From: Polaromonas sp. CG_9.7 | Lineage (GTDB): Bacteria; Pseudomonadota; Gammaproteobacteria; Burkholderiales; Burkholderiaceae_C | DNA length: 64,000 nt | Assembly: GCF_015752205.1 (NCBI RefSeq) | Contig: NZ_JADOVG010000005.1 | Span: 186,001-250,000 of the forward strand | Direction of reading: 5' to 3' | Part shown: piece by piece, positions 1-64,000 of the stretch | How the letters are laid out: each line of letters begins with the position of its first letter | Numbering within the stretch: the first letter of the stretch is position 1 | Program-made: the position numbers and the translations under genes | The notes under the pieces: model-generated | What the model saw: the letters and a program-made list of their open reading frames with translations, nothing else | What the model was told of the DNA's origin: nothing | The model's database searches: none

Positions 1-749
1 GGTGCCACTGTCTGCGCCAGCAGCAGTTTTTCAGCGGTGGGCAAAGGGTCGTCGAGCCGCTCGCGCCAACCCCGAACCACGGCAATCAGGACATTGAGCA
101 GCAGCACCACGCCCAGCAGCACGATGCCCAGCGCCAGCGCCAGCGGCAAGTCGCCCTTGCTGGTTTCCAGCGCAATCGACGTCGTCATGACCCGCGTGAA
201 GCCTTCAATATTGCCACCCACCACCATCACTGCGCCGACCTCGGATATGGCCCGGCCAAACGCAGCCATCAGCACCGTGAGCAAGGCATAGCGCTCGTCC
301 CACAGCAAAATCAGGCTGCGCACAAAGCGCCCCGCGCCCATCGACTGGAACTGCTCGCCGTGGCTGCGGTCGGCGTCGTCGATCGTCTGGCGTACCAGCG
401 CCGTCACCATCGGCAGCACCAGCACGGTTTGCGCCAGCACCATCGCCTTGAAGGAAAACAGCCAGCCCAGAAAACCCAGCGGCCCGGTGCGTGACAGCAG
501 CAAATACACCACCAGCCCGACCACCACCGAAGGCAGGGCCAGCGCGGTATTGAGCAGCGCCAGCACGACAGCCCGACCGCGAAAGCGCGCCACACCCAGC
601 CAGGCGCCCAGCAGCAGCCCGACGCTGCAGGCAATCAGGCAGGCCAGCGCGCTGACAGACAACGACAAGCCAACGATGCCGGCAAACAGCGGATCCAGTG
701 AGGTGATGAGCGAAAAAGCGGTAACGACGCTGTCGGAAAAGGTGTTCAT
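1..749 (-). CDS. Tungstate/molybdate-type ABC transporter permease (TupB-like), 3' end cut by window edge
   Basis: Reading right to left from an ATG at 747-749, an open frame runs to base 1 without a stop (about 249 codons). The product is very hydrophobic and begins MNTFSDSVVTAF. It has about five membrane segments and, near residue 165, the cytoplasmic coupling loop GRAISEVGAVMMVGGN, the EAA-like loop typical of TupB/ModB-type permeases. TupB proteins are usually 230-270 residues, so most of the protein is present. It would form the membrane channel of an oxyanion importer; the ATPase and binding protein are presumably beyond the left edge. It is divergent from a ModE/LysR-like regulator, which supports a Mo/W role. 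Tungstate versus molybdate cannot be decided from this sequence. Confidence 0.8.
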   Translation of the reverse strand, partial: MNTFSDSVVTAFSLITSLDPLFAGIVGLSLSVSALACLIACSVGLLLGAWLGVARFRGRAVVLALLNTALALPSVVVGLVVYLLLSRTGPLGFLGWLFSFKAMVLAQTVLVLPMVTALVRQTIDDADRSHGEQFQSMGAGRFVRSLILLWDERYALLTVLMAAFGRAISEVGAVMVVGGNIEGFTRVMTTSIALETSKGDLPLALALGIVLLGVVLLLNVLIAVVRGWRERLDDPLPTAEKLLLAQTVA

Positions 750-895
750 GGGTCAGGGGTGGCGAGACTGTAGCGCAGCTTTCCTACTTTCCCGGCCCTT
801 AGGTATTTGTCGTTAGGAAGCTGTTTGCATAGGAAAAACGGACGGCGACAAACCGTGCAGCGCCATGGCCCGCATCGATAATCCGTGCACACCCC
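750..895. promoter_or_regulatory. Divergent promoter region between the oxyanion permease and its likely regulator
   Basis: This 146-bp gap must hold the promoters of both flanking divergent genes. It contains inverted heptamers TTTGTCG (near 807) and CGACAAA (near 847), about 32 bases apart, which could be operator half-sites for the adjacent regulator. No convincing -35/-10 pair was identified. Confidence 0.35.
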
Positions 896-1999
896 ATGCA
901 CAAAGTCGAACTCTCTTACCTCCTGAGCCCCCAGCGCGGCAAAGACGCGCTGATCCGCAACCCGATGATGGACATCCTGCATGCCGTCAGCGAGCAGGGC
1001 TCGATCTCAAAAGCCGCCAAGGCGCTCGACTTTTCTTACCGCCATGTCTGGGGCGCGCTCAAGGAATGGGAGCAGACGCTGGGCCGCAGCCTGATCGTCT
1101 GGGACAAGGGCCAGCGCGCGCGCCTGACGGAATTCGGCGAAAAGCTGCTCTGGGCCGAACGCCAGGCGCAGGCCCGGCTGGCACCGCAGATCGAAGCCCT
1201 GCGTGGCGACATCGAACGCGCTTTTTCAACCGCTTTTGACGACAACGCCCATGTGCTGACCCTGTTTGCCAGCCACGACGCGGCGCTGTCGGCGTTGCGC
1301 GACCAGACCAGCGCACACGGCCTGCACCTGGACATTCGCTTCATGGGCAGCGTCGATGCCATGGCAGCGCTGAACGACGGGCGCTGCATGATGGCCGGGT
1401 TTCACGTCCGCGACCAGCCGGCGCGCCATTCGGCGTCGGCGCGCACCTACCGCAGTTTGCTCAAGCCCGGCCTGCACAAGCTGATCGGCTTTGCACACCG
1501 CAAGCAAGGCCTGATGGTGGCCAGACATAATCCGCTGCAAATTGAGGGGCTGGCCGATCTGGCGCTGCCCGGCATGCGCTATGTCAACCGGTCCGAAGGT
1601 ACGGGAACGCGTGTACTGCTTGACGACCTGCTGGCCGAAGCCGGCCTGGCGCCGTCCGCTATTGAAGGCTACGACAGCCAGGAACCGTCGCACACCGCCG
1701 TGGCGCAAGCCATTGCCAGCGGCGCGGCCGACGCCGGCCTGGGCATCGAAGCCGCCGCCCGGGAAAAAGGCCTGGGGTTTGTGCCCCTGGTGCAAGAGCG
1801 CTACCACCTGGTCTGCCTGAACTCCGAACTGCCCACGCCGCAAGTGCAGGCGCTGATCAAGGAACTGCAAAGCGACGAATGGCAAACCACGCTGAACCAG
1901 CTGCCCGGCTACAGCGGCGCGCAGGCCGGGAGCGGCAAGGTGCTGTCCCTGCGCGCGCTGTTGCCTTGGTGGAGCTACCGCAAAGCGAAAGCGGCTTGA
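896..1999 (+). CDS. ModE/LysR-type HTH regulator with periplasmic-binding-like sensor domain
   Basis: The 367-residue protein has an N-terminal winged helix-turn-helix (helix pair about residues 34-58, SISKAAKALDFSYRHVWGAL), resembling the DNA-binding domain of ModE. The remainder, about residues 115-345, resembles a type-2 periplasmic binding fold (for example GMRYVNRSEGTGTRVLLDDL near 225-245), not the MOP oxyanion-binding domains of classical ModE. Such HTH-PBP fusions occur next to tungstate or molybdate transporters and are thought to sense the oxyanion directly. It is transcribed divergently from a TupB-like permease, so the likely target is that operon. Ligand identity is inferred from context. 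The ATG at 896 is the first start in frame near the fold. Confidence 0.75.
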   Translation: MHKVELSYLLSPQRGKDALIRNPMMDILHAVSEQGSISKAAKALDFSYRHVWGALKEWEQTLGRSLIVWDKGQRARLTEFGEKLLWAERQAQARLAPQIEALRGDIERAFSTAFDDNAHVLTLFASHDAALSALRDQTSAHGLHLDIRFMGSVDAMAALNDGRCMMAGFHVRDQPARHSASARTYRSLLKPGLHKLIGFAHRKQGLMVARHNPLQIEGLADLALPGMRYVNRSEGTGTRVLLDDLLAEAGLAPSAIEGYDSQEPSHTAVAQAIASGAADAGLGIEAAAREKGLGFVPLVQERYHLVCLNSELPTPQVQALIKELQSDEWQTTLNQLPGYSGAQAGSGKVLSLRALLPWWSYRKAKAA

Positions 2000-2190
2000 G
2001 GATGGGTGGGTTGCTGCGCAAAGTGTGACGACACAGCATGGCTGCGTGATAGCAACTTTTCAAGCCGCCAAGCAGGAGCAGCCATGTTTTCCCACGAAAT
2101 GCGCGTCTGTTTGACGATTCAGATGACGGCGCAACACAGGAAATCCATACTATTTCGGACCCGACCCGGGAACCATGCCTTTCACCCAGC

Positions 2191-2225
2191 CGGGTCATGG
2201 ATTGCGGATCAAGTCCGCAATGACA
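2191..2225. repeat. REP-like palindrome with ATTGCGGA/TCCGCAAT arms
   Basis: The stem ATTGCGGA (2201-2208), loop TCAAG and TCCGCAAT (2214-2221) form a perfect 8-bp hairpin flanked by GTCATGG and GACA. The unit 'cattgcgg-n-ccgcaatgac' is a dispersed intergenic palindrome seen in many proteobacterial genomes. It lies between two converging genes (regulator stop at 1999, senA stop at 2289) and could also terminate transcription. The rest of the 289-bp gap shows nothing else recognisable. Confidence 0.5.
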
Positions 2226-2288
2226 AAACAGATATCAAACCAAATAAGCTTCCGGCGCAATACCAGATTGGGTAAGCAGTTATTTATT

Positions 2289-3521
2289 TCATAGCGCGCA
2301 AGACCTGAACCCACAAAACATATCGTCCCGCCCAGGCATATAGAAATTACGGTATTTCGGATATTTCATGCGCGCACGGGTCGCAAACGAGCCGCCGCGC
2401 AACACCTTGTGCGTGCCGAACCAGGGCTCAGAATAGGTTTGGTACGGATCTGGCGCAAAACCCGGATAAGGCCGGAACGTCGTGCCCATCCACTCCCACA
2501 CCCCGCCCCAGCGAAAACCCCGGCGCGACGCGGTGTGGGCCGCCACTTCCCATTCCACCTCGGCGGGCAGCCGGCGGCCGGCCCAGCGGCACCAGGCGTC
2601 GGCTTCCCACCAGGTCATGTGCATGGCGGGCTGGGTGCCCTGCATGCGCATGGGCTGGCCAAACCGCGTCTGGATGACCGCACCGCTGCCGATGCCGATC
2701 TGCTCGACGTAACGCGGCCCCCGGCGGCCCTCGCTCGCCGCTTGCGCCTGCAGCCATTGCCAGCCGTCCGGGTGCCACAATTCCTGCCGGTCGTAACCGC
2801 CATCGGCCACAAACTCGACGTACTGCGCCCAGGTCACAGCCTGGGCGTCAATTTCAAACTCGGGCACGTTGACGGTGTGGCCCTGCTTTTCGTTGTCAAA
2901 CGCGAACCCTGAACCGGCGCCGGCGCCTGAGGCAGTGCCCATCTGCCAGGTCGTGGCAGGAATCAGCATTGGCTCGCGCAGCGCCATCGGTGGTGGCGTA
3001 AAGGCCGACTGCAAGGGCTTGTCCAGCGGCAAGCCAATGGTCTGCGCCATGATGGTCAGCGCTTCGCCGTGCATGTCTTCATGAAACAGGCACAGGCGGT
3101 AAAAGTACAAGGCGTCATCGTCGCTGTCGGCTTTTTCAAGCAACTCCAGTGTGCTTTCCAGCGTGTTCAACAGATACGCCCGGCAATTGGCCATGTCCGG
3201 GACATCCAGTGTCCAGCGCGAATCATGCGGCACCTGGTCCGAATCCCACCAGCGGTCTGCGTTGGGCTCGATGGACGCCTGGCGGGCCTGTGCCGGGTCG
3301 CAACGCGTGCCCCGCGCCCGCTGCAGGTTGCGGCCAATCCAGCGCTCCTGAAACCAGGCCACATGGCCCAGTTCCCACAGCGGCGGATTCAGCGTGGCAA
3401 GCAGGGGCACGGCAAATCCGGTTTTCTCCAACGCGTTCTGGTACTGCCCGAAAAGGTGCAGCGTATGATTGCGCGCGTCCATCAGCGCGAGCGACAGGAG
3501 TTCCCGGTCCGCCTTGCGCAT
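2289..3521 (-). CDS. senA: Selenoneine synthase SenA (EgtB-like sulfoxide/selenoxide synthase)
   Basis: The protein has about 410 residues from the chosen ATG (3519-3521). It has an N-terminal DinB-like four-helix domain and a C-terminal formylglycine-generating-enzyme (sulfatase-modifying) domain, the architecture of EgtB. The non-heme iron His triad is visible: H53 in LGHVAWFQERW and H147/H151 in LCLFHEDMHGE. The FGE part carries WGGVWEWMGTTF, VLRGGSFATR and CGFRSC. SenA joins selenoglucose to trimethylhistidine (hercynine) to give selenoneine. The identification rests on the neighbours: a SenB-type glycosyltransferase divergent at 37 bp, followed by a selenophosphate synthetase. Without them one would call it EgtB. 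The frame stays open upstream to 3632, but a start there would overlap senB. No good Shine-Dalgarno is visible. No egtD (hercynine methyltransferase) is in the window. Confidence 0.88.
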   Translation of the reverse strand: MRKADRELLSLALMDARNHTLHLFGQYQNALEKTGFAVPLLATLNPPLWELGHVAWFQERWIGRNLQRARGTRCDPAQARQASIEPNADRWWDSDQVPHDSRWTLDVPDMANCRAYLLNTLESTLELLEKADSDDDALYFYRLCLFHEDMHGEALTIMAQTIGLPLDKPLQSAFTPPPMALREPMLIPATTWQMGTASGAGAGSGFAFDNEKQGHTVNVPEFEIDAQAVTWAQYVEFVADGGYDRQELWHPDGWQWLQAQAASEGRRGPRYVEQIGIGSGAVIQTRFGQPMRMQGTQPAMHMTWWEADAWCRWAGRRLPAEVEWEVAAHTASRRGFRWGGVWEWMGTTFRPYPGFAPDPYQTYSEPWFGTHKVLRGGSFATRARMKYPKYRNFYMPGRDDMFCGFRSCAL

Positions 3522-3558
3522 GAGAGGTGAATCGATCAAATTGGGTGATGTATTGGGT

Positions 3559-4587
3559 ATGGAATCTAAAGCCAAAACAGTGGTCCTGGTAAGCCCGGCG
3601 ATGGCCGAATCAAATAACGGCAACTGGCACACAGCTTACCGCTGGGCAAATTTCTTGTCGAATCATTGTGACATTGCGCTGTTGCCGCACTGGCCATCGC
3701 CGTTGCTGCAGCGCACACCACAAGCGCTGGTGGCGCTGCACGCCCTGCGTTCGGCAGCTTCGATCCGGGCCTGGGCCAAGGCCTGGCCCGACAAACCGCT
3801 GGTTGTGGTGCTGACCGGCACCGACCTGTACCGCGACATCCACAATGATGCTCAAGCGCAGCAGTCGCTGGCGCTGGCGACGCATCTGGTGGTGCTGCAG
3901 GACGCCGGACTGGCGGCATTGCCGGAAGTGTGGCGGAGCAAGACACAGGTGATTTACCAGTCAGCCCCGGCGTTGAAGCCTGCCGACAAGTCCACCCGCC
4001 GTTTTGGCGTGCTCATGGTCGGCCATCTGCGTGACGAAAAAGACCCGCTGACCTTCATGCGGGCTGCGGCCTGTGACTTTGCCGCCGGTGTTCATTTTGA
4101 ACAGATCGGCATGGCGCTGGCGCCGACTTTTGCAGTCGCTGCCCGCGCCACGGAACAACACACCGCGCGCTACCGCTGGTTTGGCGGCTTGAGCCGCGCG
4201 GCCACCCGCCAGCGCATCAAGCGCGCGCACGTCCTGGTGAACTGCTCGCTGATGGAGGGCGGCGCGCAGGTCATTCTGGAAGCCGTGCAGTCGGGCACGC
4301 CGGTGCTGGCGACGCGCATCAGCGGCAACATCGGAATGCTCGGCGAAACCTATGCCGGTTACTTTTCACCCGGCCATGATGCGCAGCTGGCGGCGCTGGT
4401 GCGGCGCTGCGCGGCGGAGCCGGATTTTCTGGCGCTGCTGCAAAGCCAGTGCAGCGCACGGGCAGTCTTGTTTTCGCCACAGCAAGAAAAGCGCCTTGTC
4501 ATAAACTTGCTGGCTTCTGCGCTGGGTGCCCCTGACAGCCTGCGCGACCGGCCTACCCTGTCTTTTTCGCCTTTGAAAGCATCCTGA
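3559..4587 (+). CDS. senB: Selenosugar synthase SenB (GT4-like glycosyltransferase)
   Basis: The product is 342 residues with two Rossmann-like halves of a GT-B glycosyltransferase. The N-terminal half begins MESKAKTVVLVSPA. The C-terminal half has VGHLRDEKDP (154-163) and the donor-binding EGGAQVILEA (233-242) of family 4. In the sen pathway this enzyme couples selenophosphate with a UDP-sugar to form a selenosugar, a C-Se bond-forming step. The ATG at 3559 is preferred because the fold starts there; the frame continues upstream to 3469 with no GT homology and into senA. Its stop overlaps the start of the SelD gene by one base (TGATG at 4585-4589), so the two are translationally coupled. It is divergent from senA. 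Identification is by family plus context. Confidence 0.87.
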   Translation: MESKAKTVVLVSPAMAESNNGNWHTAYRWANFLSNHCDIALLPHWPSPLLQRTPQALVALHALRSAASIRAWAKAWPDKPLVVVLTGTDLYRDIHNDAQAQQSLALATHLVVLQDAGLAALPEVWRSKTQVIYQSAPALKPADKSTRRFGVLMVGHLRDEKDPLTFMRAAACDFAAGVHFEQIGMALAPTFAVAARATEQHTARYRWFGGLSRAATRQRIKRAHVLVNCSLMEGGAQVILEAVQSGTPVLATRISGNIGMLGETYAGYFSPGHDAQLAALVRRCAAEPDFLALLQSQCSARAVLFSPQQEKRLVINLLASALGAPDSLRDRPTLSFSPLKAS

Positions 4588-5660
4588 TGACGACATCCGA
4601 CACCCTGAAAATTCCCGCTGTCCCCCGCCTGACCAGCCTGTCGCACGGCGGCGGCTGCGGCTGCAAGATTGCGCCTGGCGTGCTCAGTGAAATCCTGAAA
4701 AATTCCAGCAATATGCCGGGGCTGAACTTGCCACCCGAGCTGCTGGTAGGCATTGAAACCGCCGACGATGCCGCGGTTTACAAGCTCAACGACGAGCAGG
4801 CCCTGATTGCCACCACCGACTTCTTCATGCCGATCGTTGACGACCCCTATGAATTCGGCCGCATTGCCGCGACCAACGCCATCAGCGACGTGTACGCCAT
4901 GGGCGGCACGCCCATCATGGCGCTGGGCATCGTTGGCATGCCGATCAACGTGCTGCCCCTGGAAACCATAGGCGCCATCTTGCGCGGTGGCCAGGACGTG
5001 TGCCGCGATGCCGGCATTCCGATCGCGGGCGGCCATACGATTGACTCGGTCGAGCCGATTTACGGTTTGGTGGTGATGGGGCTGATCCATCCTTCGCAGG
5101 TCAAGAAAAACTCCGGTGCCAAGCTGGGCGACGTGCTGATTCTGGGCAAGCCGCTGGGCGTCGGCATCTTGTCGGCCGCGCTGAAAAAAGAAGCGCTGAG
5201 CGCCGAAGGCTACGCACAGATGATTGCCGTCACCACCCAGCTGAACAAGCCGGGCATTGAGTTGTCAAAGATGGATGCGGTGCATGCCTTGACCGACGTG
5301 ACCGGCTTTGGTTTGCTCGGCCATGGGCTTGAACTGGCGCGCGGCGCCGCGCTCAAAATGCAGATTCAGCTCGACCAGGTTCCGCTGCTGCCCGGCGTGC
5401 TCGAACTCGCGGAGCAAGGCATGGTCACCGGCGCTTCAGGCCGCAACTGGGAAGGCTACAGCGCAGAAGTTTCACTGCCGGCCGATATCAGCGTGGCCCG
5501 CAAAGCCCTGCTGAGCGACCCGCAAACCAGCGGCGGCCTGCTGGTGGCCTGCGCGCCCGAGGCAGCCGATGCAGTGCTGGCGTGCTTTCAACGCCACGGC
5601 TTTGAAGGCGCGCGCCAGATAGGCACGATGGTCGAGGGCAGCGGCGTCGAAGTCGTCTGA
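4587..5660 (+). CDS. selD: Selenophosphate synthetase (SelD family; SenC of the selenoneine cluster)
   Basis: The 357-residue protein has the usual SelD length and layout. The N-terminal active-site strip SHGGGCGCKIAP (19-30) holds the catalytic Cys24 and Lys27, equivalent to Cys17/Lys20 of E. coli SelD. The metal/ATP loop TTDFFMPIVDDP lies at 76-87 and GGHTIDSVEP further on. The catalytic position is Cys, not selenocysteine. The enzyme makes selenophosphate from selenide and ATP. It is co-transcribed and translationally coupled with senB, so its first role is probably to feed the selenosugar synthase (SenC). It could also serve selenocysteine or 2-selenouridine synthesis, but selA, selB and selU are not in this window. 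Confidence 0.93.
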   Translation: MTTSDTLKIPAVPRLTSLSHGGGCGCKIAPGVLSEILKNSSNMPGLNLPPELLVGIETADDAAVYKLNDEQALIATTDFFMPIVDDPYEFGRIAATNAISDVYAMGGTPIMALGIVGMPINVLPLETIGAILRGGQDVCRDAGIPIAGGHTIDSVEPIYGLVVMGLIHPSQVKKNSGAKLGDVLILGKPLGVGILSAALKKEALSAEGYAQMIAVTTQLNKPGIELSKMDAVHALTDVTGFGLLGHGLELARGAALKMQIQLDQVPLLPGVLELAEQGMVTGASGRNWEGYSAEVSLPADISVARKALLSDPQTSGGLLVACAPEAADAVLACFQRHGFEGARQIGTMVEGSGVEVV

Positions 5661-6045
5661 TTTTCAGCGCAGCAAACCCGGTGACTGGCGCGCAGGAAGG
5701 CCAGCGCCACGCCACCAACCCAGAACCACTCTGACCTGCTGGCCAAATTTATATAAAAAAGGCATTTTTCGCATGCTGCAAAATCGTTTACAGCTATTAA
5801 TTAAATAGCAAGCTCACCACAGGGAATTTTGCTTTTTGCATAAAGCGGTTGCCGGTCAGATCGCTATCGCTTCGAATTCAGCGGGCCCGCGCAATAAAAA
5901 AAAGGCTTCAAGGGACAACACTGTTCATCAGTGGCAAAACAGTTCTTTAGAATCCTTCCCGTTACACAAAACTGTATCGACCAGACTCATCCAGCCTGGC
6001 CTGATCGCTTGATGTGACGTCGTTCTTTAATCCGGAGACAAAAAA
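5661..6045. other. Intergenic region between selD and the TRAP operon
   Basis: This 385-bp non-coding stretch is AT-richer than its surroundings. It holds one GCTAT-N7-ATAGC repeat (5793-5809) and must contain the promoter of the TRAP genes. The ribosome-binding site GGAGA (6033-6037) precedes the TTG start. No intrinsic terminator, riboswitch or small ORF was recognised. Confidence 0.5.
5793..5809. repeat. GCTAT-N7-ATAGC dispersed repeat, copy 1
   Basis: GCTATTAATTAAATAGC is a 17-bp imperfect palindrome with arms GCTATT/AATAGC. Five more 17-bp units of the same form lie at 14618, 26309, 30501, 33695 and 44810. Confidence 0.6.
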
Positions 6046-6648
6046 TTGCGCGCATTACTTAAACTCTCACAGGCCGTGGATGGCCTGAACACCCTGGTCG
6101 GGAAAGTCACCATGTGGCTGATCCTGGCGACCACGCTGATCAGCGCAGGCAATGCCATCGTTCGAAAAATCTTCGACTCCAGTTCAAACGCGCTGCTTGA
6201 AATCCAGTGGTACCTGTTTGCCGGGGTGTTTCTGCTAGGCGCTGGCTACGGTTTGCTGAAAAATTCACATGTGCGCATCGATTTTCTTTCCTCGCGCTTC
6301 AGTGACCGGACACGCAACTGGATCGACGTTGTTGGCATCCTGGCGGTGCTGTTCCCGTTTTGCGTCATCATCATCTCGCTGAGCTGGCCGCTGTTCATGC
6401 AGGCGCTGGAATCAGGTGAAATGTCGCACAATGCCGGCGGCCTGATCCGCTGGCCGGTGTACGGCCTGGTGCCGCTGGGCTTTGCCCTGCTCATGCTGCA
6501 AGGCCTGTCCGAGCTGATCAAGCGCGTGGCGTTTCTGACAGGCCAGGGGCCGGACGTCATATCGGGCGAGGACGTCAAGTCCGACGAACAAAAACACATT
6601 GAAGAGCTGGAGGCCGTTGCCGCCCGCAAACTGGCCGGGAAATCCTGA
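6046..6648 (+). CDS. TRAP transporter small permease (DctQ family)
   Basis: The 200-residue membrane protein has four predicted transmembrane helices (about residues 20-42, 55-75, 97-118, 138-160) and a hydrophilic C-terminal tail. This is the layout of DctQ subunits. The start is a TTG at 6046, chosen because GGAGA (6033-6037) lies at proper spacing; no nearby ATG fits. The stop TGA (6646-6648) is directly followed by the ATG of the large permease, so the two are translated together and would form the QM membrane complex. The binding protein is encoded convergently downstream. Confidence 0.9.
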   Translation: MRALLKLSQAVDGLNTLVGKVTMWLILATTLISAGNAIVRKIFDSSSNALLEIQWYLFAGVFLLGAGYGLLKNSHVRIDFLSSRFSDRTRNWIDVVGILAVLFPFCVIIISLSWPLFMQALESGEMSHNAGGLIRWPVYGLVPLGFALLMLQGLSELIKRVAFLTGQGPDVISGEDVKSDEQKHIEELEAVAARKLAGKS

Positions 6649-8472
6649 ATGCAGACCACCTTTTTGGCACAACAGTTTGTGCCGCTCATGTTCGGGGGGC
6701 TTTTGCTCCTGCTGCTGACCGGTTTTCCGGTGGCTTTTGCACTGGCTGCCGCCGGCCTGGGGTTTGGCTTTATCGGCATTGAGTCCGGAATTTTTCCGGC
6801 CGCACTGTTCCAGGCACTGCCGCTGCGCATCTTCGGCATCATGCAGAACGACACACTGCTGGCGATTCCGTTTTTCACCTTCATGGGCATCATCCTGGAG
6901 CGTTCCGGCATGGCCGAGGACCTGCTGGAAACCGTCGGCCAGGTGTTTGGCCCGCTGCGCGGCGGACTGGCCATCGCGGTGATCCTGGTGGGCGCGCTGC
7001 TGGCGGCCACCACCGGCGTGGTAGCCGCAGCGGTGATCTCGATGGGCCTGATCTCGCTGCCCATCATGCTGCGCTATGGCTACAGCCGGGTGATTGCCAC
7101 AGGCGCCATCACCGCGTCGGGCACGCTGGCGCAGGCGGTTCCGCCTTCCCTGGTGCTGATCGTGCTGGCTGACCAGCTCGGCCGATCAGTGGGCGACATG
7201 TATTCGGGCGCGCTGGTGCCCGGCCTGCTGCTGGTTGGCCTTTACATCCTGTTCATCGTCGTGGTGGCCCTCTTCAAACCGGCCCTGGTGCCGGCGCTGC
7301 CGCAGGAGGCGCGCATTTACCGCGAGCCCACGGGCAGTTCGGGCCACCGTTCCTTGCTGGTGCTGGCGTTGATCTGCACGGCAGTCGGCTTTGGCTGGGC
7401 GCAGGTGCACAACCAGTTGCTGACGGTCTGGCTGGAGCGCAGCATGCCTGCACCGGGGGATGAAATCGTCATCCTGTCGATGACGCTGGCGTCGCTGACC
7501 GGCTTGGCGCTGGCCATCATCAACAAGGTCAGCCGCCTGGGCCTGCTGTCGCGTCTGGCCGAGCAGGTGACATTTGTGCTGATGCCGCCACTGATCCTGA
7601 TCTTTCTGGTGCTGGGCACGATTTTTCTGGGCGTGGCCACACCCACCGAAGGCGGCGCCATGGGCGCGCTGGGCGCGTTGATTCTGGGACTTGGCAAAAG
7701 GCGCCTGTCGTGGTCGCTGCTCAAGCAAGCGCTTGACAACACGGCCAAGCTGGCGTCGTTCGTGCTGTTCATCCTGATCGGCTCGACGGTGTTCAGCTTC
7801 GTGTTCAATGCCGCAGACGGCCATATCTGGGTCGAGCATCTGTTTGACAGCATTCCGGGCGGCGGCTGGGGCTTTTTGATCGTCGTGAACATCCTGGTGT
7901 TCATCCTGGGCATGTTCATCGACTTCTTTGAAATCGCCTTCATCGTGATTCCGCTGCTGGCGCCGGCGGCTGAAAAAATCCTGCCAGGCCTGGTTCCGGG
8001 CATGACGCCGGATGCGGCGATGATCTGGTTTGGCGTCATCATCGCCATGAACCTGCAAACCTCGTTCCTGACGCCGCCGTTTGGCTTTGCGCTGTTTTAC
8101 CTGCGCAGCGTGGCGGCCAAAAAGGACTACAAGGACCGCGTGACGGGCCAGAACATCAAGGCCGTCACCACCAACGAGATTTACAAGGGCTCCATCGCCT
8201 TCATCTGCCTGCAACTGATCATGGTGGCTTCCATCATGATCTACCCGTCACTGGTGACCGGCGGCATCGTGAAGGAAAAAAGCCTGAGCAACTCGGAAAT
8301 CATGGACATCCTGCGCATGCCGGAACCTGAGCCTTTTCCTGTCGATCCGGAGATGCCTGGCGGCGAGGCAGTACCGGCAGAAAACGATGCTGAAGCGCCA
8401 GCCGCCGAGGCAATCGATCCAATGAAGGCGATGCAGGAGGCGCTTGCGAGAAGCGCCAAGCCGGCCCGGTGA
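6649..8472 (+). CDS. TRAP transporter large permease (DctM family)
   Basis: The 607-residue polytopic protein belongs to the DctM (large permease) family. Family hallmarks include the N-terminal GGLLLLLLTGFPVAFALAAA, TGVVAAAVISMGLISLP and ASGTLAQAVPPSLVLIVLAD. It is longer than the usual 430 residues. The extra length is a mid-protein insert of about 90 residues (near 215-310) and a proline/glutamate-rich cytoplasmic tail (PEPEPFPVDPEMPGGEAVPA). Long forms of this kind occur with TakP-type (2-oxoacid) TRAP systems. It catalyses sodium-coupled uptake of the substrate delivered by the binding protein. Confidence 0.92.
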   Translation: MQTTFLAQQFVPLMFGGLLLLLLTGFPVAFALAAAGLGFGFIGIESGIFPAALFQALPLRIFGIMQNDTLLAIPFFTFMGIILERSGMAEDLLETVGQVFGPLRGGLAIAVILVGALLAATTGVVAAAVISMGLISLPIMLRYGYSRVIATGAITASGTLAQAVPPSLVLIVLADQLGRSVGDMYSGALVPGLLLVGLYILFIVVVALFKPALVPALPQEARIYREPTGSSGHRSLLVLALICTAVGFGWAQVHNQLLTVWLERSMPAPGDEIVILSMTLASLTGLALAIINKVSRLGLLSRLAEQVTFVLMPPLILIFLVLGTIFLGVATPTEGGAMGALGALILGLGKRRLSWSLLKQALDNTAKLASFVLFILIGSTVFSFVFNAADGHIWVEHLFDSIPGGGWGFLIVVNILVFILGMFIDFFEIAFIVIPLLAPAAEKILPGLVPGMTPDAAMIWFGVIIAMNLQTSFLTPPFGFALFYLRSVAAKKDYKDRVTGQNIKAVTTNEIYKGSIAFICLQLIMVASIMIYPSLVTGGIVKEKSLSNSEIMDILRMPEPEPFPVDPEMPGGEAVPAENDAEAPAAEAIDPMKAMQEALARSAKPAR

Positions 8473-8514
8473 TTTTCACGGTGAACCGGGTGGCCGGCGC
8501 TGTTGGCCAAACCA

Positions 8515-8553
8515 AAAAAAGCCTGGCCGCAGAGATGCAGCCAGGCTTTTTAA
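8515..8553. terminator. Bidirectional intrinsic terminator between converging TRAP genes
   Basis: AAAAGCCTGGC pairs with GCCAGGCTTTT across a short loop, with an A-run on the left and a T-run on the right. It therefore can terminate both the permease operon from the left and the binding-protein gene from the right. Confidence 0.85.
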
Positions 8554-8574
8554 CGGGTACTGACTGGTCAGCGT

Positions 8575-9657
8575 TTAGATCTTGACCGACGCCATGTAGT
8601 TGCTGAAAGCCGATTCAGAGAAACGTGCCCACAGTAACTGGTCACGCTGGAACGCACGCATGTCGGTATGAATCTTCTTGAACTCGGGCGACTTGGCCTC
8701 GTGCTCGGCAAACACTTCCATCGACGCCTTGTAGCCGGCATCCATGATGGCTTTGGGGAAGGCCTTGAGCTGGGTCTTGGCGCCGACCAGCTTTTTCAGG
8801 GCAATCGGGTTGACGGCATCGTACTTGGCCGTCATGTCGCGGGCCGCAACGGCGGTGGCCGCATCGACGATGGCCTGGAATTCGGGGCTCAGCGCTGCAT
8901 AGGCTTTGGTGTTGATGAAGAACTCCAGCTCGGCGCCGCCTTCCCACCAGCCGGGGTAGTAATAAAACGGCGCAACCTTGTTGAAGCCGAGCTTTTCGTC
9001 GTCGTAAGGACCGACAAACTCCACCGCGTCAAGCGTGCCTTTTTCAAGAGCCTGGTACACCTCGCCCGCCGGCATGTTCTGCGGCACGACGCCGAGCTTT
9101 TGCATGGCTTCGCCGAACAACCCGCCGCCCAGGCGCATCTTCAGGCCCTTCAGGTCAGCGACAGTCTTGATTTCCTTGCGGTACCAGCCGCCCATCTGGG
9201 TGCCGGTGTTGCCGGCGCTGCGGCTCTTGATGTTGTACTGGGCGTAGAACGCATCCATCAGCTTGCGGCCGTTGCCGTGTTCCATCCAGGAATCCATCTG
9301 GCGGGCCGTCAGGCCGAAAGGCACGGCGCAGCCAAAAGCAAAAATCGGGTCCTTGCCAGAGAAATAGTAAGACGCCGTTTGCGCCATCTCGACGGTGCCG
9401 TTTTGCACGGCATCGACGACGCCAAAGGCCGGCATCAGTTCGCCGGCCGCATGCACCGACACTTCAAACTTGCCGCCTGACAGGGCTTTCACCGTCTTGG
9501 CGAACATTTCGCCGCTGCCAAAAATGGTGTCCAGCGATTTGGGAAAGCTGGACGCCATGCGCCAGCGAACAGCGGTCTGCGCATGCACGGCGGGTGCAAT
9601 GCCTGCAGCCAGCACACCGGCAATGCCAGCGTTTTTAATGAGTGATCGACGATCCAT
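8575..9657 (-). CDS. TRAP transporter substrate-binding protein (DctP family, TakP-like)
   Basis: The 360-residue protein has a twin-arginine-like export signal (MDRRSLIKNAGIAGVLAAGI, cleavage probably after AVHAQ near 27). The mature DctP-type fold carries KTVADLKGLKMRLGGGLFGE, AGEVYQALEKGTLDAVEFVG and the loop GWWEGGAELEFFIN. The last motif resembles TakP from Rhodobacter sphaeroides, a sodium-dependent binder of pyruvate and other 2-oxoacids. The protein collects ligand in the periplasm for the adjacent permease pair. It is encoded convergently to them rather than in the same operon, so binding-protein level can be set independently. Substrate class is by family resemblance. Confidence 0.88.
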   Translation of the reverse strand: MDRRSLIKNAGIAGVLAAGIAPAVHAQTAVRWRMASSFPKSLDTIFGSGEMFAKTVKALSGGKFEVSVHAAGELMPAFGVVDAVQNGTVEMAQTASYYFSGKDPIFAFGCAVPFGLTARQMDSWMEHGNGRKLMDAFYAQYNIKSRSAGNTGTQMGGWYRKEIKTVADLKGLKMRLGGGLFGEAMQKLGVVPQNMPAGEVYQALEKGTLDAVEFVGPYDDEKLGFNKVAPFYYYPGWWEGGAELEFFINTKAYAALSPEFQAIVDAATAVAARDMTAKYDAVNPIALKKLVGAKTQLKAFPKAIMDAGYKASMEVFAEHEAKSPEFKKIHTDMRAFQRDQLLWARFSESAFSNYMASVKI

Positions 9658-9891
9658 GAGTGCTCTCTTTTTGAAAAGTTAACGATTGCTTGTGTCGTAT
9701 TTGCCTGTCGGTCAGCACCCAAGATTTCTTGCGGCCATGCCCGTGACAGTCACGATGGCCGCCGGTAGCGGCCTGTCTGACATTTTGTCAGTTTTTGTAC
9801 CGCTTTCGCCCCGTTGTTACCCGTAGAAAAGCGCAAAAACGGCAGGCAGGTGCCAAACGCGGTGGACAAGTTCTTCTGTGCCCCTGCTTGG

Positions 9892-11802
9892 TCAGGCCAC
9901 CGATTTCAGTATGACCTTGGCCAGCGGGTCGTGAACCTTGATGTCACCAAAACGCTGGCGGATGGCGGCCTCAATGCCGGCGGCATCCAGGCCCTGCAAG
10001 GCGAGCAGATGAGCCGGGTCACCGTGCTCAATGAACTCGTCGGACAGCCCGAGCTGCAATAGTGGCCTGAGAATGCCTGCTGCCTGCAATGCTTCACCGA
10101 CTGCGCTGCCTGCACCGCCCATGACGGCACCCTCTTCCACTGTCACCAGGGCTTCATGGCTGGCGGCGATTTTCAGCAGCAGTTCAGTGTCCAGCGGCTT
10201 GGCCCAGCGCATGTTGACAACGGTTGCGCCAAGCTTTTCAGCCGCCTGCAGCGCCGGGTACAGCAGCGTTCCGAAAGCGAGAATGGCAATGTGATGGCCT
10301 TCCCGGCGCACCTCGCCCTTGCCAAACGGAAGCGACTTCAAACCCGCCTCGGGCTCGACACCCACGCCAGCGCCACGCGGATAGCGAACGGCCACCGGCG
10401 AGTTCTGCTCGAATGCGCTGGTCAGCAATTTGCGGCACTCGTTTTCGTCAGCCGGGCAGGCAATGCCCATGTTGGGAATACAGCGCAAAAATGGAATGTC
10501 GTAGGCACCGGCATGGGTGGCACCATCGGCACCCACCAGCCCGGCGCGGTCAAGGGCAAACACCACCGGCAGGTTTTGCAGCGCCACGTCGTGAATCAGC
10601 TGGTCGTAGCCGCGCTGCAAAAAGGTCGAGTAAATCGCCACCACGGGCTTGAGGCCCTCGCAGGCCATGCCGGCGGCAAAGGTCACCGCATGCTGCTCGG
10701 CAATGCCGACATCGTGGTATCGCTTGGGAAAGCGGCGGTGGAACTCCACCATGCCCGAACCTTCGCGCATGGCCGGTGTGATGCCGACCAGGCGCGGGTC
10801 GTGCTCGGCCATGTCGCAAAGCCAGCGGCCAAACACCTGGGTAAAGGTTTGCTTGGCGGGCGTGCTGGACTTCTGCAAGCCCAAGGATGGATCGAACTTG
10901 CCGGGGCCGTGATAGGCAATCGGATCGGCTTCGGCGAGCTTGTAGCCCTGGCCTTTTTTCGTCACGACATGCAGGAACTGCGGCCCTGCGCCGGTCGCCA
11001 GCAGGTGCTTGATATTTTCCATCGTGGGAATCAGTGATTCCAGGTCATGGCCGTCGATCGGGCCGATGTAGTTGAAGCCAAAGTTCTCGAACAGCGTAGC
11101 CGGCACGACCATGCCCTTGGCATGGGATTCGAGCCGACGGGCCAACTCCAACAGCGGCGGCGCCACGCGCAGCACCTGCTTGCCGACCTGCCGGGCCGAC
11201 GCATAGAAGCGTCCGCTCATCAGTTGCGCAAGGTGGCGGTTGAGCGCGCCCACGGGCGGACTGATGCTCATGTCGTTGTCGTTGAGCACCACCAGCAGGC
11301 GGCTGTCGTCATGCACACCGGCATTGTTCAGCGCTTCAAACGCCATGCCGGCGCTCATCGAGCCATCGCCGATGATGGCCACGGCATTGCGCTCTTCGCC
11401 CTTGAACTGCGAAGCCAGCGCCATGCCGAGTGCTGCCGAGATCGAGGTCGATGAATGCGCGGTACCGAACGTGTCGTACTCGCTCTCGTCGCGCCGCGGA
11501 AAACCCGACAGCCCGCCAAACTGGCGCAAGCTGGCCATGCGTTCGCGTCGGCCCGTCAGGATCTTGTGCGGATAGGTTTGGTGGCCCACGTCCCAGACCA
11601 GGCGGTCGTCGGGCGTGTTAAAGACATAGTGCAGGGCCACCGTCAGTTCGACCGTGCCCAGGTTGGAGCTTAGATGCCCACCGGTTTTGGAAACGCTGTC
11701 GAGCACGTAGGCGCGCAATTCGTCGGCCAGCGTCTTGATCTGCGCGCGTGGCAGCCTGCGCAGGTCAGCCGGACTGTTGATGGTTTCGAGCAATGAGTAC
11801 AT
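9892..11802 (-). CDS. dxs: 1-deoxy-D-xylulose-5-phosphate synthase
   Basis: The 636-residue protein is full length for Dxs. It makes DXP from pyruvate and glyceraldehyde-3-phosphate, the first step of the MEP isoprenoid pathway. The thiamine-diphosphate site [18 protein letters not shown] and the transketolase-like pyrimidine domain [20 protein letters not shown] are clear. The C-terminal transketolase domain ends normally. It follows ispA by 37 bp and xseB upstream, forming the xseB-ispA-dxs operon common in proteobacteria. Confidence 0.98.
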
Positions 11803-11839
11803 CGTGGTGTGTTTCCTTTATGGCCGGGCCAGGCCGTGA

Positions 11840-12811
11840 TCAGTGCTGCCGGTTGACCAGCATGTCGGCCAGTGCCCGCAAGGCGTGGGTATTTTCAAGC
11901 TGGCTGGCCTGAAGACTGGCCAGGGCTTTTGCCAGCAATTCTTGTGCATAGCGCTGCGAAGCCTCCAGCCCCATCAGCGAGACGAAGGTGGGTTTGTTTT
12001 GGGCCGCATCCTTGCCGGCTGTCTTGCCCAGCGTGGCGGCGTCGGCCGTCACGTCCAGAATGTCGTCGACGACCTGGAACGCCAGGCCGATAGCGGCACC
12101 GTAGTCCCGCAAGGCATCGAGCGCCAGCGGGGCGGCGCTGCCGCAGGCAGCGCCCATCATCACACTGGCTTGCAGCAATGCGCCGGTCTTGAGGCGGTGC
12201 ATTTCGTGCAATTGTGCAGAGGTCAGCGGCAAGCCAATGCTGGCCAGGTCAATGGCTTGACCGCCGGCCATGCCCTGATAACCGGCCGCCATGGCCAGCA
12301 GGCGGCACAGGCGCGCCTGCGTCGCGGCGTCGACTGACGCATCGTCGGGGGTCAGCAGCTCGAACGCCAGCGCCTGCAGGGCATCGCCGGCCAGCAGCGC
12401 CTGCGCTTCGCCAAACTGCACATGCACCGTGGGCTTGCCGCGGCGCAATACGTCGTTGTCCATGCACGGCATGTCGTCATGCACCAGCGAGTAGGCATGA
12501 ATCAGCTCGACCGCGCAGGCCGGACGCAAAGCCACCGGCGCAGCGCCATTGACCGCGTTGCAGGCCGCCATGACCAGCAACGGACGCAGCCGCTTGCCGC
12601 CGTCAAGAACGGCATAGCGCATGGCGTCACCAAGGCCGGCCGGTGCTGGCGCATCGGCCGGGCTGGCCACCCATCGGGACAAGGCGCCTTCGATGGCGGC
12701 GAGTTGCCCAGCGCTCCAGGCGTCCAGGTCAAACAGGGGAATATGTTCAGGAGCGTTCAATTCAGTGGTCTTTTGCGCTGGGGCGGTGACGCCGTTGATA
12801 ACAGGAAACAT
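11840..12811 (-). CDS. ispA: Polyprenyl (farnesyl/geranyl) diphosphate synthase
   Basis: The 323-residue trans-prenyltransferase condenses IPP with allylic diphosphates to farnesyl diphosphate in the cytoplasm. The two aspartate-rich motifs are present: FARM DDMPCMDND at 112-120 and SARM DDILD at 249-253. The GGKRLRP IPP-binding strip lies at 71-77. It is the middle gene of xseB-ispA-dxs. The first 25 residues are poorly conserved in the family, so an internal start is possible. Confidence 0.95.
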   Translation of the reverse strand: MFPVINGVTAPAQKTTELNAPEHIPLFDLDAWSAGQLAAIEGALSRWVASPADAPAPAGLGDAMRYAVLDGGKRLRPLLVMAACNAVNGAAPVALRPACAVELIHAYSLVHDDMPCMDNDVLRRGKPTVHVQFGEAQALLAGDALQALAFELLTPDDASVDAATQARLCRLLAMAAGYQGMAGGQAIDLASIGLPLTSAQLHEMHRLKTGALLQASVMMGAACGSAAPLALDALRDYGAAIGLAFQVVDDILDVTADAATLGKTAGKDAAQNKPTFVSLMGLEASQRYAQELLAKALASLQASQLENTHALRALADMLVNRQH

Positions 12812-12912
12812 GGGAACGTATTCAGTACAAGCCAGCCCGCTGCATGTTTGCCTGCAGCGCTACGCGCAAGGTCAAGCATGGGCGGGTTGCATTGAAAATG
12901 CCAAACAATGGT

Positions 12913-13197
12913 CTAAGCCTGGGTCCAGGGTTTGAGCTCGGAGCCTTCGAGCACCTTGATCTGGGTTTCAACTGCTTCGAGCCGGTCCCGGCAAAACTTG
13001 AGCAACTGCGCGCCGCGCTGATAGCCCGTGAGCAACTGGTCCAGCGGCAACTGGCCAGATTCCAGCCGTGCAACCAGCCCTTCGAGTTCCTGCAGCGCGG
13101 CCTCGTAGGTGGCAGGCAGCGCTGGCAAGGGCGTGGCACTGGCAGTTAAGCCCGGCGCAGGCGAAGAGGCAGTAGAGGAAGCGGAGCTTTTGGCCAT
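12913..13197 (-). CDS. xseB: Exodeoxyribonuclease VII small subunit
   Basis: The 94-residue protein has the XseB helical hairpin with the family signature [20 protein letters not shown] and [20 protein letters not shown]. The N-terminal 25 residues are low complexity (Ser/Ala/Pro). It is the non-catalytic partner of XseA, which is elsewhere. It is the first gene of the isoprenoid operon, 101 bp upstream of ispA. Confidence 0.95.
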
Positions 13198-13475
13198 GTG
13201 AATAAGGTTCTGTGGCTGATTTTAAAGGTTTGCAGTTATTTTGAATGTAGGCACCCGCAAAGCCGGGTGGTCAGGCATTATCCCGCTGGCTGCAGATGGG
13301 CACTTGAAGGCAGGCTGCGCAGGTACACTTGATAACCATTCTTGATGCCGGATCTGGCCATATACATGGCGAATTCACCCTATTTTTTGTCCGCAGGCTG
13401 CTTACTGCCTGCTTGTTCACCCGGCTTTTATACCGTTGCCTCGCCTGGCTTCGGCCGCCTGTTGAGAGAAACCCG

Positions 13476-14594
13476 ATGACCGATAAAAGCCTTCGGCTGT
13501 TGCAAGCCACCAGCCAGCTTCCCATTTCCAGCTATTTTGATACCGGGCTTTACCAGCGCGAACAGCAAAAACTGTTTGCGCACGGACCGCGTTACCTGGG
13601 CCATGAACTCGCTGTGCCCAACCTTGGCGATTACTACACGCTGCCTCAGGAAGGCGATGGCCGCGCGCTGGTGCGCAATGCCTCGGGCATCGAGCTGATT
13701 TCCAACGTCTGCCGGCATCGCCAGTCCATCATGCTGCAGGGACGGGGCAACACCGGCAGCAACATCGTCTGCCCGCTGCACCGCTGGACCTACAACACCT
13801 CGGGCGAACTGGTTGGTGCGCCGCATTTTGAAGTTGACCCCTGCCTGAACCTGAACCGCTACAAGACAACGACCTGGAACGGCCTGGTGTTCGAAGACAC
13901 CGGCCGCGATGTGGCCACCGACATGGCAGCGCTGGGCCATATGGCTGACCTGGATTTTTCGGGTTATCAGCTCGACAAGGTGCATCGGCATGAATGCAAC
14001 TACAACTGGAAGACCTTTATCGAGGTCTACCTGGAGGACTACCACGTCGGCCCCTTCCATCCCGGGCTGGGCGGCTTCGTCACCACCGACGACCTGCGCT
14101 GGGAGCTGGCGTCCACATATTCCATGCAGACCGTGGGTGTGTCCGACAAACTCGGCAAGCCTGGCACCGATGTTTACAAGCTCTGGCACGACGTGGTGCT
14201 GCAGTACCGAAATGGCCAGCCGCCCAAGTACGGTGCGATCTGGCTGACGTGCTACCCGCACATCATGATCGAGTGGTACCCGCATACGCTGGTGGTCAGC
14301 TCGTTGCACCCGCAAGGGCCGGACAAGACGCTGAACGTGGTGGAATTTTTCTATCCCGAGGAAATCTGCGCCTTCGAGCGCGAGTTCATCGAAGCCCAGC
14401 AGGCCGCCTACATGGAAACCTGCGTGGAAGACGATGAATTGGCCTTGCGCATGGACGCCGGCCGCAAGGCGCTGATGCTGCGCGGCGACAACGAATTCGG
14501 TCCCTACCAGAGCCCGATGGAAGACGGCATGCAGCACTTTCACGAGTGGTACCGCCGTGAAATGGGCGCCAGCAAAACTACCCAGATGATTTGA
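13476..14594 (+). CDS. Rieske non-heme iron oxygenase, alpha-subunit family
   Basis: From the ATG at 13476 the protein has 372 residues. A Rieske [2Fe-2S] domain is shown by C79-R-H81 and C99-P-L-H102 (NVCRHRQS and CPLHRWTY). The catalytic domain has the mononuclear iron motif EDYHVGPFHPG with H190 and H195. These are the hallmarks of ring-hydroxylating or demethylating oxygenase alpha subunits. No beta subunit, ferredoxin or reductase gene is adjacent, so it is probably a homomultimeric single-component oxygenase using a distant reductase; the substrate is unknown. The frame is open upstream to 13329, but those 49 residues show no homology. Confidence 0.88.
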   Translation: MTDKSLRLLQATSQLPISSYFDTGLYQREQQKLFAHGPRYLGHELAVPNLGDYYTLPQEGDGRALVRNASGIELISNVCRHRQSIMLQGRGNTGSNIVCPLHRWTYNTSGELVGAPHFEVDPCLNLNRYKTTTWNGLVFEDTGRDVATDMAALGHMADLDFSGYQLDKVHRHECNYNWKTFIEVYLEDYHVGPFHPGLGGFVTTDDLRWELASTYSMQTVGVSDKLGKPGTDVYKLWHDVVLQYRNGQPPKYGAIWLTCYPHIMIEWYPHTLVVSSLHPQGPDKTLNVVEFFYPEEICAFEREFIEAQQAAYMETCVEDDELALRMDAGRKALMLRGDNEFGPYQSPMEDGMQHFHEWYRREMGASKTTQMI

Positions 14595-14617
14595 GGGCAT
14601 GCATCCGTCAGCTTGAT

Positions 14618-14634
14618 GCTATTTATTGAATAGC
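14618..14634. repeat. GCTAT-N7-ATAGC dispersed repeat, copy 2
   Basis: GCTATTTATTGAATAGC is a 17-bp unit between the Rieske gene and the DMT transporter gene, with the same arms as the copy at 5793. Confidence 0.6.
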
Positions 14635-14697
14635 TGCCCACGCATGCTGGGCATGCGCAAAAGACATTTTTAACCCACAAAATCCGAAAATCAAACG

Positions 14698-15600
14698 ATG
14701 CAAGCCGTCTGGATGGTCCTGTCCGCTTTCCTGATCGCCTCCATGGGCGTGTGCGTCAAGTTTGCGTCCGCGCACTTCACCAGCGCCGAACTGGTGTTTT
14801 ACCGGGGCGTGGTGAGCGTTGTCTTCATGGCAATGTATGCGCGTGTCCACGGCACGTCCCTGCGCACGGCCTACCCGGCCATGCACGCCTGGCGCAGCGT
14901 GATCGGCGTGATGTCGCTGTCGGCCTGGTTTTATGCGATTGCCCACTTGCCCCTGGCCACTGCCATGACGCTGAACTACATGAGCAGCGTATGGATTGCC
15001 GCTTTTCTGGTCGGCGGCGCGCTGATGCTTGGCAAGCCGGGCAAAAAGGGACCGAAACAGGGTCCGCTGGTGTTGGCGATTCTGGCCAGCTTTGGCGGCG
15101 TGGTCATGCTGCTGCGCCCCGCGATGGACCAGAACCAGAGTTTTGCCGGCCTGATTGGGCTGCTGTCGGGGTTGGGTGCCGCCTTTGCCTACATGCAGGT
15201 CATGGCGATTTCACGCATGGGAGAGCCCGAAATACGCACGGTGTTTTACTTTGGCGTTGGCACCGCGGTCGCGGGCGGCCTGGGCATGGCACTGACCGGC
15301 ACTTCGGCGTGGAGCTGGGAGCAGGCTTTGTGGCTGCCCCCCATCGGCATCCTGGCATCACTCGGACAACTGGCCATGACCAAGGCCTACGCAATGTCGA
15401 AAAACCATGGCAGCACCTTGATGGTCGCCAATCTGCAATATTCGGGAATTGTGTTTGCCGCGCTCTACAGCCTGGTCCTTTTTGGTGACACTATTCCCCT
15501 GACGGGCTGGGCCGGCATGGCACTGATCGTTGTCAGCGCTGTGGCTGCCACGATGCTGCGGGCCCGCGCGGCACCCAATGCGCCGGCTGAAGAACATTGA
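14698..15600 (+). CDS. DMT-superfamily EamA-type transporter
   Basis: The 300-residue integral membrane protein has about ten helices in two EamA repeats. The first repeat starts MQAVWMVLSAFLIASMGVCVKF and contains SAELVFYRGVVSVVFMAMYA; the second includes LGQLAMTKAYAMS. It ends in a short charged tail. Members export metabolites or amino acids; the substrate cannot be read from sequence. It lies 24 bp upstream of a sulfurtransferase and may be co-transcribed with it. Confidence 0.88.
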   Translation: MQAVWMVLSAFLIASMGVCVKFASAHFTSAELVFYRGVVSVVFMAMYARVHGTSLRTAYPAMHAWRSVIGVMSLSAWFYAIAHLPLATAMTLNYMSSVWIAAFLVGGALMLGKPGKKGPKQGPLVLAILASFGGVVMLLRPAMDQNQSFAGLIGLLSGLGAAFAYMQVMAISRMGEPEIRTVFYFGVGTAVAGGLGMALTGTSAWSWEQALWLPPIGILASLGQLAMTKAYAMSKNHGSTLMVANLQYSGIVFAALYSLVLFGDTIPLTGWAGMALIVVSAVAATMLRARAAPNAPAEEH

Positions 15601-15624
15601 GACTGCTTTACCCAAGGAACCCTC

Positions 15625-16527
15625 ATGACAAACTACACCACCCTGATTTCAGCCGAACAATTGCAAGCCCTGACGAAAAGCGGTCAGCCACTGCGCATCT
15701 TCGACTGCAGTTTTGATTTAATGCAGCCCCACGCGGGAATGCAAAACTACCTGAAATCGCATATTCCCGGCGCCATCTACGCGGATCTGGAAACCGCCCT
15801 GACGGCGCGTCACGGCGTGCCCGGTGCGCATGGGTTGATTACGGCCTCGGGCGCCGATGCGCCGGCCTCGGGAGGACGCCATCCGCTGCCCAACCGCGAA
15901 AAGTTCGCCACCTGGCTGTCCAGCGTCGGCATGGGCAATGAAATGCAGGCGGTCGTCTATGACTGCAACCAGGCCAACTACTGCGGCCGCTTGTGGTGGA
16001 TGCTGAAATGGGCCGGCCATGAAAATGTCGCCATGCTTGATGGCGGTCTGCAGGCCTGGCAAGCAGCAGGCGGCGCAGTCAACAGCGGCGAAGAGCCTGG
16101 CCACTTCCAGACCAACTTTCTGACCGGACCGGAACGCGCCCTGTTGGTGGATGCGCAAACCATTGTCAGCCAGCTCGGCCGTCCAACCCAGACCTTGATC
16201 GATGCACGGGCCACGCCGCGCTTCAAAGGAGAAATCGAGCCGCTTGACCCGGTCGCCGGGCATATTCCGGGGGCGCTCAACCGCCCTTTTGGCTTGAACC
16301 TGATGCCAGACGGAAAATTCAAGCCTGCCGATCAATTGAAAGCCGAATTCATGGCCCTGCTGGGTCAGCGTGATCCGGCCAGCGTGGTTCACCACTGCGG
16401 CAGCGGCGTCAGCGCCCTGCCCAACCTGGTGGCGATGGAAATTGCGGGACTGGGACGAACGGCGCTGTACGCTGGCAGCTGGAGCGACTGGTGCAAGGAT
16501 CCGGAGCGTGCTGTCGCGCAAGGTTGA
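15625..16527 (+). CDS. Two-domain sulfurtransferase (thiosulfate/3-mercaptopyruvate type)
   Basis: The 300-residue protein has tandem rhodanese domains. The second carries the active-site loop HHCGSGVSAL, with catalytic Cys about residue 258. The CGSGV(S/T)A loop is typical of 3-mercaptopyruvate sulfurtransferases (SseA) rather than classic thiosulfate rhodanese (CRKGVTA). The first domain, with VYDCNQANYCGRLWW, is the inactive structural copy, though it has a Cys near that point. It moves sulfane sulfur to cyanide or protein acceptors. A GGAACCC site (15617) precedes the ATG. A strong terminator follows at 16554-16591. Confidence 0.93.
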   Translation: MTNYTTLISAEQLQALTKSGQPLRIFDCSFDLMQPHAGMQNYLKSHIPGAIYADLETALTARHGVPGAHGLITASGADAPASGGRHPLPNREKFATWLSSVGMGNEMQAVVYDCNQANYCGRLWWMLKWAGHENVAMLDGGLQAWQAAGGAVNSGEEPGHFQTNFLTGPERALLVDAQTIVSQLGRPTQTLIDARATPRFKGEIEPLDPVAGHIPGALNRPFGLNLMPDGKFKPADQLKAEFMALLGQRDPASVVHHCGSGVSALPNLVAMEIAGLGRTALYAGSWSDWCKDPERAVAQG

Positions 16528-16553
16528 AACGCGCCAGAACCCACTGCATGGCA

Positions 16554-16591
16554 AAAAAGCCTGATGCGTGATGAGCGCATCAGGCTTTTTT
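16554..16591. terminator. Intrinsic terminator after the sulfurtransferase gene
   Basis: AAAAAGCCTGATGCG (16554-16568) pairs perfectly with CGCATCAGGCTTTTT (16576-16590) over a 7-base loop. Runs of A and T on both sides allow termination of the converging lipoprotein gene as well. Confidence 0.9.
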
Positions 16592-16624
16592 AAAATTGGA
16601 GAATCAAATATATTTGATTTGGTA

Positions 16625-16846
16625 TCAGCCGCCAGAGCCGCTAGCGGCTTTGGCAGGCGGCATGGCGGAGCCATTTCCCATCGACCCTGATCCGGTACCA
16701 GATGAACCCATGGGCGGGCTGGTGGAAGAAGTCCCTGGTGTCCTGGGAGTCGAAGTGTCTGATGTCTTGTTGCAGCCTGAAAGGGCCAGCGCAGCAACCA
16801 GAGCCAGCGCAGCAGCGGTTCCGGTTTTCAGTTTGGATGGATGCAT
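16625..16846 (-). CDS. Small Ser/Gly/Pro-rich lipoprotein
   Basis: The 73-residue protein has a basic start (MHPSKLKTG), a hydrophobic signal segment and a lipobox LALSGC (Cys about residue 24). The mature part is low complexity, rich in Ser, Thr, Gly and Pro. It would be lipidated and anchored in the envelope; no domain is recognisable. An upstream GGAAACCCC stretch (16849-16857 on the reverse strand) is the probable ribosome-binding area. It is divergent from a KGG-repeat stress gene. Confidence 0.75.
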   Translation of the reverse strand: MHPSKLKTGTAAALALVAALALSGCNKTSDTSTPRTPGTSSTSPPMGSSGTGSGSMGNGSAMPPAKAASGSGG

Positions 16847-17186
16847 AGGGGTTTCCTTTGAAAAAGAGGGGCGGCTAACTAACTGTCAGCCAGTGGTCAA
16901 TTTAGCGGGTCTTCTTTTAATTGACACATGAGACACCGGCTTCTCGAAATGTAGGAATTTTTCGCCTTGGCGTCTTGGAATAAGACCAGACATCTGCACG
17001 GATCAAGACAAAACCGATCTTTTTGATTCCTGCTGTCCTACACAAAAAAATCATCCAATATCGACAAAATTGATAAAAATTATATTTAAAACAATAATTC
17101 AAAAAATATAGCGCAGGTTACTTTCGTCCATGAGGCGCTGACATGGATTGCGAATTTCAAAGCGTGTATTTAAAGGAGATACTGAA
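16847..17186. other. AT-rich divergent intergenic region
   Basis: These 340 bp lie between the divergent lipoprotein and KGG-protein genes and must hold both promoters. The right half (about 17035-17115) is strikingly AT-rich for this genome. A clear ribosome-binding site AAAGGAG (17172-17178) serves the right gene. No terminator or RNA gene was recognised. Confidence 0.45.
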
Positions 17187-17399
17187 ATGGCAAATAGCAA
17201 GCAAGACAGTAAATTCACTGGCAATCCAGGTGGAAAAGGCGAACGTGGCTTTGCGGCCATGGACCCCAAGCGACAGCGTGAAATTGCCAGGGAAGGTGGC
17301 AGGGCGGCACACCAAAGCGGCAACGCGCATGAGTTCACTTCGGAAGAAGCGCGCATAGCCGGTCGCAAAGGGGGCCAGGCAAGTACCAAGCAGCGCTAA
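17187..17399 (+). CDS. KGG-repeat general stress protein
   Basis: From the ATG at 17187, chosen because AAAGGAG sits 8 bases upstream, the protein has 70 residues. It is very hydrophilic and contains the KGG/GsiB-like repeats NPGGKGERGFAAMD, EIAREGGRAAH and RIAGRKGGQAS. Proteins with this motif (Pfam KGG) are small, disordered, stress- or starvation-induced proteins found from Bacillus (GsiB) to proteobacteria. The reading frame can be extended upstream to 17148, but only the internal start has a Shine-Dalgarno. It heads a block of small genes that may share a stress role. Confidence 0.85.
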   Translation: MANSKQDSKFTGNPGGKGERGFAAMDPKRQREIAREGGRAAHQSGNAHEFTSEEARIAGRKGGQASTKQR

Positions 17400-17696
17400 A
17401 AAGCCGTATCGGCCAGCAGCAAAGGGCAATTCAGGCGCTGTTTTGTGCTTGCACTTTGTCTGAAAATAATCAACTGTTGCATTCAGACGGCTTGCGCAGA
17501 TAGCGGTAATTAGCCAACGCTTTTTAAATGGTCGCCACAGGCTGAAGTATTAAAAATTTACTTTCAACTTGAAACCCCTTCTACGATCTTCAGGGAAAAA
17601 CCGGAACCAAGATTTGGTTGAAATGTTTAAATCCAGGCTTTCAACTGATCCAATCCGGCTGTGCATGAAAACCGGAAGACATTGGCCGTCAGTGTT

Positions 17697-17870
17697 TTAA
17701 TTGATCAACCATGCGTGACGTGCCAGACCCAACGATTTATGTGGATTGTCTTTCAACTGCTCTGAATTCGGACCCTGCTCTTTGCAGCCCTTAGTGCCGT
17801 TATCGGGACGCTCTGGCTGGCTTCTCGAAGGTTTCGACTCTCGCCCGCTGTCTGGCTTGTAAGTTTTCAC
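17697..17870 (-). CDS. Small hydrophilic protein with a strong ribosome-binding site
   Basis: A GTG start at 17868-17870 lies 6 bases downstream of AGGGAGG, a near-perfect Shine-Dalgarno. The 57-residue product begins MKTYKPDSGRESKPSRSQ and is rich in Lys, Ser, Pro and Glu with no hydrophobic segment, so it is probably disordered and cytoplasmic. No family is recognised. The frame extends further upstream (to 17933), but that part lacks a start signal. Support comes from the ribosome-binding site and from neighbours of similar type. Confidence 0.5.
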   Translation of the reverse strand: MKTYKPDSGRESKPSRSQPERPDNGTKGCKEQGPNSEQLKDNPHKSLGLARHAWLIN

Positions 17871-18129
17871 GATGCCCTCCCTACAGATTGGCAACCGACC
17901 CGAAACGAAAAACAGGCAGCTACAGAACGCCAATGTCTGGCACTTACTTTAAGCAACACAGCAAGTCCGCTTTGTAGGAATTTATTGAAATGGCATTAAG
18001 GAAATTCTTAACTGCTGACCAAACAGACATGACAGTTGAAAGACTTCAAAGCATTTGATGCTTTAGTCCTGCTAACCCCATAAACAGCGGGTCAAGTTAC
18101 TTTTCCGATTGGCTTGAAACTGAGCCAGT

Positions 18130-18234
18130 TCAGGAAATCATAGGCATTGGAGTGGGTTGCACTTCCCCAGGTTCAGGGGGTGTAGACAAAGGCTGAACAG
18201 GTTCCGGAGGAGGTACGTTTGGGTTGGTGGCCAT
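18130..18234 (-). CDS. Proline-rich microprotein (34 residues)
   Basis: An ATG at 18232-18234 opens a 34-codon frame ending at TGA 18130-18132. The product MATNPNVPPPEPVQPLST continues with PPEPGEVQPTP and is about one third proline. It starts 9 bases downstream of the stop of the acidic small gene at 18244-18540 and may be its last cistron. No strong Shine-Dalgarno is visible, so translation may depend on coupling. No domain is recognised. Confidence 0.4.
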   Translation of the reverse strand: MATNPNVPPPEPVQPLSTPPEPGEVQPTPMPMIS

Positions 18235-18243
18235 ATGTTGCTT

Positions 18244-18540
18244 TCAATTTTCTTGAGTAAATGGGTCTGGCGGGTTGGGCGACTCGCGCAATTCGGGACG
18301 TTGTTTCAAATCACGGATCATGGCCTCGCCAACAACGTCCCGGCCGTCTGAAGGCAGATCGGGTTCAAGTGCCATATTGGGTTCTTCGTCCGCGACAGCC
18401 TGGTTCGATGGCGTAGTCGAAATCTCTGCATCGGGTTGATGAACCGATGCTGCAGTCCCTTTGCTGGAAATGTTTTCGTCAATAGAAACAGCTGCGCCGT
18501 CTGATCCGCTTGCGCCACGGGGTTCAGCAGAAACATTCAT
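18244..18540 (-). CDS. Acidic disordered small protein
   Basis: An ATG at 18538-18540 with GGAGG 7 bases upstream gives a 98-residue product starting MNVSAEPRGASGSDGAAVS. It is acidic, low in hydrophobic residues and probably disordered; the C-terminal part DVVGEAMIRDLKQRPELR could be a short helix. Its ATG lies one base after the stop codon of the upstream small membrane ORF (TGAAATG), so the two are translationally coupled. No family is recognised. Confidence 0.55.
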   Translation of the reverse strand: MNVSAEPRGASGSDGAAVSIDENISSKGTAASVHQPDAEISTTPSNQAVADEEPNMALEPDLPSDGRDVVGEAMIRDLKQRPELRESPNPPDPFTQEN

Positions 18541-18541
18541 T

Positions 18542-18754
18542 TCAAAATCCTCCAAGGACCAAGGGAACGTCATGGCTGGCAACGGTCGCGGCTGCCATCA
18601 GTGAAACAAGTACAGCCGCGCCGAAAGCGATGTGACCTGCAAACCTGGCATGCAGCTTTCCGGACTGACGAGCGCGGATTGCGGATTTTTTGCACTTGCC
18701 TGTCACGGTGACACAGGGCTTGTTTGCAATTGAAATGTCTGAAAGCTTGTTCAT
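18542..18754 (-). CDS. Small single-pass membrane protein
   Basis: The 70-residue product has a basic N-terminal half (SAIRARQSGKLHARF) followed by one predicted transmembrane helix, about residues 39-60 (HIAFGAAVLVSLMAAATVA). The gene stops one base before the next small gene's ATG, an arrangement that favours coupling and supports both being real. The upstream Shine-Dalgarno is weak (GGCAGG). The function is unknown. Confidence 0.45.
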   Translation of the reverse strand: MNKLSDISIANKPCVTVTGKCKKSAIRARQSGKLHARFAGHIAFGAAVLVSLMAAATVASHDVPLVLGGF

Positions 18755-18949
18755 GCCGGCCTGCCTTCATTGCAGAGTAAATTGTTCTATGGCTTAGTTT
18801 GTGATGTTCAGTGCAAGTGGTTCATAGGCCGTAATGCCCTGACGATGTAAGCGTTGGGCTGAAGCCCGGGAAAGCACAAATCGGCACAGCCAGAAATGTT
18901 CAGAAATATCTGGCGCAGCATTCAGCCAAGGGCCGTTATTGCTGCGGTG

Positions 18950-18977
18950 CCAAATTTTGCGTTGGCGCAAAATTTGG
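18950..18977. repeat. Perfect 12-bp inverted repeat with TTGG loop
   Basis: CCAAATTTTGCG (18950-18961), loop TTGG, CGCAAAATTTGG (18966-18977). There is no T-run after either arm, so it is not a standard terminator. It could be a protein-binding site or a dispersed palindromic element. Confidence 0.6.
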
Positions 18978-19133
18978 CGAAGAACACAGTGCGTCATGAA
19001 CGCCAGGGCTGACACATCAGCCAGCATTAAATTTTATAAAAACAGGCTTTTCGCTAACATCACCTTGTTTCTTTGCTATAAAAATAGAAGCAAGAACAAG
19101 TTCTTGCCGGCCTGTTGGCGGTGCTACCATTCC

Positions 19134-19147
19134 TGAAACTGGTTTCA
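19134..19147. promoter_or_regulatory. PtxS-type operator upstream of the repressor gene
   Basis: TGAAACTGGTTTCA differs by one base from the palindrome TGAAACCGGTTTCA, the operator described for Pseudomonas PtxS. It lies 44 bp before the repressor ATG, so the repressor probably controls its own gene. Confidence 0.8.
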
Positions 19148-19190
19148 ACACTGCGTCAAAAACTTTCTGCTTTTCACTCCCGCTCTGTCC

Positions 19191-20267
19191 ATGTCTTTGC
19201 CAAAAATCCAGCCTTCCATCACACGCTCCCCTGCACGGGCCACGATTGCAGATGTCGCTCGCAAAGCCGGTGTTTCAAAAGCCACGGTGTCGCGCTTCCT
19301 GAACCACCGTGAAACCCTGCTCACGCCCGACATTGCCGCGCGCGTCGAGGTGGCGGTGGCCGCACTGTCTTACAGCCCCAGCCCGATGGCGCGGGCGCTC
19401 AAGCGCGGCCGCTCACGGCTGATCGGCCTGGTGGTGGCCGACGTGACCAATCCTTTTTCAGTGGCTGTTTTGCGTGGCGCGGAAAAGGCCTGTCAGGAAG
19501 CCGGCTACCTGCTGATGCTGTTCAACCTCGGCAATGACAGCCGTTGCGAGGGCAAAGCCATTGAAGCACTCTCGGCGTATCAGGTCGAAGGCTTCATCCT
19601 GAACACACTGGGCGGCGACGCCGGCGCCGCCGCCGATGCAGCCCGTCACGGCAAGCCCGTGGTGCTGGTGGACCGGCGCCACCAAAACATGCAGGCCGAC
19701 TTTGTCTCCCTCGACAATGCGGGCGCCGTGCAGCTCGGCGCGCGCCATCTGGTTGAAGCCGGCTACCGCGAACTGCTGTTTATCTCGGAGCCGGTCAAAA
19801 ACGTGAGTTCCCGTGTGGAACGCGATACGGCGTTTCGCAGCTTCATTGGCAATGCCAAGCCAGAGTTTCCAGACCTTCAGGGCCATACTTTTGAAAGTAC
19901 GGAAGACAGCGACGACGCGCTGGACCAGGCGCTGCGCGACCAGCGGCAGCGCGCCGGCGGGCAATTGGCAGGTGTCATTTCAAGCAATGCCGTGGTCACG
20001 CTGCGGGTGGTGGCCAGCATGGCGCGACTTGGCTGGCAACTGGGCGGCGACCTGGGGCTTGTGGGTTTTGACGACACCGAATGGTCGCCTTACATTGGCC
20101 CCGGCCTCACCACCATCGCCCAACCCACTGACGAAATCGGCCGTTTGGCGGCCAATTGCTTGATGGAACGGCTCCAGGGTCTGGACCTGCCGCCGCGCCA
20201 GATTCTGTTGTCAGGCCGCCTTTTGCCGCGCGGCTCATCGGTTCCATCGGTATCGGTGGCACCGTAG
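19191..20267 (+). CDS. ptxS: LacI-family repressor, PtxS-like (2-ketogluconate regulator)
   Basis: The 358-residue protein has an N-terminal LacI HTH (residues 18-40, ATIADVARKAGVSKATVSRF) with hinge helix SPMARALKRGRS, then a periplasmic-binding-like effector domain (LIGLVVADVTNPF through GLVGFDDTEWSPYIGPGLTT). In Pseudomonas, PtxS binds 2-ketogluconate and releases the palindrome TGAAACCGGTTTCA. That exact palindrome lies before the transporter operon at 20332 and a one-mismatch copy lies before this gene at 19134. The downstream genes encode kguE, kguK and kguD homologues. Operator, regulator family and gene content thus agree on a 2-ketogluconate response; a closely related ketosugar acid is possible. 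Confidence 0.88.
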   Translation: MSLPKIQPSITRSPARATIADVARKAGVSKATVSRFLNHRETLLTPDIAARVEVAVAALSYSPSPMARALKRGRSRLIGLVVADVTNPFSVAVLRGAEKACQEAGYLLMLFNLGNDSRCEGKAIEALSAYQVEGFILNTLGGDAGAAADAARHGKPVVLVDRRHQNMQADFVSLDNAGAVQLGARHLVEAGYRELLFISEPVKNVSSRVERDTAFRSFIGNAKPEFPDLQGHTFESTEDSDDALDQALRDQRQRAGGQLAGVISSNAVVTLRVVASMARLGWQLGGDLGLVGFDDTEWSPYIGPGLTTIAQPTDEIGRLAANCLMERLQGLDLPPRQILLSGRLLPRGSSVPSVSVAP

Positions 20268-20297
20268 TTATTTCAACAAGCTAGGGTTTTCACGGAG

Positions 20298-20345
20298 TTA
20301 CAGACCCCGTACCCTTGATTTTATAATTCAATGAAACCGGTTTCA
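20298..20345 (+). promoter_or_regulatory. Promoter and PtxS operator of the ketogluconate operon
   Basis: TTACAG (20298-20303) and a consensus TATAAT (20322-20327) with an 18-bp spacer make a good sigma-70 promoter. The perfect palindrome TGAAACCGGTTTCA (20332-20345) begins 5 bp after the -10 box, over the expected start site, where a bound repressor would block initiation. Confidence 0.82.
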
Positions 20346-20445
20346 GGATTAACAAAAACCAACGCCTCGCCATGTTTCCAGAGCAACTTATCTTTTCCAC
20401 CGTCCATAAGGCCATGACGTTTTTTACGACGCCAGCGCTCCACCC

Positions 20446-21117
20446 ATGAACTACAGCTTCCAGTTCGGCGACGTTTTTGCAGCCTGGCCGCTGCTGCTCA
20501 AGGGCACATGGAACACCATTGAGCTGTCGTTGCTGGCGATGCTGCTCGGGCTGGTGGTGGCCATCGTTTGCGCCTGGGGCAAGACCGCCGGGCCGAAACC
20601 GCTGCGCTTTGTCATTAACGCCTACATCGAACTGATCCGCAACACGCCGTTTCTGGTGCAACTGTTCTTTTTCTTTTTCGCCCTGCCAGCGCTCGGCCTG
20701 CGCTGGTCGGCCTACACAGCGGCGCTGACGGCGCTGGTCATCAACCTGGGCGCCTACGCAACCGAAATCATCCGCGCCGGTATCGAGTCGATTCCCAAGG
20801 GTCAGATCGAAGCCGGCCTGGCGCTGAACCTGAAGCGCCACGAGATTTTTCGTTTTGTCATTTTGAAGCCGGCGCTCAAGGCGATCTACCCCGCGCTGAC
20901 CAGCCAGTTCATCCTGCTGATGCTGAGTTCGGCAGTGGTGTCGGCCATTTCCGCAGAAGACCTGACCTCGGTGGCCGCCAACCTGCAGTCGCAAACCTTT
21001 CGCAGCTTTGAGATCTACATCGTCGTGGCAGGCATTTACCTGCTGCTGGCGATGTCGTTCTCGGCGCTGTTCCGCGCGATCTACAGGATCAGCCTCAACT
21101 ACCCGGATCGTCGGTAA
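20446..21117 (+). CDS. Polar-amino-acid-type ABC transporter permease 1 (2-ketogluconate operon)
   Basis: The 223-residue HisM/GlnP-family permease has about five membrane helices, the opening WPLLLKGTWNTIELSLLAML and the EAA loop ATEIIRAGIESIPKGQIEAG. It is the first structural gene after the PtxS operator. Its stop overlaps the next permease start by one base (TAATG, 21115-21119). The family normally imports amino acids or opines; here the context implies a sugar acid. Confidence 0.92.
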   Translation: MNYSFQFGDVFAAWPLLLKGTWNTIELSLLAMLLGLVVAIVCAWGKTAGPKPLRFVINAYIELIRNTPFLVQLFFFFFALPALGLRWSAYTAALTALVINLGAYATEIIRAGIESIPKGQIEAGLALNLKRHEIFRFVILKPALKAIYPALTSQFILLMLSSAVVSAISAEDLTSVAANLQSQTFRSFEIYIVVAGIYLLLAMSFSALFRAIYRISLNYPDRR

Positions 21118-21770
21118 TGCGTACTTTCGGATTTCCTGAATTCCTGTTCATCCTCCAGGCGGCGCAGTGGACGGTATTGCTGTCGCTGATCGCTTTCATC
21201 GGCGGCGCCATTGGGGGCTTGCTGGTGGCGCTGGCACGCACGTCCGAAAACCGGCTGGCCCAGTTTGTGTCGGGTGTCTTCATCCAGATATTCCAGGGCA
21301 CGCCGTTGCTGCTGCAGCTGTTTTTGGTGTTTTTCGGCGCGCCGGTGCTGGGCTTTGACATCAACCCGTGGGTTGCGGCCGGCGTGGCGCTGATATTGAA
21401 CAGCAGTGCCTTCCTGGGCGAAATCTGGCGCGGCTGCATTCAGGCGATTCCTGCCGGCCAGGTGGAAGCGGCGCACGCGCTGAGCCTGTCCTATGTCTCG
21501 CGCATGCGCTTTGTCGTCCTGCCGCAGGCCTTCAAAATTGCGCTGGCGCCTACGGTCGGCTACATGGTGCAAATCATCAAGGGCACGTCGCTGGCGGCGA
21601 TCATCGGTTTCACTGAAATCACACGTGCCGGCCAGATCATCAACAACGCCACCTTTCAGCCGCTGATTGTGTTCAGCGTGGTGGCAGCGATTTATTTTGC
21701 ACTGTGCTGGCCCCTGTCGCTGCTGGCTGCGCGCATGGAACGCCGGCAGGCAGCGGCACTGGCACGCTGA
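21117..21770 (+). CDS. Polar-amino-acid-type ABC transporter permease 2 (2-ketogluconate operon)
   Basis: The 217-residue HisQ/M-family permease begins MRTFGFPEFLFILQAAQWTV and has the EAA loop LGEIWRGCIQAIPAGQVEAA. It is coupled to permease 1 by a one-base overlap and would form the heterodimeric channel with it. The protein is full length for the family. Confidence 0.92.
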   Translation: MRTFGFPEFLFILQAAQWTVLLSLIAFIGGAIGGLLVALARTSENRLAQFVSGVFIQIFQGTPLLLQLFLVFFGAPVLGFDINPWVAAGVALILNSSAFLGEIWRGCIQAIPAGQVEAAHALSLSYVSRMRFVVLPQAFKIALAPTVGYMVQIIKGTSLAAIIGFTEITRAGQIINNATFQPLIVFSVVAAIYFALCWPLSLLAARMERRQAAALAR

Positions 21771-21819
21771 TTCGGACCCGCTTTCGACTTGTTTTTCAAT
21801 ACCAACTGGAGACTTCACC

Positions 21820-22626
21820 ATGACCAAGCATCTGCAACGCCGCATTTTCACCAGCACTGCGCTGGCCCTTGGCTTGGCCGCCACCCTGGGCGTCTGGGCA
21901 CCCGCCGCCAACGCGCAAAGCGTGGCCGAGATCAAGAAAAAAGGCGAGCTGACCGTCGGCATGCTGGTGGACTTTCCGCCCTACGGCACCATGAACAGCA
22001 GCAACCAGCCCGACGGCTACGACGCTGACGTGGCGCGCCTGATGGCCAAGGATTTGGGCGTGAAGGTCAATCTGGTGCCGGTGACCGGCCCGAACCGCAT
22101 TCCATTTCTTCTCACCAACAAAGTCGATCTGCTGGTCGCCTCGCTGGCCGTCACACCCGAGCGCGCCAAGCAGGTGCAGTTTTCCAAGCCGTATGCTGCC
22201 GCCAGCATTGTGCTGTATGGCGACAAGAAGGCTGACCTGAAGTCGCCGGCCGATCTGAAGGGCAAGCGCGTCGGTGTCGCCCGTGCCAGTACGCAGGACG
22301 TGGCGCTGACGGCCGTGGCGCCCGAAGGCACTGAAATCCGCCGCTTCGACGACGACGCATCGGCCATGCAGGCGCTGCTGTCGGGACAGGTGGACGCCAT
22401 TGGCTGCTCGACCACCGTGGCCGCGCAGATTGCCAAGCGCGCCCCGGCCAATACGTATGAAAACAAGTTCCTGCTGCGCCAGCAGGTCATGGGCGTGGCC
22501 ATGCGTCCCGGCCAGGACGAGTTGCTCAAGACTGTGGACGACTTTGTCGCCCGCAACACGGCCAATGGCGAACTCAACAAGCTGTACCAGAAATGGCTGC
22601 AGACAGACCTGCCCAAGCTGCAGTAA
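21820..22626 (+). CDS. ABC transporter substrate-binding protein (family 3)
   Basis: From the ATG at 21820, preceded by TGGAGA, the product has 268 residues. The N-terminal Sec signal peptide ends near ANAQ (about residue 31). The mature type-2 binding fold has ELTVGMLVDFPPYGTMNSSN and KVDLLVASLAVTPERAKQVQF, typical of SBP_bac_3 proteins. It captures the ligand in the periplasm for the two adjacent permeases. Given PtxS control and the kgu genes, the ligand is probably 2-ketogluconate, which would be unusual for this mainly amino-acid-binding family. Confidence 0.92.
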   Translation: MTKHLQRRIFTSTALALGLAATLGVWAPAANAQSVAEIKKKGELTVGMLVDFPPYGTMNSSNQPDGYDADVARLMAKDLGVKVNLVPVTGPNRIPFLLTNKVDLLVASLAVTPERAKQVQFSKPYAAASIVLYGDKKADLKSPADLKGKRVGVARASTQDVALTAVAPEGTEIRRFDDDASAMQALLSGQVDAIGCSTTVAAQIAKRAPANTYENKFLLRQQVMGVAMRPGQDELLKTVDDFVARNTANGELNKLYQKWLQTDLPKLQ

Positions 22627-22657
22627 TGTTTGATACGCGACTGACCACGGTGCTTTT

Positions 22658-23446
22658 ATGACAGACACAATGCATTCCCCCTCGCCGGCTGACGGCGCCG
22701 AACCCATCATCCGCATCGAGGCGGTGGACAAGTGGTATGGCAAGTTCCAGGTGCTGACCGGCATCAACCTGAGCGTTGCGCAGGGCGAGCGCATTGTGGT
22801 CTGCGGGCCCTCCGGGTCGGGCAAGTCAACGTTGATTCGCTGCATCAACCGGCTCGAAGTGGTGCAAAAGGGGCGCATCGTCGTCAATGGCATTGACCTG
22901 ACGGCCGGCGGCAAGAATGTCGATTCGGTGCGTCAGGAAGTCGGCATGGTGTTCCAGCAGTTCAACCTGTTTCCGCACCTGACGATTTTGCAGAACTGCA
23001 CGCTGGCGCCGATGCGCTCGCGCGGCTTGAAGCAGGAGGAAGCCGAAACCATCGCCATGAAATACCTCACCCGCGTGCGCATTCCCGAGCAGGCGAAAAA
23101 ATACCCGAGCCAACTGTCAGGCGGCCAGCAGCAGCGCGTGGCCATTGCGCGCGCCTTGTGCATGACGCCCAAGATCATGCTGTTCGACGAGCCGACGTCG
23201 GCGCTCGACCCGGAAATGGTCAAGGAAGTGCTGGACACCATGATCAGCCTGGCCGACGACGGCATGACCATGCTCTGCGTCACGCACGAAATGGGCTTTG
23301 CCCGCAGCGTGGCCGACCGGGTGATCTTCATGGCCGACGGCCAGATCATCGAGCAGGCGCCGCCGCAGCAGTTCTTCAGCAACCCGCAAAACGAAAAAAC
23401 CCGTAATTTTCTCGGCCAGATCCTGAATTCGCAACATGCGCACTGA
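22658..23446 (+). CDS. ABC transporter ATP-binding protein (GlnQ/HisP type)
   Basis: The 262-residue ATPase has Walker [10 protein letters not shown] (50-58), Q-loop [10 protein letters not shown], signature [10 protein letters not shown] and Walker [13 protein letters not shown]. Sequence type is that of polar amino acid importers. It energises the two permeases just upstream. Its stop overlaps the kguE start by 11 bases, so transporter and catabolic genes form one operon. Confidence 0.95.
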
Positions 23447-24263
23447 AGTCCCAGTAGCCCTGGGCGCGCCGCCCATCCTGGTTTCACTGACCGCTTTTGG
23501 TGCCGCTGAAGTGCGCCGCCATGGGCAGCTTTGGTTTACCCGGCTGAGCCACGAAGCCGGCGCTGACGGCATTGAAGTGCGCAGCGAACTGCTGGTCGAT
23601 GCTGCCAGGGAACTACCCGCCCTGGCCCAAGCGCTTCACGACACCAAGATGCGCGTGGTGTATTCAAGTGCTGACGGCCTTTGGACGGCTGACGGCGCGC
23701 TGGACAGGACGGCACTCCAGAACGCCCTGCAGGCCGCCAAAACTTTAGGCGCACCACGGCTGAAAATGGCGATTGGTGGTTTTGGCACTGCCTCCCACGC
23801 CAGCCTGATGACGCTGCGGGATAGCCTGCAGACGGCCAAGATCGAACTCGTGATCGAGAACGACCAGACACCCACGGCCGGCACCCTTCCCGCACTGCAG
23901 GACTTTTTTGATGCGGTCAATGACCAGGGCCTTTTCGTGGGCATGACCTTCGACATGGGCAACTGGCACTGGACCGGCGAATGCCCGCTGCTGGCCGCTG
24001 CCGCGCTGGCCACCCAGGTGCGCTACGTGCATTGCAAGGGCGTGCAGCGCCTGCCGCATCGCTGGGTGGCCGTGCCGCTGGCTGAATCCAGTGCGCCCTG
24101 GCGTGCCGTGCTGCGCGCCCTGCCGGCCGATGTGCCGTGGGCCATCGAATACCCGCTGATCGGCGACGACATTCTGGCCGTCACGCGGCACGAAATCGAC
24201 CAGTTGCGCAGCGTGGCTGCCGTCATGGCAAACCGTTCTCCTTTTCCGTTATCGCAAAAATGA
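23436..24263 (+). CDS. kguE: TIM-barrel sugar isomerase/epimerase-like protein, KguE homologue
   Basis: The 275-residue protein resembles the xylose-isomerase-like TIM barrel (AP_endonuc_2) family. Likely metal or substrate positions lie in [28 protein letters not shown] and WAIEYPL. In Pseudomonas the kguE-kguK-kguT-kguD operon handles 2-ketogluconate, and KguE is the barrel protein of still unclear reaction. It sits between the ABC ATPase (11-base overlap) and the kinase. The assignment is from position and fold. Confidence 0.72.
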
Positions 24264-24270
24264 AGCTCTT

Positions 24271-25236
24271 ATGACACCCGCCCTGGACGTGATCACCTTT
24301 GGCGAAGCCATGCTGTTGCTGGTCGCTGACCGGCCCGGCCCGCTGGAGCAGGCCGAAGCTTTTTACAAGCGCACCGCCGGTGCCGAAACCAATGTCGCCA
24401 TCGGCCTGGCGCGCTTGGGTCTGAAAGTTGGCTGGGGCAGCCGCCTGGGCACCGATTCCATGGGCCGGTATTTGCTGGCCGCCATGCAAATGGAAGGTAT
24501 CGATTGCTCGCACGTGGTGTGCGACCCATCACAAAAGACCGGTTTCCAGTTCAAGTCCAAGGTGTTGGATGGCAGTGACCCGGAGGTGGAATACCACCGT
24601 CAGGGTTCGGCGGCCAGTCATATGTATGTAGATGACATTGACGAGGTCTGGCTGCAGTCGGCGCGCCATCTGCATGCCACCGGTGTGTTTGCCGCCATTT
24701 CGGCCGGCACCCTGCCCGCTGCGCGCAAGACCATGGACTTGATGCGCGCGGCGGGCCGCAGCATATCGTTCGACCCCAACCTTCGCCCGACCTTGTGGTC
24801 CAGCCCCGAACTGATGCGTGAATCGATCAATGACCTGGCCAGGCGCGCCGACTGGGTGCTGCCCGGGCTGGAAGAAGGCCGTTTATTAACAGGCGAAGCC
24901 AGCGCCGAAGGCATTGCCCGCTTCTACCGCGAACGAGGCGCCAAACTGGTGGTCGTCAAGCTCGGCGCGAAAGGCGCGTACTTTGACAGTGACACCGCCG
25001 GCAGCGGCCATGAGCCGGGCTTTCCGGTGGACCAGGTGGTGGACACCGTGGGCGCAGGCGATGGGTTTGCGGTCGGCGTGATCAGCGCATTGCTAGAAGG
25101 ATTGAACGTTGTCGACGCGGTCAAGCGCGGTGCCTGGATTGGCGCCCGCGCGGTACAGGTGCTGGGCGACAGCGAAGGCCTGCCGACCCGCGCCGAACTC
25201 AATGAATTCACTGAATTCCATCCGACAGGACTTTGA
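24271..25236 (+). CDS. kguK: PfkB-family sugar kinase, 2-ketogluconate kinase (KguK)
   Basis: The 321-residue ribokinase-fold enzyme has the N-terminal GEAMLLLVADRPG, the substrate-binding AGAETNVAIGLARLG and the C-terminal anion hole and catalytic base DTVGAGDGFAVG. It is similar in outline to 2-keto-3-deoxygluconate kinases (KdgK). In this operon it most likely phosphorylates 2-ketogluconate to the 6-phosphate. It is followed immediately by a 2-hydroxyacid dehydrogenase, as in kgu operons. KDG kinase activity remains an alternative. Confidence 0.82.
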   Translation: MTPALDVITFGEAMLLLVADRPGPLEQAEAFYKRTAGAETNVAIGLARLGLKVGWGSRLGTDSMGRYLLAAMQMEGIDCSHVVCDPSQKTGFQFKSKVLDGSDPEVEYHRQGSAASHMYVDDIDEVWLQSARHLHATGVFAAISAGTLPAARKTMDLMRAAGRSISFDPNLRPTLWSSPELMRESINDLARRADWVLPGLEEGRLLTGEASAEGIARFYRERGAKLVVVKLGAKGAYFDSDTAGSGHEPGFPVDQVVDTVGAGDGFAVGVISALLEGLNVVDAVKRGAWIGARAVQVLGDSEGLPTRAELNEFTEFHPTGL

Positions 25237-25238
25237 CA

Positions 25239-26237
25239 ATGGCTGCTACCACTCAACGCCAGAAGGTTCTGGTCTTCAGGGAATTGCCCCCGGACCAGCT
25301 GGCACGGCTGCAAGCGCAGCACGACGTGACGATCGCCAACCCTCGCCTCCCCGAGCAGCTGGCGGCCTTCGAGGCCGGGCTGGCGACCGCTGAAGGCCTG
25401 ATCGGTTCCAGCTACCCGGTGGACGCAGCGCTGCTGGCCAGGGCGCCGCTGCTCAAGGTCATCTCCAGCGTATCGGTCGGCGTGGACAACTACGCGCTCG
25501 ATGCTCTGGCGGCGCGCGGCATCATGCTGTGCCACACGCCCGGCGTGCTGACCGAAACCACCGCCGACACGGTTTTTTCCCTGGTCATGGCGACCAGCCG
25601 GCGCATTGTCGAGCTGGCAAACCATGTGCGCGAAGGCCGCTGGACACGCAACATCGGTGAAGACCTGTTCGGCTCGGACGTGCATGGCAAGACGCTCGGA
25701 CTGCTGGGGTTCGGCCGCATCGGCCAGGCCGTGGCGCGACGTGGCGCCTTGGGCTTTGGCATGCCGGTGCTGTACCACAGCCGCCGCCCGGTGGACCTGG
25801 CCAGTCAGGCGCCAGACCTGGCGGGCAAGGCGGCGCACACACCGCTCGATGAACTGCTGCAGCGTGCCGACATCGTGGCTGCCGTATTGCCGCTGTCGCG
25901 CGAAACCCGGGGCCTGATGGGCGAGCGCGAGTTCAGTCTGATGAAACCTGGCGCAATTTTCATCAACGGCGGACGCGGCGCTACCGTTCAGGAAACCGCC
26001 TTGCTCCATGCGCTGAACAACGGAACACTGCGCGCGGCTGGCCTGGACGTGTTCGCCACCGAACCGCTGCCGATGGATTCGCCGCTGCGCCTGCACCCCA
26101 GGGTGACGGCGTTGCCGCACATTGGCTCGGCGACGTTTGAAACGCGTCACGCCATGGCGGTGCTGGCGACCACGAATCTGTTGCAGGCACTGGCCGGCGA
26201 GAGCCCTGCGGCGGTTTTTGCCGAATCAGCGTCCTGA
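25239..26237 (+). CDS. kguD: 2-ketogluconate-6-phosphate reductase (KguD), D-2-hydroxyacid dehydrogenase family
   Basis: The 332-residue protein is a D-isomer 2-hydroxyacid dehydrogenase. The NAD(P)-binding strip LGLLGFGRIGQAVAR is present. The catalytic Arg lies in FINGGRGATVQE, the Glu in DVFATEPLP and the His in ALPHIGSATFE. In the kgu pathway it reduces 2-keto-6-phosphogluconate to 6-phosphogluconate, which enters Entner-Doudoroff or pentose phosphate metabolism. Closely related enzymes also reduce glyoxylate or 2-ketogluconate (GhrB). The ATG at 25239 is two bases after the kinase stop; a TTG at 25233 is an alternative. Confidence 0.85.
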   Translation: MAATTQRQKVLVFRELPPDQLARLQAQHDVTIANPRLPEQLAAFEAGLATAEGLIGSSYPVDAALLARAPLLKVISSVSVGVDNYALDALAARGIMLCHTPGVLTETTADTVFSLVMATSRRIVELANHVREGRWTRNIGEDLFGSDVHGKTLGLLGFGRIGQAVARRGALGFGMPVLYHSRRPVDLASQAPDLAGKAAHTPLDELLQRADIVAAVLPLSRETRGLMGEREFSLMKPGAIFINGGRGATVQETALLHALNNGTLRAAGLDVFATEPLPMDSPLRLHPRVTALPHIGSATFETRHAMAVLATTNLLQALAGESPAAVFAESAS

Positions 26238-26308
26238 GCCAAATCCTTTGGTTGATATTCAAATATTGATTAAAACTGTCCTATGCGCAATACCAGAAAG
26301 CATATTCA

Positions 26309-26342
26309 GCTATTAAAACAGTAGCAATCAAGTCTAGACTTG
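26309..26342. repeat. GCTAT-N7-GTAGC repeat (copy 3) and adjoining 14-bp palindrome
   Basis: GCTATTAAAACAGTAGC (26309-26325) is a variant of the 17-bp dispersed unit. Three bases later comes CAAGTCTAGACTTG (26329-26342), a perfect palindrome. They lie between the converging kguD and ZIP genes. Confidence 0.55.
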
Positions 26343-26431
26343 AGCTGTTCACCATGCTGGCTTGATCAGTACCGCGCGCATTGACACGAGCGCCGTGCTT
26401 TTTTTGCGCTTTCCGCCAGTCGGCGCTTGAT

Positions 26432-27229
26432 TCAGTGTGCGTGCGCCAGGCGGCTGACCGCCATCACCATCCCGATACCAATGGCCAGCCAGGCAATCTG
26501 CGCGGCGGTTTCCTGCATCGAGGCGCGTTTTTGCAGTTGTGGAATCAGGTCGGCCAGGGCCACATACATGAAGCTGCTGGCCGCCAGAACCAGGAAAAAC
26601 GGCAGATAGCCATACAACTGGTCCACCAGCACATAACCGACCACGCCGCCCAGGGCTGTGACAGCGCCTGCCAGCGACACCTTGACGATGGCAATTCGCC
26701 GGTTGTTGGCGCTCTGGCGGCGCAGCACGATCAGATCGCCCATGTGGTGCGGCACTTCATGCACCAGCACCGCCAGGGCGGCGACAAAGCCCAGGCGCAT
26801 GTCGGCAATGAAAGCCGACGCAATAAGGATGCCGTCACCGAAGGCATGGACACTGTCGCCAGCCAGGATGGCCCAGCCACCGGACGGATGGCTGTGGCCA
26901 TGCGCGGCATGGTGGTGGTGGGGTGCATGCGCGTGGCCCGAGGCTTCGCCATGATGTTCATGGCCGTGGTGCCACAACTCCGCCTTGTCCAGCAGAAAGA
27001 AAAACACCAAACCGACCAGCAGCGTGGCAAACAAATCGTCAGGGGCGACCTGACTTTCAAACGCTTCGGGCAGCAGATGCAGGAAGGCCGTGCCAAGCAG
27101 TGCGCCAGCCGCCAGGCTGAGCATGTGCTGGGTGTAACGGGCCAGTGCGCCAAAACTGAGCAGCGCCGCCAGCCAGACACTGCCAATGCCGGCCGCCATG
27201 GTGCCCAACAAGATTGCCATTAAAACCAT
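26432..27229 (-). CDS. ZIP-family divalent metal transporter
   Basis: The 265-residue membrane protein has about eight helices and a His-rich cytoplasmic loop (about residues 86-113, with HHGHEHHGE and HAPHHHHAAHGHSH). The ZIP metal-binding helices are present: GDSVHAFGDGILI (helix IV) and HEVPHHMGDLIVL (helix V). It imports zinc, iron or similar metal. The frame's first ATG is at 27229. The ATG at 27220 overlaps the stop of an upstream 71-codon frame as TAATG and is an equally good start. Confidence 0.88.
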   Translation of the reverse strand: MVLMAILLGTMAAGIGSVWLAALLSFGALARYTQHMLSLAAGALLGTAFLHLLPEAFESQVAPDDLFATLLVGLVFFFLLDKAELWHHGHEHHGEASGHAHAPHHHHAAHGHSHPSGGWAILAGDSVHAFGDGILIASAFIADMRLGFVAALAVLVHEVPHHMGDLIVLRRQSANNRRIAIVKVSLAGAVTALGGVVGYVLVDQLYGYLPFFLVLAASSFMYVALADLIPQLQKRASMQETAAQIAWLAIGIGMVMAVSRLAHAH

Positions 27230-27435
27230 AGCTGCCTGCGCCCGTCCTGATTGGGCCAGAGCCCGAAATGATCGATAAACATGAAAAACCCGGTTTTGGC
27301 GTCCACCGCAAAATCGGAATCCGTGCCGATTATCAAGGGTGACTGGGAGAGCGCCTGAAAATGCGCTCCACTTTCAGTGGAGCGCAGCAGTGCATCATCG
27401 CAATTCAGCCAATGCCCCAGCATCCCGTCAAGCAC
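27220..27435 (-). CDS. Possible 71-residue protein or gene remnant upstream of the ZIP transporter
   Basis: A frame from GTG 27433-27435 encodes a 71-residue product ending GRRQLWF, with normal-looking composition (for example FMFIDHFGLWPNQDG). No other gene covers the stretch. Its stop forms TAATG with an in-frame ATG of the ZIP gene, which suggests translational coupling. There is no Shine-Dalgarno, and a stop lies a few codons upstream, so it may be the tail of a lost gene. No family is recognised. Confidence 0.35.
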   Translation of the reverse strand: MLDGMLGHWLNCDDALLRSTESGAHFQALSQSPLIIGTDSDFAVDAKTGFFMFIDHFGLWPNQDGRRQLWF

Positions 27436-27476
27436 TGGCCGGTAAGTGCTGCGCTAACAACAAAAAGGTGAAAACT

Positions 27477-28318
27477 TCAGACAATGACCGGAAGTGCAGG
27501 CAATACCTTGTCGAGCGTCAGCGGGTAGTTGCGAATGCGCACGCCGCAGGCGTTGAACACCGCAATGGCCAGCGCTGCACCGGCGCCGCAGATGCCAAGC
27601 TCGCAGACGCCCTTGATCTTGAGCGGATTGGTCTTGTCATCAACTTCGGGCAAGAAGATGGCTTCGATGGCCGGCATGTCGGCATGCACGGGCACATGGT
27701 ATTCAGCCAGGTTGTGGTTGACGAAAAAACCGAATCGCGGGTCAATGATTGCTTCTTCGTGCAGCGCCGAACCCACGCCCCAGACTCATGCGTTCGCGGA
27801 TTTCCTCGTCGGTCAATGCATCTGCTTTGGACATGCCGGAAATGTCGACTGCGGCATGGCTGGGCACGCCGAGCCGGACTTCGGACAACATGCCTGCCGC
27901 TGAACAGATCAGCCCCGGCGTGCACTAGCCACACTGAAAACCGTCATGCTGCAGAAATGACGCCTGCAGCTGATGCAGCACGTCGCCCCGCGCCAGCCCT
28001 TCGATGGTGGTGACGGCCTGGCTGTCGTGCATTGCCACCAGCGTCAGGCAGGCATTGATTCGCCGACCTTCCACCAGCACCGTGCAGGCGCCGCACTGGC
28101 CGTGGTCGCAGCCTTTTTTGGAACCGGTCAGCTGCAAATGCTCGCGCAGGACATTGAACAGCTTGGTGCGTGTATCGGCCTTGAGGGTGTGGCTTTTTCC
28201 GTTCACGGTCAGCTGCGTGCTCAACATGTGCGGCGCCTGCAGTCAAAACGGAAGCCGCCGGGGCCTGAAAAACGTCGCGGCGCGTGCAGCCAGCTGTGAA
28301 ACCGGGGTGTTCATTCAT
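27477..28318 (-). pseudogene. Collapsed paoABC-type molybdenum aldehyde oxidoreductase locus
   Basis: The first part encodes a Tat-signal-like start (MNEHPGFTAGCTRRDVF, from 28318). A different frame follows (28227-27925) with the [2Fe-2S] subunit: TRTKLFNVLREHL and GCDHGQCGACTVLVEGR. In the conserved FQCGYCTPG the Tyr codon is TAG, giving FQCG-stop-CTPG. Past the stop the homology continues (SADALTDEEIRERM-like), then switches frame into the last 99 residues of the large molybdopterin subunit (ALHEEAIIDPRFG, HNLAEYHVPVHADMP, PLTLDKVLPAL). The FAD subunit and most of the large subunit are deleted. At least three lesions are visible, so the locus is dead. Confidence 0.85.
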
Positions 28319-28462
28319 GGGCAACATTCCTGAAACTGTTTTGATGAATAGTCCAAAAATATCCGATGCAGCAAGGTTAGCGGTGCAAGACGCGCCTGAT
28401 CGTGCGCTGTTTCGTACAAGTCAGCGGCAACTCCCGTATGCCATGTCAGGAAATGGCACGTT

Positions 28463-31303
28463 TCAGTGTGCCTGTTCCCAGTTCGGCCCGAAGCCAATTT
28501 CAGCCAGCAGCGGCACCTTCAGCTCGGCCACGCCGGCCATGAGGCGAGGAATCTCGGTGCGCACCCATTCGGCCTCGGCCTCGGGCACCTCGAACACCAG
28601 TTCGTCATGCACCTGCATGATCATTCTGGTCTGGCGCTGTTCGTCGTCCAGTGCCTGCTGCACCCTGACCATGCTCAACTTGATCAGGTCGGCCGCCGTG
28701 CCCTGCATCGGCGCGTTGATGGCGGCCCGTTCGGCGCCAGCGCGGCGCGGGCCGTTCGGCGAGTTGATCTCGGCCAGGTACAGTCGCCGGCCGAACACCG
28801 TTTCTACATAGCCCTGGTCCTTGGCCAGCTGGCGCGTTTCATCCATGTAACGCTTCACGCCGGGGTAGCGCTGGAAATAGCGGTCAATGTAGGCGGCCGC
28901 CGCTTTGGTTTCAATGCCCAGGTTTTTCGCCAGTCCGAAGCTGCTCATGCCGTAGATCAGGCCGAAGTTGATGACCTTGGCATAGCGGCGCTGCTCGCTG
29001 CTGACGGCATCGAGCCCCACGCCGAACACCTCGGCAGCCGTCGCGCGGTGCACGTCCAGCCCGGCGGTGAAGGCATGCAGCAAGGCCTCGTCGCCGCTGA
29101 TGTGCGCCATGATGCGCAGCTCGATCTGCGAATAATCGGCGCTGGCGATCTGGCTGCCAGCAGGCGCCACGAAGGCTTCGCGCACGCGTCGGCCTTCGGC
29201 GGTCTTGACCGGAATGTTCTGCAGGTTCGGGTCGTTGCTCGACAGCCGGCCGGTCACGGCCACAGCCTGCGCATAGTGGGTATGGACCCGGCCGGTGCGC
29301 GGCAACGCCAGTTGCGCCAGCTTGTCCGTGTAGGTGCCCTTGAGCTTGGACAGGCCCCGGTGTTCCAATATCTTGGCGGGCAGCGGAAAGTCTTCGGCCA
29401 GCTTTTCGAGCACTTCCTCGTCGGTGCTGCGCGCGCCGCTGGGGGTTTTCTTGACCACCTTCATGCCCAGCTTGTCAAAGAAAATCTCCGCCAGCTGCTT
29501 GGGGCTGCCCAGGTTGAAAGGCTGGCCGGCGATTTCATACGCTTCGGTCTCCAGCTGCAGCAGGCGCTGGCCAAGTTCATGGCTTTGCCTGGCCAGCATC
29601 GGCGCGTCGATCAGCACGCCGTTGCGCTCGATGCGGTAGAGCGATTCACTGCTGCGCATTTCCAGTTCATAGATAAACAGCAGTTTTTCATTTGCCTGCA
29701 GTTGCGGCCACAGCACGCGGTGCACGTCGAGCGTCTGGTCGGAGTCTTCGCAGGAATATTCAGCCGCCTTGGCAATCTCGACCTGGTTGAACTTGATCTG
29801 GTTCACCCCCTTGCCGCACAGGTCTTCGTAGTGGATGCCGCTGCGTCCCACGTGCCGCTCGGCCAGGCTGGACAGCCCGTGCGGCTTGTGCGCCTCCAAC
29901 ACATAGCTTTGCAGCATGGTGTCGTGGGCATAACCCTGCACCTCGATGCCATGGTTGGCGAACACGTGCCGGTCGTACTTGACGTTTTGGCCGAGCTTGG
30001 AACGGGCCGGGTTTTCAAGCCAGGGCTTGAGCCGGGCCAGCACCTCGTCGATGGGCAACTGCACCGGCGCATCGGGGTAGTCGTGCGTCAACGGAATATA
30101 GCCAGCCTCGCCCGGCGTGACGCTGAAGCTGATGCCGACGATCTGCGCCCGCATCTCGTCAAGCGAGGTGGTTTCGGTATCGACTGCCACCAGTTCGGCG
30201 GCTTCGATTCTTGCCAGCCAGATTTCAAATGCTTCCCACGTCAATATCGTTTCATACAGCAGGTTGCTAGCGCGCCCGGCCAGCGGCGCATCGGGCTGTG
30301 AAGCCTCTTTGTCTTTGTCTTCGTCGTCGTCAAACAGTCCGGGCGAATCCGGCGACACCACGGGCGTGCGCGGCTTGCGGCGCTCGGCACCGCCGACCAG
30401 TTCGGGCGGTGTGCTTTCGGCGTCGATCTGGCCGGCCAGCCCCTTGAAGCCGTATTTAAGATAAAAAGTCCTCAATGCGCTCGTCTGCTGTGCGCCTATA
30501 GCTACTGATTCCATAGCAGGAAGGCCATCGATGTAGTCGGCCAGATCGCAGTCTTTCTTGATCGTCAGCAGCTCGCGGCCCTTGGGCAGCCAGTCCAGCG
30601 ACTTGCGCAGGTTCTCGCCGACGATGCCCTTGACCTCGCTGGCCCGCGCCACCAGCGCATCGAGCGAGCCGTATTCGAGCAGCCACTTGACGGCGGTTTT
30701 CGGGCCGACCTTGGGCACGCCCGGCACGTTGTCCACCACATCGCCGACCAGCGCCTGATAGTCCACCATCAGGCGCGGCGGCACGCCGAACTCGGCCTCG
30801 ACGCCGGCCAGGTCGCGACGGCGGTCATTCATGGTGTCAATGACGGTGATGTGCTCATCGACCAGCTGGCTCAGGTCCTTGTCGCCGCTGGAGATGATGA
30901 CCTCGATTTGCTGGGCGGACGCCATGCAGGCCAGAGTGCCGATCACGTCGTCGGCCTCGACGCCGGGCACGGCCATCACTTTCCAGCCCAGCAGTTGCAC
31001 CACCTCATGGATCGGCTCGACCTGGCTGCGCAGGTCGTCCGGCATCGGGGAGCGCTGGGCCTTGTACTCGGGATACAGCGCATCGCGAAAGGTCGGGCCC
31101 TTGGCATCGAACACGCACACCGCGTAGTCAGCCCGCACGTCCTTGCGCAGCTTTTGCATCATGTTGACCATGCCGCGAATCGCGCCGGTGGCCGGGCTCG
31201 CCGGGTCGCCAGGGTTGACGCGCAAATCGGGCATGGCATGAAAAGCGCGGTACAGGTAGCTGGAGCCATCGACCAGCAGCAAGGTTTTTTTGTCAAGGGT
31301 CAT
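28463..31303 (-). CDS. polA: DNA polymerase I
   Basis: From the ATG at 31303 the protein has 946 residues, normal for PolA. It has an N-terminal 5'-3' exonuclease (starts MTLDKKTLLLVDGSSYLYRA), a 3'-5' proofreading domain with intact motifs VAVDTETTSLD, KYDRHVFANHG and YSCEDSDQTL, and the polymerase domain with ADYSQIELRIMAHIS, RYAKVINFGLIYGMSSFG and IMQVHDELVFEV. It fills gaps and removes RNA primers. An unusual point is a 17-bp dispersed repeat inside the coding frame at 30501-30517, reading MESVAI between the exonuclease domains. A longer frame upstream to 31420 lacks homology. Confidence 0.97.
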   Translation of the reverse strand: MTLDKKTLLLVDGSSYLYRAFHAMPDLRVNPGDPASPATGAIRGMVNMMQKLRKDVRADYAVCVFDAKGPTFRDALYPEYKAQRSPMPDDLRSQVEPIHEVVQLLGWKVMAVPGVEADDVIGTLACMASAQQIEVIISSGDKDLSQLVDEHITVIDTMNDRRRDLAGVEAEFGVPPRLMVDYQALVGDVVDNVPGVPKVGPKTAVKWLLEYGSLDALVARASEVKGIVGENLRKSLDWLPKGRELLTIKKDCDLADYIDGLPAMESVAIGAQQTSALRTFYLKYGFKGLAGQIDAESTPPELVGGAERRKPRTPVVSPDSPGLFDDDEDKDKEASQPDAPLAGRASNLLYETILTWEAFEIWLARIEAAELVAVDTETTSLDEMRAQIVGISFSVTPGEAGYIPLTHDYPDAPVQLPIDEVLARLKPWLENPARSKLGQNVKYDRHVFANHGIEVQGYAHDTMLQSYVLEAHKPHGLSSLAERHVGRSGIHYEDLCGKGVNQIKFNQVEIAKAAEYSCEDSDQTLDVHRVLWPQLQANEKLLFIYELEMRSSESLYRIERNGVLIDAPMLARQSHELGQRLLQLETEAYEIAGQPFNLGSPKQLAEIFFDKLGMKVVKKTPSGARSTDEEVLEKLAEDFPLPAKILEHRGLSKLKGTYTDKLAQLALPRTGRVHTHYAQAVAVTGRLSSNDPNLQNIPVKTAEGRRVREAFVAPAGSQIASADYSQIELRIMAHISGDEALLHAFTAGLDVHRATAAEVFGVGLDAVSSEQRRYAKVINFGLIYGMSSFGLAKNLGIETKAAAAYIDRYFQRYPGVKRYMDETRQLAKDQGYVETVFGRRLYLAEINSPNGPRRAGAERAAINAPMQGTAADLIKLSMVRVQQALDDEQRQTRMIMQVHDELVFEVPEAEAEWVRTEIPRLMAGVAELKVPLLAEIGFGPNWEQAH
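30501..30517. repeat. GCTAT-N7-ATAGC-type repeat inside polA, copy 4
   Basis: GCTACTGATTCCATAGC matches the intergenic unit GCTATTGATTCAATAGC (33695) at 15 of 17 bases, but lies in the polA coding frame in the linker after the 5'-3' exonuclease domain. Confidence 0.5.
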
Positions 31304-31469
31304 AAGGCGAGATTGTCGGGGATATCGGCCAGACGCTTGCGGCCCGTGAACACAGCCATTTGGCGGCGTTTCGGCATGGGCCTGGCCGTGGCATTCAAAG
31401 AGTATTTGACAAGGTGCCATGCCGTTTTATTCCTGCCTGGGCCAGGCTTCGCACGCCTACAATACAAGC

Positions 31470-31802
31470 ATGAAAACCGCTCTTCGCCTTCTCTTTGTCG
31501 CTGCCCTTGCAGCGCTGCCGCTGGCTGCGGCCGTGGCTCAAACGCCGGCACCTGCCGAGGCGGCGGTTCGCGAAAAACAAGCCCGGCCCGACAGGAAGAT
31601 TGAGCGCATCCGCACCGAAGATGGCGGCACGCGCATCGACGAGTTGCGCGTCGGCGGCGAAACCCAGCAAATCACGGTGCAACCCAAAACCGGCGGCGCC
31701 GCCTACGAAGTCATGCCGGCCGAAGGCGCCCGGGGCACGGCGCCTGCAGCCAGCAACAATGACACCAACGGTTCGCGCGTCTGGAATGTGCTGAAGTTCT
31801 GA
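31470..31802 (+). CDS. DUF2782-like secreted small protein
   Basis: From the ATG at 31470 the product has 110 residues. It has a clear Sec signal peptide (MKTALRLLFVAALAALPLAA, cleaved near AVAQ) and a mature part with RKIERIRTEDGGTRIDELRV and ITVQPKTGGAAYEV, which resembles DUF2782. In Pseudomonas the DUF2782 gene also lies between polA and thrB, and the same order is seen here, supporting the assignment. Function is unknown; the protein would be periplasmic. Confidence 0.75.
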   Translation: MKTALRLLFVAALAALPLAAAVAQTPAPAEAAVREKQARPDRKIERIRTEDGGTRIDELRVGGETQQITVQPKTGGAAYEVMPAEGARGTAPAASNNDTNGSRVWNVLKF

Positions 31803-31845
31803 TTTCCGATTCTTTTTTTCTTCAGCACAAGGTTCTTTTTCACGC

Positions 31846-32796
31846 ATGGCCGTATTCACCGAGGTCTCGTTTGACGAGGCTGCAGCGTTCTTGCGCTTTC
31901 TAGATTTGGGTCAACTGCAGCACCTCAAGGGGGCATCAGGCGGCATCGAAAACACCAATTACTTCGTCGATACCGACCAGGGCCAGTATGTGCTGACGCT
32001 GTTTGAACGCTTGAGCTTCGAGCAATTGCCGTTTTACCTGCACCTGATGAAGCACCTGGCGACGTGTGGCATTCCCGTGCCCAACCCTGCGCCTGACGCC
32101 AAGGGCAATCTGCTGCATCGCCTCAAGGGCAAGCCTGCCTCCGTGGTGCACAAGTTGCGCGGCCATAGCGAGCTTGCGCCCACTCCGGCCCATTGCGCCG
32201 GGGTCGGCGACATGCTGGCCCGCCTGCACCTGGCCGGCCTCGACTACGAGCGCCAGCAGCCCAACCTGCGCGGCCTGCCGTGGTGGAACGAAACCGTGCC
32301 GGTGGTGCTGCCCCACCTGGATGAAGACCAGCGCAGCCTGATTATGGGCGAACTGGCGTATCAAAACCATGTTGCCGCGTCGCCCGGCTACCGCAGCCTG
32401 CCGCGCGGTGTCATCCATGCCGATTTGTTCCGCGACAACGTCATGTTCGAAAACGGCCAGCTCACGGGATTTTTCGATTTTTACTTTGCCGGCTGCGACA
32501 CCTTTTTGTTCGACATCGGCATCTGCCTGAACGACTGGTGCATTGCGCTGGAAACCGGCAAGCTCGACACAGTGCGTGCCGATGCCTTCATGACGGCTTA
32601 CCAGAAAGTCCGGCCCCTGACAGCGCAGGAACGCACGCTGCTGCCCGCCATGCAGCGTGCCGGCGCGCTGCGTTTTTGGGTATCGCGGCTGTGGGATTTC
32701 CACCTGCCGCGCGATGCCGCCATGCTGAAAGCCCATGATCCGGGCCATTTCGAGCGCGTGCTGCGCGAACGGCTTGCACAGCCCTATCTTTTGTAG
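31846..32796 (+). CDS. thrB: Homoserine kinase (ThrB, aminoglycoside-phosphotransferase fold)
   Basis: The 316-residue protein is of the APH-fold ThrB type found in pseudomonads and beta-proteobacteria, not the GHMP type of E. coli. It shows the substrate/nucleotide loop GGIENTNYFV, the catalytic loop VIHADLFRDNVMFENG and the metal-binding FFDFYFAGCDTFLFD. It phosphorylates homoserine in threonine synthesis. It follows the DUF2782 gene by 43 bp and precedes a BPSS1780-type gene by 9 bp, a likely operon. Confidence 0.95.
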   Translation: MAVFTEVSFDEAAAFLRFLDLGQLQHLKGASGGIENTNYFVDTDQGQYVLTLFERLSFEQLPFYLHLMKHLATCGIPVPNPAPDAKGNLLHRLKGKPASVVHKLRGHSELAPTPAHCAGVGDMLARLHLAGLDYERQQPNLRGLPWWNETVPVVLPHLDEDQRSLIMGELAYQNHVAASPGYRSLPRGVIHADLFRDNVMFENGQLTGFFDFYFAGCDTFLFDIGICLNDWCIALETGKLDTVRADAFMTAYQKVRPLTAQERTLLPAMQRAGALRFWVSRLWDFHLPRDAAMLKAHDPGHFERVLRERLAQPYLL

Positions 32797-32805
32797 CCCC
32801 TTGCC

Positions 32806-33597
32806 ATGAAATTGAATATTGTTCCCGCCCGCACCGGCCTGACCTGGGTCAAGCTGGGCATCAAGACCTTCATAAAGCAACCGCTGGCCATGGCCGGCCT
32901 GTTCTTCATGTTCATGGCGATGCTCTCGATCGCCACGCTGGTGCCCTTCATCGGCGCGGCCCTGGCCCTGGCGCTGCTGCCCGCTGCCACCCTGGGACTG
33001 ATGGCGGCGACCCAGGAAGCGGCCAAAGGCAAGTTCCCCATGCCATCGATCCTGATCAGCGCCTTTCGCGCCGGCCAGCAGCGGATGCGCGCCATGATGG
33101 TGCTGGGCGGGCTGTATGCCGCAGGCTTCCTGGCATTGATGGGCATTTCCGCGCTGATCGATGGCGGGCAGTTTGCCAGCCTGTACCTGGTGGGCGGAAA
33201 GATTACCGAAGAGCTGGTCATGCAGGACAGCTTCCAGATGGCGATGTGGGTGGCAATGGCGTTGTATCTCCCGCTGTCGCTGCTGTTCTGGCATGCGCCG
33301 GCGCTGGTCCACTGGCATGGCGTGTCGCCGGTCAAGAGCCTGTTTTTCAGCGCCATGGCCTGCTACAAGAACTTTGGCGCCTTCACCATTTTTGGTCTGG
33401 CCTGGACTGGTGTGTTCGTGCTGGCAGCCATTGTGGTGTCGCTGATTGCCACGCTGCTGGGCAATCCGATGCTGGCCACCGTCGCAATGTTTCCGGTGGC
33501 GCTGGTGATCGTCGCCATGTTCTTCACCTCGATTTATTTCACGTTTCGCGACTGTTTTTCAGAGACGGACGAGTTGCTGCAGGACGAACCGGCCTGA
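32806..33597 (+). CDS. BPSS1780-family membrane protein
   Basis: The 263-residue integral membrane protein has about six helices and begins with a conserved MKLNIVPARTGLTWVKLGIK, typical of the family named after Burkholderia BPSS1780. Function is unknown. It sits directly after thrB, as in other Burkholderiales. The C-terminus is acidic (ETDELLQDEPA). Confidence 0.85.
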   Translation: MKLNIVPARTGLTWVKLGIKTFIKQPLAMAGLFFMFMAMLSIATLVPFIGAALALALLPAATLGLMAATQEAAKGKFPMPSILISAFRAGQQRMRAMMVLGGLYAAGFLALMGISALIDGGQFASLYLVGGKITEELVMQDSFQMAMWVAMALYLPLSLLFWHAPALVHWHGVSPVKSLFFSAMACYKNFGAFTIFGLAWTGVFVLAAIVVSLIATLLGNPMLATVAMFPVALVIVAMFFTSIYFTFRDCFSETDELLQDEPA

Positions 33598-33694
33598 TTT
33601 CCTGGCGTCCCGGGGGCAGAGCGTATTTGCGCTGACCAGAAATCAATTTCAAGTATTGAAAAGGCTTTTTTCGCCGGCTGAATATGTGCTCAAA

Positions 33695-33711
33695 GCTATT
33701 GATTCAATAGC
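33695..33711. repeat. GCTAT-N7-ATAGC dispersed repeat, copy 5
   Basis: GCTATTGATTCAATAGC is a near-perfect 17-bp palindrome between the converging BPSS1780 and uvrD genes. Confidence 0.6.
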
Positions 33712-33771
33712 AAAAAAGCTGGATTTTTTGATTGCAACGGTGGTCAGCAAGCAAACTCACCGGATTCCGCG

Positions 33772-36207
33772 CTAAATCACCGTCAGCTTGGCTACGCCCA
33801 GCGCCAGCCATTTCACGCCATGCCGGGTAAAGTTGATTTTTGCCCTGGCGTCGTCGCCCGTGCCTTCGAGCATTTCCACCCGGCCTTCGCCAAACTTGGC
33901 ATGGAACACATTGGTTCCGTTTTTCAGCCCGTGCGAAGGCGTGCTTTTTTGCGCCGGCACGGGCGGGCTGGCCGCACGTTCTGCGCTGCCGGATCTTGAA
34001 GCAAACAGGCTGCTGGCCCAATCGCCGCGGCCATGACCCGCGCCTGAATTATCAGCACCAAAGCCCGATGAAAATCCCTGTTTCTTCGGCGTGATCCATT
34101 TGAGCGCTGCGTCGGGCAGTTCTTCATAAAACCGGCTCTTGACGTTGTAGCGCGTCTGGCCATGCAGCATGCGCGTCTGCGAATGGCTCAGATACAGGCG
34201 CTTTCTGGCGCGCGTGATGGCGACGTACATCAGCCGGCGTTCTTCCTCGATGCCGCCGGCGTCGCTCAAGGCGTTTTCATGCGGAAAGATGCCGTCTTCG
34301 AGGCCGGTGATGAACACGCAGTCGAATTCCAGCCCTTTGGATGAATGCACCGTCATGAGCTGCACCGCATCCTGGCCGGCCAGCGCCTGGTTGTCGCCGG
34401 CTTCCAGCGCGGCATGGGTCAAAAAGGCGACCAGCGGCGACAGCGTTTCGCCGGTCTCCAGGTCCGGCGCCAGCCCTTCGGGTGAAGGCTGGTCAATCAC
34501 CGGCGCGCTCAGGTCCAGCCCCTGACTGACGGGCGACTGGCTCAAGCCGCTGCCCAGTTCATCAACCGGCAAGGCGACTGCATCGCGGCCAAAGCCTTCA
34601 TGGCTAACAAAGGCCTCGGCTGCATTCACCAGCTCGGCCAGGTTTTCCAGCCGGTCCTGGCCGTCCTTGTCGGTTCTGTAATGTTCTTCCAGGCCACTGT
34701 GCTGCAGCACGAGTTCGATGATTTCGCGCAGCGTAGCGCCTTCGGTCTGTTCGCGCACCACGTCCAGCTTCGCCACAAACGCGCCCAGATTGGTGCCCGC
34801 CTTGCCCGGCACCGCGCTCACGCCGTCATGCAGCGAGCACCCCGAGGCACGTGAAATGTCTTGTAACTGCTCAATGGTGCGGGCGCCGATGCCGCGCGGC
34901 GGAAAGTTCACCACGCGCATGAAGCTGGTGTCGTCGTTCGGGTTGTCGAGCAGGCGCAAATAAGCCAGCGCATGCTTGATTTCAGCGCGCTCGAAAAACC
35001 GCAGGCCGCCATACACACGGTAAGGAAGGCCGGCATTGAACAGCGCGGTTTCCATCACCCGGCTTTGCGCGTTGCTGCGGTACAGCAGCGCAATTTCCTT
35101 GCGCTCGGTGCCGTCCCGCACCAGTTGCTTCACCTCATCGACAAACCACTGCGCTTCGGCAAAGTCACTGGCCGACTCATGCACCCGAACCGGTTCGCCC
35201 GGCCCGGCTTCGGTACTCAGGTTCTTGCCCAGGCGGTTGGTGTTATGGCTGATCAGTTCATTGGCTGTGTCCAGAATATTGCCGAAACTGCGGTAATTGC
35301 GCTCCAGCTTGATCTGGTGCGTCACCTCGAACTCGCGCACGAAATCGGCCATGTTGCCGACGCGCGCGCCGCGAAAGGCATAGATGCTCTGGTCATCGTC
35401 ACCCACCGCCACCACCGAGCCGCCCGGCATGCCCTGCACACTGTGCGAAGCTTCATCGCCCTGCCCGGCCAGCATCTTGATCCAGGCGTATTGCAGCTTG
35501 TTGGTATCCTGGAACTCGTCAATCAGGATATGCCGGAAGCGCCGCTGGTAATGCTCGCGAACGGCTGGGTTGTCCCGCAGCAGCTCGTAGCTGCGCAGCA
35601 TCAATTCGCCAAAATCGACCACGCCTTCTCGCTGGCACTGCGCTTCATACAGCGCGTAAATCTCGGCTTTCTTGCGGCTGTCCTCGTCGCGAACCGGGAC
35701 ATCCTTGGCGCGCTGGCCGTCTTCCTTGCAGGCGGCAATGAACCATTGCAGTTGTTTTGGGGGGAAGCGGTCGTCGTGGACATTGAACTGCTTGCACAGC
35801 CGCTTGATGGCCGACAGCTGGTCCTGCGTGTCCAGTATCTGGAACGTCGAAGGCAGATTGGCCAGCTTGTAGTGCGCCCGCAGGAAACGGTTGCACAGCC
35901 CGTGGAAGGTGCCAATCCACATGCCGCGCACATTGATCGGCAGCATGGCCGACAGGCGGGTCAGCATTTCCTTGGCCGCCTTGTTGGTAAAGGTCACCGC
36001 CAGAATGCCGCTGGACGACACCTGACCGGTTTGCAGCAGCCAGGCGATGCGCGTGGTCAGCACGCGGGTCTTGCCCGATCCGGCTCCCGCCAATATCAAG
36101 GCATGCGTGGCCGGCAGCGTGACGGCGGCGAGTTGCTCGGGATTGAGGTTGTGCAGCAGCGGCGACGGGGACAATGGGGAAGATGAGGAAGAGGCTTCTG
36201 AGAACAT
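33772..36207 (-). CDS. uvrD: UvrD/Rep/PcrA-type DNA helicase II
   Basis: The 811-residue superfamily 1A helicase has Walker A ILAGAGSGKTRVLTTRIAWL, motif II/III AVGDDDQSIYAFRGARVGNM, motif V VHSSKGLEFDCVF and motif VI VAITRARKRLYLSHSQTR. It unwinds DNA in nucleotide excision and mismatch repair. The C-terminal Tudor-like tail (NVFHAKFGEGRVEMLEGTGD) binds RNA polymerase in PcrA/UvrD. It is full length and monocistronic, with a Ser-rich N-terminus. Confidence 0.96.
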   Translation of the reverse strand: MFSEASSSSSPLSPSPLLHNLNPEQLAAVTLPATHALILAGAGSGKTRVLTTRIAWLLQTGQVSSSGILAVTFTNKAAKEMLTRLSAMLPINVRGMWIGTFHGLCNRFLRAHYKLANLPSTFQILDTQDQLSAIKRLCKQFNVHDDRFPPKQLQWFIAACKEDGQRAKDVPVRDEDSRKKAEIYALYEAQCQREGVVDFGELMLRSYELLRDNPAVREHYQRRFRHILIDEFQDTNKLQYAWIKMLAGQGDEASHSVQGMPGGSVVAVGDDDQSIYAFRGARVGNMADFVREFEVTHQIKLERNYRSFGNILDTANELISHNTNRLGKNLSTEAGPGEPVRVHESASDFAEAQWFVDEVKQLVRDGTERKEIALLYRSNAQSRVMETALFNAGLPYRVYGGLRFFERAEIKHALAYLRLLDNPNDDTSFMRVVNFPPRGIGARTIEQLQDISRASGCSLHDGVSAVPGKAGTNLGAFVAKLDVVREQTEGATLREIIELVLQHSGLEEHYRTDKDGQDRLENLAELVNAAEAFVSHEGFGRDAVALPVDELGSGLSQSPVSQGLDLSAPVIDQPSPEGLAPDLETGETLSPLVAFLTHAALEAGDNQALAGQDAVQLMTVHSSKGLEFDCVFITGLEDGIFPHENALSDAGGIEEERRLMYVAITRARKRLYLSHSQTRMLHGQTRYNVKSRFYEELPDAALKWITPKKQGFSSGFGADNSGAGHGRGDWASSLFASRSGSAERAASPPVPAQKSTPSHGLKNGTNVFHAKFGEGRVEMLEGTGDDARAKINFTRHGVKWLALGVAKLTVI

Positions 36208-36388
36208 CGCTTATTGTAGAAAGTCCCCTGCGCCCTGCTGCGCGAATGGCCTGAACCCGCGCTTGTGGCGACACCGGTGCGGGGCTTTTCTGCGCCAGCC
36301 GGCACGATTTTTCAAAAACAACAATGATGGCGCGACTTTCAACAATCCCGGACCGCGCCACCGAACCTCCTGGCTACCCTGCTGCACC

Positions 36389-37105
36389 ATGACATTTCCA
36401 AATACGCAATTTTTTACGCCCCTGCTTCTTGCTGTGGCACTGGCAGCGCCCGGGTTTGCCGCACAAGCGCAATCGTTTTGCGCCAGCGATGGCCAGCCCC
36501 GGCCGGTCCAGCTCATGGAGCGCTTCATCAATGCCGACTGCGACACCTGCTGGACCGATGCAGCCACGCCGGTGCCAGAAAGCCATGCCGTGGCGCTGGA
36601 TTGGGTCCTACCCAGCCGCCAGGGCGACGACGCGCCCCTGTCAGCCGTGGCCACGCGCGATGCGCTAACCCGGCTGGAGGCACTCGGGCAAGGCGTGCCC
36701 GCCGAAAGCAAAACGATTTCGCATGCAGTCAAGGGCATCAAGGGTGCGGCGCTCCGCGTGGCCCACGGTTTGCCGGTTGCCGATTACCTGGGCGCCTCCA
36801 TTGAACTCAAGCCGCTGTCGCCAGCCGCCCGGCAGTCCATGACCGCCTGGCTGGCACTGGTGGAAACACTGCCGGCGGGCGTTGAAGGCTCGCCCGTGGA
36901 GAGAAATCTTGTCCGAAACGTGCTTTCGCGCAATTGGGACGGGCGCAAGAGGCTATCAAAAGATGAGCAAAACAGGTTGTTTGAAAGCCGCTCCATGAAC
37001 ATTGCGCCAGCGGCAAATCCTGACCGCCTTCGCGTCGTCGGCTGGGTCGAGGATGAAAGGGGCCGGGTGCTGCTGGCAGCGCAATCGCGTTGTATTGCAC
37101 CTTGA
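36389..37105 (+). CDS. Periplasmic thioredoxin-like (DUF1223-like) protein
   Basis: From the ATG at 36389 the product has 238 residues with a Sec signal peptide ending near AAQAQ (about residue 28). The early mature part PVQLMERFINADCDTCWTDA holds a C-x-x-C pair at the place where DUF1223 thioredoxin-like proteins have their Cys motif. The following AVALDWVLPSRQGDDAP fits a thioredoxin strand. It is probably a secreted redox or metal-handling protein. Similarity is recognised by pattern only. Confidence 0.55.
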   Translation: MTFPNTQFFTPLLLAVALAAPGFAAQAQSFCASDGQPRPVQLMERFINADCDTCWTDAATPVPESHAVALDWVLPSRQGDDAPLSAVATRDALTRLEALGQGVPAESKTISHAVKGIKGAALRVAHGLPVADYLGASIELKPLSPAARQSMTAWLALVETLPAGVEGSPVERNLVRNVLSRNWDGRKRLSKDEQNRLFESRSMNIAPAANPDRLRVVGWVEDERGRVLLAAQSRCIAP

Positions 37106-37172
37106 CGCACCAGCCTGCAGGGATATTGCTGCCAATCCCGTTTAGCGGGCCGCCAGGCCTCTAGAATCAGTC

Positions 37173-37206
37173 ACCGGGCCCAAGCAATTGCGCCCGGTTT
37201 TTTTTT
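37173..37206 (+). terminator. Intrinsic terminator upstream of guaC
   Basis: ACCGGGC (37173-37179) pairs with GCCCGGT (37192-37198) over a 12-base loop, followed by nine T. It lies 68 bp after the upstream stop and 97 bp before the guaC start. A possible -10 box TAGAAT (37162-37167) sits just before it, so it could instead be a leader attenuator of guaC. Confidence 0.75.
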
Positions 37207-37302
37207 GGGAATTTCACACCTGCGGTGAATATTTCTTCAAAAACCGGCCAGTCCAAGCGCCTTCTGTTCATCAACAGTTTTTTTCTGGAGCTTGGGGAAA
37301 TC

Positions 37303-38280
37303 ATGGAAATATTCGACTACGACAACATCCTGCTGCTGCCGCGCAAATGCCGCGTGGAAAGCCGCTCCGAATGCGATGCCAGCGTGACGCTGGGCTCGCG
37401 CAGTTTTCGCATTCCGGTGGTGCCGGCCAACATGAAAACGGTGGTCAACCAGGACATTTGTGTCTGGATGGCGCAAAACGGTTATTTTTACGTGATGCAC
37501 CGCTTTGACCTGGACAATTTGCAGTTTGTCCGCGACATGAAGGCCAAGGGCGTTTATGCATCCATCTCACTGGGCGTGAAGCAACCCGACTACAACACCG
37601 TGGACCAGCTGGTGGCCGAAGGCCTGGCGCCTGACTACATCACCATCGACATTGCCCACGGCCATGCCGACACCGTGCAGAAAATGATCCGCTACCTGAA
37701 GGACAAGCTGCCGGCATCCTTTGTGATCGCCGGCAACGTGGCGACGCCAGAGGCGGTGATCGACCTGGAAAACTGGGGCGCCGATGCGACAAAGGTCGGC
37801 ATTGGCCCCGGCAAGGTCTGCATCACCAAGATGAAGACCGGCTTTGGCACGGGTGGCTGGCAGCTGTCGGCGCTCAAGTGGTGCGCCCGTGTGGCCACCA
37901 AGCCGATCATTGCCGACGGCGGCATCAGGGAGCATGGCGACGTTGCCAAGTCGATCCGTTTTGGAGCGACCATGGTGATGATCGGCTCCATGCTGGCCGG
38001 CCTCGAAGAAAGCCCTGGCCAGACGGTTGAGGTCGATGGCCAGCAGTTCAAGGAATACTACGGCAGCGCCTCGGACTTCAACAAGGGCGAATACAAGCAC
38101 GTCGAGGGCAAGCGCATTCTGGAGCCGATCAAGGGCAAGCTGGTCGACACGCTGCGCGAAATGGAAGAAGACGTGCAAAGCGCCATCAGCTACTCGGGCG
38201 GCATCCGGCTGATGGACATCCGCAAGGTCAATTACGTGATTCTGGGCGGTAAAAACTCGAACGAAGACCTGATGATGTGA
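37303..38280 (+). CDS. guaC: GMP reductase (type 2, IMPDH/GMPR family)
   Basis: The 325-residue TIM-barrel enzyme converts GMP to IMP with NADPH. The catalytic loop is [17 protein letters not shown] with Cys173; the barrel shows [20 protein letters not shown]. The sequence is of the shorter GuaC2 type, common in Firmicutes and some proteobacteria, without CBS domains, which separates it from GuaB. The ATG at 37303 follows GGGGAAATC; the frame is open to 37225 but lacks homology there. A terminator-like hairpin precedes the gene. Confidence 0.92.
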
Positions 38281-38298
38281 ACCAGGCCGCGCCGCCTG

Positions 38299-39189
38299 TC
38301 AGTGGCGCGGCATTTCGTCAAGACCAAGGAGTTCCAGCGTCAGCTGGTGGAGGCGGTGACCAGGCGCAATCATCGCCTCCAGCACGCTGAAATGGTTCAG
38401 ACCCGGCAGCGATTCGCAAACCGGGACAGTATCCATCCCCCAGGTTTGCTGAATCAGCAGGTTCTGGCGTAAAAACTCTTCGCTTTCGTCACCGCCCGCG
38501 ACCGAGCAAAGCGTGCCTTGCCTTGGACGCGGGAGCAACACCGGGCTTGCTTGCCTGACCTGTTCAGGCGTCAAGTTCAAATCCTGCAGGAAAGGCGTCT
38601 GACGAATCGGTTCCAGATCGAACAGGCCCGAAATAGACAGCGCGCTCTTCACCAGGGTTTTCGGCAAATCGGTTGCGTGGGCCGGCCAGGCGCAGGTTAG
38701 CAGCATCGCGGCCAGGTGCCCTCCCGCAGAATGTCCGGCCACTGTGATGCGTGCGGGGTCACCGCCCTGCGCTTCGATATGCCGCCACGTCCAGGCTAGC
38801 GCCTTCACCATTTGACTGACGATTTCAGGAATCGTCACCGCCGGACATAAAGTGTAGTTGAGCACCACAACGCAGGCACCGGCCTGCGTGAACGTGGGTG
38901 CAATGAAAGAATGATCGGCTTTGTCCAGCGCACGCCAGTAGCCACCGTGTATGAACACCAGCACTGGCGCGCCTTTGGCCGGACTGACGCCGCTGGCCGG
39001 AAAGATATCCAGCGTTTCGCCAGGCTGCTCGCCATAAGCCACGTCAAGCAGGCACGGCTGCTTTTGGCGCGCATGTTGGGAATCTGTCACCCAGCGCGTG
39101 AAGTGCGTTGCATAACCGGGCACCAGCAACCGGTTGTTGTACATGCTGTCAAGCCACAGCGGGTTCCACGTTTGTTCTTGGCTTTTCAT
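38299..39189 (-). CDS. Alpha/beta-hydrolase (esterase/arylformamidase-like)
   Basis: From the ATG at 39189 the protein has 296 residues. It has the oxyanion-hole strip VFIHGGYWRALDK, the nucleophile elbow VAGHSAGGHLAA and a C-terminal catalytic His in LPGLNHFSVLEA. The set resembles HGG-type esterases of the kynurenine formamidase/carbamate-esterase group. The physiological substrate is unknown and no kyn genes are near. A GTG at 39231 is an alternative start. The gene is bounded upstream by a strong terminator. Confidence 0.82.
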   Translation of the reverse strand: MKSQEQTWNPLWLDSMYNNRLLVPGYATHFTRWVTDSQHARQKQPCLLDVAYGEQPGETLDIFPASGVSPAKGAPVLVFIHGGYWRALDKADHSFIAPTFTQAGACVVVLNYTLCPAVTIPEIVSQMVKALAWTWRHIEAQGGDPARITVAGHSAGGHLAAMLLTCAWPAHATDLPKTLVKSALSISGLFDLEPIRQTPFLQDLNLTPEQVRQASPVLLPRPRQGTLCSVAGGDESEEFLRQNLLIQQTWGMDTVPVCESLPGLNHFSVLEAMIAPGHRLHQLTLELLGLDEMPRH

Positions 39190-39254
39190 GGGGGTATCTT
39201 TGGGAGGTTTACGAAAACCGTATCTTGGCACAAGCCTTTGCTGGAATGCCCATG

Positions 39255-39295
39255 AAAAAGGCCGCTGCCCACCTTTCGGTGGGCAGCGGCCTTTT
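39255..39295. terminator. Strong bidirectional terminator after rhlE
   Basis: AAAGGCCGCTGCCCACC (39257-39273) pairs perfectly with GGTGGGCAGCGGCCTTT (39278-39294) over the loop TTTC. It has flanking A and T tracts, a 17-bp stem. It ends rhlE from the right. Confidence 0.95.
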
Positions 39296-39339
39296 GTTGT
39301 GAAGGCTGATTAAAAAATAATCAGCGGTTCACACCATGA

Positions 39340-41280
39340 TCAGTCGCGAAAAGGCTTGGTGAACTTGCCACCCGGCTTTTTAGCCGCATCACGGGGAACG
39401 AACACCTTGCCGGCAGGACGGGCAAATGCGGGCTTGCGGTCTGCAAAATCGCCACGAGGCGCAAAGCCTTCGTTGCCACCGCCAAAGTTGCCACGGTCTT
39501 CACGCGGTGCAAAGCCGGCGTTGCTGTTGTTGCCGCCGCTAAAGCCACGGTCATCGGGGCGACGGGCATTGCGGTCATTGAAGCCCGAACGGTCGGCGTA
39601 GTTGTTGCCTTGAGGCGCTGGAGGACGACCCTGGAAGGCGCCGCCACGGTCATCGCGGTTGCCGCCGAAGCCACCACCGGAATTGCCGCCAAAACTGCCT
39701 GCATTTCCGCCACCGAAACCACCGCCGGCTGGCTTGCGGCCGCCGAAGCCGCCACGGTCGCCACCACCACCGAAGCTGCGGCCGCCACCACCACGGTCAT
39801 CGCGACCACCGCCGAAATTGCCACGTGGACGCTCGGAGGTTGGGGCAAAACGCTGCTGTGGCTCCAGGCCTGGAATGGTGCTGGCCTTGAGGTTTTGCTG
39901 GGTGTAGTGCTCGATGTCCTGGATCTTGCGGCGATCGCGGAATTCGGCAATCGTGATCGCCTGGCCTTCGCGACCGGCACGGCCGGTACGGCCAATGCGG
40001 TGCACGTAGTCTTCGGCTTTCATCGGCAGGCCGTAGTTGATGACGTGGGTGATGGTTGGAACGTCCAGGCCACGGGCAGCCACGTCGGTAGCGACCAGAA
40101 TCTGCACTCGGCCATCGCGGAACGCCATCAGGCGGCGGTTGCGCAAGCCCTGGCCCAGCGCACCGTGCAATGCCACGGCGCTGAAGCCTTCTTGCACCAG
40201 GTCATTGGCCAAACCATCGCACTCAACTTGCGTGCAGGCAAAAACGATGGCTTGGTTGATGGTGGTGTCGCGCAGCCAGTGGTCCAGTAGCTTGCGCTTG
40301 TGGGTCATGTTGTCGGCCCACAGCAAAGACTGGGTGATCGACGCATGCTTTTCGTGCGGCGAGTCGATCTCGACGCGCTGTGGCTGGCGCATCACGCGGG
40401 TCGCGAGTTGCATGATGCGCGGCGCAAACGTGGCGCTGAACATCATGGTCTGCTTGCGCTCGATGGTGAGCTGGTTGACTTCGGTCAGGTCGTCGGCAAA
40501 GCCGAGGTCGAGCATGCGGTCGGCCTCGTCAACGACAAGGAATTGCACCTTGTCGAGCTTGATCTGCATGCTGCGCTGCAAGTCCAGCAGACGTCCGGGC
40601 GTGGCCACGACGAGGTCGGCGTTTTGCAGTTTGGCAATTTGCAGCTGGTAAGGAATGCCGCCAACGACGTTGGCAACACGCAGGCCGCGGCAATGGCGAA
40701 CCAGGTCAATTGCGTCGGCGCAGACCTGTTGGGCCAGCTCGCGCGTCGGGCACAGGATCAAGGCACCGGGCGTGGCGGCCTTGAAGTTGCGCATGTTGGT
40801 CGGGTCCTTGCGCTTTGGCTTCTTCAAAGGCGCTTCGCCGCGGGCGACGGCTTCGGCGCTCAGGCGTTCAAATTCTGAACGCTCAAAAAGCTCGGCTTCT
40901 TCCTGCTGCTTCAGCAGGGTGTGCAGCACGGGCAGCAGGAACGCAGCGGTCTTGCCGCTACCGGTCTGGCTGGACACCAGCAGGTCAGTAAATTTTGGCG
41001 CTTTAGGGTCAGCATCGAGGGCTTGCATGGCCTTCGGGATGGTGGCCATCTGCACGGCGGTGGGCTGGGTGAAACCCATGTCGGCAACAGCTTGCAGCAG
41101 TTCCTTGGCCAGGCCGAGTTTCACAAAGCCGTTGGGCTCGGCCGCAACGGCTTCCAGCGAAGTTGCCACGGCAACAGGCTCGTCGGACGAGAAATCGGGA
41201 ATCACGTGGATGTCCAGATCGGAAATGGTTTCGGTATTTTCGGACGCAAAGTCGCCGCGAGTTTCAAAAGAGTCAGTCAT
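39340..41280 (-). CDS. rhlE: DEAD-box ATP-dependent RNA helicase (RhlE-like)
   Basis: The 646-residue protein has all core motifs: Q-motif region MGFTQPTAVQMATIPKA, motif I SSQTGSGKTAAF, Ia PTRELAQQV, II VVDEADRMLD, III FSAT, and VI YVHRIGRTGRAGREG. It begins with a 45-residue acidic extension. It ends with about 170 residues of Gly/Arg/Asn-rich repeats (GGGFGGN, DDRGG), an RNA-binding disordered tail. RhlE helicases act in RNA remodelling, ribosome maturation and cold adaptation. The tail's repetitive DNA explains the long open frames on the other strand. Confidence 0.94.
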   Translation of the reverse strand: MTDSFETRGDFASENTETISDLDIHVIPDFSSDEPVAVATSLEAVAAEPNGFVKLGLAKELLQAVADMGFTQPTAVQMATIPKAMQALDADPKAPKFTDLLVSSQTGSGKTAAFLLPVLHTLLKQQEEAELFERSEFERLSAEAVARGEAPLKKPKRKDPTNMRNFKAATPGALILCPTRELAQQVCADAIDLVRHCRGLRVANVVGGIPYQLQIAKLQNADLVVATPGRLLDLQRSMQIKLDKVQFLVVDEADRMLDLGFADDLTEVNQLTIERKQTMMFSATFAPRIMQLATRVMRQPQRVEIDSPHEKHASITQSLLWADNMTHKRKLLDHWLRDTTINQAIVFACTQVECDGLANDLVQEGFSAVALHGALGQGLRNRRLMAFRDGRVQILVATDVAARGLDVPTITHVINYGLPMKAEDYVHRIGRTGRAGREGQAITIAEFRDRRKIQDIEHYTQQNLKASTIPGLEPQQRFAPTSERPRGNFGGGRDDRGGGGRSFGGGGDRGGFGGRKPAGGGFGGGNAGSFGGNSGGGFGGNRDDRGGAFQGRPPAPQGNNYADRSGFNDRNARRPDDRGFSGGNNSNAGFAPREDRGNFGGGNEGFAPRGDFADRKPAFARPAGKVFVPRDAAKKPGGKFTKPFRD

Positions 41281-41670
41281 GTTTTCTTCTCACTAATCCC
41301 CTGTCCGCTTCGTTTGTGGCGAATGAACAGGAAACTCCACCCCCGCGATGCGAGAGGCTTCGTTCATGGTTAATAAAACATCAACCATCAAACGAATATA
41401 CGGACCAAGAACGGAACTGCCTTGGTGCGTCGACTCTGAAAAAAGAGTCCAAAAGTGTGAGGTAGATGTACAAATGCGGTTGGCACTGTGTGCAACTGCA
41501 AGCCACTGATTATGGCATGATTTACGGGTTTCTACCAGTTACCTTTGATAAATCAGTGTTACTTCTGCGCATCATCAATTTTAAAAGCAATTCCCATTGC
41601 TAAAAAAAATATCATTTTGATAGCGACAATCACATACCGCATATCCGCAAACTACCAAAAGAGCTTTGAA
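41281..41670. other. Intergenic region between orn and rhlE
   Basis: These 390 bp lie upstream of rhlE and downstream of orn, both on the reverse strand. The part nearest orn (about 41515-41650) is AT-rich, with a run of A near 41600. A small hairpin GACTCT/AGAGTC lies near 41427-41444. It probably holds the rhlE promoter and a long leader. No ORF or known RNA motif was recognised. Confidence 0.4.
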
Positions 41671-42234
41671 TTACTTCAAAAAATGATCGCGGTAGTGCTG
41701 CAATTCGTCAATTGACTCGTGCACATCTGCCAGCGCTGTGTGGAGCTGACGTTTCTTGAAAGCACTGCAGACCTCGGGCTGCCAGCGCTTCGCCAGTTCC
41801 TTGAAGGTGCTGACATCGACATTGCGGTAATGAAAAAAGATTTCAAGCTTGGGCATGTACTTGACCAAAAAGCGCCGGTCCTGGCCAATGGAGTTGCCGC
41901 ACATCGGCACCTTGCCCTTGGGAACGTACTTTGCCAGGAAGGCGAGCAATTGCGTCTGGGCATCTTCTTCGTTCACCGTGCTGGCCTTGACCTTGTCGAT
42001 CAGACCACTACGGCCATGCGTGCCCTTGTTCCATTTGTCCATCTGCCCCAGAAGTTCGTCGGACTGGTGAATGGCCAGTACCGGGCCTTCGATGCGCGGC
42101 GTGAGTTGCGGGCCGGTCACGACGACGGCAATTTCAATGATGCGTTCCTTTTCAGGGTCCAGCCCGGTCATTTCGCAGTCCAGCCAGACCAGGTTCTGGT
42201 CGGATTTCTTTAATAAGGGTTCAGTCTCTAACAT
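41671..42234 (-). CDS. orn: Oligoribonuclease
   Basis: The 187-residue DEDDh 3'-5' exonuclease degrades 2-5 nt RNA and pGpG. Motifs are Exo [14 protein letters not shown], Exo [13 protein letters not shown] and Exo [17 protein letters not shown]. Length and ends are normal. It is divergent from an M48 protease gene 35 bp away, so the two share a promoter region. Confidence 0.97.
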
Positions 42235-42269
42235 CTTGCAATTCTCGCCTATCGCCTAAACTCGTTGCC

Positions 42270-43577
42270 ATGACTGACCCCTCTTTTGTATTCACATTAC
42301 TGTTCGCCGCACTTCTCATGCTTGGGCTGCTGACGAAGTTCTACCTGGCCTCGCGGCAGATTCGCCATGTTGCACGGAACCGGAACCAGGTGCCGGCGGC
42401 TTTTGCATCCACCATCAGCTTGGCTTCGCACCAGAAGGCGGCGGATTACACGATTGCCAAGACACGCCTGGGAATGCTGGAAATGGCCTTTGCAGCCGCG
42501 CTGCTGATGGGCTGGACGCTGCTGGGCGGCATCGACACGCTGAACCAGACTTTGGTGCGCTCGGGTCTGGCTGACTATGGCGCGCTGGTGCCACAACTGG
42601 CGCTGCTCGCGGCATTCGGCGCGATCAGTGGCTTGCTTGACCTGCCGTTCACGCTCTACAAGACGTTCCGGCTTGAGGAGCGGTTTGGCTTCAACAAGAT
42701 GACGCTCAGGCTGTGGCTGGCCGACCTGGTGAAGTCCACGGCCGTTGGCGCGCTCGTCGGCCTGCCCATCGTGGCGCTGATCCTGTGGCTCATGGGCAGC
42801 GCGGGCGCGCTGTGGTGGTTGTGGACCTGGATCGTCTGGATGGGTTTCAACCTGCTGGTGCTGGTGCTGTTTCCAACGGTGATTGCGCCGCTGTTCAACA
42901 AGTTCAAGCCGCTGGACGACGAAGCCCTGAAAACGCGCGTCACGGCGCTGATGCAGCGCTGCGGCTTTGCCGCCAAGGGCCTGTTCGTGATGGACGGAAG
43001 CAGGCGCTCGGCGCATGCCAATGCCTACTTCACCGGCTTTGGCGCGGCCAAACGAGTGGTGTTCTACGACACGTTGCTCAACCAACTCAACCCGGCCGAG
43101 GTCGATGCCGTGCTGGCGCATGAACTGGGCCATTTCAAGCACAAGCACATCATCAAACGCATCGGCGTGATGTTTGCCATGAGTTTGGTGGGGTTTGCTT
43201 TGCTCGGCTGGCTGTCAACCCAGGTCTGGTTTTACACCGGGCTGGGCGTGCAGCCCAACCTGGAGGGCAGCAACGACGCGCTGGCGCTGCTGCTGTTCCT
43301 GATGGTCGTGCCGCTGTTCACCTTTTTTGTTTCCCCGCTCTTGGCGCAGTCGTCGCGCAAGCATGAGTTCGAGGCAGATGCCTACGCCATTTCGCAGACC
43401 GACGGCCGCGACCTGCAAAGCGCGCTGCTCAAGCTTTACAAGGACAATGCCAGCACGCTCACGCCTGATCCGGTATTTGTGAAGTTCTATTATTCCCACC
43501 CTCCAGCCTCCGAGCGGCTGGGACGCATGGCGACTCTCAGCACCCTCACCCCCTCTCCAGAAAGCGCAGCCGCATGA
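42270..43577 (+). CDS. M48-family membrane zinc metalloprotease (Ste24/CAAX protease-like)
   Basis: The 435-residue protein has several N-terminal membrane helices (peptidase M48 N-terminal domain). The zinc motif VLAHELGHFKHKH lies near residue 288, and the third ligand Glu is in SRKHEFEADAYA. This is the layout of Ste24-type proteases, longer than HtpX. It probably acts in membrane protein quality control; bacterial substrates are not established. It overlaps the pterin dehydratase gene by four bases (ATGA). Confidence 0.9.
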   Translation: MTDPSFVFTLLFAALLMLGLLTKFYLASRQIRHVARNRNQVPAAFASTISLASHQKAADYTIAKTRLGMLEMAFAAALLMGWTLLGGIDTLNQTLVRSGLADYGALVPQLALLAAFGAISGLLDLPFTLYKTFRLEERFGFNKMTLRLWLADLVKSTAVGALVGLPIVALILWLMGSAGALWWLWTWIVWMGFNLLVLVLFPTVIAPLFNKFKPLDDEALKTRVTALMQRCGFAAKGLFVMDGSRRSAHANAYFTGFGAAKRVVFYDTLLNQLNPAEVDAVLAHELGHFKHKHIIKRIGVMFAMSLVGFALLGWLSTQVWFYTGLGVQPNLEGSNDALALLLFLMVVPLFTFFVSPLLAQSSRKHEFEADAYAISQTDGRDLQSALLKLYKDNASTLTPDPVFVKFYYSHPPASERLGRMATLSTLTPSPESAAA

Positions 43578-43894
43578 GCAACCCGATCCATCAAAACCGT
43601 CGCGCCCTGAGCGCCACAGAAATCGTCACCCATCTGAGCAACCTCAATGGCGAGCAGGCCTCGGGCTGGCGGCTGATCGACGGTGCGCTGGAGCAAACCT
43701 TCAAATTCAAGAATTTTTACGAAACCATCGGTTTTGTGAATGCGGTGGCATTCATTGCCAACGCAGAAGACCATCATCCCGACCTTGAAGCCAGTTACGG
43801 GCAGTGCAAGGTGCGCTTCAACACGCACGATGTCAAGGGCATTTCCGTAAGCGACTTTTTCTGCGCGTCGAGGGTTGACGCCTTGCTGGCTTGA
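43574..43894 (+). CDS. phhB: 4a-hydroxytetrahydrobiopterin dehydratase (pterin-4a-carbinolamine dehydratase)
   Basis: The 106-residue protein carries the PCD/DCoH signature EDHHPDLEASYGQCKVRFNT, including the catalytic His residues, and FKNFYETIGFVNAVAFIA. It recycles the pterin cofactor of phenylalanine hydroxylase. No phhA is next to it; it sits between the M48 protease (ATGA overlap) and rsgA (TTGA overlap), so the three genes are translationally linked. Confidence 0.92.
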   Translation: MSNPIHQNRRALSATEIVTHLSNLNGEQASGWRLIDGALEQTFKFKNFYETIGFVNAVAFIANAEDHHPDLEASYGQCKVRFNTHDVKGISVSDFFCASRVDALLA

Positions 43895-44862
43895 GCAAGC
43901 CCTCTCGTCCGGCGCGTGCCGGCACAGCAGCGCTTGCCGGCACGCAATCGGGTCTGGTGGTGGCCGGCTTTGGACGCCATGTGATGGTCGAAACCGAATC
44001 CGGCGAGCGGGTGATCTGCCATCCACGCGGCAAGAAAAGCCAGGTGGTTGTGGGCGACCGCATTCGCTGGCTGCCGTCGCAGGATGAAGGCACGATCGAA
44101 AAGATCGATGAACGCAGCAACCTTTTTTACCGCCAGGACGAAATGCGCACCAAGTCGTTTGCGGCCAACCTGGACCAGGTGCTGATCCTGATCGCGGCAG
44201 AGCCCGAATTCTCTGAAAGCCAGCTGACGCGCGCTTTGATTGCAGCAGAAGCCGAGCACATCAAGCCTGTCATTGCCTTGAACAAGAGTGACCTGGCCGA
44301 GCCCTTCGGTCGGGCCTGGAACAAGCTGGCGCCCTACCGCACCATGGGCTACCAGATACTGCCGCTGGCAATCAAGCCAAAAGCCGCGACCGTGCCTGAA
44401 GATTCGGTGCAGACTCGCGAACTGATGGAATTGCTGCGCGGAAAAAAAACCCTGGTGCTCGGCCCGTCGGGTGCAGGAAAAAGCAGCCTGACCAACTTGC
44501 TGGTGCCGCAGGCCAAGGTATTAACCGCCGAGATTTCGCAAGCCCTGAACTCGGGCAAGCACACCACAACCAGCACGACGCTGTACTGGGTTGATGAAGA
44601 CAGGACAACGGCGTTGATCGACTCGCCGGGCTTCCAGGAATTCGGATTGCACCACATTGAGCCGATGCAACTGGCCAACTACATGCCGGACTTCAAAGCG
44701 CATGCGCAGGACTGCAAGTTCTACAACTGCACGCACTTGCATGAACCGGGCTGTGGCGTGATTTCAGAAGTAAAATCGATCGATCACGCAAGCAGCATAA
44801 GCGCTAATCGCTATCGTTTGTATAGCGAGTTGTTCGAAGAGCTGTCGCAGACGCGGTATTGA
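43891..44862 (+). CDS. rsgA: Small ribosomal subunit biogenesis GTPase RsgA
   Basis: The 323-residue protein has an N-terminal OB fold, a circularly permuted GTPase with G4 ALNKSD before G1 GPSGAGKSSLTNLL and G3 DSPGFQEFG, and a C-terminal zinc knuckle CKFYNCTHLHEPGC. It matures the 30S subunit. The start is a TTG at 43891 overlapping the preceding stop (TTGA). The C-terminus contains a GCTAT-N7-ATAGC unit (44810-44826) in the coding frame. Confidence 0.95.
   Translation: MSKPSRPARAGTAALAGTQSGLVVAGFGRHVMVETESGERVICHPRGKKSQVVVGDRIRWLPSQDEGTIEKIDERSNLFYRQDEMRTKSFAANLDQVLILIAAEPEFSESQLTRALIAAEAEHIKPVIALNKSDLAEPFGRAWNKLAPYRTMGYQILPLAIKPKAATVPEDSVQTRELMELLRGKKTLVLGPSGAGKSSLTNLLVPQAKVLTAEISQALNSGKHTTTSTTLYWVDEDRTTALIDSPGFQEFGLHHIEPMQLANYMPDFKAHAQDCKFYNCTHLHEPGCGVISEVKSIDHASSISANRYRLYSELFEELSQTRY
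44810..44826. repeat. GCTAT-N7-ATAGC-type sequence inside rsgA, copy 6
   Basis: GCTATCGTTTGTATAGC has the same arms and 7-base spacing as the intergenic repeats. It is preceded by AAGCGCTAATC, close to the longer AAGCGCTAGCAGCTAT repeat form of this bacterial family. Here it encodes part of the RYRLYSEL C-terminus, so chance similarity is possible. Confidence 0.35.
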
Positions 44863-44889
44863 AAAAGTACGCCGGGCGCTGCCAGGCTT

Positions 44890-45912
44890 TCAGCCCAGCA
44901 GCCGCGCCAGCGTCAGCAGCGCCAGCAGCACCATCCACAGAACTACCGAGCGCCAGACCAGGCCCACGACGCTGCGCAGGTGGGCTACCTCAGGCTCGCG
45001 GCAGGTCATTGCTGCCGCGACGGGGACATCGCCAACATCGACCAGTCCACCGACCTCGAATTCCTGCGCGGCAGGGGACACCTGAACAGCATCGAGCGCC
45101 ACGCCTCCAAGCCGTACATTCACCGCGCCTGATGTGGCCGCCAGAATTAGCCCATCGTTACGGCTGGCTGTGGCCAGAGCGGCACCTGATGGAAAGCGTT
45201 GCGTGTAATTTCGCCATGAATCGATAGCGTCTTCGAAACTGCCAACCACGGCAAACCCCAGTGACGTGATACGCGAAGGCACGAAATCAATGACGCCCCA
45301 GGCAAGGTTGGCCACCTGCTGCAGGGCCGGGCTGGCGCCCTCTCCCGGTGTTCTGCTTTTGTAGCTCCAGTAACGCGCCACAAATTCGCTCATGCGGTAA
45401 AGCACAGCACCGGCTGGTCCGAACCCCAAAGCGGCCAGCACTGAGAACCAGCCAAGTACGCCAAACACATGGCGGTGTGCGGCGAGCACTGAATACTCGA
45501 TCACATGGCGAACGATTTCGCTTCGCGGCAATTCGCTGGCATCCACCTGGCGCCATTCAGCCAACAACTCGCGGGCGATGTCTTCGTTGCCATCGTCCAG
45601 TGCATTGCGAATGTCAGTGAAATAATGGCTGAACTGGCGAAACCCCAGCGTGACATACAGGACCGCCACGCTCCAGACAAAGGCCAGCAAGATGTTGACC
45701 TGCCAGAGCAACCAGTGCATCAGCAGTGTGAGCAGTGTAGGCACCATGACGGCAAACATCCAGGTGATCCATCCGTGGTGCGGCTTGCCAGCGTCCAGGC
45801 TGCGGTGGCCCCAACGCGACCAGCCCAGGAAAGCAGCATGAACCCAGTTGCCACGGGCCAATGGACGGGCCTGTTCCAGGATCAAGGCAAACAAAACGGC
45901 AAAAAAGCTCAT
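44890..45912 (-). CDS. CobD/CbiB-family membrane protein
   Basis: The 340-residue protein resembles the CobD/CbiB (adenosylcobinamide-phosphate synthase) membrane family, with the N-terminal MSFFAVLFALILEQARPLAR and four to five helices. It lacks neighbouring cobalamin genes. Beta-proteobacteria carry this divergent member near Nudix/rpsP loci, and it is also similar in outline to AmpE. Its function is not established. It lies between rsgA (converging) and the Nudix gene on the same strand. Confidence 0.75.
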   Translation of the reverse strand: MSFFAVLFALILEQARPLARGNWVHAAFLGWSRWGHRSLDAGKPHHGWITWMFAVMVPTLLTLLMHWLLWQVNILLAFVWSVAVLYVTLGFRQFSHYFTDIRNALDDGNEDIARELLAEWRQVDASELPRSEIVRHVIEYSVLAAHRHVFGVLGWFSVLAALGFGPAGAVLYRMSEFVARYWSYKSRTPGEGASPALQQVANLAWGVIDFVPSRITSLGFAVVGSFEDAIDSWRNYTQRFPSGAALATASRNDGLILAATSGAVNVRLGGVALDAVQVSPAAQEFEVGGLVDVGDVPVAAAMTCREPEVAHLRSVVGLVWRSVVLWMVLLALLTLARLLG

Positions 45913-45923
45913 GGCAAATCATA

Positions 45924-46012
45924 ACTGGCCCCCACGCTCTCCACTGTGTGGTTCGTGGCCACCCCGGATGGGGCTGCTGCGCCTGCGGCCCGGCGAAGGC
46001 GGTTCCGGCCCC
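45924..46012. repeat. Degenerate Comamonadaceae-type GC-rich intergenic repeat
   Basis: The stretch from GGCCCCCACGCTCTCCACTG through GGATGGGGCTGCTGCGCC to GCGGCCCGGCGAAGGCGG resembles a dispersed intergenic repeat of this family (CCCCCACGCT...GGGGGCTGC...GGCCCGGC). It lies between the Nudix gene end (46092) and the CobD/CbiB-like gene start (45912). Recognised from memory of the pattern only. Confidence 0.4.
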
Positions 46013-46091
46013 CTGGCTGGTCTTGAAAGCTGCATGCGCACTTTGGCGCTATTGCGCCCCAATGCGTTTGGTTTGCTGCAATGCGAAGGCT

Positions 46092-46805
46092 TTAGGCGCT
46101 GAGAAAACGGTAAAAGTTGCGCAGCATGCCGGCGGTTGCGCCCCAGATGTAGCGCTCCCTGGTTTCGCTGCCCGCCATGTGGCTCATCGGGTCGTTGTAA
46201 GGCATGGACAGCCACTGGCGCAGCACGCCGTTGAACTCTGATTCATGACGCTGATGGTGCGCGGGGTTCATCAGGAATCTGAGCGGGACTTCAAACACAT
46301 CGGCCACTTCTCCCGGGTTGGGATGCAGCTGAAAACCTGGCGTGACCAGCGCCACGACCGGCGTGATGATGAAGGCCGAGCCTGTGACATAGGTCGGCAA
46401 GGTACCCAACACCTCGACATGGTGGCGCGGCAAGGCTATTTCCTCGTGCGCTTCCCGCAGCGCGGTGTCAACCGCATCCTGGTCGGTGTCGTCGGTACGA
46501 CCACCCGGAAAGGCAATCTGGCCTGAGTGCGTGGACAGGTTGGTCGAGCGCTCGGTCAGCAACAGCATGAGTTCCTCACGCATCACCAATGGCAGCAAGA
46601 CGGCGGCCAGCGCCGGTTGCCGGTCGGAAAAGCTCATCTCTACGCTGTGTTCAGGCGTCCACATAGGCGGATGACGAAAGCGGTCACGCAGCGCTTGCGG
46701 CGTTAGCCGGTCAGAGCCGACGCCGGCCATGTGGCTGTCACTGCCAAGGACAGGAATGGAGCGCGGATCAAATACGGGCAGGGAAAAAGACTTGACGGGG
46801 TTCAT
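46092..46805 (-). CDS. CoA pyrophosphatase-type Nudix hydrolase (NudL-like)
   Basis: From the ATG at 46805 the protein has 237 residues. The Nudix box is GGRTDDTDQDAVDTALREAH followed by EEIAL, with Asp in place of the first Glu as is common in the NudL/CoA-pyrophosphatase group. The upstream SGQIAFPGGR segment matches the CoA-specific motif. It would cleave CoA to phosphopantetheine and adenosine phosphates. A TTG start at 46823 is possible. Confidence 0.9.
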   Translation of the reverse strand: MNPVKSFSLPVFDPRSIPVLGSDSHMAGVGSDRLTPQALRDRFRHPPMWTPEHSVEMSFSDRQPALAAVLLPLVMREELMLLLTERSTNLSTHSGQIAFPGGRTDDTDQDAVDTALREAHEEIALPRHHVEVLGTLPTYVTGSAFIITPVVALVTPGFQLHPNPGEVADVFEVPLRFLMNPAHHQRHESEFNGVLRQWLSMPYNDPMSHMAGSETRERYIWGATAGMLRNFYRFLSA

Positions 46806-46826
46806 GGCAAGGCAGGATAACAAAGC

Positions 46827-46857
46827 ATAAAAAAAGCCGCTCCACAGAGCGGCTTTT
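46827..46857 (-). terminator. Terminator of the rpsP-rimM-trmD-rplS operon
   Basis: AAAAGCCGCTC pairs with GAGCGGCTTTT over CACA (46832-46857). On the reverse strand the stem is followed by seven T. It lies 30 bp past the rplS stop. Confidence 0.92.
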
Positions 46858-46886
46858 CAAAAGCAAAAAATGCTTGACGGCTGCTT

Positions 46887-47288
46887 TTACGCAGCCTGTG
46901 CAGGCTGCACGACCTTGGCTGTCTTGACAGCCTTGATGCCCAGCTTTTCCTTGATACGCGCCGACTTGCCGCTGCGGCTACGCAGGTAGTACAGCTTGGC
47001 GCGTCGCACGTCACCCTTGCGCTTGACTTCAATCTTGGCGATCAGCGGGCTGTACACCTGGAATGTACGCTCGACGCCTTCGCCATTGGAGATCTTGCGA
47101 ACAATGAAGCTGGAATTGAGACCGCGATTGCGCTTGGCAATCACGACGCCTTCAAAAGCCTGCAAACGCTTGCGCGTGCCCTCAACCACATTCACGCTCA
47201 CGATGACGGTGTCGCCAGGCGCATAAACGGGAATGGTCTTGTTCAAGCGGGCAATTTCTTCCTGCTCAAGAGTCTGAATCAGATTCAT
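46887..47288 (-). CDS. rplS: 50S ribosomal protein L19
   Basis: The 133-residue protein matches L19: [63 protein letters not shown]. The C-terminal extension is rich in Lys and Ala. It is the last gene of the ribosomal/tRNA-modification operon and is followed by a terminator. Confidence 0.98.
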
Positions 47289-47417
47289 GATTTTTCCATC
47301 TAACTAATTTCGCTCATGCACGCGCTACGCTAAAGACCGCAAATCCAGTAATTGATTCAAAAAATCAGGTGGTTGCAGTGGCCGCCAGAGGATCGAAAAG
47401 CCCATGATTATAGCAAT

Positions 47418-48200
47418 TCAGGCGTCCGGCTCCGGATTTTTTGGCAAATCAGCCAGAAAAGCTTCGTCGCCCATGCTCAGCTGTCCAGCTCTGCGCGCTG
47501 CACGGACCAGTTCGGGGCGCTCGCGTTGCGTCAGGGCCAGCCGTTGATCGCGTCGCCAGCGTTCAATGTGCGCATGGTTACCTGACATCAGGATTGGCGG
47601 CACGGCTTGACCACGCCAGGCTTCGGGGCGGGTGTAGTGCGGGCAGTCCAGCAAGCCATCAAGCGCCGGATTAAAACTGTCCATCTGATGGCTTGCCTCG
47701 TCATTCAACACGCCCGGCTGAAGCCGCGCCACCGCATCCAGCAGGGCCATGGCGGCGATTTCACCGCCCGACAGCACAAAGTCGCCCAGGCTGACCTGAA
47801 GATCGACATGGGTTTCAATGAAGCGCTGGTCCAAGCCTTCGTACCGGCCGCAGATCAGCACCGCGCCGCAGCTAGAGCCAGACCAGCGCTCGACGCCGGC
47901 ATGGTTCAGCACCTCGCCGACAGGAGAAAAAAGAACCGTGGGCGCATCGGGTGCACCCAGAGCGGCGCGGTCAGCACGAATGCTTTCTAGGCACAGCGTG
48001 AGCGGCTCAGCCAGCATGACCATGCCCGGGCCACCGCCAAAGGGCCGGTCATCGACCCGCCGGTAACGTCCATCTGCAAAGTCGCGCGGGTTCCAGAGCC
48101 GGACATCGACCAGGCCGGATTCATAGGCGCGTCGCGTCACGCCGCAGGTCAGGAAGGGCGCAAAAAGTTCGGGAAACAGGGTGATGACATCAAAGCGCAT
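47418..48200 (-). CDS. trmD: tRNA (guanine37-N1)-methyltransferase
   Basis: The 260-residue SPOUT methyltransferase makes m1G37 in tRNA. Conserved parts include MRFDVITLFPELF, the knot LICGRYEGLDQRFIE, and DFVLSGGEIAAMALLDAVARL. It is third in the operon rpsP-rimM-trmD-rplS. Confidence 0.98.
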   Translation of the reverse strand: MRFDVITLFPELFAPFLTCGVTRRAYESGLVDVRLWNPRDFADGRYRRVDDRPFGGGPGMVMLAEPLTLCLESIRADRAALGAPDAPTVLFSPVGEVLNHAGVERWSGSSCGAVLICGRYEGLDQRFIETHVDLQVSLGDFVLSGGEIAAMALLDAVARLQPGVLNDEASHQMDSFNPALDGLLDCPHYTRPEAWRGQAVPPILMSGNHAHIERWRRDQRLALTQRERPELVRAARRAGQLSMGDEAFLADLPKNPEPDA

Positions 48201-48272
48201 GAAAACCTACTTTGAGTACCAAACGAGTGGCTGGAAACGACAAGGCATGACGCCCGGGCGCAGCATCAAGCC

Positions 48273-48881
48273 TCAGTAGTCGGGTTGCCAGTCAACCGTG
48301 ACGCATTTGCCGGCAATATCAACCTTGTCCACATAGGCTGCAACAAAGGGAATCATGCGCTCGGCTACGGCACTGCTGCCGTCTTCCTGCGTCATCGTGT
48401 ATTCGATGCACAAGACCGATTGGGGGCCAGTCGTCATCAAATCGCGAACGCAGCCCAAGGCAACGCCTTCGCGGTTAACCACGTTCAGGCCGATCAAATC
48501 GACCCAGTAGTATTCATCAGGGGAAGCGGCTGGAAAGCTGCTGCGCGACAAGAATATACGGGCGCCGCGCAAGGCTTCAGCAGGGGTGCGATCGTCAAGA
48601 TTTGCGAACTTGACCACCACCGAGCCGGAATGAATTTTTGATTCGTCCACCTTGAGGGAGACGGTGCCGGAAAAAAGGCTGAAACCGGGTCGGAACTTGG
48701 CATCAGGCGCCTGCAGGTACCAGGTTTTAGCGGAAAGAAGCGCTTCTGGATCGTTGCTATGCGGCAGGACCTTGAGCCAGCCCTTGACACCCCATGCATC
48801 CAGAATGCGCCCGACCTCAATCGCGTCTTCAGGCAGCTTTGACGGTGTCAAATCCACGGACGGTTGAAGGCCAGGCATCAT
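48273..48881 (-). CDS. rimM: Ribosome maturation factor RimM
   Basis: The 202-residue protein has the RimM N-terminal barrel (IEVGRILDAWGVKGWLKV) and the C-terminal PRC barrel (EYYWVDLIGLNVVN and VDKVDIAGKCVTVDW). It assists 30S head assembly with S19. It starts 15 bp after rpsP. Confidence 0.97.
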   Translation of the reverse strand: MMPGLQPSVDLTPSKLPEDAIEVGRILDAWGVKGWLKVLPHSNDPEALLSAKTWYLQAPDAKFRPGFSLFSGTVSLKVDESKIHSGSVVVKFANLDDRTPAEALRGARIFLSRSSFPAASPDEYYWVDLIGLNVVNREGVALGCVRDLMTTGPQSVLCIEYTMTQEDGSSAVAERMIPFVAAYVDKVDIAGKCVTVDWQPDY

Positions 48882-48896
48882 TGAAAAGCAGCTAAA

Positions 48897-49187
48897 TCAG
48901 GCTGCTGCGACTTCAGCAGGCAGTTCAGCGGCAGTAACTGCAACCGAAGCGCCGCCTTGCTTGATCAGGCGCAGAACGGTCGGAGACGCCTGGGCGCCAA
49001 CACCGATCCAGTGGGTCAGGCGGTCCTGCACGATGCGCAGGCCTTCTTCGCCGCCTTTGGCAATCGGGTTGTAAAAACCGATGCGCTCGATGAAACGACC
49101 ATCGCGGCGAACGCGCTTGTCAGCCACAACGATGTTGAAAAATGGACGGTGCTTAGAACCGCCGCGTGAAAGCCGGATGACGACCAT
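48897..49187 (-). CDS. rpsP: 30S ribosomal protein S16
   Basis: The 96-residue protein is S16: [35 protein letters not shown]. The C-terminus has an Ala-rich tail. It is the first gene of the operon with rimM, trmD and rplS. The divergent region to the right (49188-49412) should hold its promoter. Confidence 0.98.
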
Positions 49188-49412
49188 GATTTATCCTTGG
49201 GTGGCGGGGTAAAAATAACCCCAATGTTCCTGCAGCGCTTGAGACACACGACATGGCCACCCGGCCAGCGAAATGCTGCAAAGCCTGCGATTATAGCTTG
49301 CGCTCCCGGTTACATCGCGTGCCGGGCCATTTTCAATGGAAAATCGTCCCCGTGATCTTCGCCACCGATGAAAAAATCGAAAATTCATCAACCTCTTTGC
49401 TTAGCATCCCGT

Positions 49413-49949
49413 ATGCCCCTCCTACGCCCCAGCCGCGATGAAGATATCGCGGCCATCACCGCAATTTATGCACACCATGTCCTTCACGGCACCGGCACTT
49501 TTGAAACCGAGCCGCCCAGTACCGCCGACATGGCGACCCGGCGGACCGATGTGCTGTCCAAAGGCTTGCCCTATCTGGTGGCCGAGCAGGACGGAAATAT
49601 TTTGGGCTTTGCCTACGGCAACTGGTTCAAGCTGCGTCCCGCCTACCGGTATTCGGTCGAGGACTCTGTATATCTTGCACCTGGTTTGGACCGTAAGGGC
49701 CTGGGCCGCGCCCTGCTGGCCGAACTCTTGGCGCATTGTGAGGCAGTGGGGATACGCAAGGTCATGGCCATCATTGGTGATTCGGCCAATGCCGGCTCGA
49801 TTGGCGTGCATCGCGCAGTGGGCTTCGAACAAGTTGGCACCGTCAAGGACTGCGGCTGGAAATTCGGCGCTTGGCGCGACATTGTGATCATGCAAAAGAC
49901 CTTGGGACTTGGCAGTTCGGAGCCACCAAACGAGCCGTCCACCCCATAA
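49413..49949 (+). CDS. GNAT N-acetyltransferase (phosphinothricin/methionine-sulfoximine type)
   Basis: From the ATG at 49413 the protein has 178 residues. It has the Pat/MddA/YncA pattern: IAAITAIYAHHVLHGTGTFE, the acetyl-CoA loop DRKGLGRALLAELL and SIGVHRAVGFEQVG. Such enzymes acetylate phosphinothricin, methionine sulfoximine/sulfone or related amino acids. The frame is open upstream to 49368 without homology. Confidence 0.88.
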   Translation: MPLLRPSRDEDIAAITAIYAHHVLHGTGTFETEPPSTADMATRRTDVLSKGLPYLVAEQDGNILGFAYGNWFKLRPAYRYSVEDSVYLAPGLDRKGLGRALLAELLAHCEAVGIRKVMAIIGDSANAGSIGVHRAVGFEQVGTVKDCGWKFGAWRDIVIMQKTLGLGSSEPPNEPSTP

Positions 49950-49957
49950 TCCAGCGC

Positions 49958-50416
49958 ATGCATTCATCTCGTCAGAAAAACAAAACACTCGCCACCTGGC
50001 TGGCTTTCATCGGCGGCCAGTTGGGGCTGCACCGCCTTTACCTTTATGGCTGGCGTGACCTGTGGGCTTGGGTGCACCCCCTGGCAGCGGCATTGGGTTG
50101 GTGGGGCGTCGAGCGGGTACGGATGTACGGCCAAGACGACCACCTCGCATGGATACTGATTCCCCTGCTGGGTTTCACGCTGGCAGGCACAGCGCTGACC
50201 GGAATTTATTACGGCTTGATGGCGTCTGAAAAATGGAACGCGATCCACAATCCGGCGACGCCCGATGCGCGCGCCGGCAACACCAACTGGTTGACGATAG
50301 GCGCCGTGGTTTTTGCCTTGCTGTTTGGCACCATCTCTTTGATGTCGAGCATTGTCTTCAGCTTCCAGCGCTACTTCGAATACCAAGTCGAAGAAGCCCG
50401 AAAAATCAGTCAATAG
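49958..50416 (+). CDS. TM2-domain-like membrane protein
   Basis: From the ATG at 49958 the 152-residue product begins with a basic stretch and the TM2/NINE-like motif WLAFIGGQLGLHRLYLYGWR. It has about four membrane helices; no enzymatic residues are evident. It follows the GNAT gene by 8 bp and may be co-transcribed with it. Confidence 0.7.
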   Translation: MHSSRQKNKTLATWLAFIGGQLGLHRLYLYGWRDLWAWVHPLAAALGWWGVERVRMYGQDDHLAWILIPLLGFTLAGTALTGIYYGLMASEKWNAIHNPATPDARAGNTNWLTIGAVVFALLFGTISLMSSIVFSFQRYFEYQVEEARKISQ

Positions 50417-50485
50417 TGCAACCTGTAAAACCGCTTTCATGCGGAACCGGCGACAACTGGCAGGCATTTGGCGAGAATCTATGGC

Positions 50486-51568
50486 ATGACGTCTTTTCAC
50501 ACTTCCAGAGATCGCTGGCTCAGCGCTGCAATTGACCGTATTGAGGCGGACTTTCAGCGCAGTGCAGACACCCACCTCATCGCCTTGCCGTTGCCTGAAT
50601 TTGCGGCACAGGGTATTGATTTTTACCTAAAGGACGAATCAACACATCCGACTGGCAGTCTGAAGCATCGGCTGGCACGCTCGCTTTTTTTGTATGCGTT
50701 GTGCAATGGTTTCATCCATGAATCGTCAACCATCGTCGAGGCATCCAGCGGCTCCACGGCAGTCAGCGAAGCCTATTTCGCCCGTCTGCTGGGCCTGCCT
50801 TTCGTGGCCGTCATGCCGCGCAATACATCGCCAGAAAAAGTGGCGCAAATTACCTTTTACGGCGGGCGCTGCCACTGGGTCGACAGCGCCTCGCAGGTAC
50901 ATGACGCCGCCCGCCAGTTGGCCAGCGACACACAGGGCCATTACATGGACCAGTTCACCTACGCCGAACGCGCCACCGACTGGCGCGGCAACAACAACAT
51001 TGCCCAAAGTATGTTCAGCCAGATGGCGCGTGAACGCCATCCAGTGCCGCGCTGGATCGTGGTGGGCGCCGGCACGGGCGGCACCAGCGCCACGATTGGC
51101 CGTTATGTGCGTTACCAGCGCCACGCCAGCCAGTTGTGCGTGGCCGACCCGACCGGCTCGGTTTTTGGCGAATACCACCGCACCGGCAACGCCAGGCTGA
51201 CCGCTCCAGGCTCGCGCATCGAAGGCATTGGGCGGCCGCGTGTGGAAGCCAGCTTTATTCGGACCGTCATCGACCGGATGCTTGAAGTGGCCGACACCGA
51301 CTCACTGGCTGCCATGCAAGCGCTTGGCCAGTTACTGGGGCGCCGCGTCGGCCCGTCCACCGGCACCAATTTTTTCGGCATGCTGACGCTGGCTCATGAA
51401 ATGCTGGCGCTTGGCGAGCAGGGCTCGCTGTTATCGCTTCTGTGCGATGCGGGCGAGCGCTACCTGCCAACGTATCACGACGCCGACTGGGTCCTTCACC
51501 AATTGGGCGACTGCATACCGGCACGCCATCGCATCGAACGGCTGATGCGGCCCATGCTGGAGTGCTGA
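50486..51568 (+). CDS. PLP-dependent cysteine synthase-family protein (Cds1-like cysteine desulfhydrase)
   Basis: The 360-residue fold-type II PLP enzyme has the Schiff-base Lys in [14 protein letters not shown], the asparagine-loop equivalent [20 protein letters not shown] and the phosphate-binding [12 protein letters not shown]. The sequence type resembles mycobacterial Cds1 (cysteine desulfhydrase, releases H2S) more than CysK/CysM. The ATG at 50486 is chosen; an earlier start at 50468 adds six residues. It lies one base before the next gene, suggesting an operon. Cysteine synthase activity is an alternative. Confidence 0.8.
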
Positions 51569-51569
51569 C

Positions 51570-52685
51570 ATGGGCGCCGATCTGATCGCCTCCATGCCAA
51601 TGCCGCCTAGCAATGCGCTGCACCGCCGCCAGATGCTGGCCAGCTTGGCCGGAATGGGCTGCGCAGTGCTCAGCACATCCGTTCTAGCCCTGCCCACCAA
51701 AACGCTGGTGTTTCCACGCGACCGCGGCGCACACGCCGACTTTCGCACAGAATGGTGGTACATCACCGGCCAGGCCAGCACCGACAACGCCAGTGCACGC
51801 CGTTTTGGTTTCCAGCTCACCTTCTTTCGCTCGCGTGTGGACGGCACAGCGCAAATGACATCGAACTTTGCCGCCCGGCAACTGATTTTTGCGCACGCTG
51901 CCGTGACAGACCTAGAGGGCGGTAAGCTCTGGCATGACCAGCGTATTGCCCGCGAAGGCTTTGGCGTGGCGTCTGCCAGCCAGCAGGACATGGCGCTCAA
52001 GCTGCGTGACTGGACGCTGACCGCCAGCGGACCGCGCTACATCGCCGAGCTGCCGGCCACTGACTTCGGATTCAGCCTGCAATTTGAGGAAACGCAAAGC
52101 ATGCTGCTGCAAGGCAAGCAAGGCCTGTCGCGCAAAGGCCCGGAAGAAAAACAGGCCAGCTACTACTACAGCCAGCCGCAACTGGCAACGCGCGGACGGC
52201 TGCAAATTAAAGGGCAGACATTTGAAGTTACCGGCAAAGCCTGGCTGGACCACGAATGGAGCGAGGAAATCCTCGCCCCCGGCGCGGTGGGTTGGGACTG
52301 GACGGGCATGAACCTGGACGACGGCGGCGCCCTCACCGCCTTTCGGCTGCGCGACAAAGACGGCAAGGCCATATGGGCCGGCGGCTCTTGGCGATCGGCC
52401 AGCGGCGAATTGCGAATTTTCGGCGCAGGCGACGTCACCTTCAGCCCCCTGCGGCATTGGACCAGCCCGCTCACACAAATCAGCTACCCAGTACTGTGGC
52501 GCGTACAAACGCCCGCAGGCCTTTACACGATTAAAGCGCTGCTCGACAACCAGGAACTTGACAGCCGCAACTCCACGGGCTCGATTTACTGGGAAGGACT
52601 GAGCGATTTGCTAGACGGCCAAGGCAAGCGCGTCGGGAACGGATATCTGGAAATGACGGGGTATGGACAGGCACTGAGGCTGTGA
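51570..52685 (+). CDS. Lipocalin-like / carotenoid 1,2-hydratase (CrtC/AttH) family protein
   Basis: The 371-residue protein has an N-terminal signal (about 15-42, MLASLAGMGCAVLSTSVLAL) and the AttH/CrtC pattern: HADFRTEWWYITGQ, FGFQLTFFRS, GKAWLDHEWSEEILAP and GWDWTGMNLDDGGALTAFRL. The fold is a tandem lipocalin. No carotenoid genes are present and AttH-type proteins commonly accompany ABC exporters, so the role is open. It directly follows the Cds1-like gene. Confidence 0.8.
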   Translation: MGADLIASMPMPPSNALHRRQMLASLAGMGCAVLSTSVLALPTKTLVFPRDRGAHADFRTEWWYITGQASTDNASARRFGFQLTFFRSRVDGTAQMTSNFAARQLIFAHAAVTDLEGGKLWHDQRIAREGFGVASASQQDMALKLRDWTLTASGPRYIAELPATDFGFSLQFEETQSMLLQGKQGLSRKGPEEKQASYYYSQPQLATRGRLQIKGQTFEVTGKAWLDHEWSEEILAPGAVGWDWTGMNLDDGGALTAFRLRDKDGKAIWAGGSWRSASGELRIFGAGDVTFSPLRHWTSPLTQISYPVLWRVQTPAGLYTIKALLDNQELDSRNSTGSIYWEGLSDLLDGQGKRVGNGYLEMTGYGQALRL

Positions 52686-52739
52686 AGATAAACCACTTGA
52701 TGCCGACCATTGCTGAATCTGTGCGCGATCAAGTTTTTT

Positions 52740-52905
52740 CGTGCGGTCAGTTTAATTTTTTCATGGACGATTGATGACGCCTATATCAAGGTCAAAGGTG
52801 TCTGGAAATACCTCTATCTGGCCATGGGCAAGGAAGGCAAGACAGTTGAGTTTTTGATAGCAGTGCGACAAGGCCGCACCTCTGCGATTCTTTCAAAAAT
52901 TTGGA
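52740..52905 (+). pseudogene. IS6-family transposase fragment
   Basis: The frame containing DDAYIKVKGVWKYLYLAM then GKEGKTVEFLI matches the first DDE-Asp region of IS6/IS26-type transposases (DETYVKVNGKWKYLYRAVD). About 50 codons remain; after RQGR the homology shifts frame to RFFQKFG. No terminal repeats and no rest of the gene are present. It marks the left border of the catabolic island. Confidence 0.75.
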
Positions 52906-53036
52906 ATTGGAGTTCCCGAAGTACCGCCGTGCATTGCGCAAGGAATATCTGGTGGTTTACCCCATTGCCAGACCCGGTCAAAAGCGCTTGAATGCGGATA
53001 AAGTTCAACATACATTTTTCAGAACGGAGTTCCATT

Positions 53037-53897
53037 TTGAGCGCAGAAAAATCCATCGGCAGCGGGTTGAGGCTCGAAGATGGGCAAGCTGGGGCAGCAC
53101 TTCCCCTTACCCCAACCAGACAAGCCCGAAAGCCCAAGGAAGACCGGCATTTCGTGACTGCACTTGCGCGTGGTCTCGAAGTGTTGTCCTGCTTTAGTCA
53201 CGGCGAAATCACCCTGAGCAACCAGGAACTGGCTCAGCGCTGCAAACTGCCCAAATCCACCGTGTCGCGCCTGACCATGACGCTGACCAAACTAGGCTAT
53301 CTGATCCACGTGCAGGAAAGCGGCCGTTATCGCCTGGGCACGGCCTGTCTGGCGCTGGGCAGCGCACTACTCAACAAGCTCGATGTACGCAAGATCGCTC
53401 GGCCAATGATGCAGGAGCTGGCCGAATTCTCGGGAGCTTCGGTATCGCTGGGCCTGCGCGACAAACTGTCCATGATCTACGTGGAAAACTGTCGCAGCTC
53501 TGCTGCCCTCACACTGACGCTCGACGTGGGTTCGCGCATGCCGCTGTCTACGTCGGCCATGGGACGGGCGTGGCTTGCTGCTGTCACCCAGGATGATCGC
53601 TTGGAGGCAATGAAACAGATTTGCGAGCTGGATCACCTCGCCTGGCCGAAGGTCAAGGCTGGCGTGGACAAAGCACTGGAAGACTACAAAACGCTGGGTG
53701 TTACCTGCTCGTTTGGTGACTGGAACAAAGAGGTCAACGGAGTGGCTCGCGCGTTCGATCCGGGTAATGGCCTTCCCATCATGGCAGTCAACGTAGGTGG
53801 CCCTTCATACAACCTGTCGCCGCAGTTTCTGCTGGACGAAGTGCGCCCACGCCTGTTGCAGGTGGTGCGCTCCATTGAGAATGCGTTGCCCACCTGA
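53037..53897 (+). CDS. IclR-family transcriptional regulator
   Basis: From a TTG at 53037 with CGGAG about 8 bases upstream, the protein has 286 residues. The winged HTH (VTALARGLEVLSCFSHGE and LAQRCKLPKSTVSRLTMTLT) is followed by the IclR effector domain (LDVRKIARPMMQELAEFSGA, VGSRMPLSTSAMGRAWLAA, VARAFDPGNGLPIMAVNVGG). The frame is also open from ATG 52992, but that lacks a ribosome-binding site and reads into the IS scrap. It lies just before the fatty-acid-like catabolic genes on the same strand and is the probable regulator. IclR proteins bind small aromatic or acyl effectors. Confidence 0.88.
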   Translation: MSAEKSIGSGLRLEDGQAGAALPLTPTRQARKPKEDRHFVTALARGLEVLSCFSHGEITLSNQELAQRCKLPKSTVSRLTMTLTKLGYLIHVQESGRYRLGTACLALGSALLNKLDVRKIARPMMQELAEFSGASVSLGLRDKLSMIYVENCRSSAALTLTLDVGSRMPLSTSAMGRAWLAAVTQDDRLEAMKQICELDHLAWPKVKAGVDKALEDYKTLGVTCSFGDWNKEVNGVARAFDPGNGLPIMAVNVGGPSYNLSPQFLLDEVRPRLLQVVRSIENALPT

Positions 53898-54671
53898 CCG
53901 GCCTGGAGCCATGCCCAGTGCCGGGCGGCCTGCAGGTTTCATGCGGTTTCTTAGAGACGACGCAACAAGCTGCGCAGTGCGCCGAAACGCGTTCACTCCC
54001 AACGATAAAAATCCATCTCAATGCTGCGACTTGTCCGGTAAAAAACCTCGTCAGCGCGGCCACAAGCGGCTGAAAATGGCGAACTGCGCCAACACCACTT
54101 TGCTTTGCGTCCAGTCATAACGGCGAGTTTTTATCCAGTTATGGCGGTGTCAGCCAAGTTGCAGACCCATGCCAGCGCTACCTCACGGCCCTGGCACCCG
54201 TCAAACATTGTTTTGATCTGGCAGACAACAAGTATCCCGGTAGCCGGCTACTCAAAAAAGTTGGCTAGAACTGGTAATCATTTTCCAAGATATGCGTTGT
54301 GCACTACTGCCTGCATACCCTTCGCCATCTCCAATATCCCGCCCACCACATACGGCTCGGCTCCGTCTGCCACCCGGTTGTGTAATGCAAACGTGTCTTT
54401 GGCGAAGCGATGCGTCGTCGGCGAGGCTTTGAAAATTTCGTGTCTGTGATCGGCATGATGAAAATGCTGAATCGGTCTTTGTGCGTGCTGCATCTTAAAC
54501 AAACAAAGCACACATTGCCGTAAGGATTCAGTTTTTCGTCCAGAGGAAACCCGCCTTTACGTTCAAGATGAATACGGCTATTATCATAATTCGTTTGGAA
54601 TGATGTTCTGCACAGCAGTCCTAAAGTCAAATAATTTTTGATTTAGCCCTTCAAAAGAATGGAGACATACC
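53898..54671. other. Non-coding stretch between the IclR gene and the catabolic operon
   Basis: This 774-bp stretch shows no convincing gene. On the reverse strand, frames near 54278-54630 have partly protein-like text (for example NVCFVCLRCSTHKDR and ILEMAKGMQAVVHNAYLGK) in two different frames, suggesting the decayed remains of an unidentified gene. The right end must contain the operon promoter; GAATGGAGA (54658-54666) is the ribosome-binding area for the first enzyme. Confidence 0.4.
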
Positions 54672-56759
54672 ATGAACCCAGTGGATTACAAGCTGCGCGG
54701 CTCGGTGGCTGTGCTGACCCTGAACAACCCGCCCGTCAACGGCCTAAGCTTCGCACTGCGCAGCAGCATTGTGGTCAGTCTGGACCGCGCGCTGGCAGAT
54801 CCGGCCGTGACCGCCGTCGTGCTTACCGGTGGCGAAAAAATTTTCTCGGAAGGTGCCGACATCAATGAATTTGGTACCTCGAAATCGTTGACCTCGCCCA
54901 GCCTGCCAGATGTGGTCAGTGCACTGGAGCAATCACCTAAACCGGTGGTGGCTGCGATCGCCGGACACGCACTGGGTGGTGGTCTTGAGCTCGCCCTCGG
55001 TTGCCATTTCCGCTTGGCGAAGCAAGATGCCACTCTGGGCCTGCCCGAAGTGAAGCTAGGCTTGTTGCCGGGCGCTGGTGGCACACAGCGTCTGCCGCGT
55101 GCGATCGGTCTGGAATTGGCGCTCGACATGATCGTCTCGGGCACACTGCAAAAGGCAGCCAGCTTCGCTGGCACTGATTTGGTCGACGAGTTGGTAAGTG
55201 CGGACGTAGTCGCCGCAGCCGTGGACTTTGCAGAGCGAGTCGTGAAAGAAAAACGTCCTCTGCGCCGCCTGCGCGACGTGCAGATGCCCACCGCCGGAGC
55301 CGACGCCTTTCTGCAATTCGCCCGAAACAGTGTTAAGACGGCCGCCAAGGGCCTACCCGCCCCGCTGTTATGCATGGAGTGCGTGGCTGATTCAGTGACG
55401 CAACCGTTTGAAGAAGGCCTTAAGCGCGAACGCGCCGCCTTTTTTGCCCTGATGGCTACACCCGAATCGCGCGCTGCGCGTCATGTGTTTGCGGCCGAGC
55501 GCGCCGCCGGCAAGCTGCCAGACATTCCAGCCGACACGCCGCTGCGCGCCATCGAGACCGTGGGCGTCATCGGTGCCGGCACGATGGGCGGCGGCATCGC
55601 CATGAACTTCCTTAATGCTGGTACGCCGGTGGTGCTGCTGGAGACCGCGCAGGAAGCGCTGGACCGAGGCTTGGCCACCATCCGGCGCAACTATGAGAAC
55701 AGCGCCAAACGCGGCAAACTCACGAAGGCGCAAGTCGAGCAGCGCATGGGCTTGCTCACGCCGACACTTGACTACACCGCCTTCGCCGACGTGGACCTGG
55801 TGATTGAAGCAGTGTTCGAGCAGATGGATGTGAAAGAAAAGGTGTTCACCCAGCTCGACGCCGTGTGCAAGCCGGGTGCCATCTTGGCCTCCAACACCTC
55901 CTACCTCGACATCAACAAAATTGCCAGCTTCACGAAGCGCCCGCAGAATGTGCTTGGCCTGCATTTCTTCAGCCCGGCCAACATCATGAAGCTGCTGGAG
56001 ATCGTGCGCGGCGAAAAGACCGCCAACGACGTGATGGCCACGGCGCTTGCGCTGGGCAAGCAAATCGGGAAGGTGGCTGTGGTCTCGGGCGTATGCGATG
56101 GCTTTATTGGCAACCGCATGTTGGCCCGCTATGGCGCTGCGGCTCACGCAATGGTGGTAGCGGGAGGTATGCCCCAGCAGATCGACAAAGCCATGGAACG
56201 CTTTGGCTACGCCATGGGCCCTTTCCGTGTGGGCGATCTCGCTGGCCTGGACATTGGCTGGGCCACACGCAAGCGCAAGGCGGCTGAAGCCGGTGTGCCC
56301 CACGACCCGACCATCGCCGACAAAATCTGTGAGCTGGACCGTTTCGGCCAGAAAACCGGGGCAGGCTGGTATCGCTACGAATCCGGTGTGCGTGAACCGC
56401 AGACCGATGCACTGATTGAAAAGCTTATCGTCGACTACCGTAATGCCAAAGGCGTCATCGTGCGCAAGGTTAGTGACGAAGAAGTGGTCGAGCGCTGCAT
56501 CTTCGCCTTGGTCAATGAAGGCGCGCGCATCCTCGCCGAGGGGATTGCCGTGCGCGCCTCGGACGTAGACCTGGTCTACCTGAACGGCTACGGCTTCCCG
56601 ACCCGCCGTGGCGGCCCCATGTGTTATGCCAACGAAGTCGGCTTAACCAACGTGGTGCGTGCCCTGCGCCGATTCGCCGGCGAGCCCGGCGCCGATGCGT
56701 CTTGGCAACCTGCACCCCTGCTGGTCCGGCTAGCCGAAAACAGCAAAACCTTCGTTTAA
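54672..56759 (+). CDS. Bifunctional enoyl-CoA hydratase / 3-hydroxyacyl-CoA dehydrogenase (FadB/FadJ-like)
   Basis: The 695-residue protein has an N-terminal crotonase domain with the oxyanion and Glu motifs [20 protein letters not shown] and [20 protein letters not shown], so both catalytic Glu residues are present. The NAD-binding domain [20 protein letters not shown] and two C-terminal 3-hydroxyacyl-CoA dehydrogenase domains ([38 protein letters not shown]) follow. It hydrates enoyl-CoA and oxidises the 3-hydroxyacyl-CoA. It is the first gene of the island operon and is followed by a thiolase, making a complete lower beta-oxidation pair. Confidence 0.95.
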
Positions 56760-56782
56760 CCACACCTATTACGGAGCATTCC

Positions 56783-57961
56783 ATGATCGATGCAGTCATT
56801 GTTTCCACCGCACGTACCGGTCTGGCCAAGAGTTGGAAAGGTGCTTTCAACATGACCTATGGCGCCACGCTCGGCGGCCATGCCGTGCAGCACGCAGTCG
56901 CCCGTTCTGGTGTTGATCCCAACGAGATCGAAGACTGCATCATGGGTGGTACCTTTGGAGAAGGCACGACCGGCGGCAATATTGCCCGCGCCATTGCCCT
57001 GCGCGCTGGCCTGCCGGTAACCGTGGGGGGCGTGAGTGTCAACCGCTTTTGTTCCTCGGGCCTGCAGACTATCGCCATGGCCGCGCAGCGGGTCATCCTG
57101 GAGGGCTGCCCTGCCATTGTGGCCGGCGGCGTAGAGAGCATCAGCTGCGTGCAAAACGAAGCCAACGTCCACATGCGCCGCGATCCTTGGTTGATTGAGC
57201 ACAAGCCCGAGCTGTACTGGAGCATGCTGCAGACAGCTGAAACCGTTTCACAGCGCTACAAAATCAGCAAACAGGCGCAAGACGAATACGGCGTACGCAG
57301 CCAGTTGCGCGCCGCCGCAGCCCAAACCGCAGGCAAATTCAAGGACGAGATCTTCGCTATGACCACCACCATGGGCGTGGCCGACAAAGCCACAGGCCGA
57401 ATCAGCAGGAAAGAAGTGACCATCGATTCCGATGAAGGTATTCGTCCCGATACAACAATCGAAGCGGTACAGAAGATTCGCGCTGCCTTGCCAGGAGGCG
57501 TGGTTACAGCAGGCAACGCCAGCCAATTCAGCGACGGTGCCTCGGCCTGCGTGGTGATGAACGCGAAACGCGCCGAACGGCTCGGCATCCAGCCCCTCGG
57601 CATCTTCCGCGGCTTCGCCATTGCGGGTTGTGAGCCAGACGAAATGGGCATTGGCCCGGTCTATGCCGTACCACGCCTGCTGCAGCGAGCGGGTCTGAAG
57701 GTGGAAGATATCGGCCTGTGGGAGCTCAACGAGGCCTTTGCCTGCCAAGTGCTCTACAGCCGCGACAAGCTAGGTATTCCAGACGAACTGCTCAACGTCA
57801 ACGGCGGTGCTATTGCCGTGGGCCACCCCTACGGCGTGAGCGGCGCGCGCCTGACCGGCCACGCGCTGATCGAAGGCAAGCGGCGGGGCGTTAAATTCGT
57901 GGTGGTCACCATGTGCATCGGCGGTGGCCAGGGAGCGGCCGGCCTGTTCGAAGTCTGCTGA
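56783..57961 (+). CDS. Acetyl-CoA C-acyltransferase (thiolase)
   Basis: From the ATG at 56783, preceded by ACGGAG, the enzyme has 392 residues. The nucleophilic Cys is in [17 protein letters not shown] (about residue 88). The catalytic His is in [16 protein letters not shown] and the second Cys in [15 protein letters not shown]. It cleaves 3-ketoacyl-CoA to acetyl-CoA and a shortened acyl-CoA. It lies 23 bp after the FadB-like gene. Confidence 0.95.
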
Positions 57962-58006
57962 TCCCAATCCAATGTCAAAGACAAAGATAACAATAAGGAG
58001 ACAAGC

Positions 58007-58780
58007 ATGAGCGTCAAACAACTGTTCCAGCTCGACGGCCAGGTCGCCCTGATCACCGGCGGCTCACGCGGCCTGGGCCTGCAAATGGCCGAGGCCCTGG
58101 GTGAAATGGGTTGCAAGGTGGCGATCAGTGCGCGCAAGGCCGATGAGCTTGCTGAAGCCAAGAAACACCTGGAGCGCAAAGGCATCACTGTGTTCACCGT
58201 AGTGAACGACCTGCAGAACAGCGAAAGCATTCCCGCATTGGTCGACGAAGTGCTCAGCGCCTTGGGGCCGATCGACATACTGGTCAATAACGCGGGCGCC
58301 ACCTGGGGAGCGCCCGCCGAAGACTACCCCGATGCCGCTTGGCACAAGGTGATGAACCTGAATGTGAACGCACCCTTCTTCCTCGCACGCGAGGTTGGCA
58401 AGCGCTGCATGATTCCGCGTCAAAAGGGGAAAATCATTACCATCGCTTCGGTGGCTGGACTAAAAGGCATGGGTGCTGGTGTGCAGACTGTGGCGTACAA
58501 CACTTCCAAGGCAGCCGCCATCAACCTGTCCCGTGCGCTGGCCGGGGAATGGGGGCAATACAATATCAACGTGAACGCCATCTGCCCCGGCTTTTTCCCG
58601 TCCAGAATGTCGGCCGGTTTGCTGGACACGATCGGCGAAGCCGTGATCGCCCGTTCACCGCTCAAGCGTCTGGGCGGTGACGAAGACCTGATGGGTACAG
58701 TGGTGTTCTTGGCCAGCGAGGCCTCGCGCCATATCACCGGCCAATACATTGCAGTCGACGGTGGTAGCTCGGCAGTATGA
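58007..58780 (+). CDS. SDR-family oxidoreductase
   Basis: The 257-residue short-chain dehydrogenase has the cofactor motif ALITGGSRGLGLQMAEALG, NNAGATWG and the catalytic YNTSKAAA with a preceding Ser (TIASVAG). In the lva scheme the SDR (LvaD) reduces a 4-oxoacyl-CoA to the 4-hydroxyacyl-CoA; gene neighbours suggest the same role here. It could instead act on a 3-hydroxyacyl-CoA. Its stop overlaps the kinase start (ATGA). Confidence 0.9.
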   Translation: MSVKQLFQLDGQVALITGGSRGLGLQMAEALGEMGCKVAISARKADELAEAKKHLERKGITVFTVVNDLQNSESIPALVDEVLSALGPIDILVNNAGATWGAPAEDYPDAAWHKVMNLNVNAPFFLAREVGKRCMIPRQKGKIITIASVAGLKGMGAGVQTVAYNTSKAAAINLSRALAGEWGQYNINVNAICPGFFPSRMSAGLLDTIGEAVIARSPLKRLGGDEDLMGTVVFLASEASRHITGQYIAVDGGSSAV

Positions 58781-59871
58781 GCCAGCCCGCATCAAACGAC
58801 GTGCAATCGCAGTTCACCGGCACCCAACCGGTGGGACCCTACAACGCCTTCGACGAAGCGCGCCTCGCCACCTGGATGGCTGCCAACGTGCCCGGCTTCC
58901 AGGGCCCGATGTCTGTGGCCCAGTTCAAGGGCGGTCAGTCCAACCCGACCTATCTGCTCACTGCAGGTGGCCAACGCTACGTGTTGCGCCGCAAGCCACA
59001 AGGCGATCTCCTGCCCTCGGCACACGCCGTCGACCGAGAATTCCGCGTGATCAGCGCGCTGGCCAGCACCAACGTCCCCGTGGCAAAAACGCATGCCTTG
59101 TGCGAAGACGCCACCGTCATCGGCTCGATGTTCTACGTGATGGACCATGTGGAAGGCCGCATACTCTGGGACCCCACCCTGCCCGGCATGGAAGCGACTG
59201 AGCGCGGCGCTTATTACATTGAGATGAACCGTGTCATGGCAGCGCTGCACAACGTTGACCCAGTCGCCATTGGCCTGGCCGACTACGGCCGTCCCGGCGC
59301 CTACCTGGAACGCCAGATCGCACGCTGGACGCGCCAGTATAAAGCGGCCGAGACCGAGCCGATCGAAGCAGCCGACCTCCTCATCGACTGGCTGCCCCGC
59401 CATATGCCCACAGAGGGCCAGAGCCGCATCGTGCATGGCGACTATCGGCTCGACAACGTGATCTTCCACCCCACCGAGCCGCGCATCGTCGCAGTACTCG
59501 ACTGGGAGCTATCAACCCTCGGGGATCCACTGGTGGACTTCGCCTACCACTGCATGACCTGGCACATGCCCGCCGGACGCTCGCGCGGCCTGCGGGGTGG
59601 CAACCTGGCCACGCTCGGTATTCCGTCTGAGTCCGACTACCGAGCGCAGTACATGCAGCGCACGGGCCGCAGCACAGCGGTGGCTGAAGCCGACTGGACT
59701 TACTACCTGGTGTTCAACATGTTCCGCCTGGTCGGCATCCTGCAAGGCATTGCCAAGCGCGCTGAATTGGGCACAGCGTCGAATGCTTCGGCCGTCGAAA
59801 CGGCCAAGCGCGCCCGGCCCCTGGCAGAGCAGGCCTGGAATCTGGCTCTGACACTGCACCACAACCGCTAA
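58777..59871 (+). CDS. ACAD10/LvaA-type phosphotransferase (APH family)
   Basis: The 364-residue protein has the aminoglycoside-phosphotransferase fold: nucleotide loop [13 protein letters not shown], catalytic loop [16 protein letters not shown] and metal motif [20 protein letters not shown]. This is the kinase module of human ACAD10/11 and of LvaA, which phosphorylate the hydroxyl of 4-hydroxyacyl-CoA thioesters. It is coupled to the SDR (ATGA) and followed by an ACAD10/11-type dehydrogenase, the same pairing as in lva operons. The substrate is inferred, not shown. Confidence 0.85.
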
Positions 59872-59897
59872 TCGCATATAAAACTATTGGAGACCCC

Positions 59898-61121
59898 ATG
59901 GATTTTGATCACTCACCCAAGGTTCAAGCGCTACAGGCTCGCGTGAAAGCTTTCATGGTCGACCACGTCTACCCTGCAGAGCCGCAATTCGCCGACGAGA
60001 TGAACGCTTTCCGTGCGGCAGGCAACCCGTGGCAGGAACCGCAGGCGATGGAAGCGCTGAAAGCAAAGGCTAAAAGCGCGGGCCTGTGGAATCTGTTTCT
60101 GCCCGAATCATCACTCGGCGCAGGCCTCACCAACCTTGAATACGCGCCACTGGCCGAAATCATGGGCCGCTCGGCCATTGGCTCCGAGCCCTTCAACTGC
60201 TCGGCTCCCGACACCGGCAATATGGAAACCATCGTGCGCTACGGCACACCCGAACAGCGAGAAAAGTGGTTAAAACCTTTGCTCTCCGGCACCATCCGCT
60301 CGGCCTTCGCCATGACCGAGCCCGCAGTGGCCTCCAGCGACGCCACCAACATCGAAGCAAGCATCCAGCGCGACGGCGACCATTACGTTATCAACGGCCG
60401 CAAGTGGTGGACCTCGGGCGCCAACGACCCGCGTTGCAAGATCATGATTTTCATGGGAAAGACCGATCCCGAAGCCTCGCGCCATTCGCAGCAGTCAATG
60501 ATTCTTGTGCCCATGGACACACCTGGCGTGAAGGTATTGCGGCACCTGACGGTGTTTGGCTACGACGACGCACCCCATGGTCACGCTGAAGTCGAATTCG
60601 TCAACGTGCGTGTGTCCGCCAGCAACATGCTGCTAGGCGAAGGCCGTGGCTTCGAGATTGCCCAAGGCCGCCTGGGACCAGGCCGCATTCACCACTGCAT
60701 GCGCGTCATCGGCCGCGCTGAACGTGCGCTGGAAGACATGTGCAAACGTGCCACGCAACGCACCGCCTTCGGCAAGCGCATCGCCGACCAGGGTGTCACG
60801 CGCGAGCGCATTGCCCAGTCGCGTATCCTGATCGACCAGTCGCGCTTTCTGGTACTGCACGCCGCCTGGAAAATGGACAAAGTGGGCAACAAACAGGCGC
60901 GCCAGGAAATTGCCATGATCAAGGTTGCCGCGCCCTCGATGGCTTTGCAGGTGATCGACTGGGCCATGCAAGTGCATGGCGGCGCTGGCGTCAGCGACGA
61001 TTTCGGTCTGGCCAAAGCCTATGCCAGCGTGCGCACCCTGCGCTTCGCAGACGGCCCGGACGAGGTGCACCGCAACGCGATTGCCAAAGAAGAGCTGGCC
61101 CGCCACACCACGAAATTCTGA
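59898..61121 (+). CDS. Acyl-CoA dehydrogenase, ACAD10/11-like
   Basis: The 407-residue flavoprotein has the ACAD fold with [20 protein letters not shown] and WWTSGANDP. The region where classical ACADs have a catalytic Glu (YEGT) reads [19 protein letters not shown], as in ACAD10/11 and LvaC. Those enzymes process the phosphorylated 4-hydroxyacyl-CoA to an enoyl-CoA. It follows the kinase by 26 bp. The sequence fits a specialised rather than a straight-chain dehydrogenase. Confidence 0.9.
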
Positions 61122-61141
61122 GCCCATGAGCCATTTAAATC

Positions 61142-62839
61142 ATGTCTGAACCACACGAACTTCACTGGCCGAAAGATCTCTCCAAGCATCTGACGCTGCC
61201 CGAAACCGGCCTGTTCTACAACGCCGAGGTCTCGGCCCGGCGTTATGCCAACAAGCCCTACCTGATCTACTACGGCTCGACCCTGAGCTTCGCCGAATTT
61301 CACGATGAAGCCACACGCCTGGCTGGCTACCTGCAGCAGGTGTGTGGCGTTAAGTCTGGCGACCGCGTATTGCTGTATCTGCAGAACAGCCCGCAGTGGG
61401 TGCTGGGCTACTACGCCATATTGCGCGCCAATGCCGTCGTGGTGCCGGTGAACCCGATGAACATGAGCGAGGAGCTGGCGCACTATGTGGCCGACACTGG
61501 CGCAAGCGTGGTCATCTGCGCGCAGGATCTTGTGTCGCAATTGACGCCGCACCTGAACCCTGCTGCGGTTGAAGCGCCCGTGTTGAAGCATTTGGTGGTC
61601 GCCACTTACAGCGACTACCTGACCGAAGTCACAGATCTGCGCCTGCCCGATTTCGTGAGCGCAACGCGTCAGCACCTGTCAGGCGACGGTCTTCATGCCT
61701 GGAGAGATGCCCTCGCTGCTTCGCTCCAGCCTGGCCCAGTCAGCACCGGTCCTGACGACCTCTGCGTCATGCCCTACACCTCGGGCACCACTGGCCACCC
61801 CAAGGGCTGCATGCACACCCACCGTAGCGTGCAGTGCACAGCCATTGGCGGCATGCATTGGTTCGCCCGAACCCAGGACGCGGTGATGCTCTCGGTACTG
61901 CCCTTCTTTCACGTTACCGGCATGGCTGGTGGCATGAATGGGCCGATGTTCATCGGTGCCACCATCGTGGTCATGTCACGCTGGGACCGTGAGACCGCTG
62001 CCGAACTTATGCAGCGCCATGGCGTGACCAGCTGGCAAGCCATCTCCACCATGGTGGTGGATTTTCTGGCAAACCCCCGTATCGCAGAATACGACTTGTC
62101 AACACTGAAAGGCATTCGGGGCGGTGGCGCAGCGATGCCAGCGGCAGTAGCAAAAAAGCTGCGCGAGCTCACGGGCCTCGATTACATTGAAGGTTACGGC
62201 ATGAGCGAGACCATGGCGGCCACCCACATCAACCCGCCGCACCGGCCCAAGCCGCAGTGCCTGGGCATTCCGATTTTCGACGTGGATGCTCGCATCATCG
62301 ATCCCATCACTCTGGCCGAACTTCCGCAAGGGGAAACAGGCGAAATCGTGGTGCACGCACCGCAGGTCATGCAGGGCTACTGGCGCAACGAAGGTGCCAA
62401 CGCCCAAACCTTCATCATCCTAGATGGCAAACGCTTCCTTCGCACCGGCGATCTGGCACGCATCGACGAGGAGGGTTACTTCTTCATGATGGACCGACTC
62501 AAGCGCATGATCAATGCGTCGGGCTTCAAGGTTTGGCCGGCCGAGGTGGAAGCACTCATGTACCACCACCCCGCGATTCACGAGGTGTGCGTGATCGGCG
62601 CACAAGACGCCAAACGTGGTGAAACCGTCAAGGCCTTCGTGGTGCTAAAGCCAGACCAGGTGGGTCAAATCCGTGCGCAAGACATTACGGCCTGGGCCCA
62701 CGAACACATGGCAGCCTACAAGAGCCCCCGCTTGGTGGAATTTGTGGACATCCTGCCCAAGTCGGGCACTGGCAAAATCATGTGGCGCGAACTGCAGGAG
62801 CGCCAAGCAGAAAACGACAAAAAGGAAACCGGTTCATAA
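61142..62839 (+). CDS. Acyl-CoA synthetase (AMP-forming, fatty-acid CoA ligase)
   Basis: The 565-residue ANL-superfamily enzyme has the P-loop motif MPYTSGTTGHPKGCMHTHRS, the A5 motif EGYGMSETMAATHINPPH, and the A8 hinge FLRTGDLARIDEEGYFFMMD followed by RLKRMINASGFKVWPAEVEA and GKIMWRELQER. It activates a carboxylic acid to its CoA thioester, the entry step for this operon. Homologous position in lva is LvaE. The preferred acid is not readable from sequence. Confidence 0.93.
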   Translation: MSEPHELHWPKDLSKHLTLPETGLFYNAEVSARRYANKPYLIYYGSTLSFAEFHDEATRLAGYLQQVCGVKSGDRVLLYLQNSPQWVLGYYAILRANAVVVPVNPMNMSEELAHYVADTGASVVICAQDLVSQLTPHLNPAAVEAPVLKHLVVATYSDYLTEVTDLRLPDFVSATRQHLSGDGLHAWRDALAASLQPGPVSTGPDDLCVMPYTSGTTGHPKGCMHTHRSVQCTAIGGMHWFARTQDAVMLSVLPFFHVTGMAGGMNGPMFIGATIVVMSRWDRETAAELMQRHGVTSWQAISTMVVDFLANPRIAEYDLSTLKGIRGGGAAMPAAVAKKLRELTGLDYIEGYGMSETMAATHINPPHRPKPQCLGIPIFDVDARIIDPITLAELPQGETGEIVVHAPQVMQGYWRNEGANAQTFIILDGKRFLRTGDLARIDEEGYFFMMDRLKRMINASGFKVWPAEVEALMYHHPAIHEVCVIGAQDAKRGETVKAFVVLKPDQVGQIRAQDITAWAHEHMAAYKSPRLVEFVDILPKSGTGKIMWRELQERQAENDKKETGS

Positions 62840-63058
62840 AAGAAAGCCCGAGCCGCCATTGCCCGCTCAGTTGGGACACCCATGGTTGTCGATGACATCT
62901 GGGTCGATCCACCCCAACCAGGCGTAATCATGGTGAAGATGCAAGCCTGTGGTGCACGCCATAGCGATCTCTACACAGCCAGAGGCATCATTCCTGGGCG
63001 CTGTCAAGGAAGATGCCGCATAAAGTTCGATGCTCAAGTGGCTAGTTTTTCGGGTTGA
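62840..63058 (+). pseudogene. Truncated zinc alcohol dehydrogenase remnant
   Basis: Directly after the ligase stop, in the same frame, text such as KARAAIARSVGTPMVVDDI then PPQPGVIMVKMQACGARHSDLYTARG matches the N-terminus of zinc-dependent alcohol dehydrogenases. The zinc Cys-Gly-Val-Cys-His is replaced by CGARH. Homology stops near 63000 and the frame ends at 63058. The rest of the gene is lost, probably through the IS insertion on its right. Confidence 0.7.
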
Positions 63059-63162
63059 TTCTGCTCCTTTGGTGTTTGCGGGTTGAGGCGCACTTCGGTG
63101 ATTGGCGACCAGTTACGAGTCCCCCCTGACCAGCCGTTGGGATTGGCGTTTGCGGCCGCGGC

Positions 63163-63625
63163 TTAGACCTTGGCGCGCTCATCCAGAATGACCTCATCTA
63201 GTTTGAAGTGCCGCTGCGCTGGGGTCACCATTCGAATGGTACTGTGCCGATGCTCGTGGTTGCACCAATACACCAACTCGGTGACCCAGCGCCGCGCCTG
63301 CAGCAGGCCACTAAATGGTTTGACGGGTATTCATGCCGGTACTTCAGTGTCCTGAACACGGACTTGGAGAAAGGGTTGTCGTTACTGACCGCCGGTCGGG
63401 TGCGAGAACCCGCCACACCCAGACGCTGCATGGTGGCGATCACGGGCGCTTTGTTGTCGGCTCCTGTGAGCTTGCCCTGCCCATGGGACTTGACTCAGTT
63501 AAACAGCGTCTGATCGACAATTCCCAGCGTGCGCGCCACCGCCGTGATTCTTAGGCCGTTCTCCACCACCCGACTGCCTATTGCTTGAATTCGAGCGTGC
63601 AGCACGCCCTTGATGTTTTCGTCAT
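63163..63625 (-). pseudogene. Collapsed IS3-family insertion element (orfA joined to orfB)
   Basis: On the reverse strand from ATG 63625, orfA-like text (MTKTSRACCTLEFKQ) meets an in-frame TAG, then runs in another frame as ITAVARTLGIVDQTLFN and GQGKLTGADNKAPV. There it joins the C-terminal half of the orfB integrase: IATMQRLGVAGSRTRPAVSN and FRTLKYRHEYP. After a further frameshift comes LQARRWVTELVYWCNHEHRH up to the TAA at 63163. The middle of the element, including the first DDE Asp, is deleted. It is inactive. Confidence 0.85.
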
Positions 63626-63830
63626 TTCCGTTTTCCTTGTATGAATTGAACCAGTCAGCAAGGAATAGGTTTTCAGGGGTAAGGTCATACAGTCTTGATG
63701 TCGCCTGTAAACCAACTTGAGGGTTAACCCCCTATTTAAAATTCCACTGTGCAGTTTATAGTTTTGAAATCAGGCAATTGCTTGATGGAACATAGGTGTT
63801 TCTTGCAACCCATCCAGAGGCGCATTCACA

Positions 63831-64000
63831 GTGGATATCTTTCTTCAACAAGTGCTCAACGGCCTGACTCTGGGCGGCATTTACAGTCTGGTAGCGTTGG
63901 GACTGACCTTGGTCTATGGCATCCTGCACGTGCCCAACTTTGCCCATGGTGCGTTCTACATGGTGGGCGCTTTTGTGGCGCTCAAGCTAATGACTGGCTG
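63831..64000 (+). CDS. livH: Branched-chain amino-acid ABC transporter permease (LivH family), cut by window edge
   Basis: A GTG at 63831, preceded by AGAGGC, opens a frame that runs off the window (about 56 residues). The text MDIFLQQVLNGLTLGGIYSL, VALGLTLVYGILHVPNFAHG and AFYMVGAFVAL is the typical start of LivH permeases. It forms the membrane part of a high-affinity importer, and its partners should follow to the right. It may bring in the acid handled by the adjacent catabolic operon, but the IS remnant between them weakens that link. Confidence 0.9.
   Translation, partial: MDIFLQQVLNGLTLGGIYSLVALGLTLVYGILHVPNFAHGAFYMVGAFVALKLMTG

What the first reader, a model, noticed from the sequence alone, without database searches (positions are those of the whole stretch)
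2289..5660. Complete selenoneine biosynthesis locus senA / senB-senC
Seen directly: an EgtB-fold enzyme with the H53/H147/H151 iron triad, divergent by 37 bp from a GT4-type glycosyltransferase that is fused by a one-base stop-start overlap to a SelD with active-site Cys24/Lys27. Established: SenA, SenB and SenC (described in Variovorax and others) build selenoneine through a selenosugar. Inference: this bacterium makes selenoneine. The locus lacks egtD, so hercynine must come from elsewhere in the genome or from uptake.
Basis: partly seen in the sequence, partly recalled or inferred. Interest (0 to 1): 0.85.

Follow-up and report, generated by a model that had tools for sequence, protein, structure and literature searches.

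The report
Selenoneine biosynthesis gene cluster in Polaromonas
This bacterium carries a complete, already known three-gene set for making the selenium antioxidant selenoneine, and comparison with its relatives shows one of the enzymes repeatedly losing its iron site, yet being kept, where its usual partner gene is gone.

Summary
The finding is correct and of a known kind. senA (2289-3521, -), senB (3559-4587, +) and senC (4587-5660, +) form a canonical selenoneine cluster in a Polaromonas-like genome. All three pass curated NCBIfam models; SenA groups with crystallised SenA, not with the genome's own EgtB. The open question is answered: egtD lies on another contig, egtB too, so hercynine is probably made in-house. 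senC is the only SelD over its cut-off; a 2-selenouridine synthase is present and no selA was found, so SenC probably feeds two selenium sinks.

Relatives gave something less ordinary. In 12 of 52 same-genus SenA orthologues the three-histidine iron site is broken although the frame is open and under purifying selection. Eight of these genomes show no senB over its cut-off (four of them under 90% complete); in four, senB appears to belong to a second sen-type cluster. One intact SenA lacked a detectable senB (74% complete genome). The tree needs about four losses, too few for significance. This supports SenA-SenB coupling and suggests a second, iron-independent role of the protein. In five genomes broken senA stands directly upstream of a tungstate-type transporter operon.

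The parts
2289..3521 (-). senA, selenoneine synthase (iron-dependent, EgtB fold), 410 aa from ATG 3521; triad H53/H147/H151 intact
   Evidence: NF041186 508.8 bits over cut-off 420, TIGR03440 EgtB 238.9 under cut-off 360; PDB 8k5i 366.8 bits vs EgtB 4x8b 152.4; tree; triad
3522..3558 (.). 37-bp gap between the divergent senA and senB start codons; any promoters would have to lie largely inside the coding regions (inference)
   Evidence: The gap is also exactly 37 bp in 8 of 30 other Polaromonas-type loci that hold all three genes; over the window and those 8, 23 of 37 columns are invariant, about as in the flanking coding bases (40 of 60, 36 of 60); no sigma-70-like match in 3400-6100; no Rfam family in 1-10000
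3559..4587 (+). senB, selenosugar synthase (GT-B Se-glycosyltransferase), 342 aa
   Evidence: TIGR04348 425 bits over cut-off 300; PDB 8k5u 291.3 bits, 8fbx 273.8 bits; residues matching N20, T23, K158, E231 of V. paradoxus SenB kept as N22, T25, K161, E233; H235 is Q237, V157 is E160
4587..5660 (+). senC, selenophosphate synthase (SelD family), 357 aa; start overlaps the senB stop by one base
   Evidence: NF002098 537.3 bits, TIGR00476 435.7 bits; 3u0o 315 bits with Cys and Lys aligned; only SelD over cut-off in the genome

Best explanation
A working selenoneine pathway of the published kind. SenC turns selenide and ATP into selenophosphate; SenB attaches the selenium to a UDP-sugar and releases phosphate, giving a selenosugar; SenA uses iron and oxygen to join the selenosugar to hercynine, and the selenoxide eliminates and is reduced to selenoneine. 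Hercynine comes from EgtD encoded on another contig and is shared with EgtB, so ergothioneine is probably made too. SenC, the only SelD found, probably also serves the 2-selenouridine tRNA enzyme MnmH. Shown here: gene identity, intact key residues, gene order, presence of egtD, egtB and mnmH, no selA hit, no second SelD over cut-off. Inferred: the reactions (from characterised relatives), hercynine sharing, double use of selenophosphate, expression.
For: Curated models all passed. Nearest solved structures are SenA, SenB and SelD. SenA groups with 8k5i, not EgtB. Divergent senA within 100 bp of senB in 57 of the 72 fetched loci that hold all three genes, and 9 more divergent with a 2.2-kb gap (the loci were found with peptides of this SenB). 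EgtD, EgtB at C3:82527-83768, MnmH at C14 341.9 bits, no SelA hit, one SelD over cut-off. In 12 of 61 genus genomes senB adjoins egtD; 43 of 47 genomes with senB have an egtD hit above 100 bits, against 4 of 14 without senB (Fisher p 8e-6 over 61 genomes, 0.028 over the 33 at least 90% complete; not corrected for kinship). An intact iron triad goes with senB.
Against: No expression or metabolite data. No promoter match was found in or near the 37-bp gap. SenB carries Q where V. paradoxus SenB has H235, a contact to the sugar C4' (PMC10891094, passages), and E where it has V157, so donor preference may differ. The NCBIfam SenA model also passes a relative with a broken iron site (P0085, 481 bits), so the score alone does not prove activity. 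The genus association with egtD rests on related and partly incomplete genomes.
Confidence: 0.93

Rival explanations
1. SenA here is really an EgtB-type ergothioneine enzyme, and the neighbouring GT and SelD are incidental.
For: Same fold; TIGR03440 (EgtB) scores 238.9 bits.
Against: That is under EgtB's cut-off of 360 while SenA's cut-off is passed; the genome has a separate full EgtB of 565.7 bits; the tree splits them; senA stays divergent and close to senB in 57 of 72 loci.
Confidence: 0.02
2. senC is the housekeeping SelD for tRNA selenouridine that happens to lie in the sen operon, and selenoneine is a minor or lost use.
For: It is the only SelD over cut-off and mnmH is present; three related genomes without senB keep selD beside senA.
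Against: senB and senA are intact with key residues kept, whereas SenA loses its triad in relatives without senB. Both uses can hold at once.
Confidence: 0.05
3. The cluster makes another selenium metabolite (for example ovoselenol, or a selenosugar end product) rather than selenoneine.
For: OvsA structures are the next nearest to SenA (203.1 bits), and OvsA falls inside the wider 104-row SenA/OvsA group of the tree; SenB is promiscuous for sugar donors (PMC10891094, passages) and its C4' contact is changed here.
Against: SenA 8k5i scores 366.8 bits against 203.1 for OvsA, and OvsA lies outside the 68-row clade that holds the window SenA and 8k5i.
Confidence: 0.03

Closest known systems
sen cluster of Variovorax paradoxus DSM 30034 (Kayrouz et al. 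2022, Nature; paper itself not held, known from PMC9814287 read whole and PMC10891094 passages)
   Same: Three genes senA, senB, senC; same protein families; residues that matter in SenB and the iron histidines of SenA kept
   Different: Different genus; SenB has Q and E at the positions of H235 and V157; gene order of V. paradoxus not compared here
sen loci of other Polaromonas and Burkholderiales (loci L002-L081)
   Same: Divergent senA|senB-senC with a short gap in most; in many Polaromonas loci also the downstream TRAP genes and the upstream regulator
   Different: Some have a 2.2-kb gap with an unknown ORF between senA and senB; in other same-genus genomes senB lies behind egtD or is followed by a SelD fused to an oxidoreductase
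EgtB (ergothioneine) and OvsA (ovoselenol) enzymes
   Same: Fold; EgtB has the three-histidine site in the aligned places
   Different: Other branches of the tree; different sulfur or selenium donors (recalled)

Membership tests
Selenoneine (sen) cluster | SenA over its curated cut-off and grouping with characterised SenA rather than EgtB | tested here: met
   508.8 vs cut-off 420; tree
Selenoneine (sen) cluster | Intact three-histidine iron site in SenA | tested here: met
   H53, H147, H151; aligned with histidines of 8k5i
Selenoneine (sen) cluster | SenB of family TIGR04348 with the catalytic lysine and the N/T/E sugar-site residues | tested here: met
   425 vs cut-off 300; N22, T25, K161, E233
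Selenoneine (sen) cluster | SenB 'EGGAHV' motif as in V. paradoxus, including H235 | tested here: not met
   EGGAQV here. The position varies: Q 23, H 8 in 31 Polaromonas-type loci; N 36, Q 10, H 2, unread 1 in 49 others. I do not take it as defining: the paper calls the motif highly conserved, not invariant, and reports partly preserved activity for H235 mutants
Selenoneine (sen) cluster | SelD-family SenC with active-site Cys and Lys | tested here: met
   C24, K27
Selenoneine (sen) cluster | Source of hercynine in the genome | tested here: met
   EgtD at C10:154499-155407
Selenoneine (sen) cluster | Production of selenoneine | not testable with these tools
   Needs LC-MS of cells grown with selenite
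EgtB, ergothioneine synthase | TIGR03440 over its cut-off | tested here: not met
   238.9 vs cut-off 360

The most novel reading that the evidence does not exclude
SenA of Polaromonas has a second role that needs no three-histidine iron site. In about three or four lineages that lack the senB normally beside it, the protein lost the iron site yet was kept in frame under purifying selection, and on two branches of the tree it stands directly upstream of, and in line with, a tupBCA tungstate-type transporter operon. If so, catalytically intact SenA such as the one in this window may carry the same hidden role beside making selenoneine, and the public name 'selenoneine synthase' for the P. naphthalenivorans protein is wrong.
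Probability: 0.45. Interest if true: 0.65.

Novelty: new member of a known kind. Interest (0 to 1): 0.35.

Why it matters
With one SelD, a tRNA selenouridine enzyme and no selenocysteine synthase found, the genome is a simple setting in which to ask how selenium is split between tRNA and a small molecule. The repeated loss of the SenA iron site where its senB is gone is a natural knock-out series; it also warns that an equivalog-level SenA call is not proof of selenoneine synthesis, and it offers a possible pseudoenzyme with an unknown role to test.

Tried and rejected
A dedicated selenium importer beside the cluster: the downstream TRAP genes (6046-9657) keep their place in many Polaromonas loci but gave no hit beside sen in the Massilia and Duganella loci, so I treat them as synteny, not part of the pathway. 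The putative selenate transporter model TIGR04553 has no hit over its cut-off of 250 in this genome (best 101.5 bits), though 14 of 61 genus genomes have one.

Regulation: no sigma-70-like match in 3400-6100 (0 found, shuffles mean 0.7) and no Rfam hit in 1-10000; the 37-bp gap is not more conserved than its flanks (the loci compared were picked for having that gap).

The idea that E for V157 marks a kind of SenB: all 80 loci have E, but the loci were found with seed peptides taken from this SenB, one of which spans that residue, so the count is biased and I draw nothing from it. All 80 were also found through senB, so the absence of broken triads among them (31 of 31 Polaromonas-type intact; among 44 others with a SenA hit no other residue seen, 1 or 2 unread per position) is not an independent test; the genus survey is.

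Tree cautions: one search is a quick tree (SH-aLRT only) and its own check warns of long branches that may meet falsely, among them OvsA with the SenA-like row of L073 (84). The second-type SenA rows are of two sorts: G250's groups with L073, G306's and G293's with 8k5i; G250's could therefore be nearer to OvsA, although it passes the SenA cut-off (450.1 bits).

Statistics of the triad loss: only 3 independent pairs on well supported branches; the sign test gives a median p of 0.5 (no senB in the genome) and 0.25 (no senB of the same cluster type, a definition made after seeing the data), so it is not significant. Rows dropped before that count of 52: three second-type SenA rows (G306, G250a, G293b), the split G276 gene (triad intact in the part read, senB present), and the partial genes of G307 and G284 at contig ends. 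In H-H-Q forms a metal might still bind; I claim a broken three-His site, not proven absence of metal.
Full report
What is there. The window is G000:C5:186001-250000 of a 4.15-Mb genome given as 100% complete. The three genes are at the stated place: senA on the minus strand 2289-3521, senB 3559-4587 and senC 4587-5660 on the plus strand. The start codons of senA and senB are 37 bp apart, and senB and senC overlap by one base (TGATG); they are separate proteins, not a fusion.

Identity. Against NCBIfam, SenA scores 508.8 bits with NF041186 (cut-off 420) and only 238.9 with EgtB TIGR03440 (cut-off 360); SenB scores 425 with TIGR04348 (cut-off 300); SenC scores 537.3 and 435.7 with two SelD models. 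Against solved structures SenA is nearest to SenA 8k5i (366.8 bits), then OvsA (203.1), then EgtB 4x8b (152.4); SenB is nearest to 8k5u and 8fbx; SenC to 3u0o. In a tree of 134 rows the window SenA and 8k5i share a 68-row clade with support 97, and the genome's own EgtB is in a 29-row EgtB clade with support 100; OvsA falls outside the 68-row clade but inside the wider 104-row group (quick method, SH-aLRT only, with a warning about long branches).

Pathway, as published (PMC9814287 read whole; PMC10702425 first of three parts read; PMC10891094 passages only; the 2022 Nature paper itself not held): SenC makes selenophosphate, SenB makes a selenosugar, SenA joins it to hercynine and selenoneine follows. 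Residues that matter in V. paradoxus SenB (N20, T23, K158, E231; PMC10891094) are kept as N22, T25, K161, E233; H235 is replaced by Q237. That position varies among relatives (Q 23 and H 8 in 31 Polaromonas-type loci; N 36, Q 10, H 2, unread 1 in 49 others), so it is a lead on donor choice, nothing more.

The rest of the genome. EgtD is at C10:154499-155407, 363.6 bits with TIGR03438 against a cut-off of 290.9; I recognised no other ergothioneine or sen gene among the ORFs of the 18 kb around it (read by eye). EgtB is at C3:82527-83768, 565.7 bits. The only SelD over the cut-off is senC; two further hits of 40.8 and 19.8 bits are under the cut-off of 125. A 2-selenouridine synthase, MnmH, is at C14 with 341.9 bits. 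SelA has no hit. So hercynine can be made in-house, ergothioneine is likely too, and SenC is probably shared between selenoneine and tRNA selenouridine (inference).

Gene order in relatives. One search kept 80 of 83 loci that encode a SenB relative. In 72 of the 80, hits to senA, senB and senC were all found; in 57 of these 72 senA is divergent within 100 bp of senB, in 9 more divergent with a gap of about 2.2 kb, and 6 differ. In many Polaromonas loci the regulator upstream (896-1999) and the TRAP genes downstream recur as well. Variants among same-genus genomes, from fetched stretches: in 5 genomes (G254, G303, G308, G289, G300) senA and senC stand head to head with no senB between, and senB sits directly behind egtD elsewhere; in G258, G267 and G284 the order is egtD>senB>(oxidoreductase-SelD fusion), with G271 cut short at a contig end; in G250 and G285 senB is followed by that fusion. 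In all, egtD and senB adjoin in 12 of 61 genus genomes. The oxidoreductase part matches TIGR03169 'Nterm_to_SelD' (on a Rhodoferax example), so such fusions are known as such. Over the 61 genomes, 43 of 47 with senB have an egtD hit over 100 bits, against 4 of 14 without senB; the four exceptions are 78-85% complete.

The broken SenA. Three genomes listed at 100% completeness (G272, G280, G309) have senA and senC but no SenB over the cut-off; a direct search with this SenB found only weak hits of 19.6-24.7 bits. Their SenA genes are full length without stops, 75-82% identical to the window SenA, but the triad reads H-H-Q, H-F-R and H-H-R respectively. Surveying the genus gave 52 orthologous SenA rows including the window: 39 intact with senB, 8 broken without senB over the cut-off, 4 broken with senB, and 1 intact without a detected senB (G279, 74% complete). 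Of the 8 without senB, four genomes are listed at 100% completeness (G272, G280, G309, G262), the others at 78-89% (G270, G256, G282, G295), so some absences may be gaps. In the 4 broken-with-senB genomes the senB belongs, or appears to belong, to a second sen-type cluster: an additional, distant SenA (38-41% identity) with an intact triad was read in G250, G306 and G293, while in G269 only a 69-residue contig-end piece of such a SenA was seen. G285, which has both a second-type senB and the usual one, keeps an intact triad. The tree needs 4 changes of state (bootstrap range 3-5; at least 3 forced by well supported branches). Pairwise dN/dS between genes that are both broken is 0.14, 0.16, 0.26, 0.17 and 0.21, against 0.11, 0.11, 0.10, 0.12 and 0.18 for five intact pairs (ratios computed from the dN and dS; dS is near or above 1 in several pairs, so these are rough). 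Of 69 positions invariant in 49 intact rows, 46 are kept in all 12 broken rows; the positions lost in 12 of 12 are H151, Y360 and S94, the last counting one gap (invariance of the triad in the intact rows is by construction). So the change is concentrated at and near the iron site while much of the scaffold is held. In a database search with one broken form, 53 of the 120 listed proteins lack the full triad (120 listed of 6820 found, and the query favours broken forms). In the wider list S94 and Y360 are sometimes kept. One of the broken ones, P0085, is named 'selenoneine synthase SenA [Polaromonas naphthalenivorans]' by its source, lies on a contig of the same length as that of G272, and passes the NCBIfam SenA cut-off at 481 bits.

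What the broken form may do. In this genus the sen locus often lies next to a regulator and a tungstate-type ABC transporter (TupA-like 235.7 bits, under its cut-off of 400). Of the 9 broken loci fetched, in 5 (G262, G270, G282, G293 and, on another branch of the tree, G250) the broken senA stands directly upstream of tupBCA in the same direction and no regulator hit was seen in the stretch (short on one side for G282 and G270); in G306 the regulator lies between them; in G295, G256 and the short contig of G269 no tup gene was seen. In G272, G280 and G309 the usual order with the regulator is kept. Kept selection plus convergent placement suggests a second role of the protein, perhaps in oxyanion uptake or sensing. 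This is my inference; the number of independent events is too small for statistics (sign test median p 0.25-0.5).

Novelty. The locus is a new member of a known kind; relatives are already named SenA in public records. The held library gave no paper with both 'selenoneine' and 'Polaromonas', none with both 'EgtB' and 'pseudoenzyme', and no 'pseudoenzyme' occurrence in the eight papers listed; most subscription papers are not held. The broken-triad SenA is the part I would look at again.

Noticed in passing
L175 (G272), L176 (G309), L177 (G280), L219, L220, L221, L223-L228: Full-length, open SenA orthologues with a broken three-His iron site, in same-genus genomes without senB or with senB in a second sen-type cluster; about four losses on the tree, purifying selection retained.
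   Followed up: yes
L234 5001-8558, L235, L236, L237, L239: Broken senA directly upstream of, and co-directional with, tupBCA (tungstate-type ABC transporter) in five genomes on two branches of the SenA tree; no hit to the regulator that usually lies between.
   Followed up: partly
L156-L165 (G254, G303, G308, G289, G300): senB has left the sen locus and sits directly behind egtD, while senA and senC remain head to head at the usual place.
   Followed up: partly
L166-L170, L172, L073: sen-type clusters whose SelD is the C-terminal part of an oxidoreductase-SelD fusion; in G250, G284, G285, G287 and G306 a TIGR04553 putative selenate-transporter gene lies within a few kb of a senB.
   Followed up: partly
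L020 1857-3779, L021 3003-4871, L024 8062-9930, L177 6052-7842: An ORF of 588-641 aa (L021 copy: no Pfam or NCBIfam match) lies between senA and senB; seen in the three loci read, and seven further Polaromonas loci have a gap of the same 2.2 kb there. A relative lies between senA and senC in the senB-less G280.
   Followed up: partly
window 896-1999: LysR-type DNA-binding domain joined to a PBP-like domain, convergent with senA and next to the tungstate-type transporter that straddles the window start; found upstream of senA in many Polaromonas loci.
   Followed up: no
window 6046-9657: TRAP transporter dctQ, dctM and a dctP on the other strand, syntenic with sen in many Polaromonas loci; substrate unknown.
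   Followed up: no
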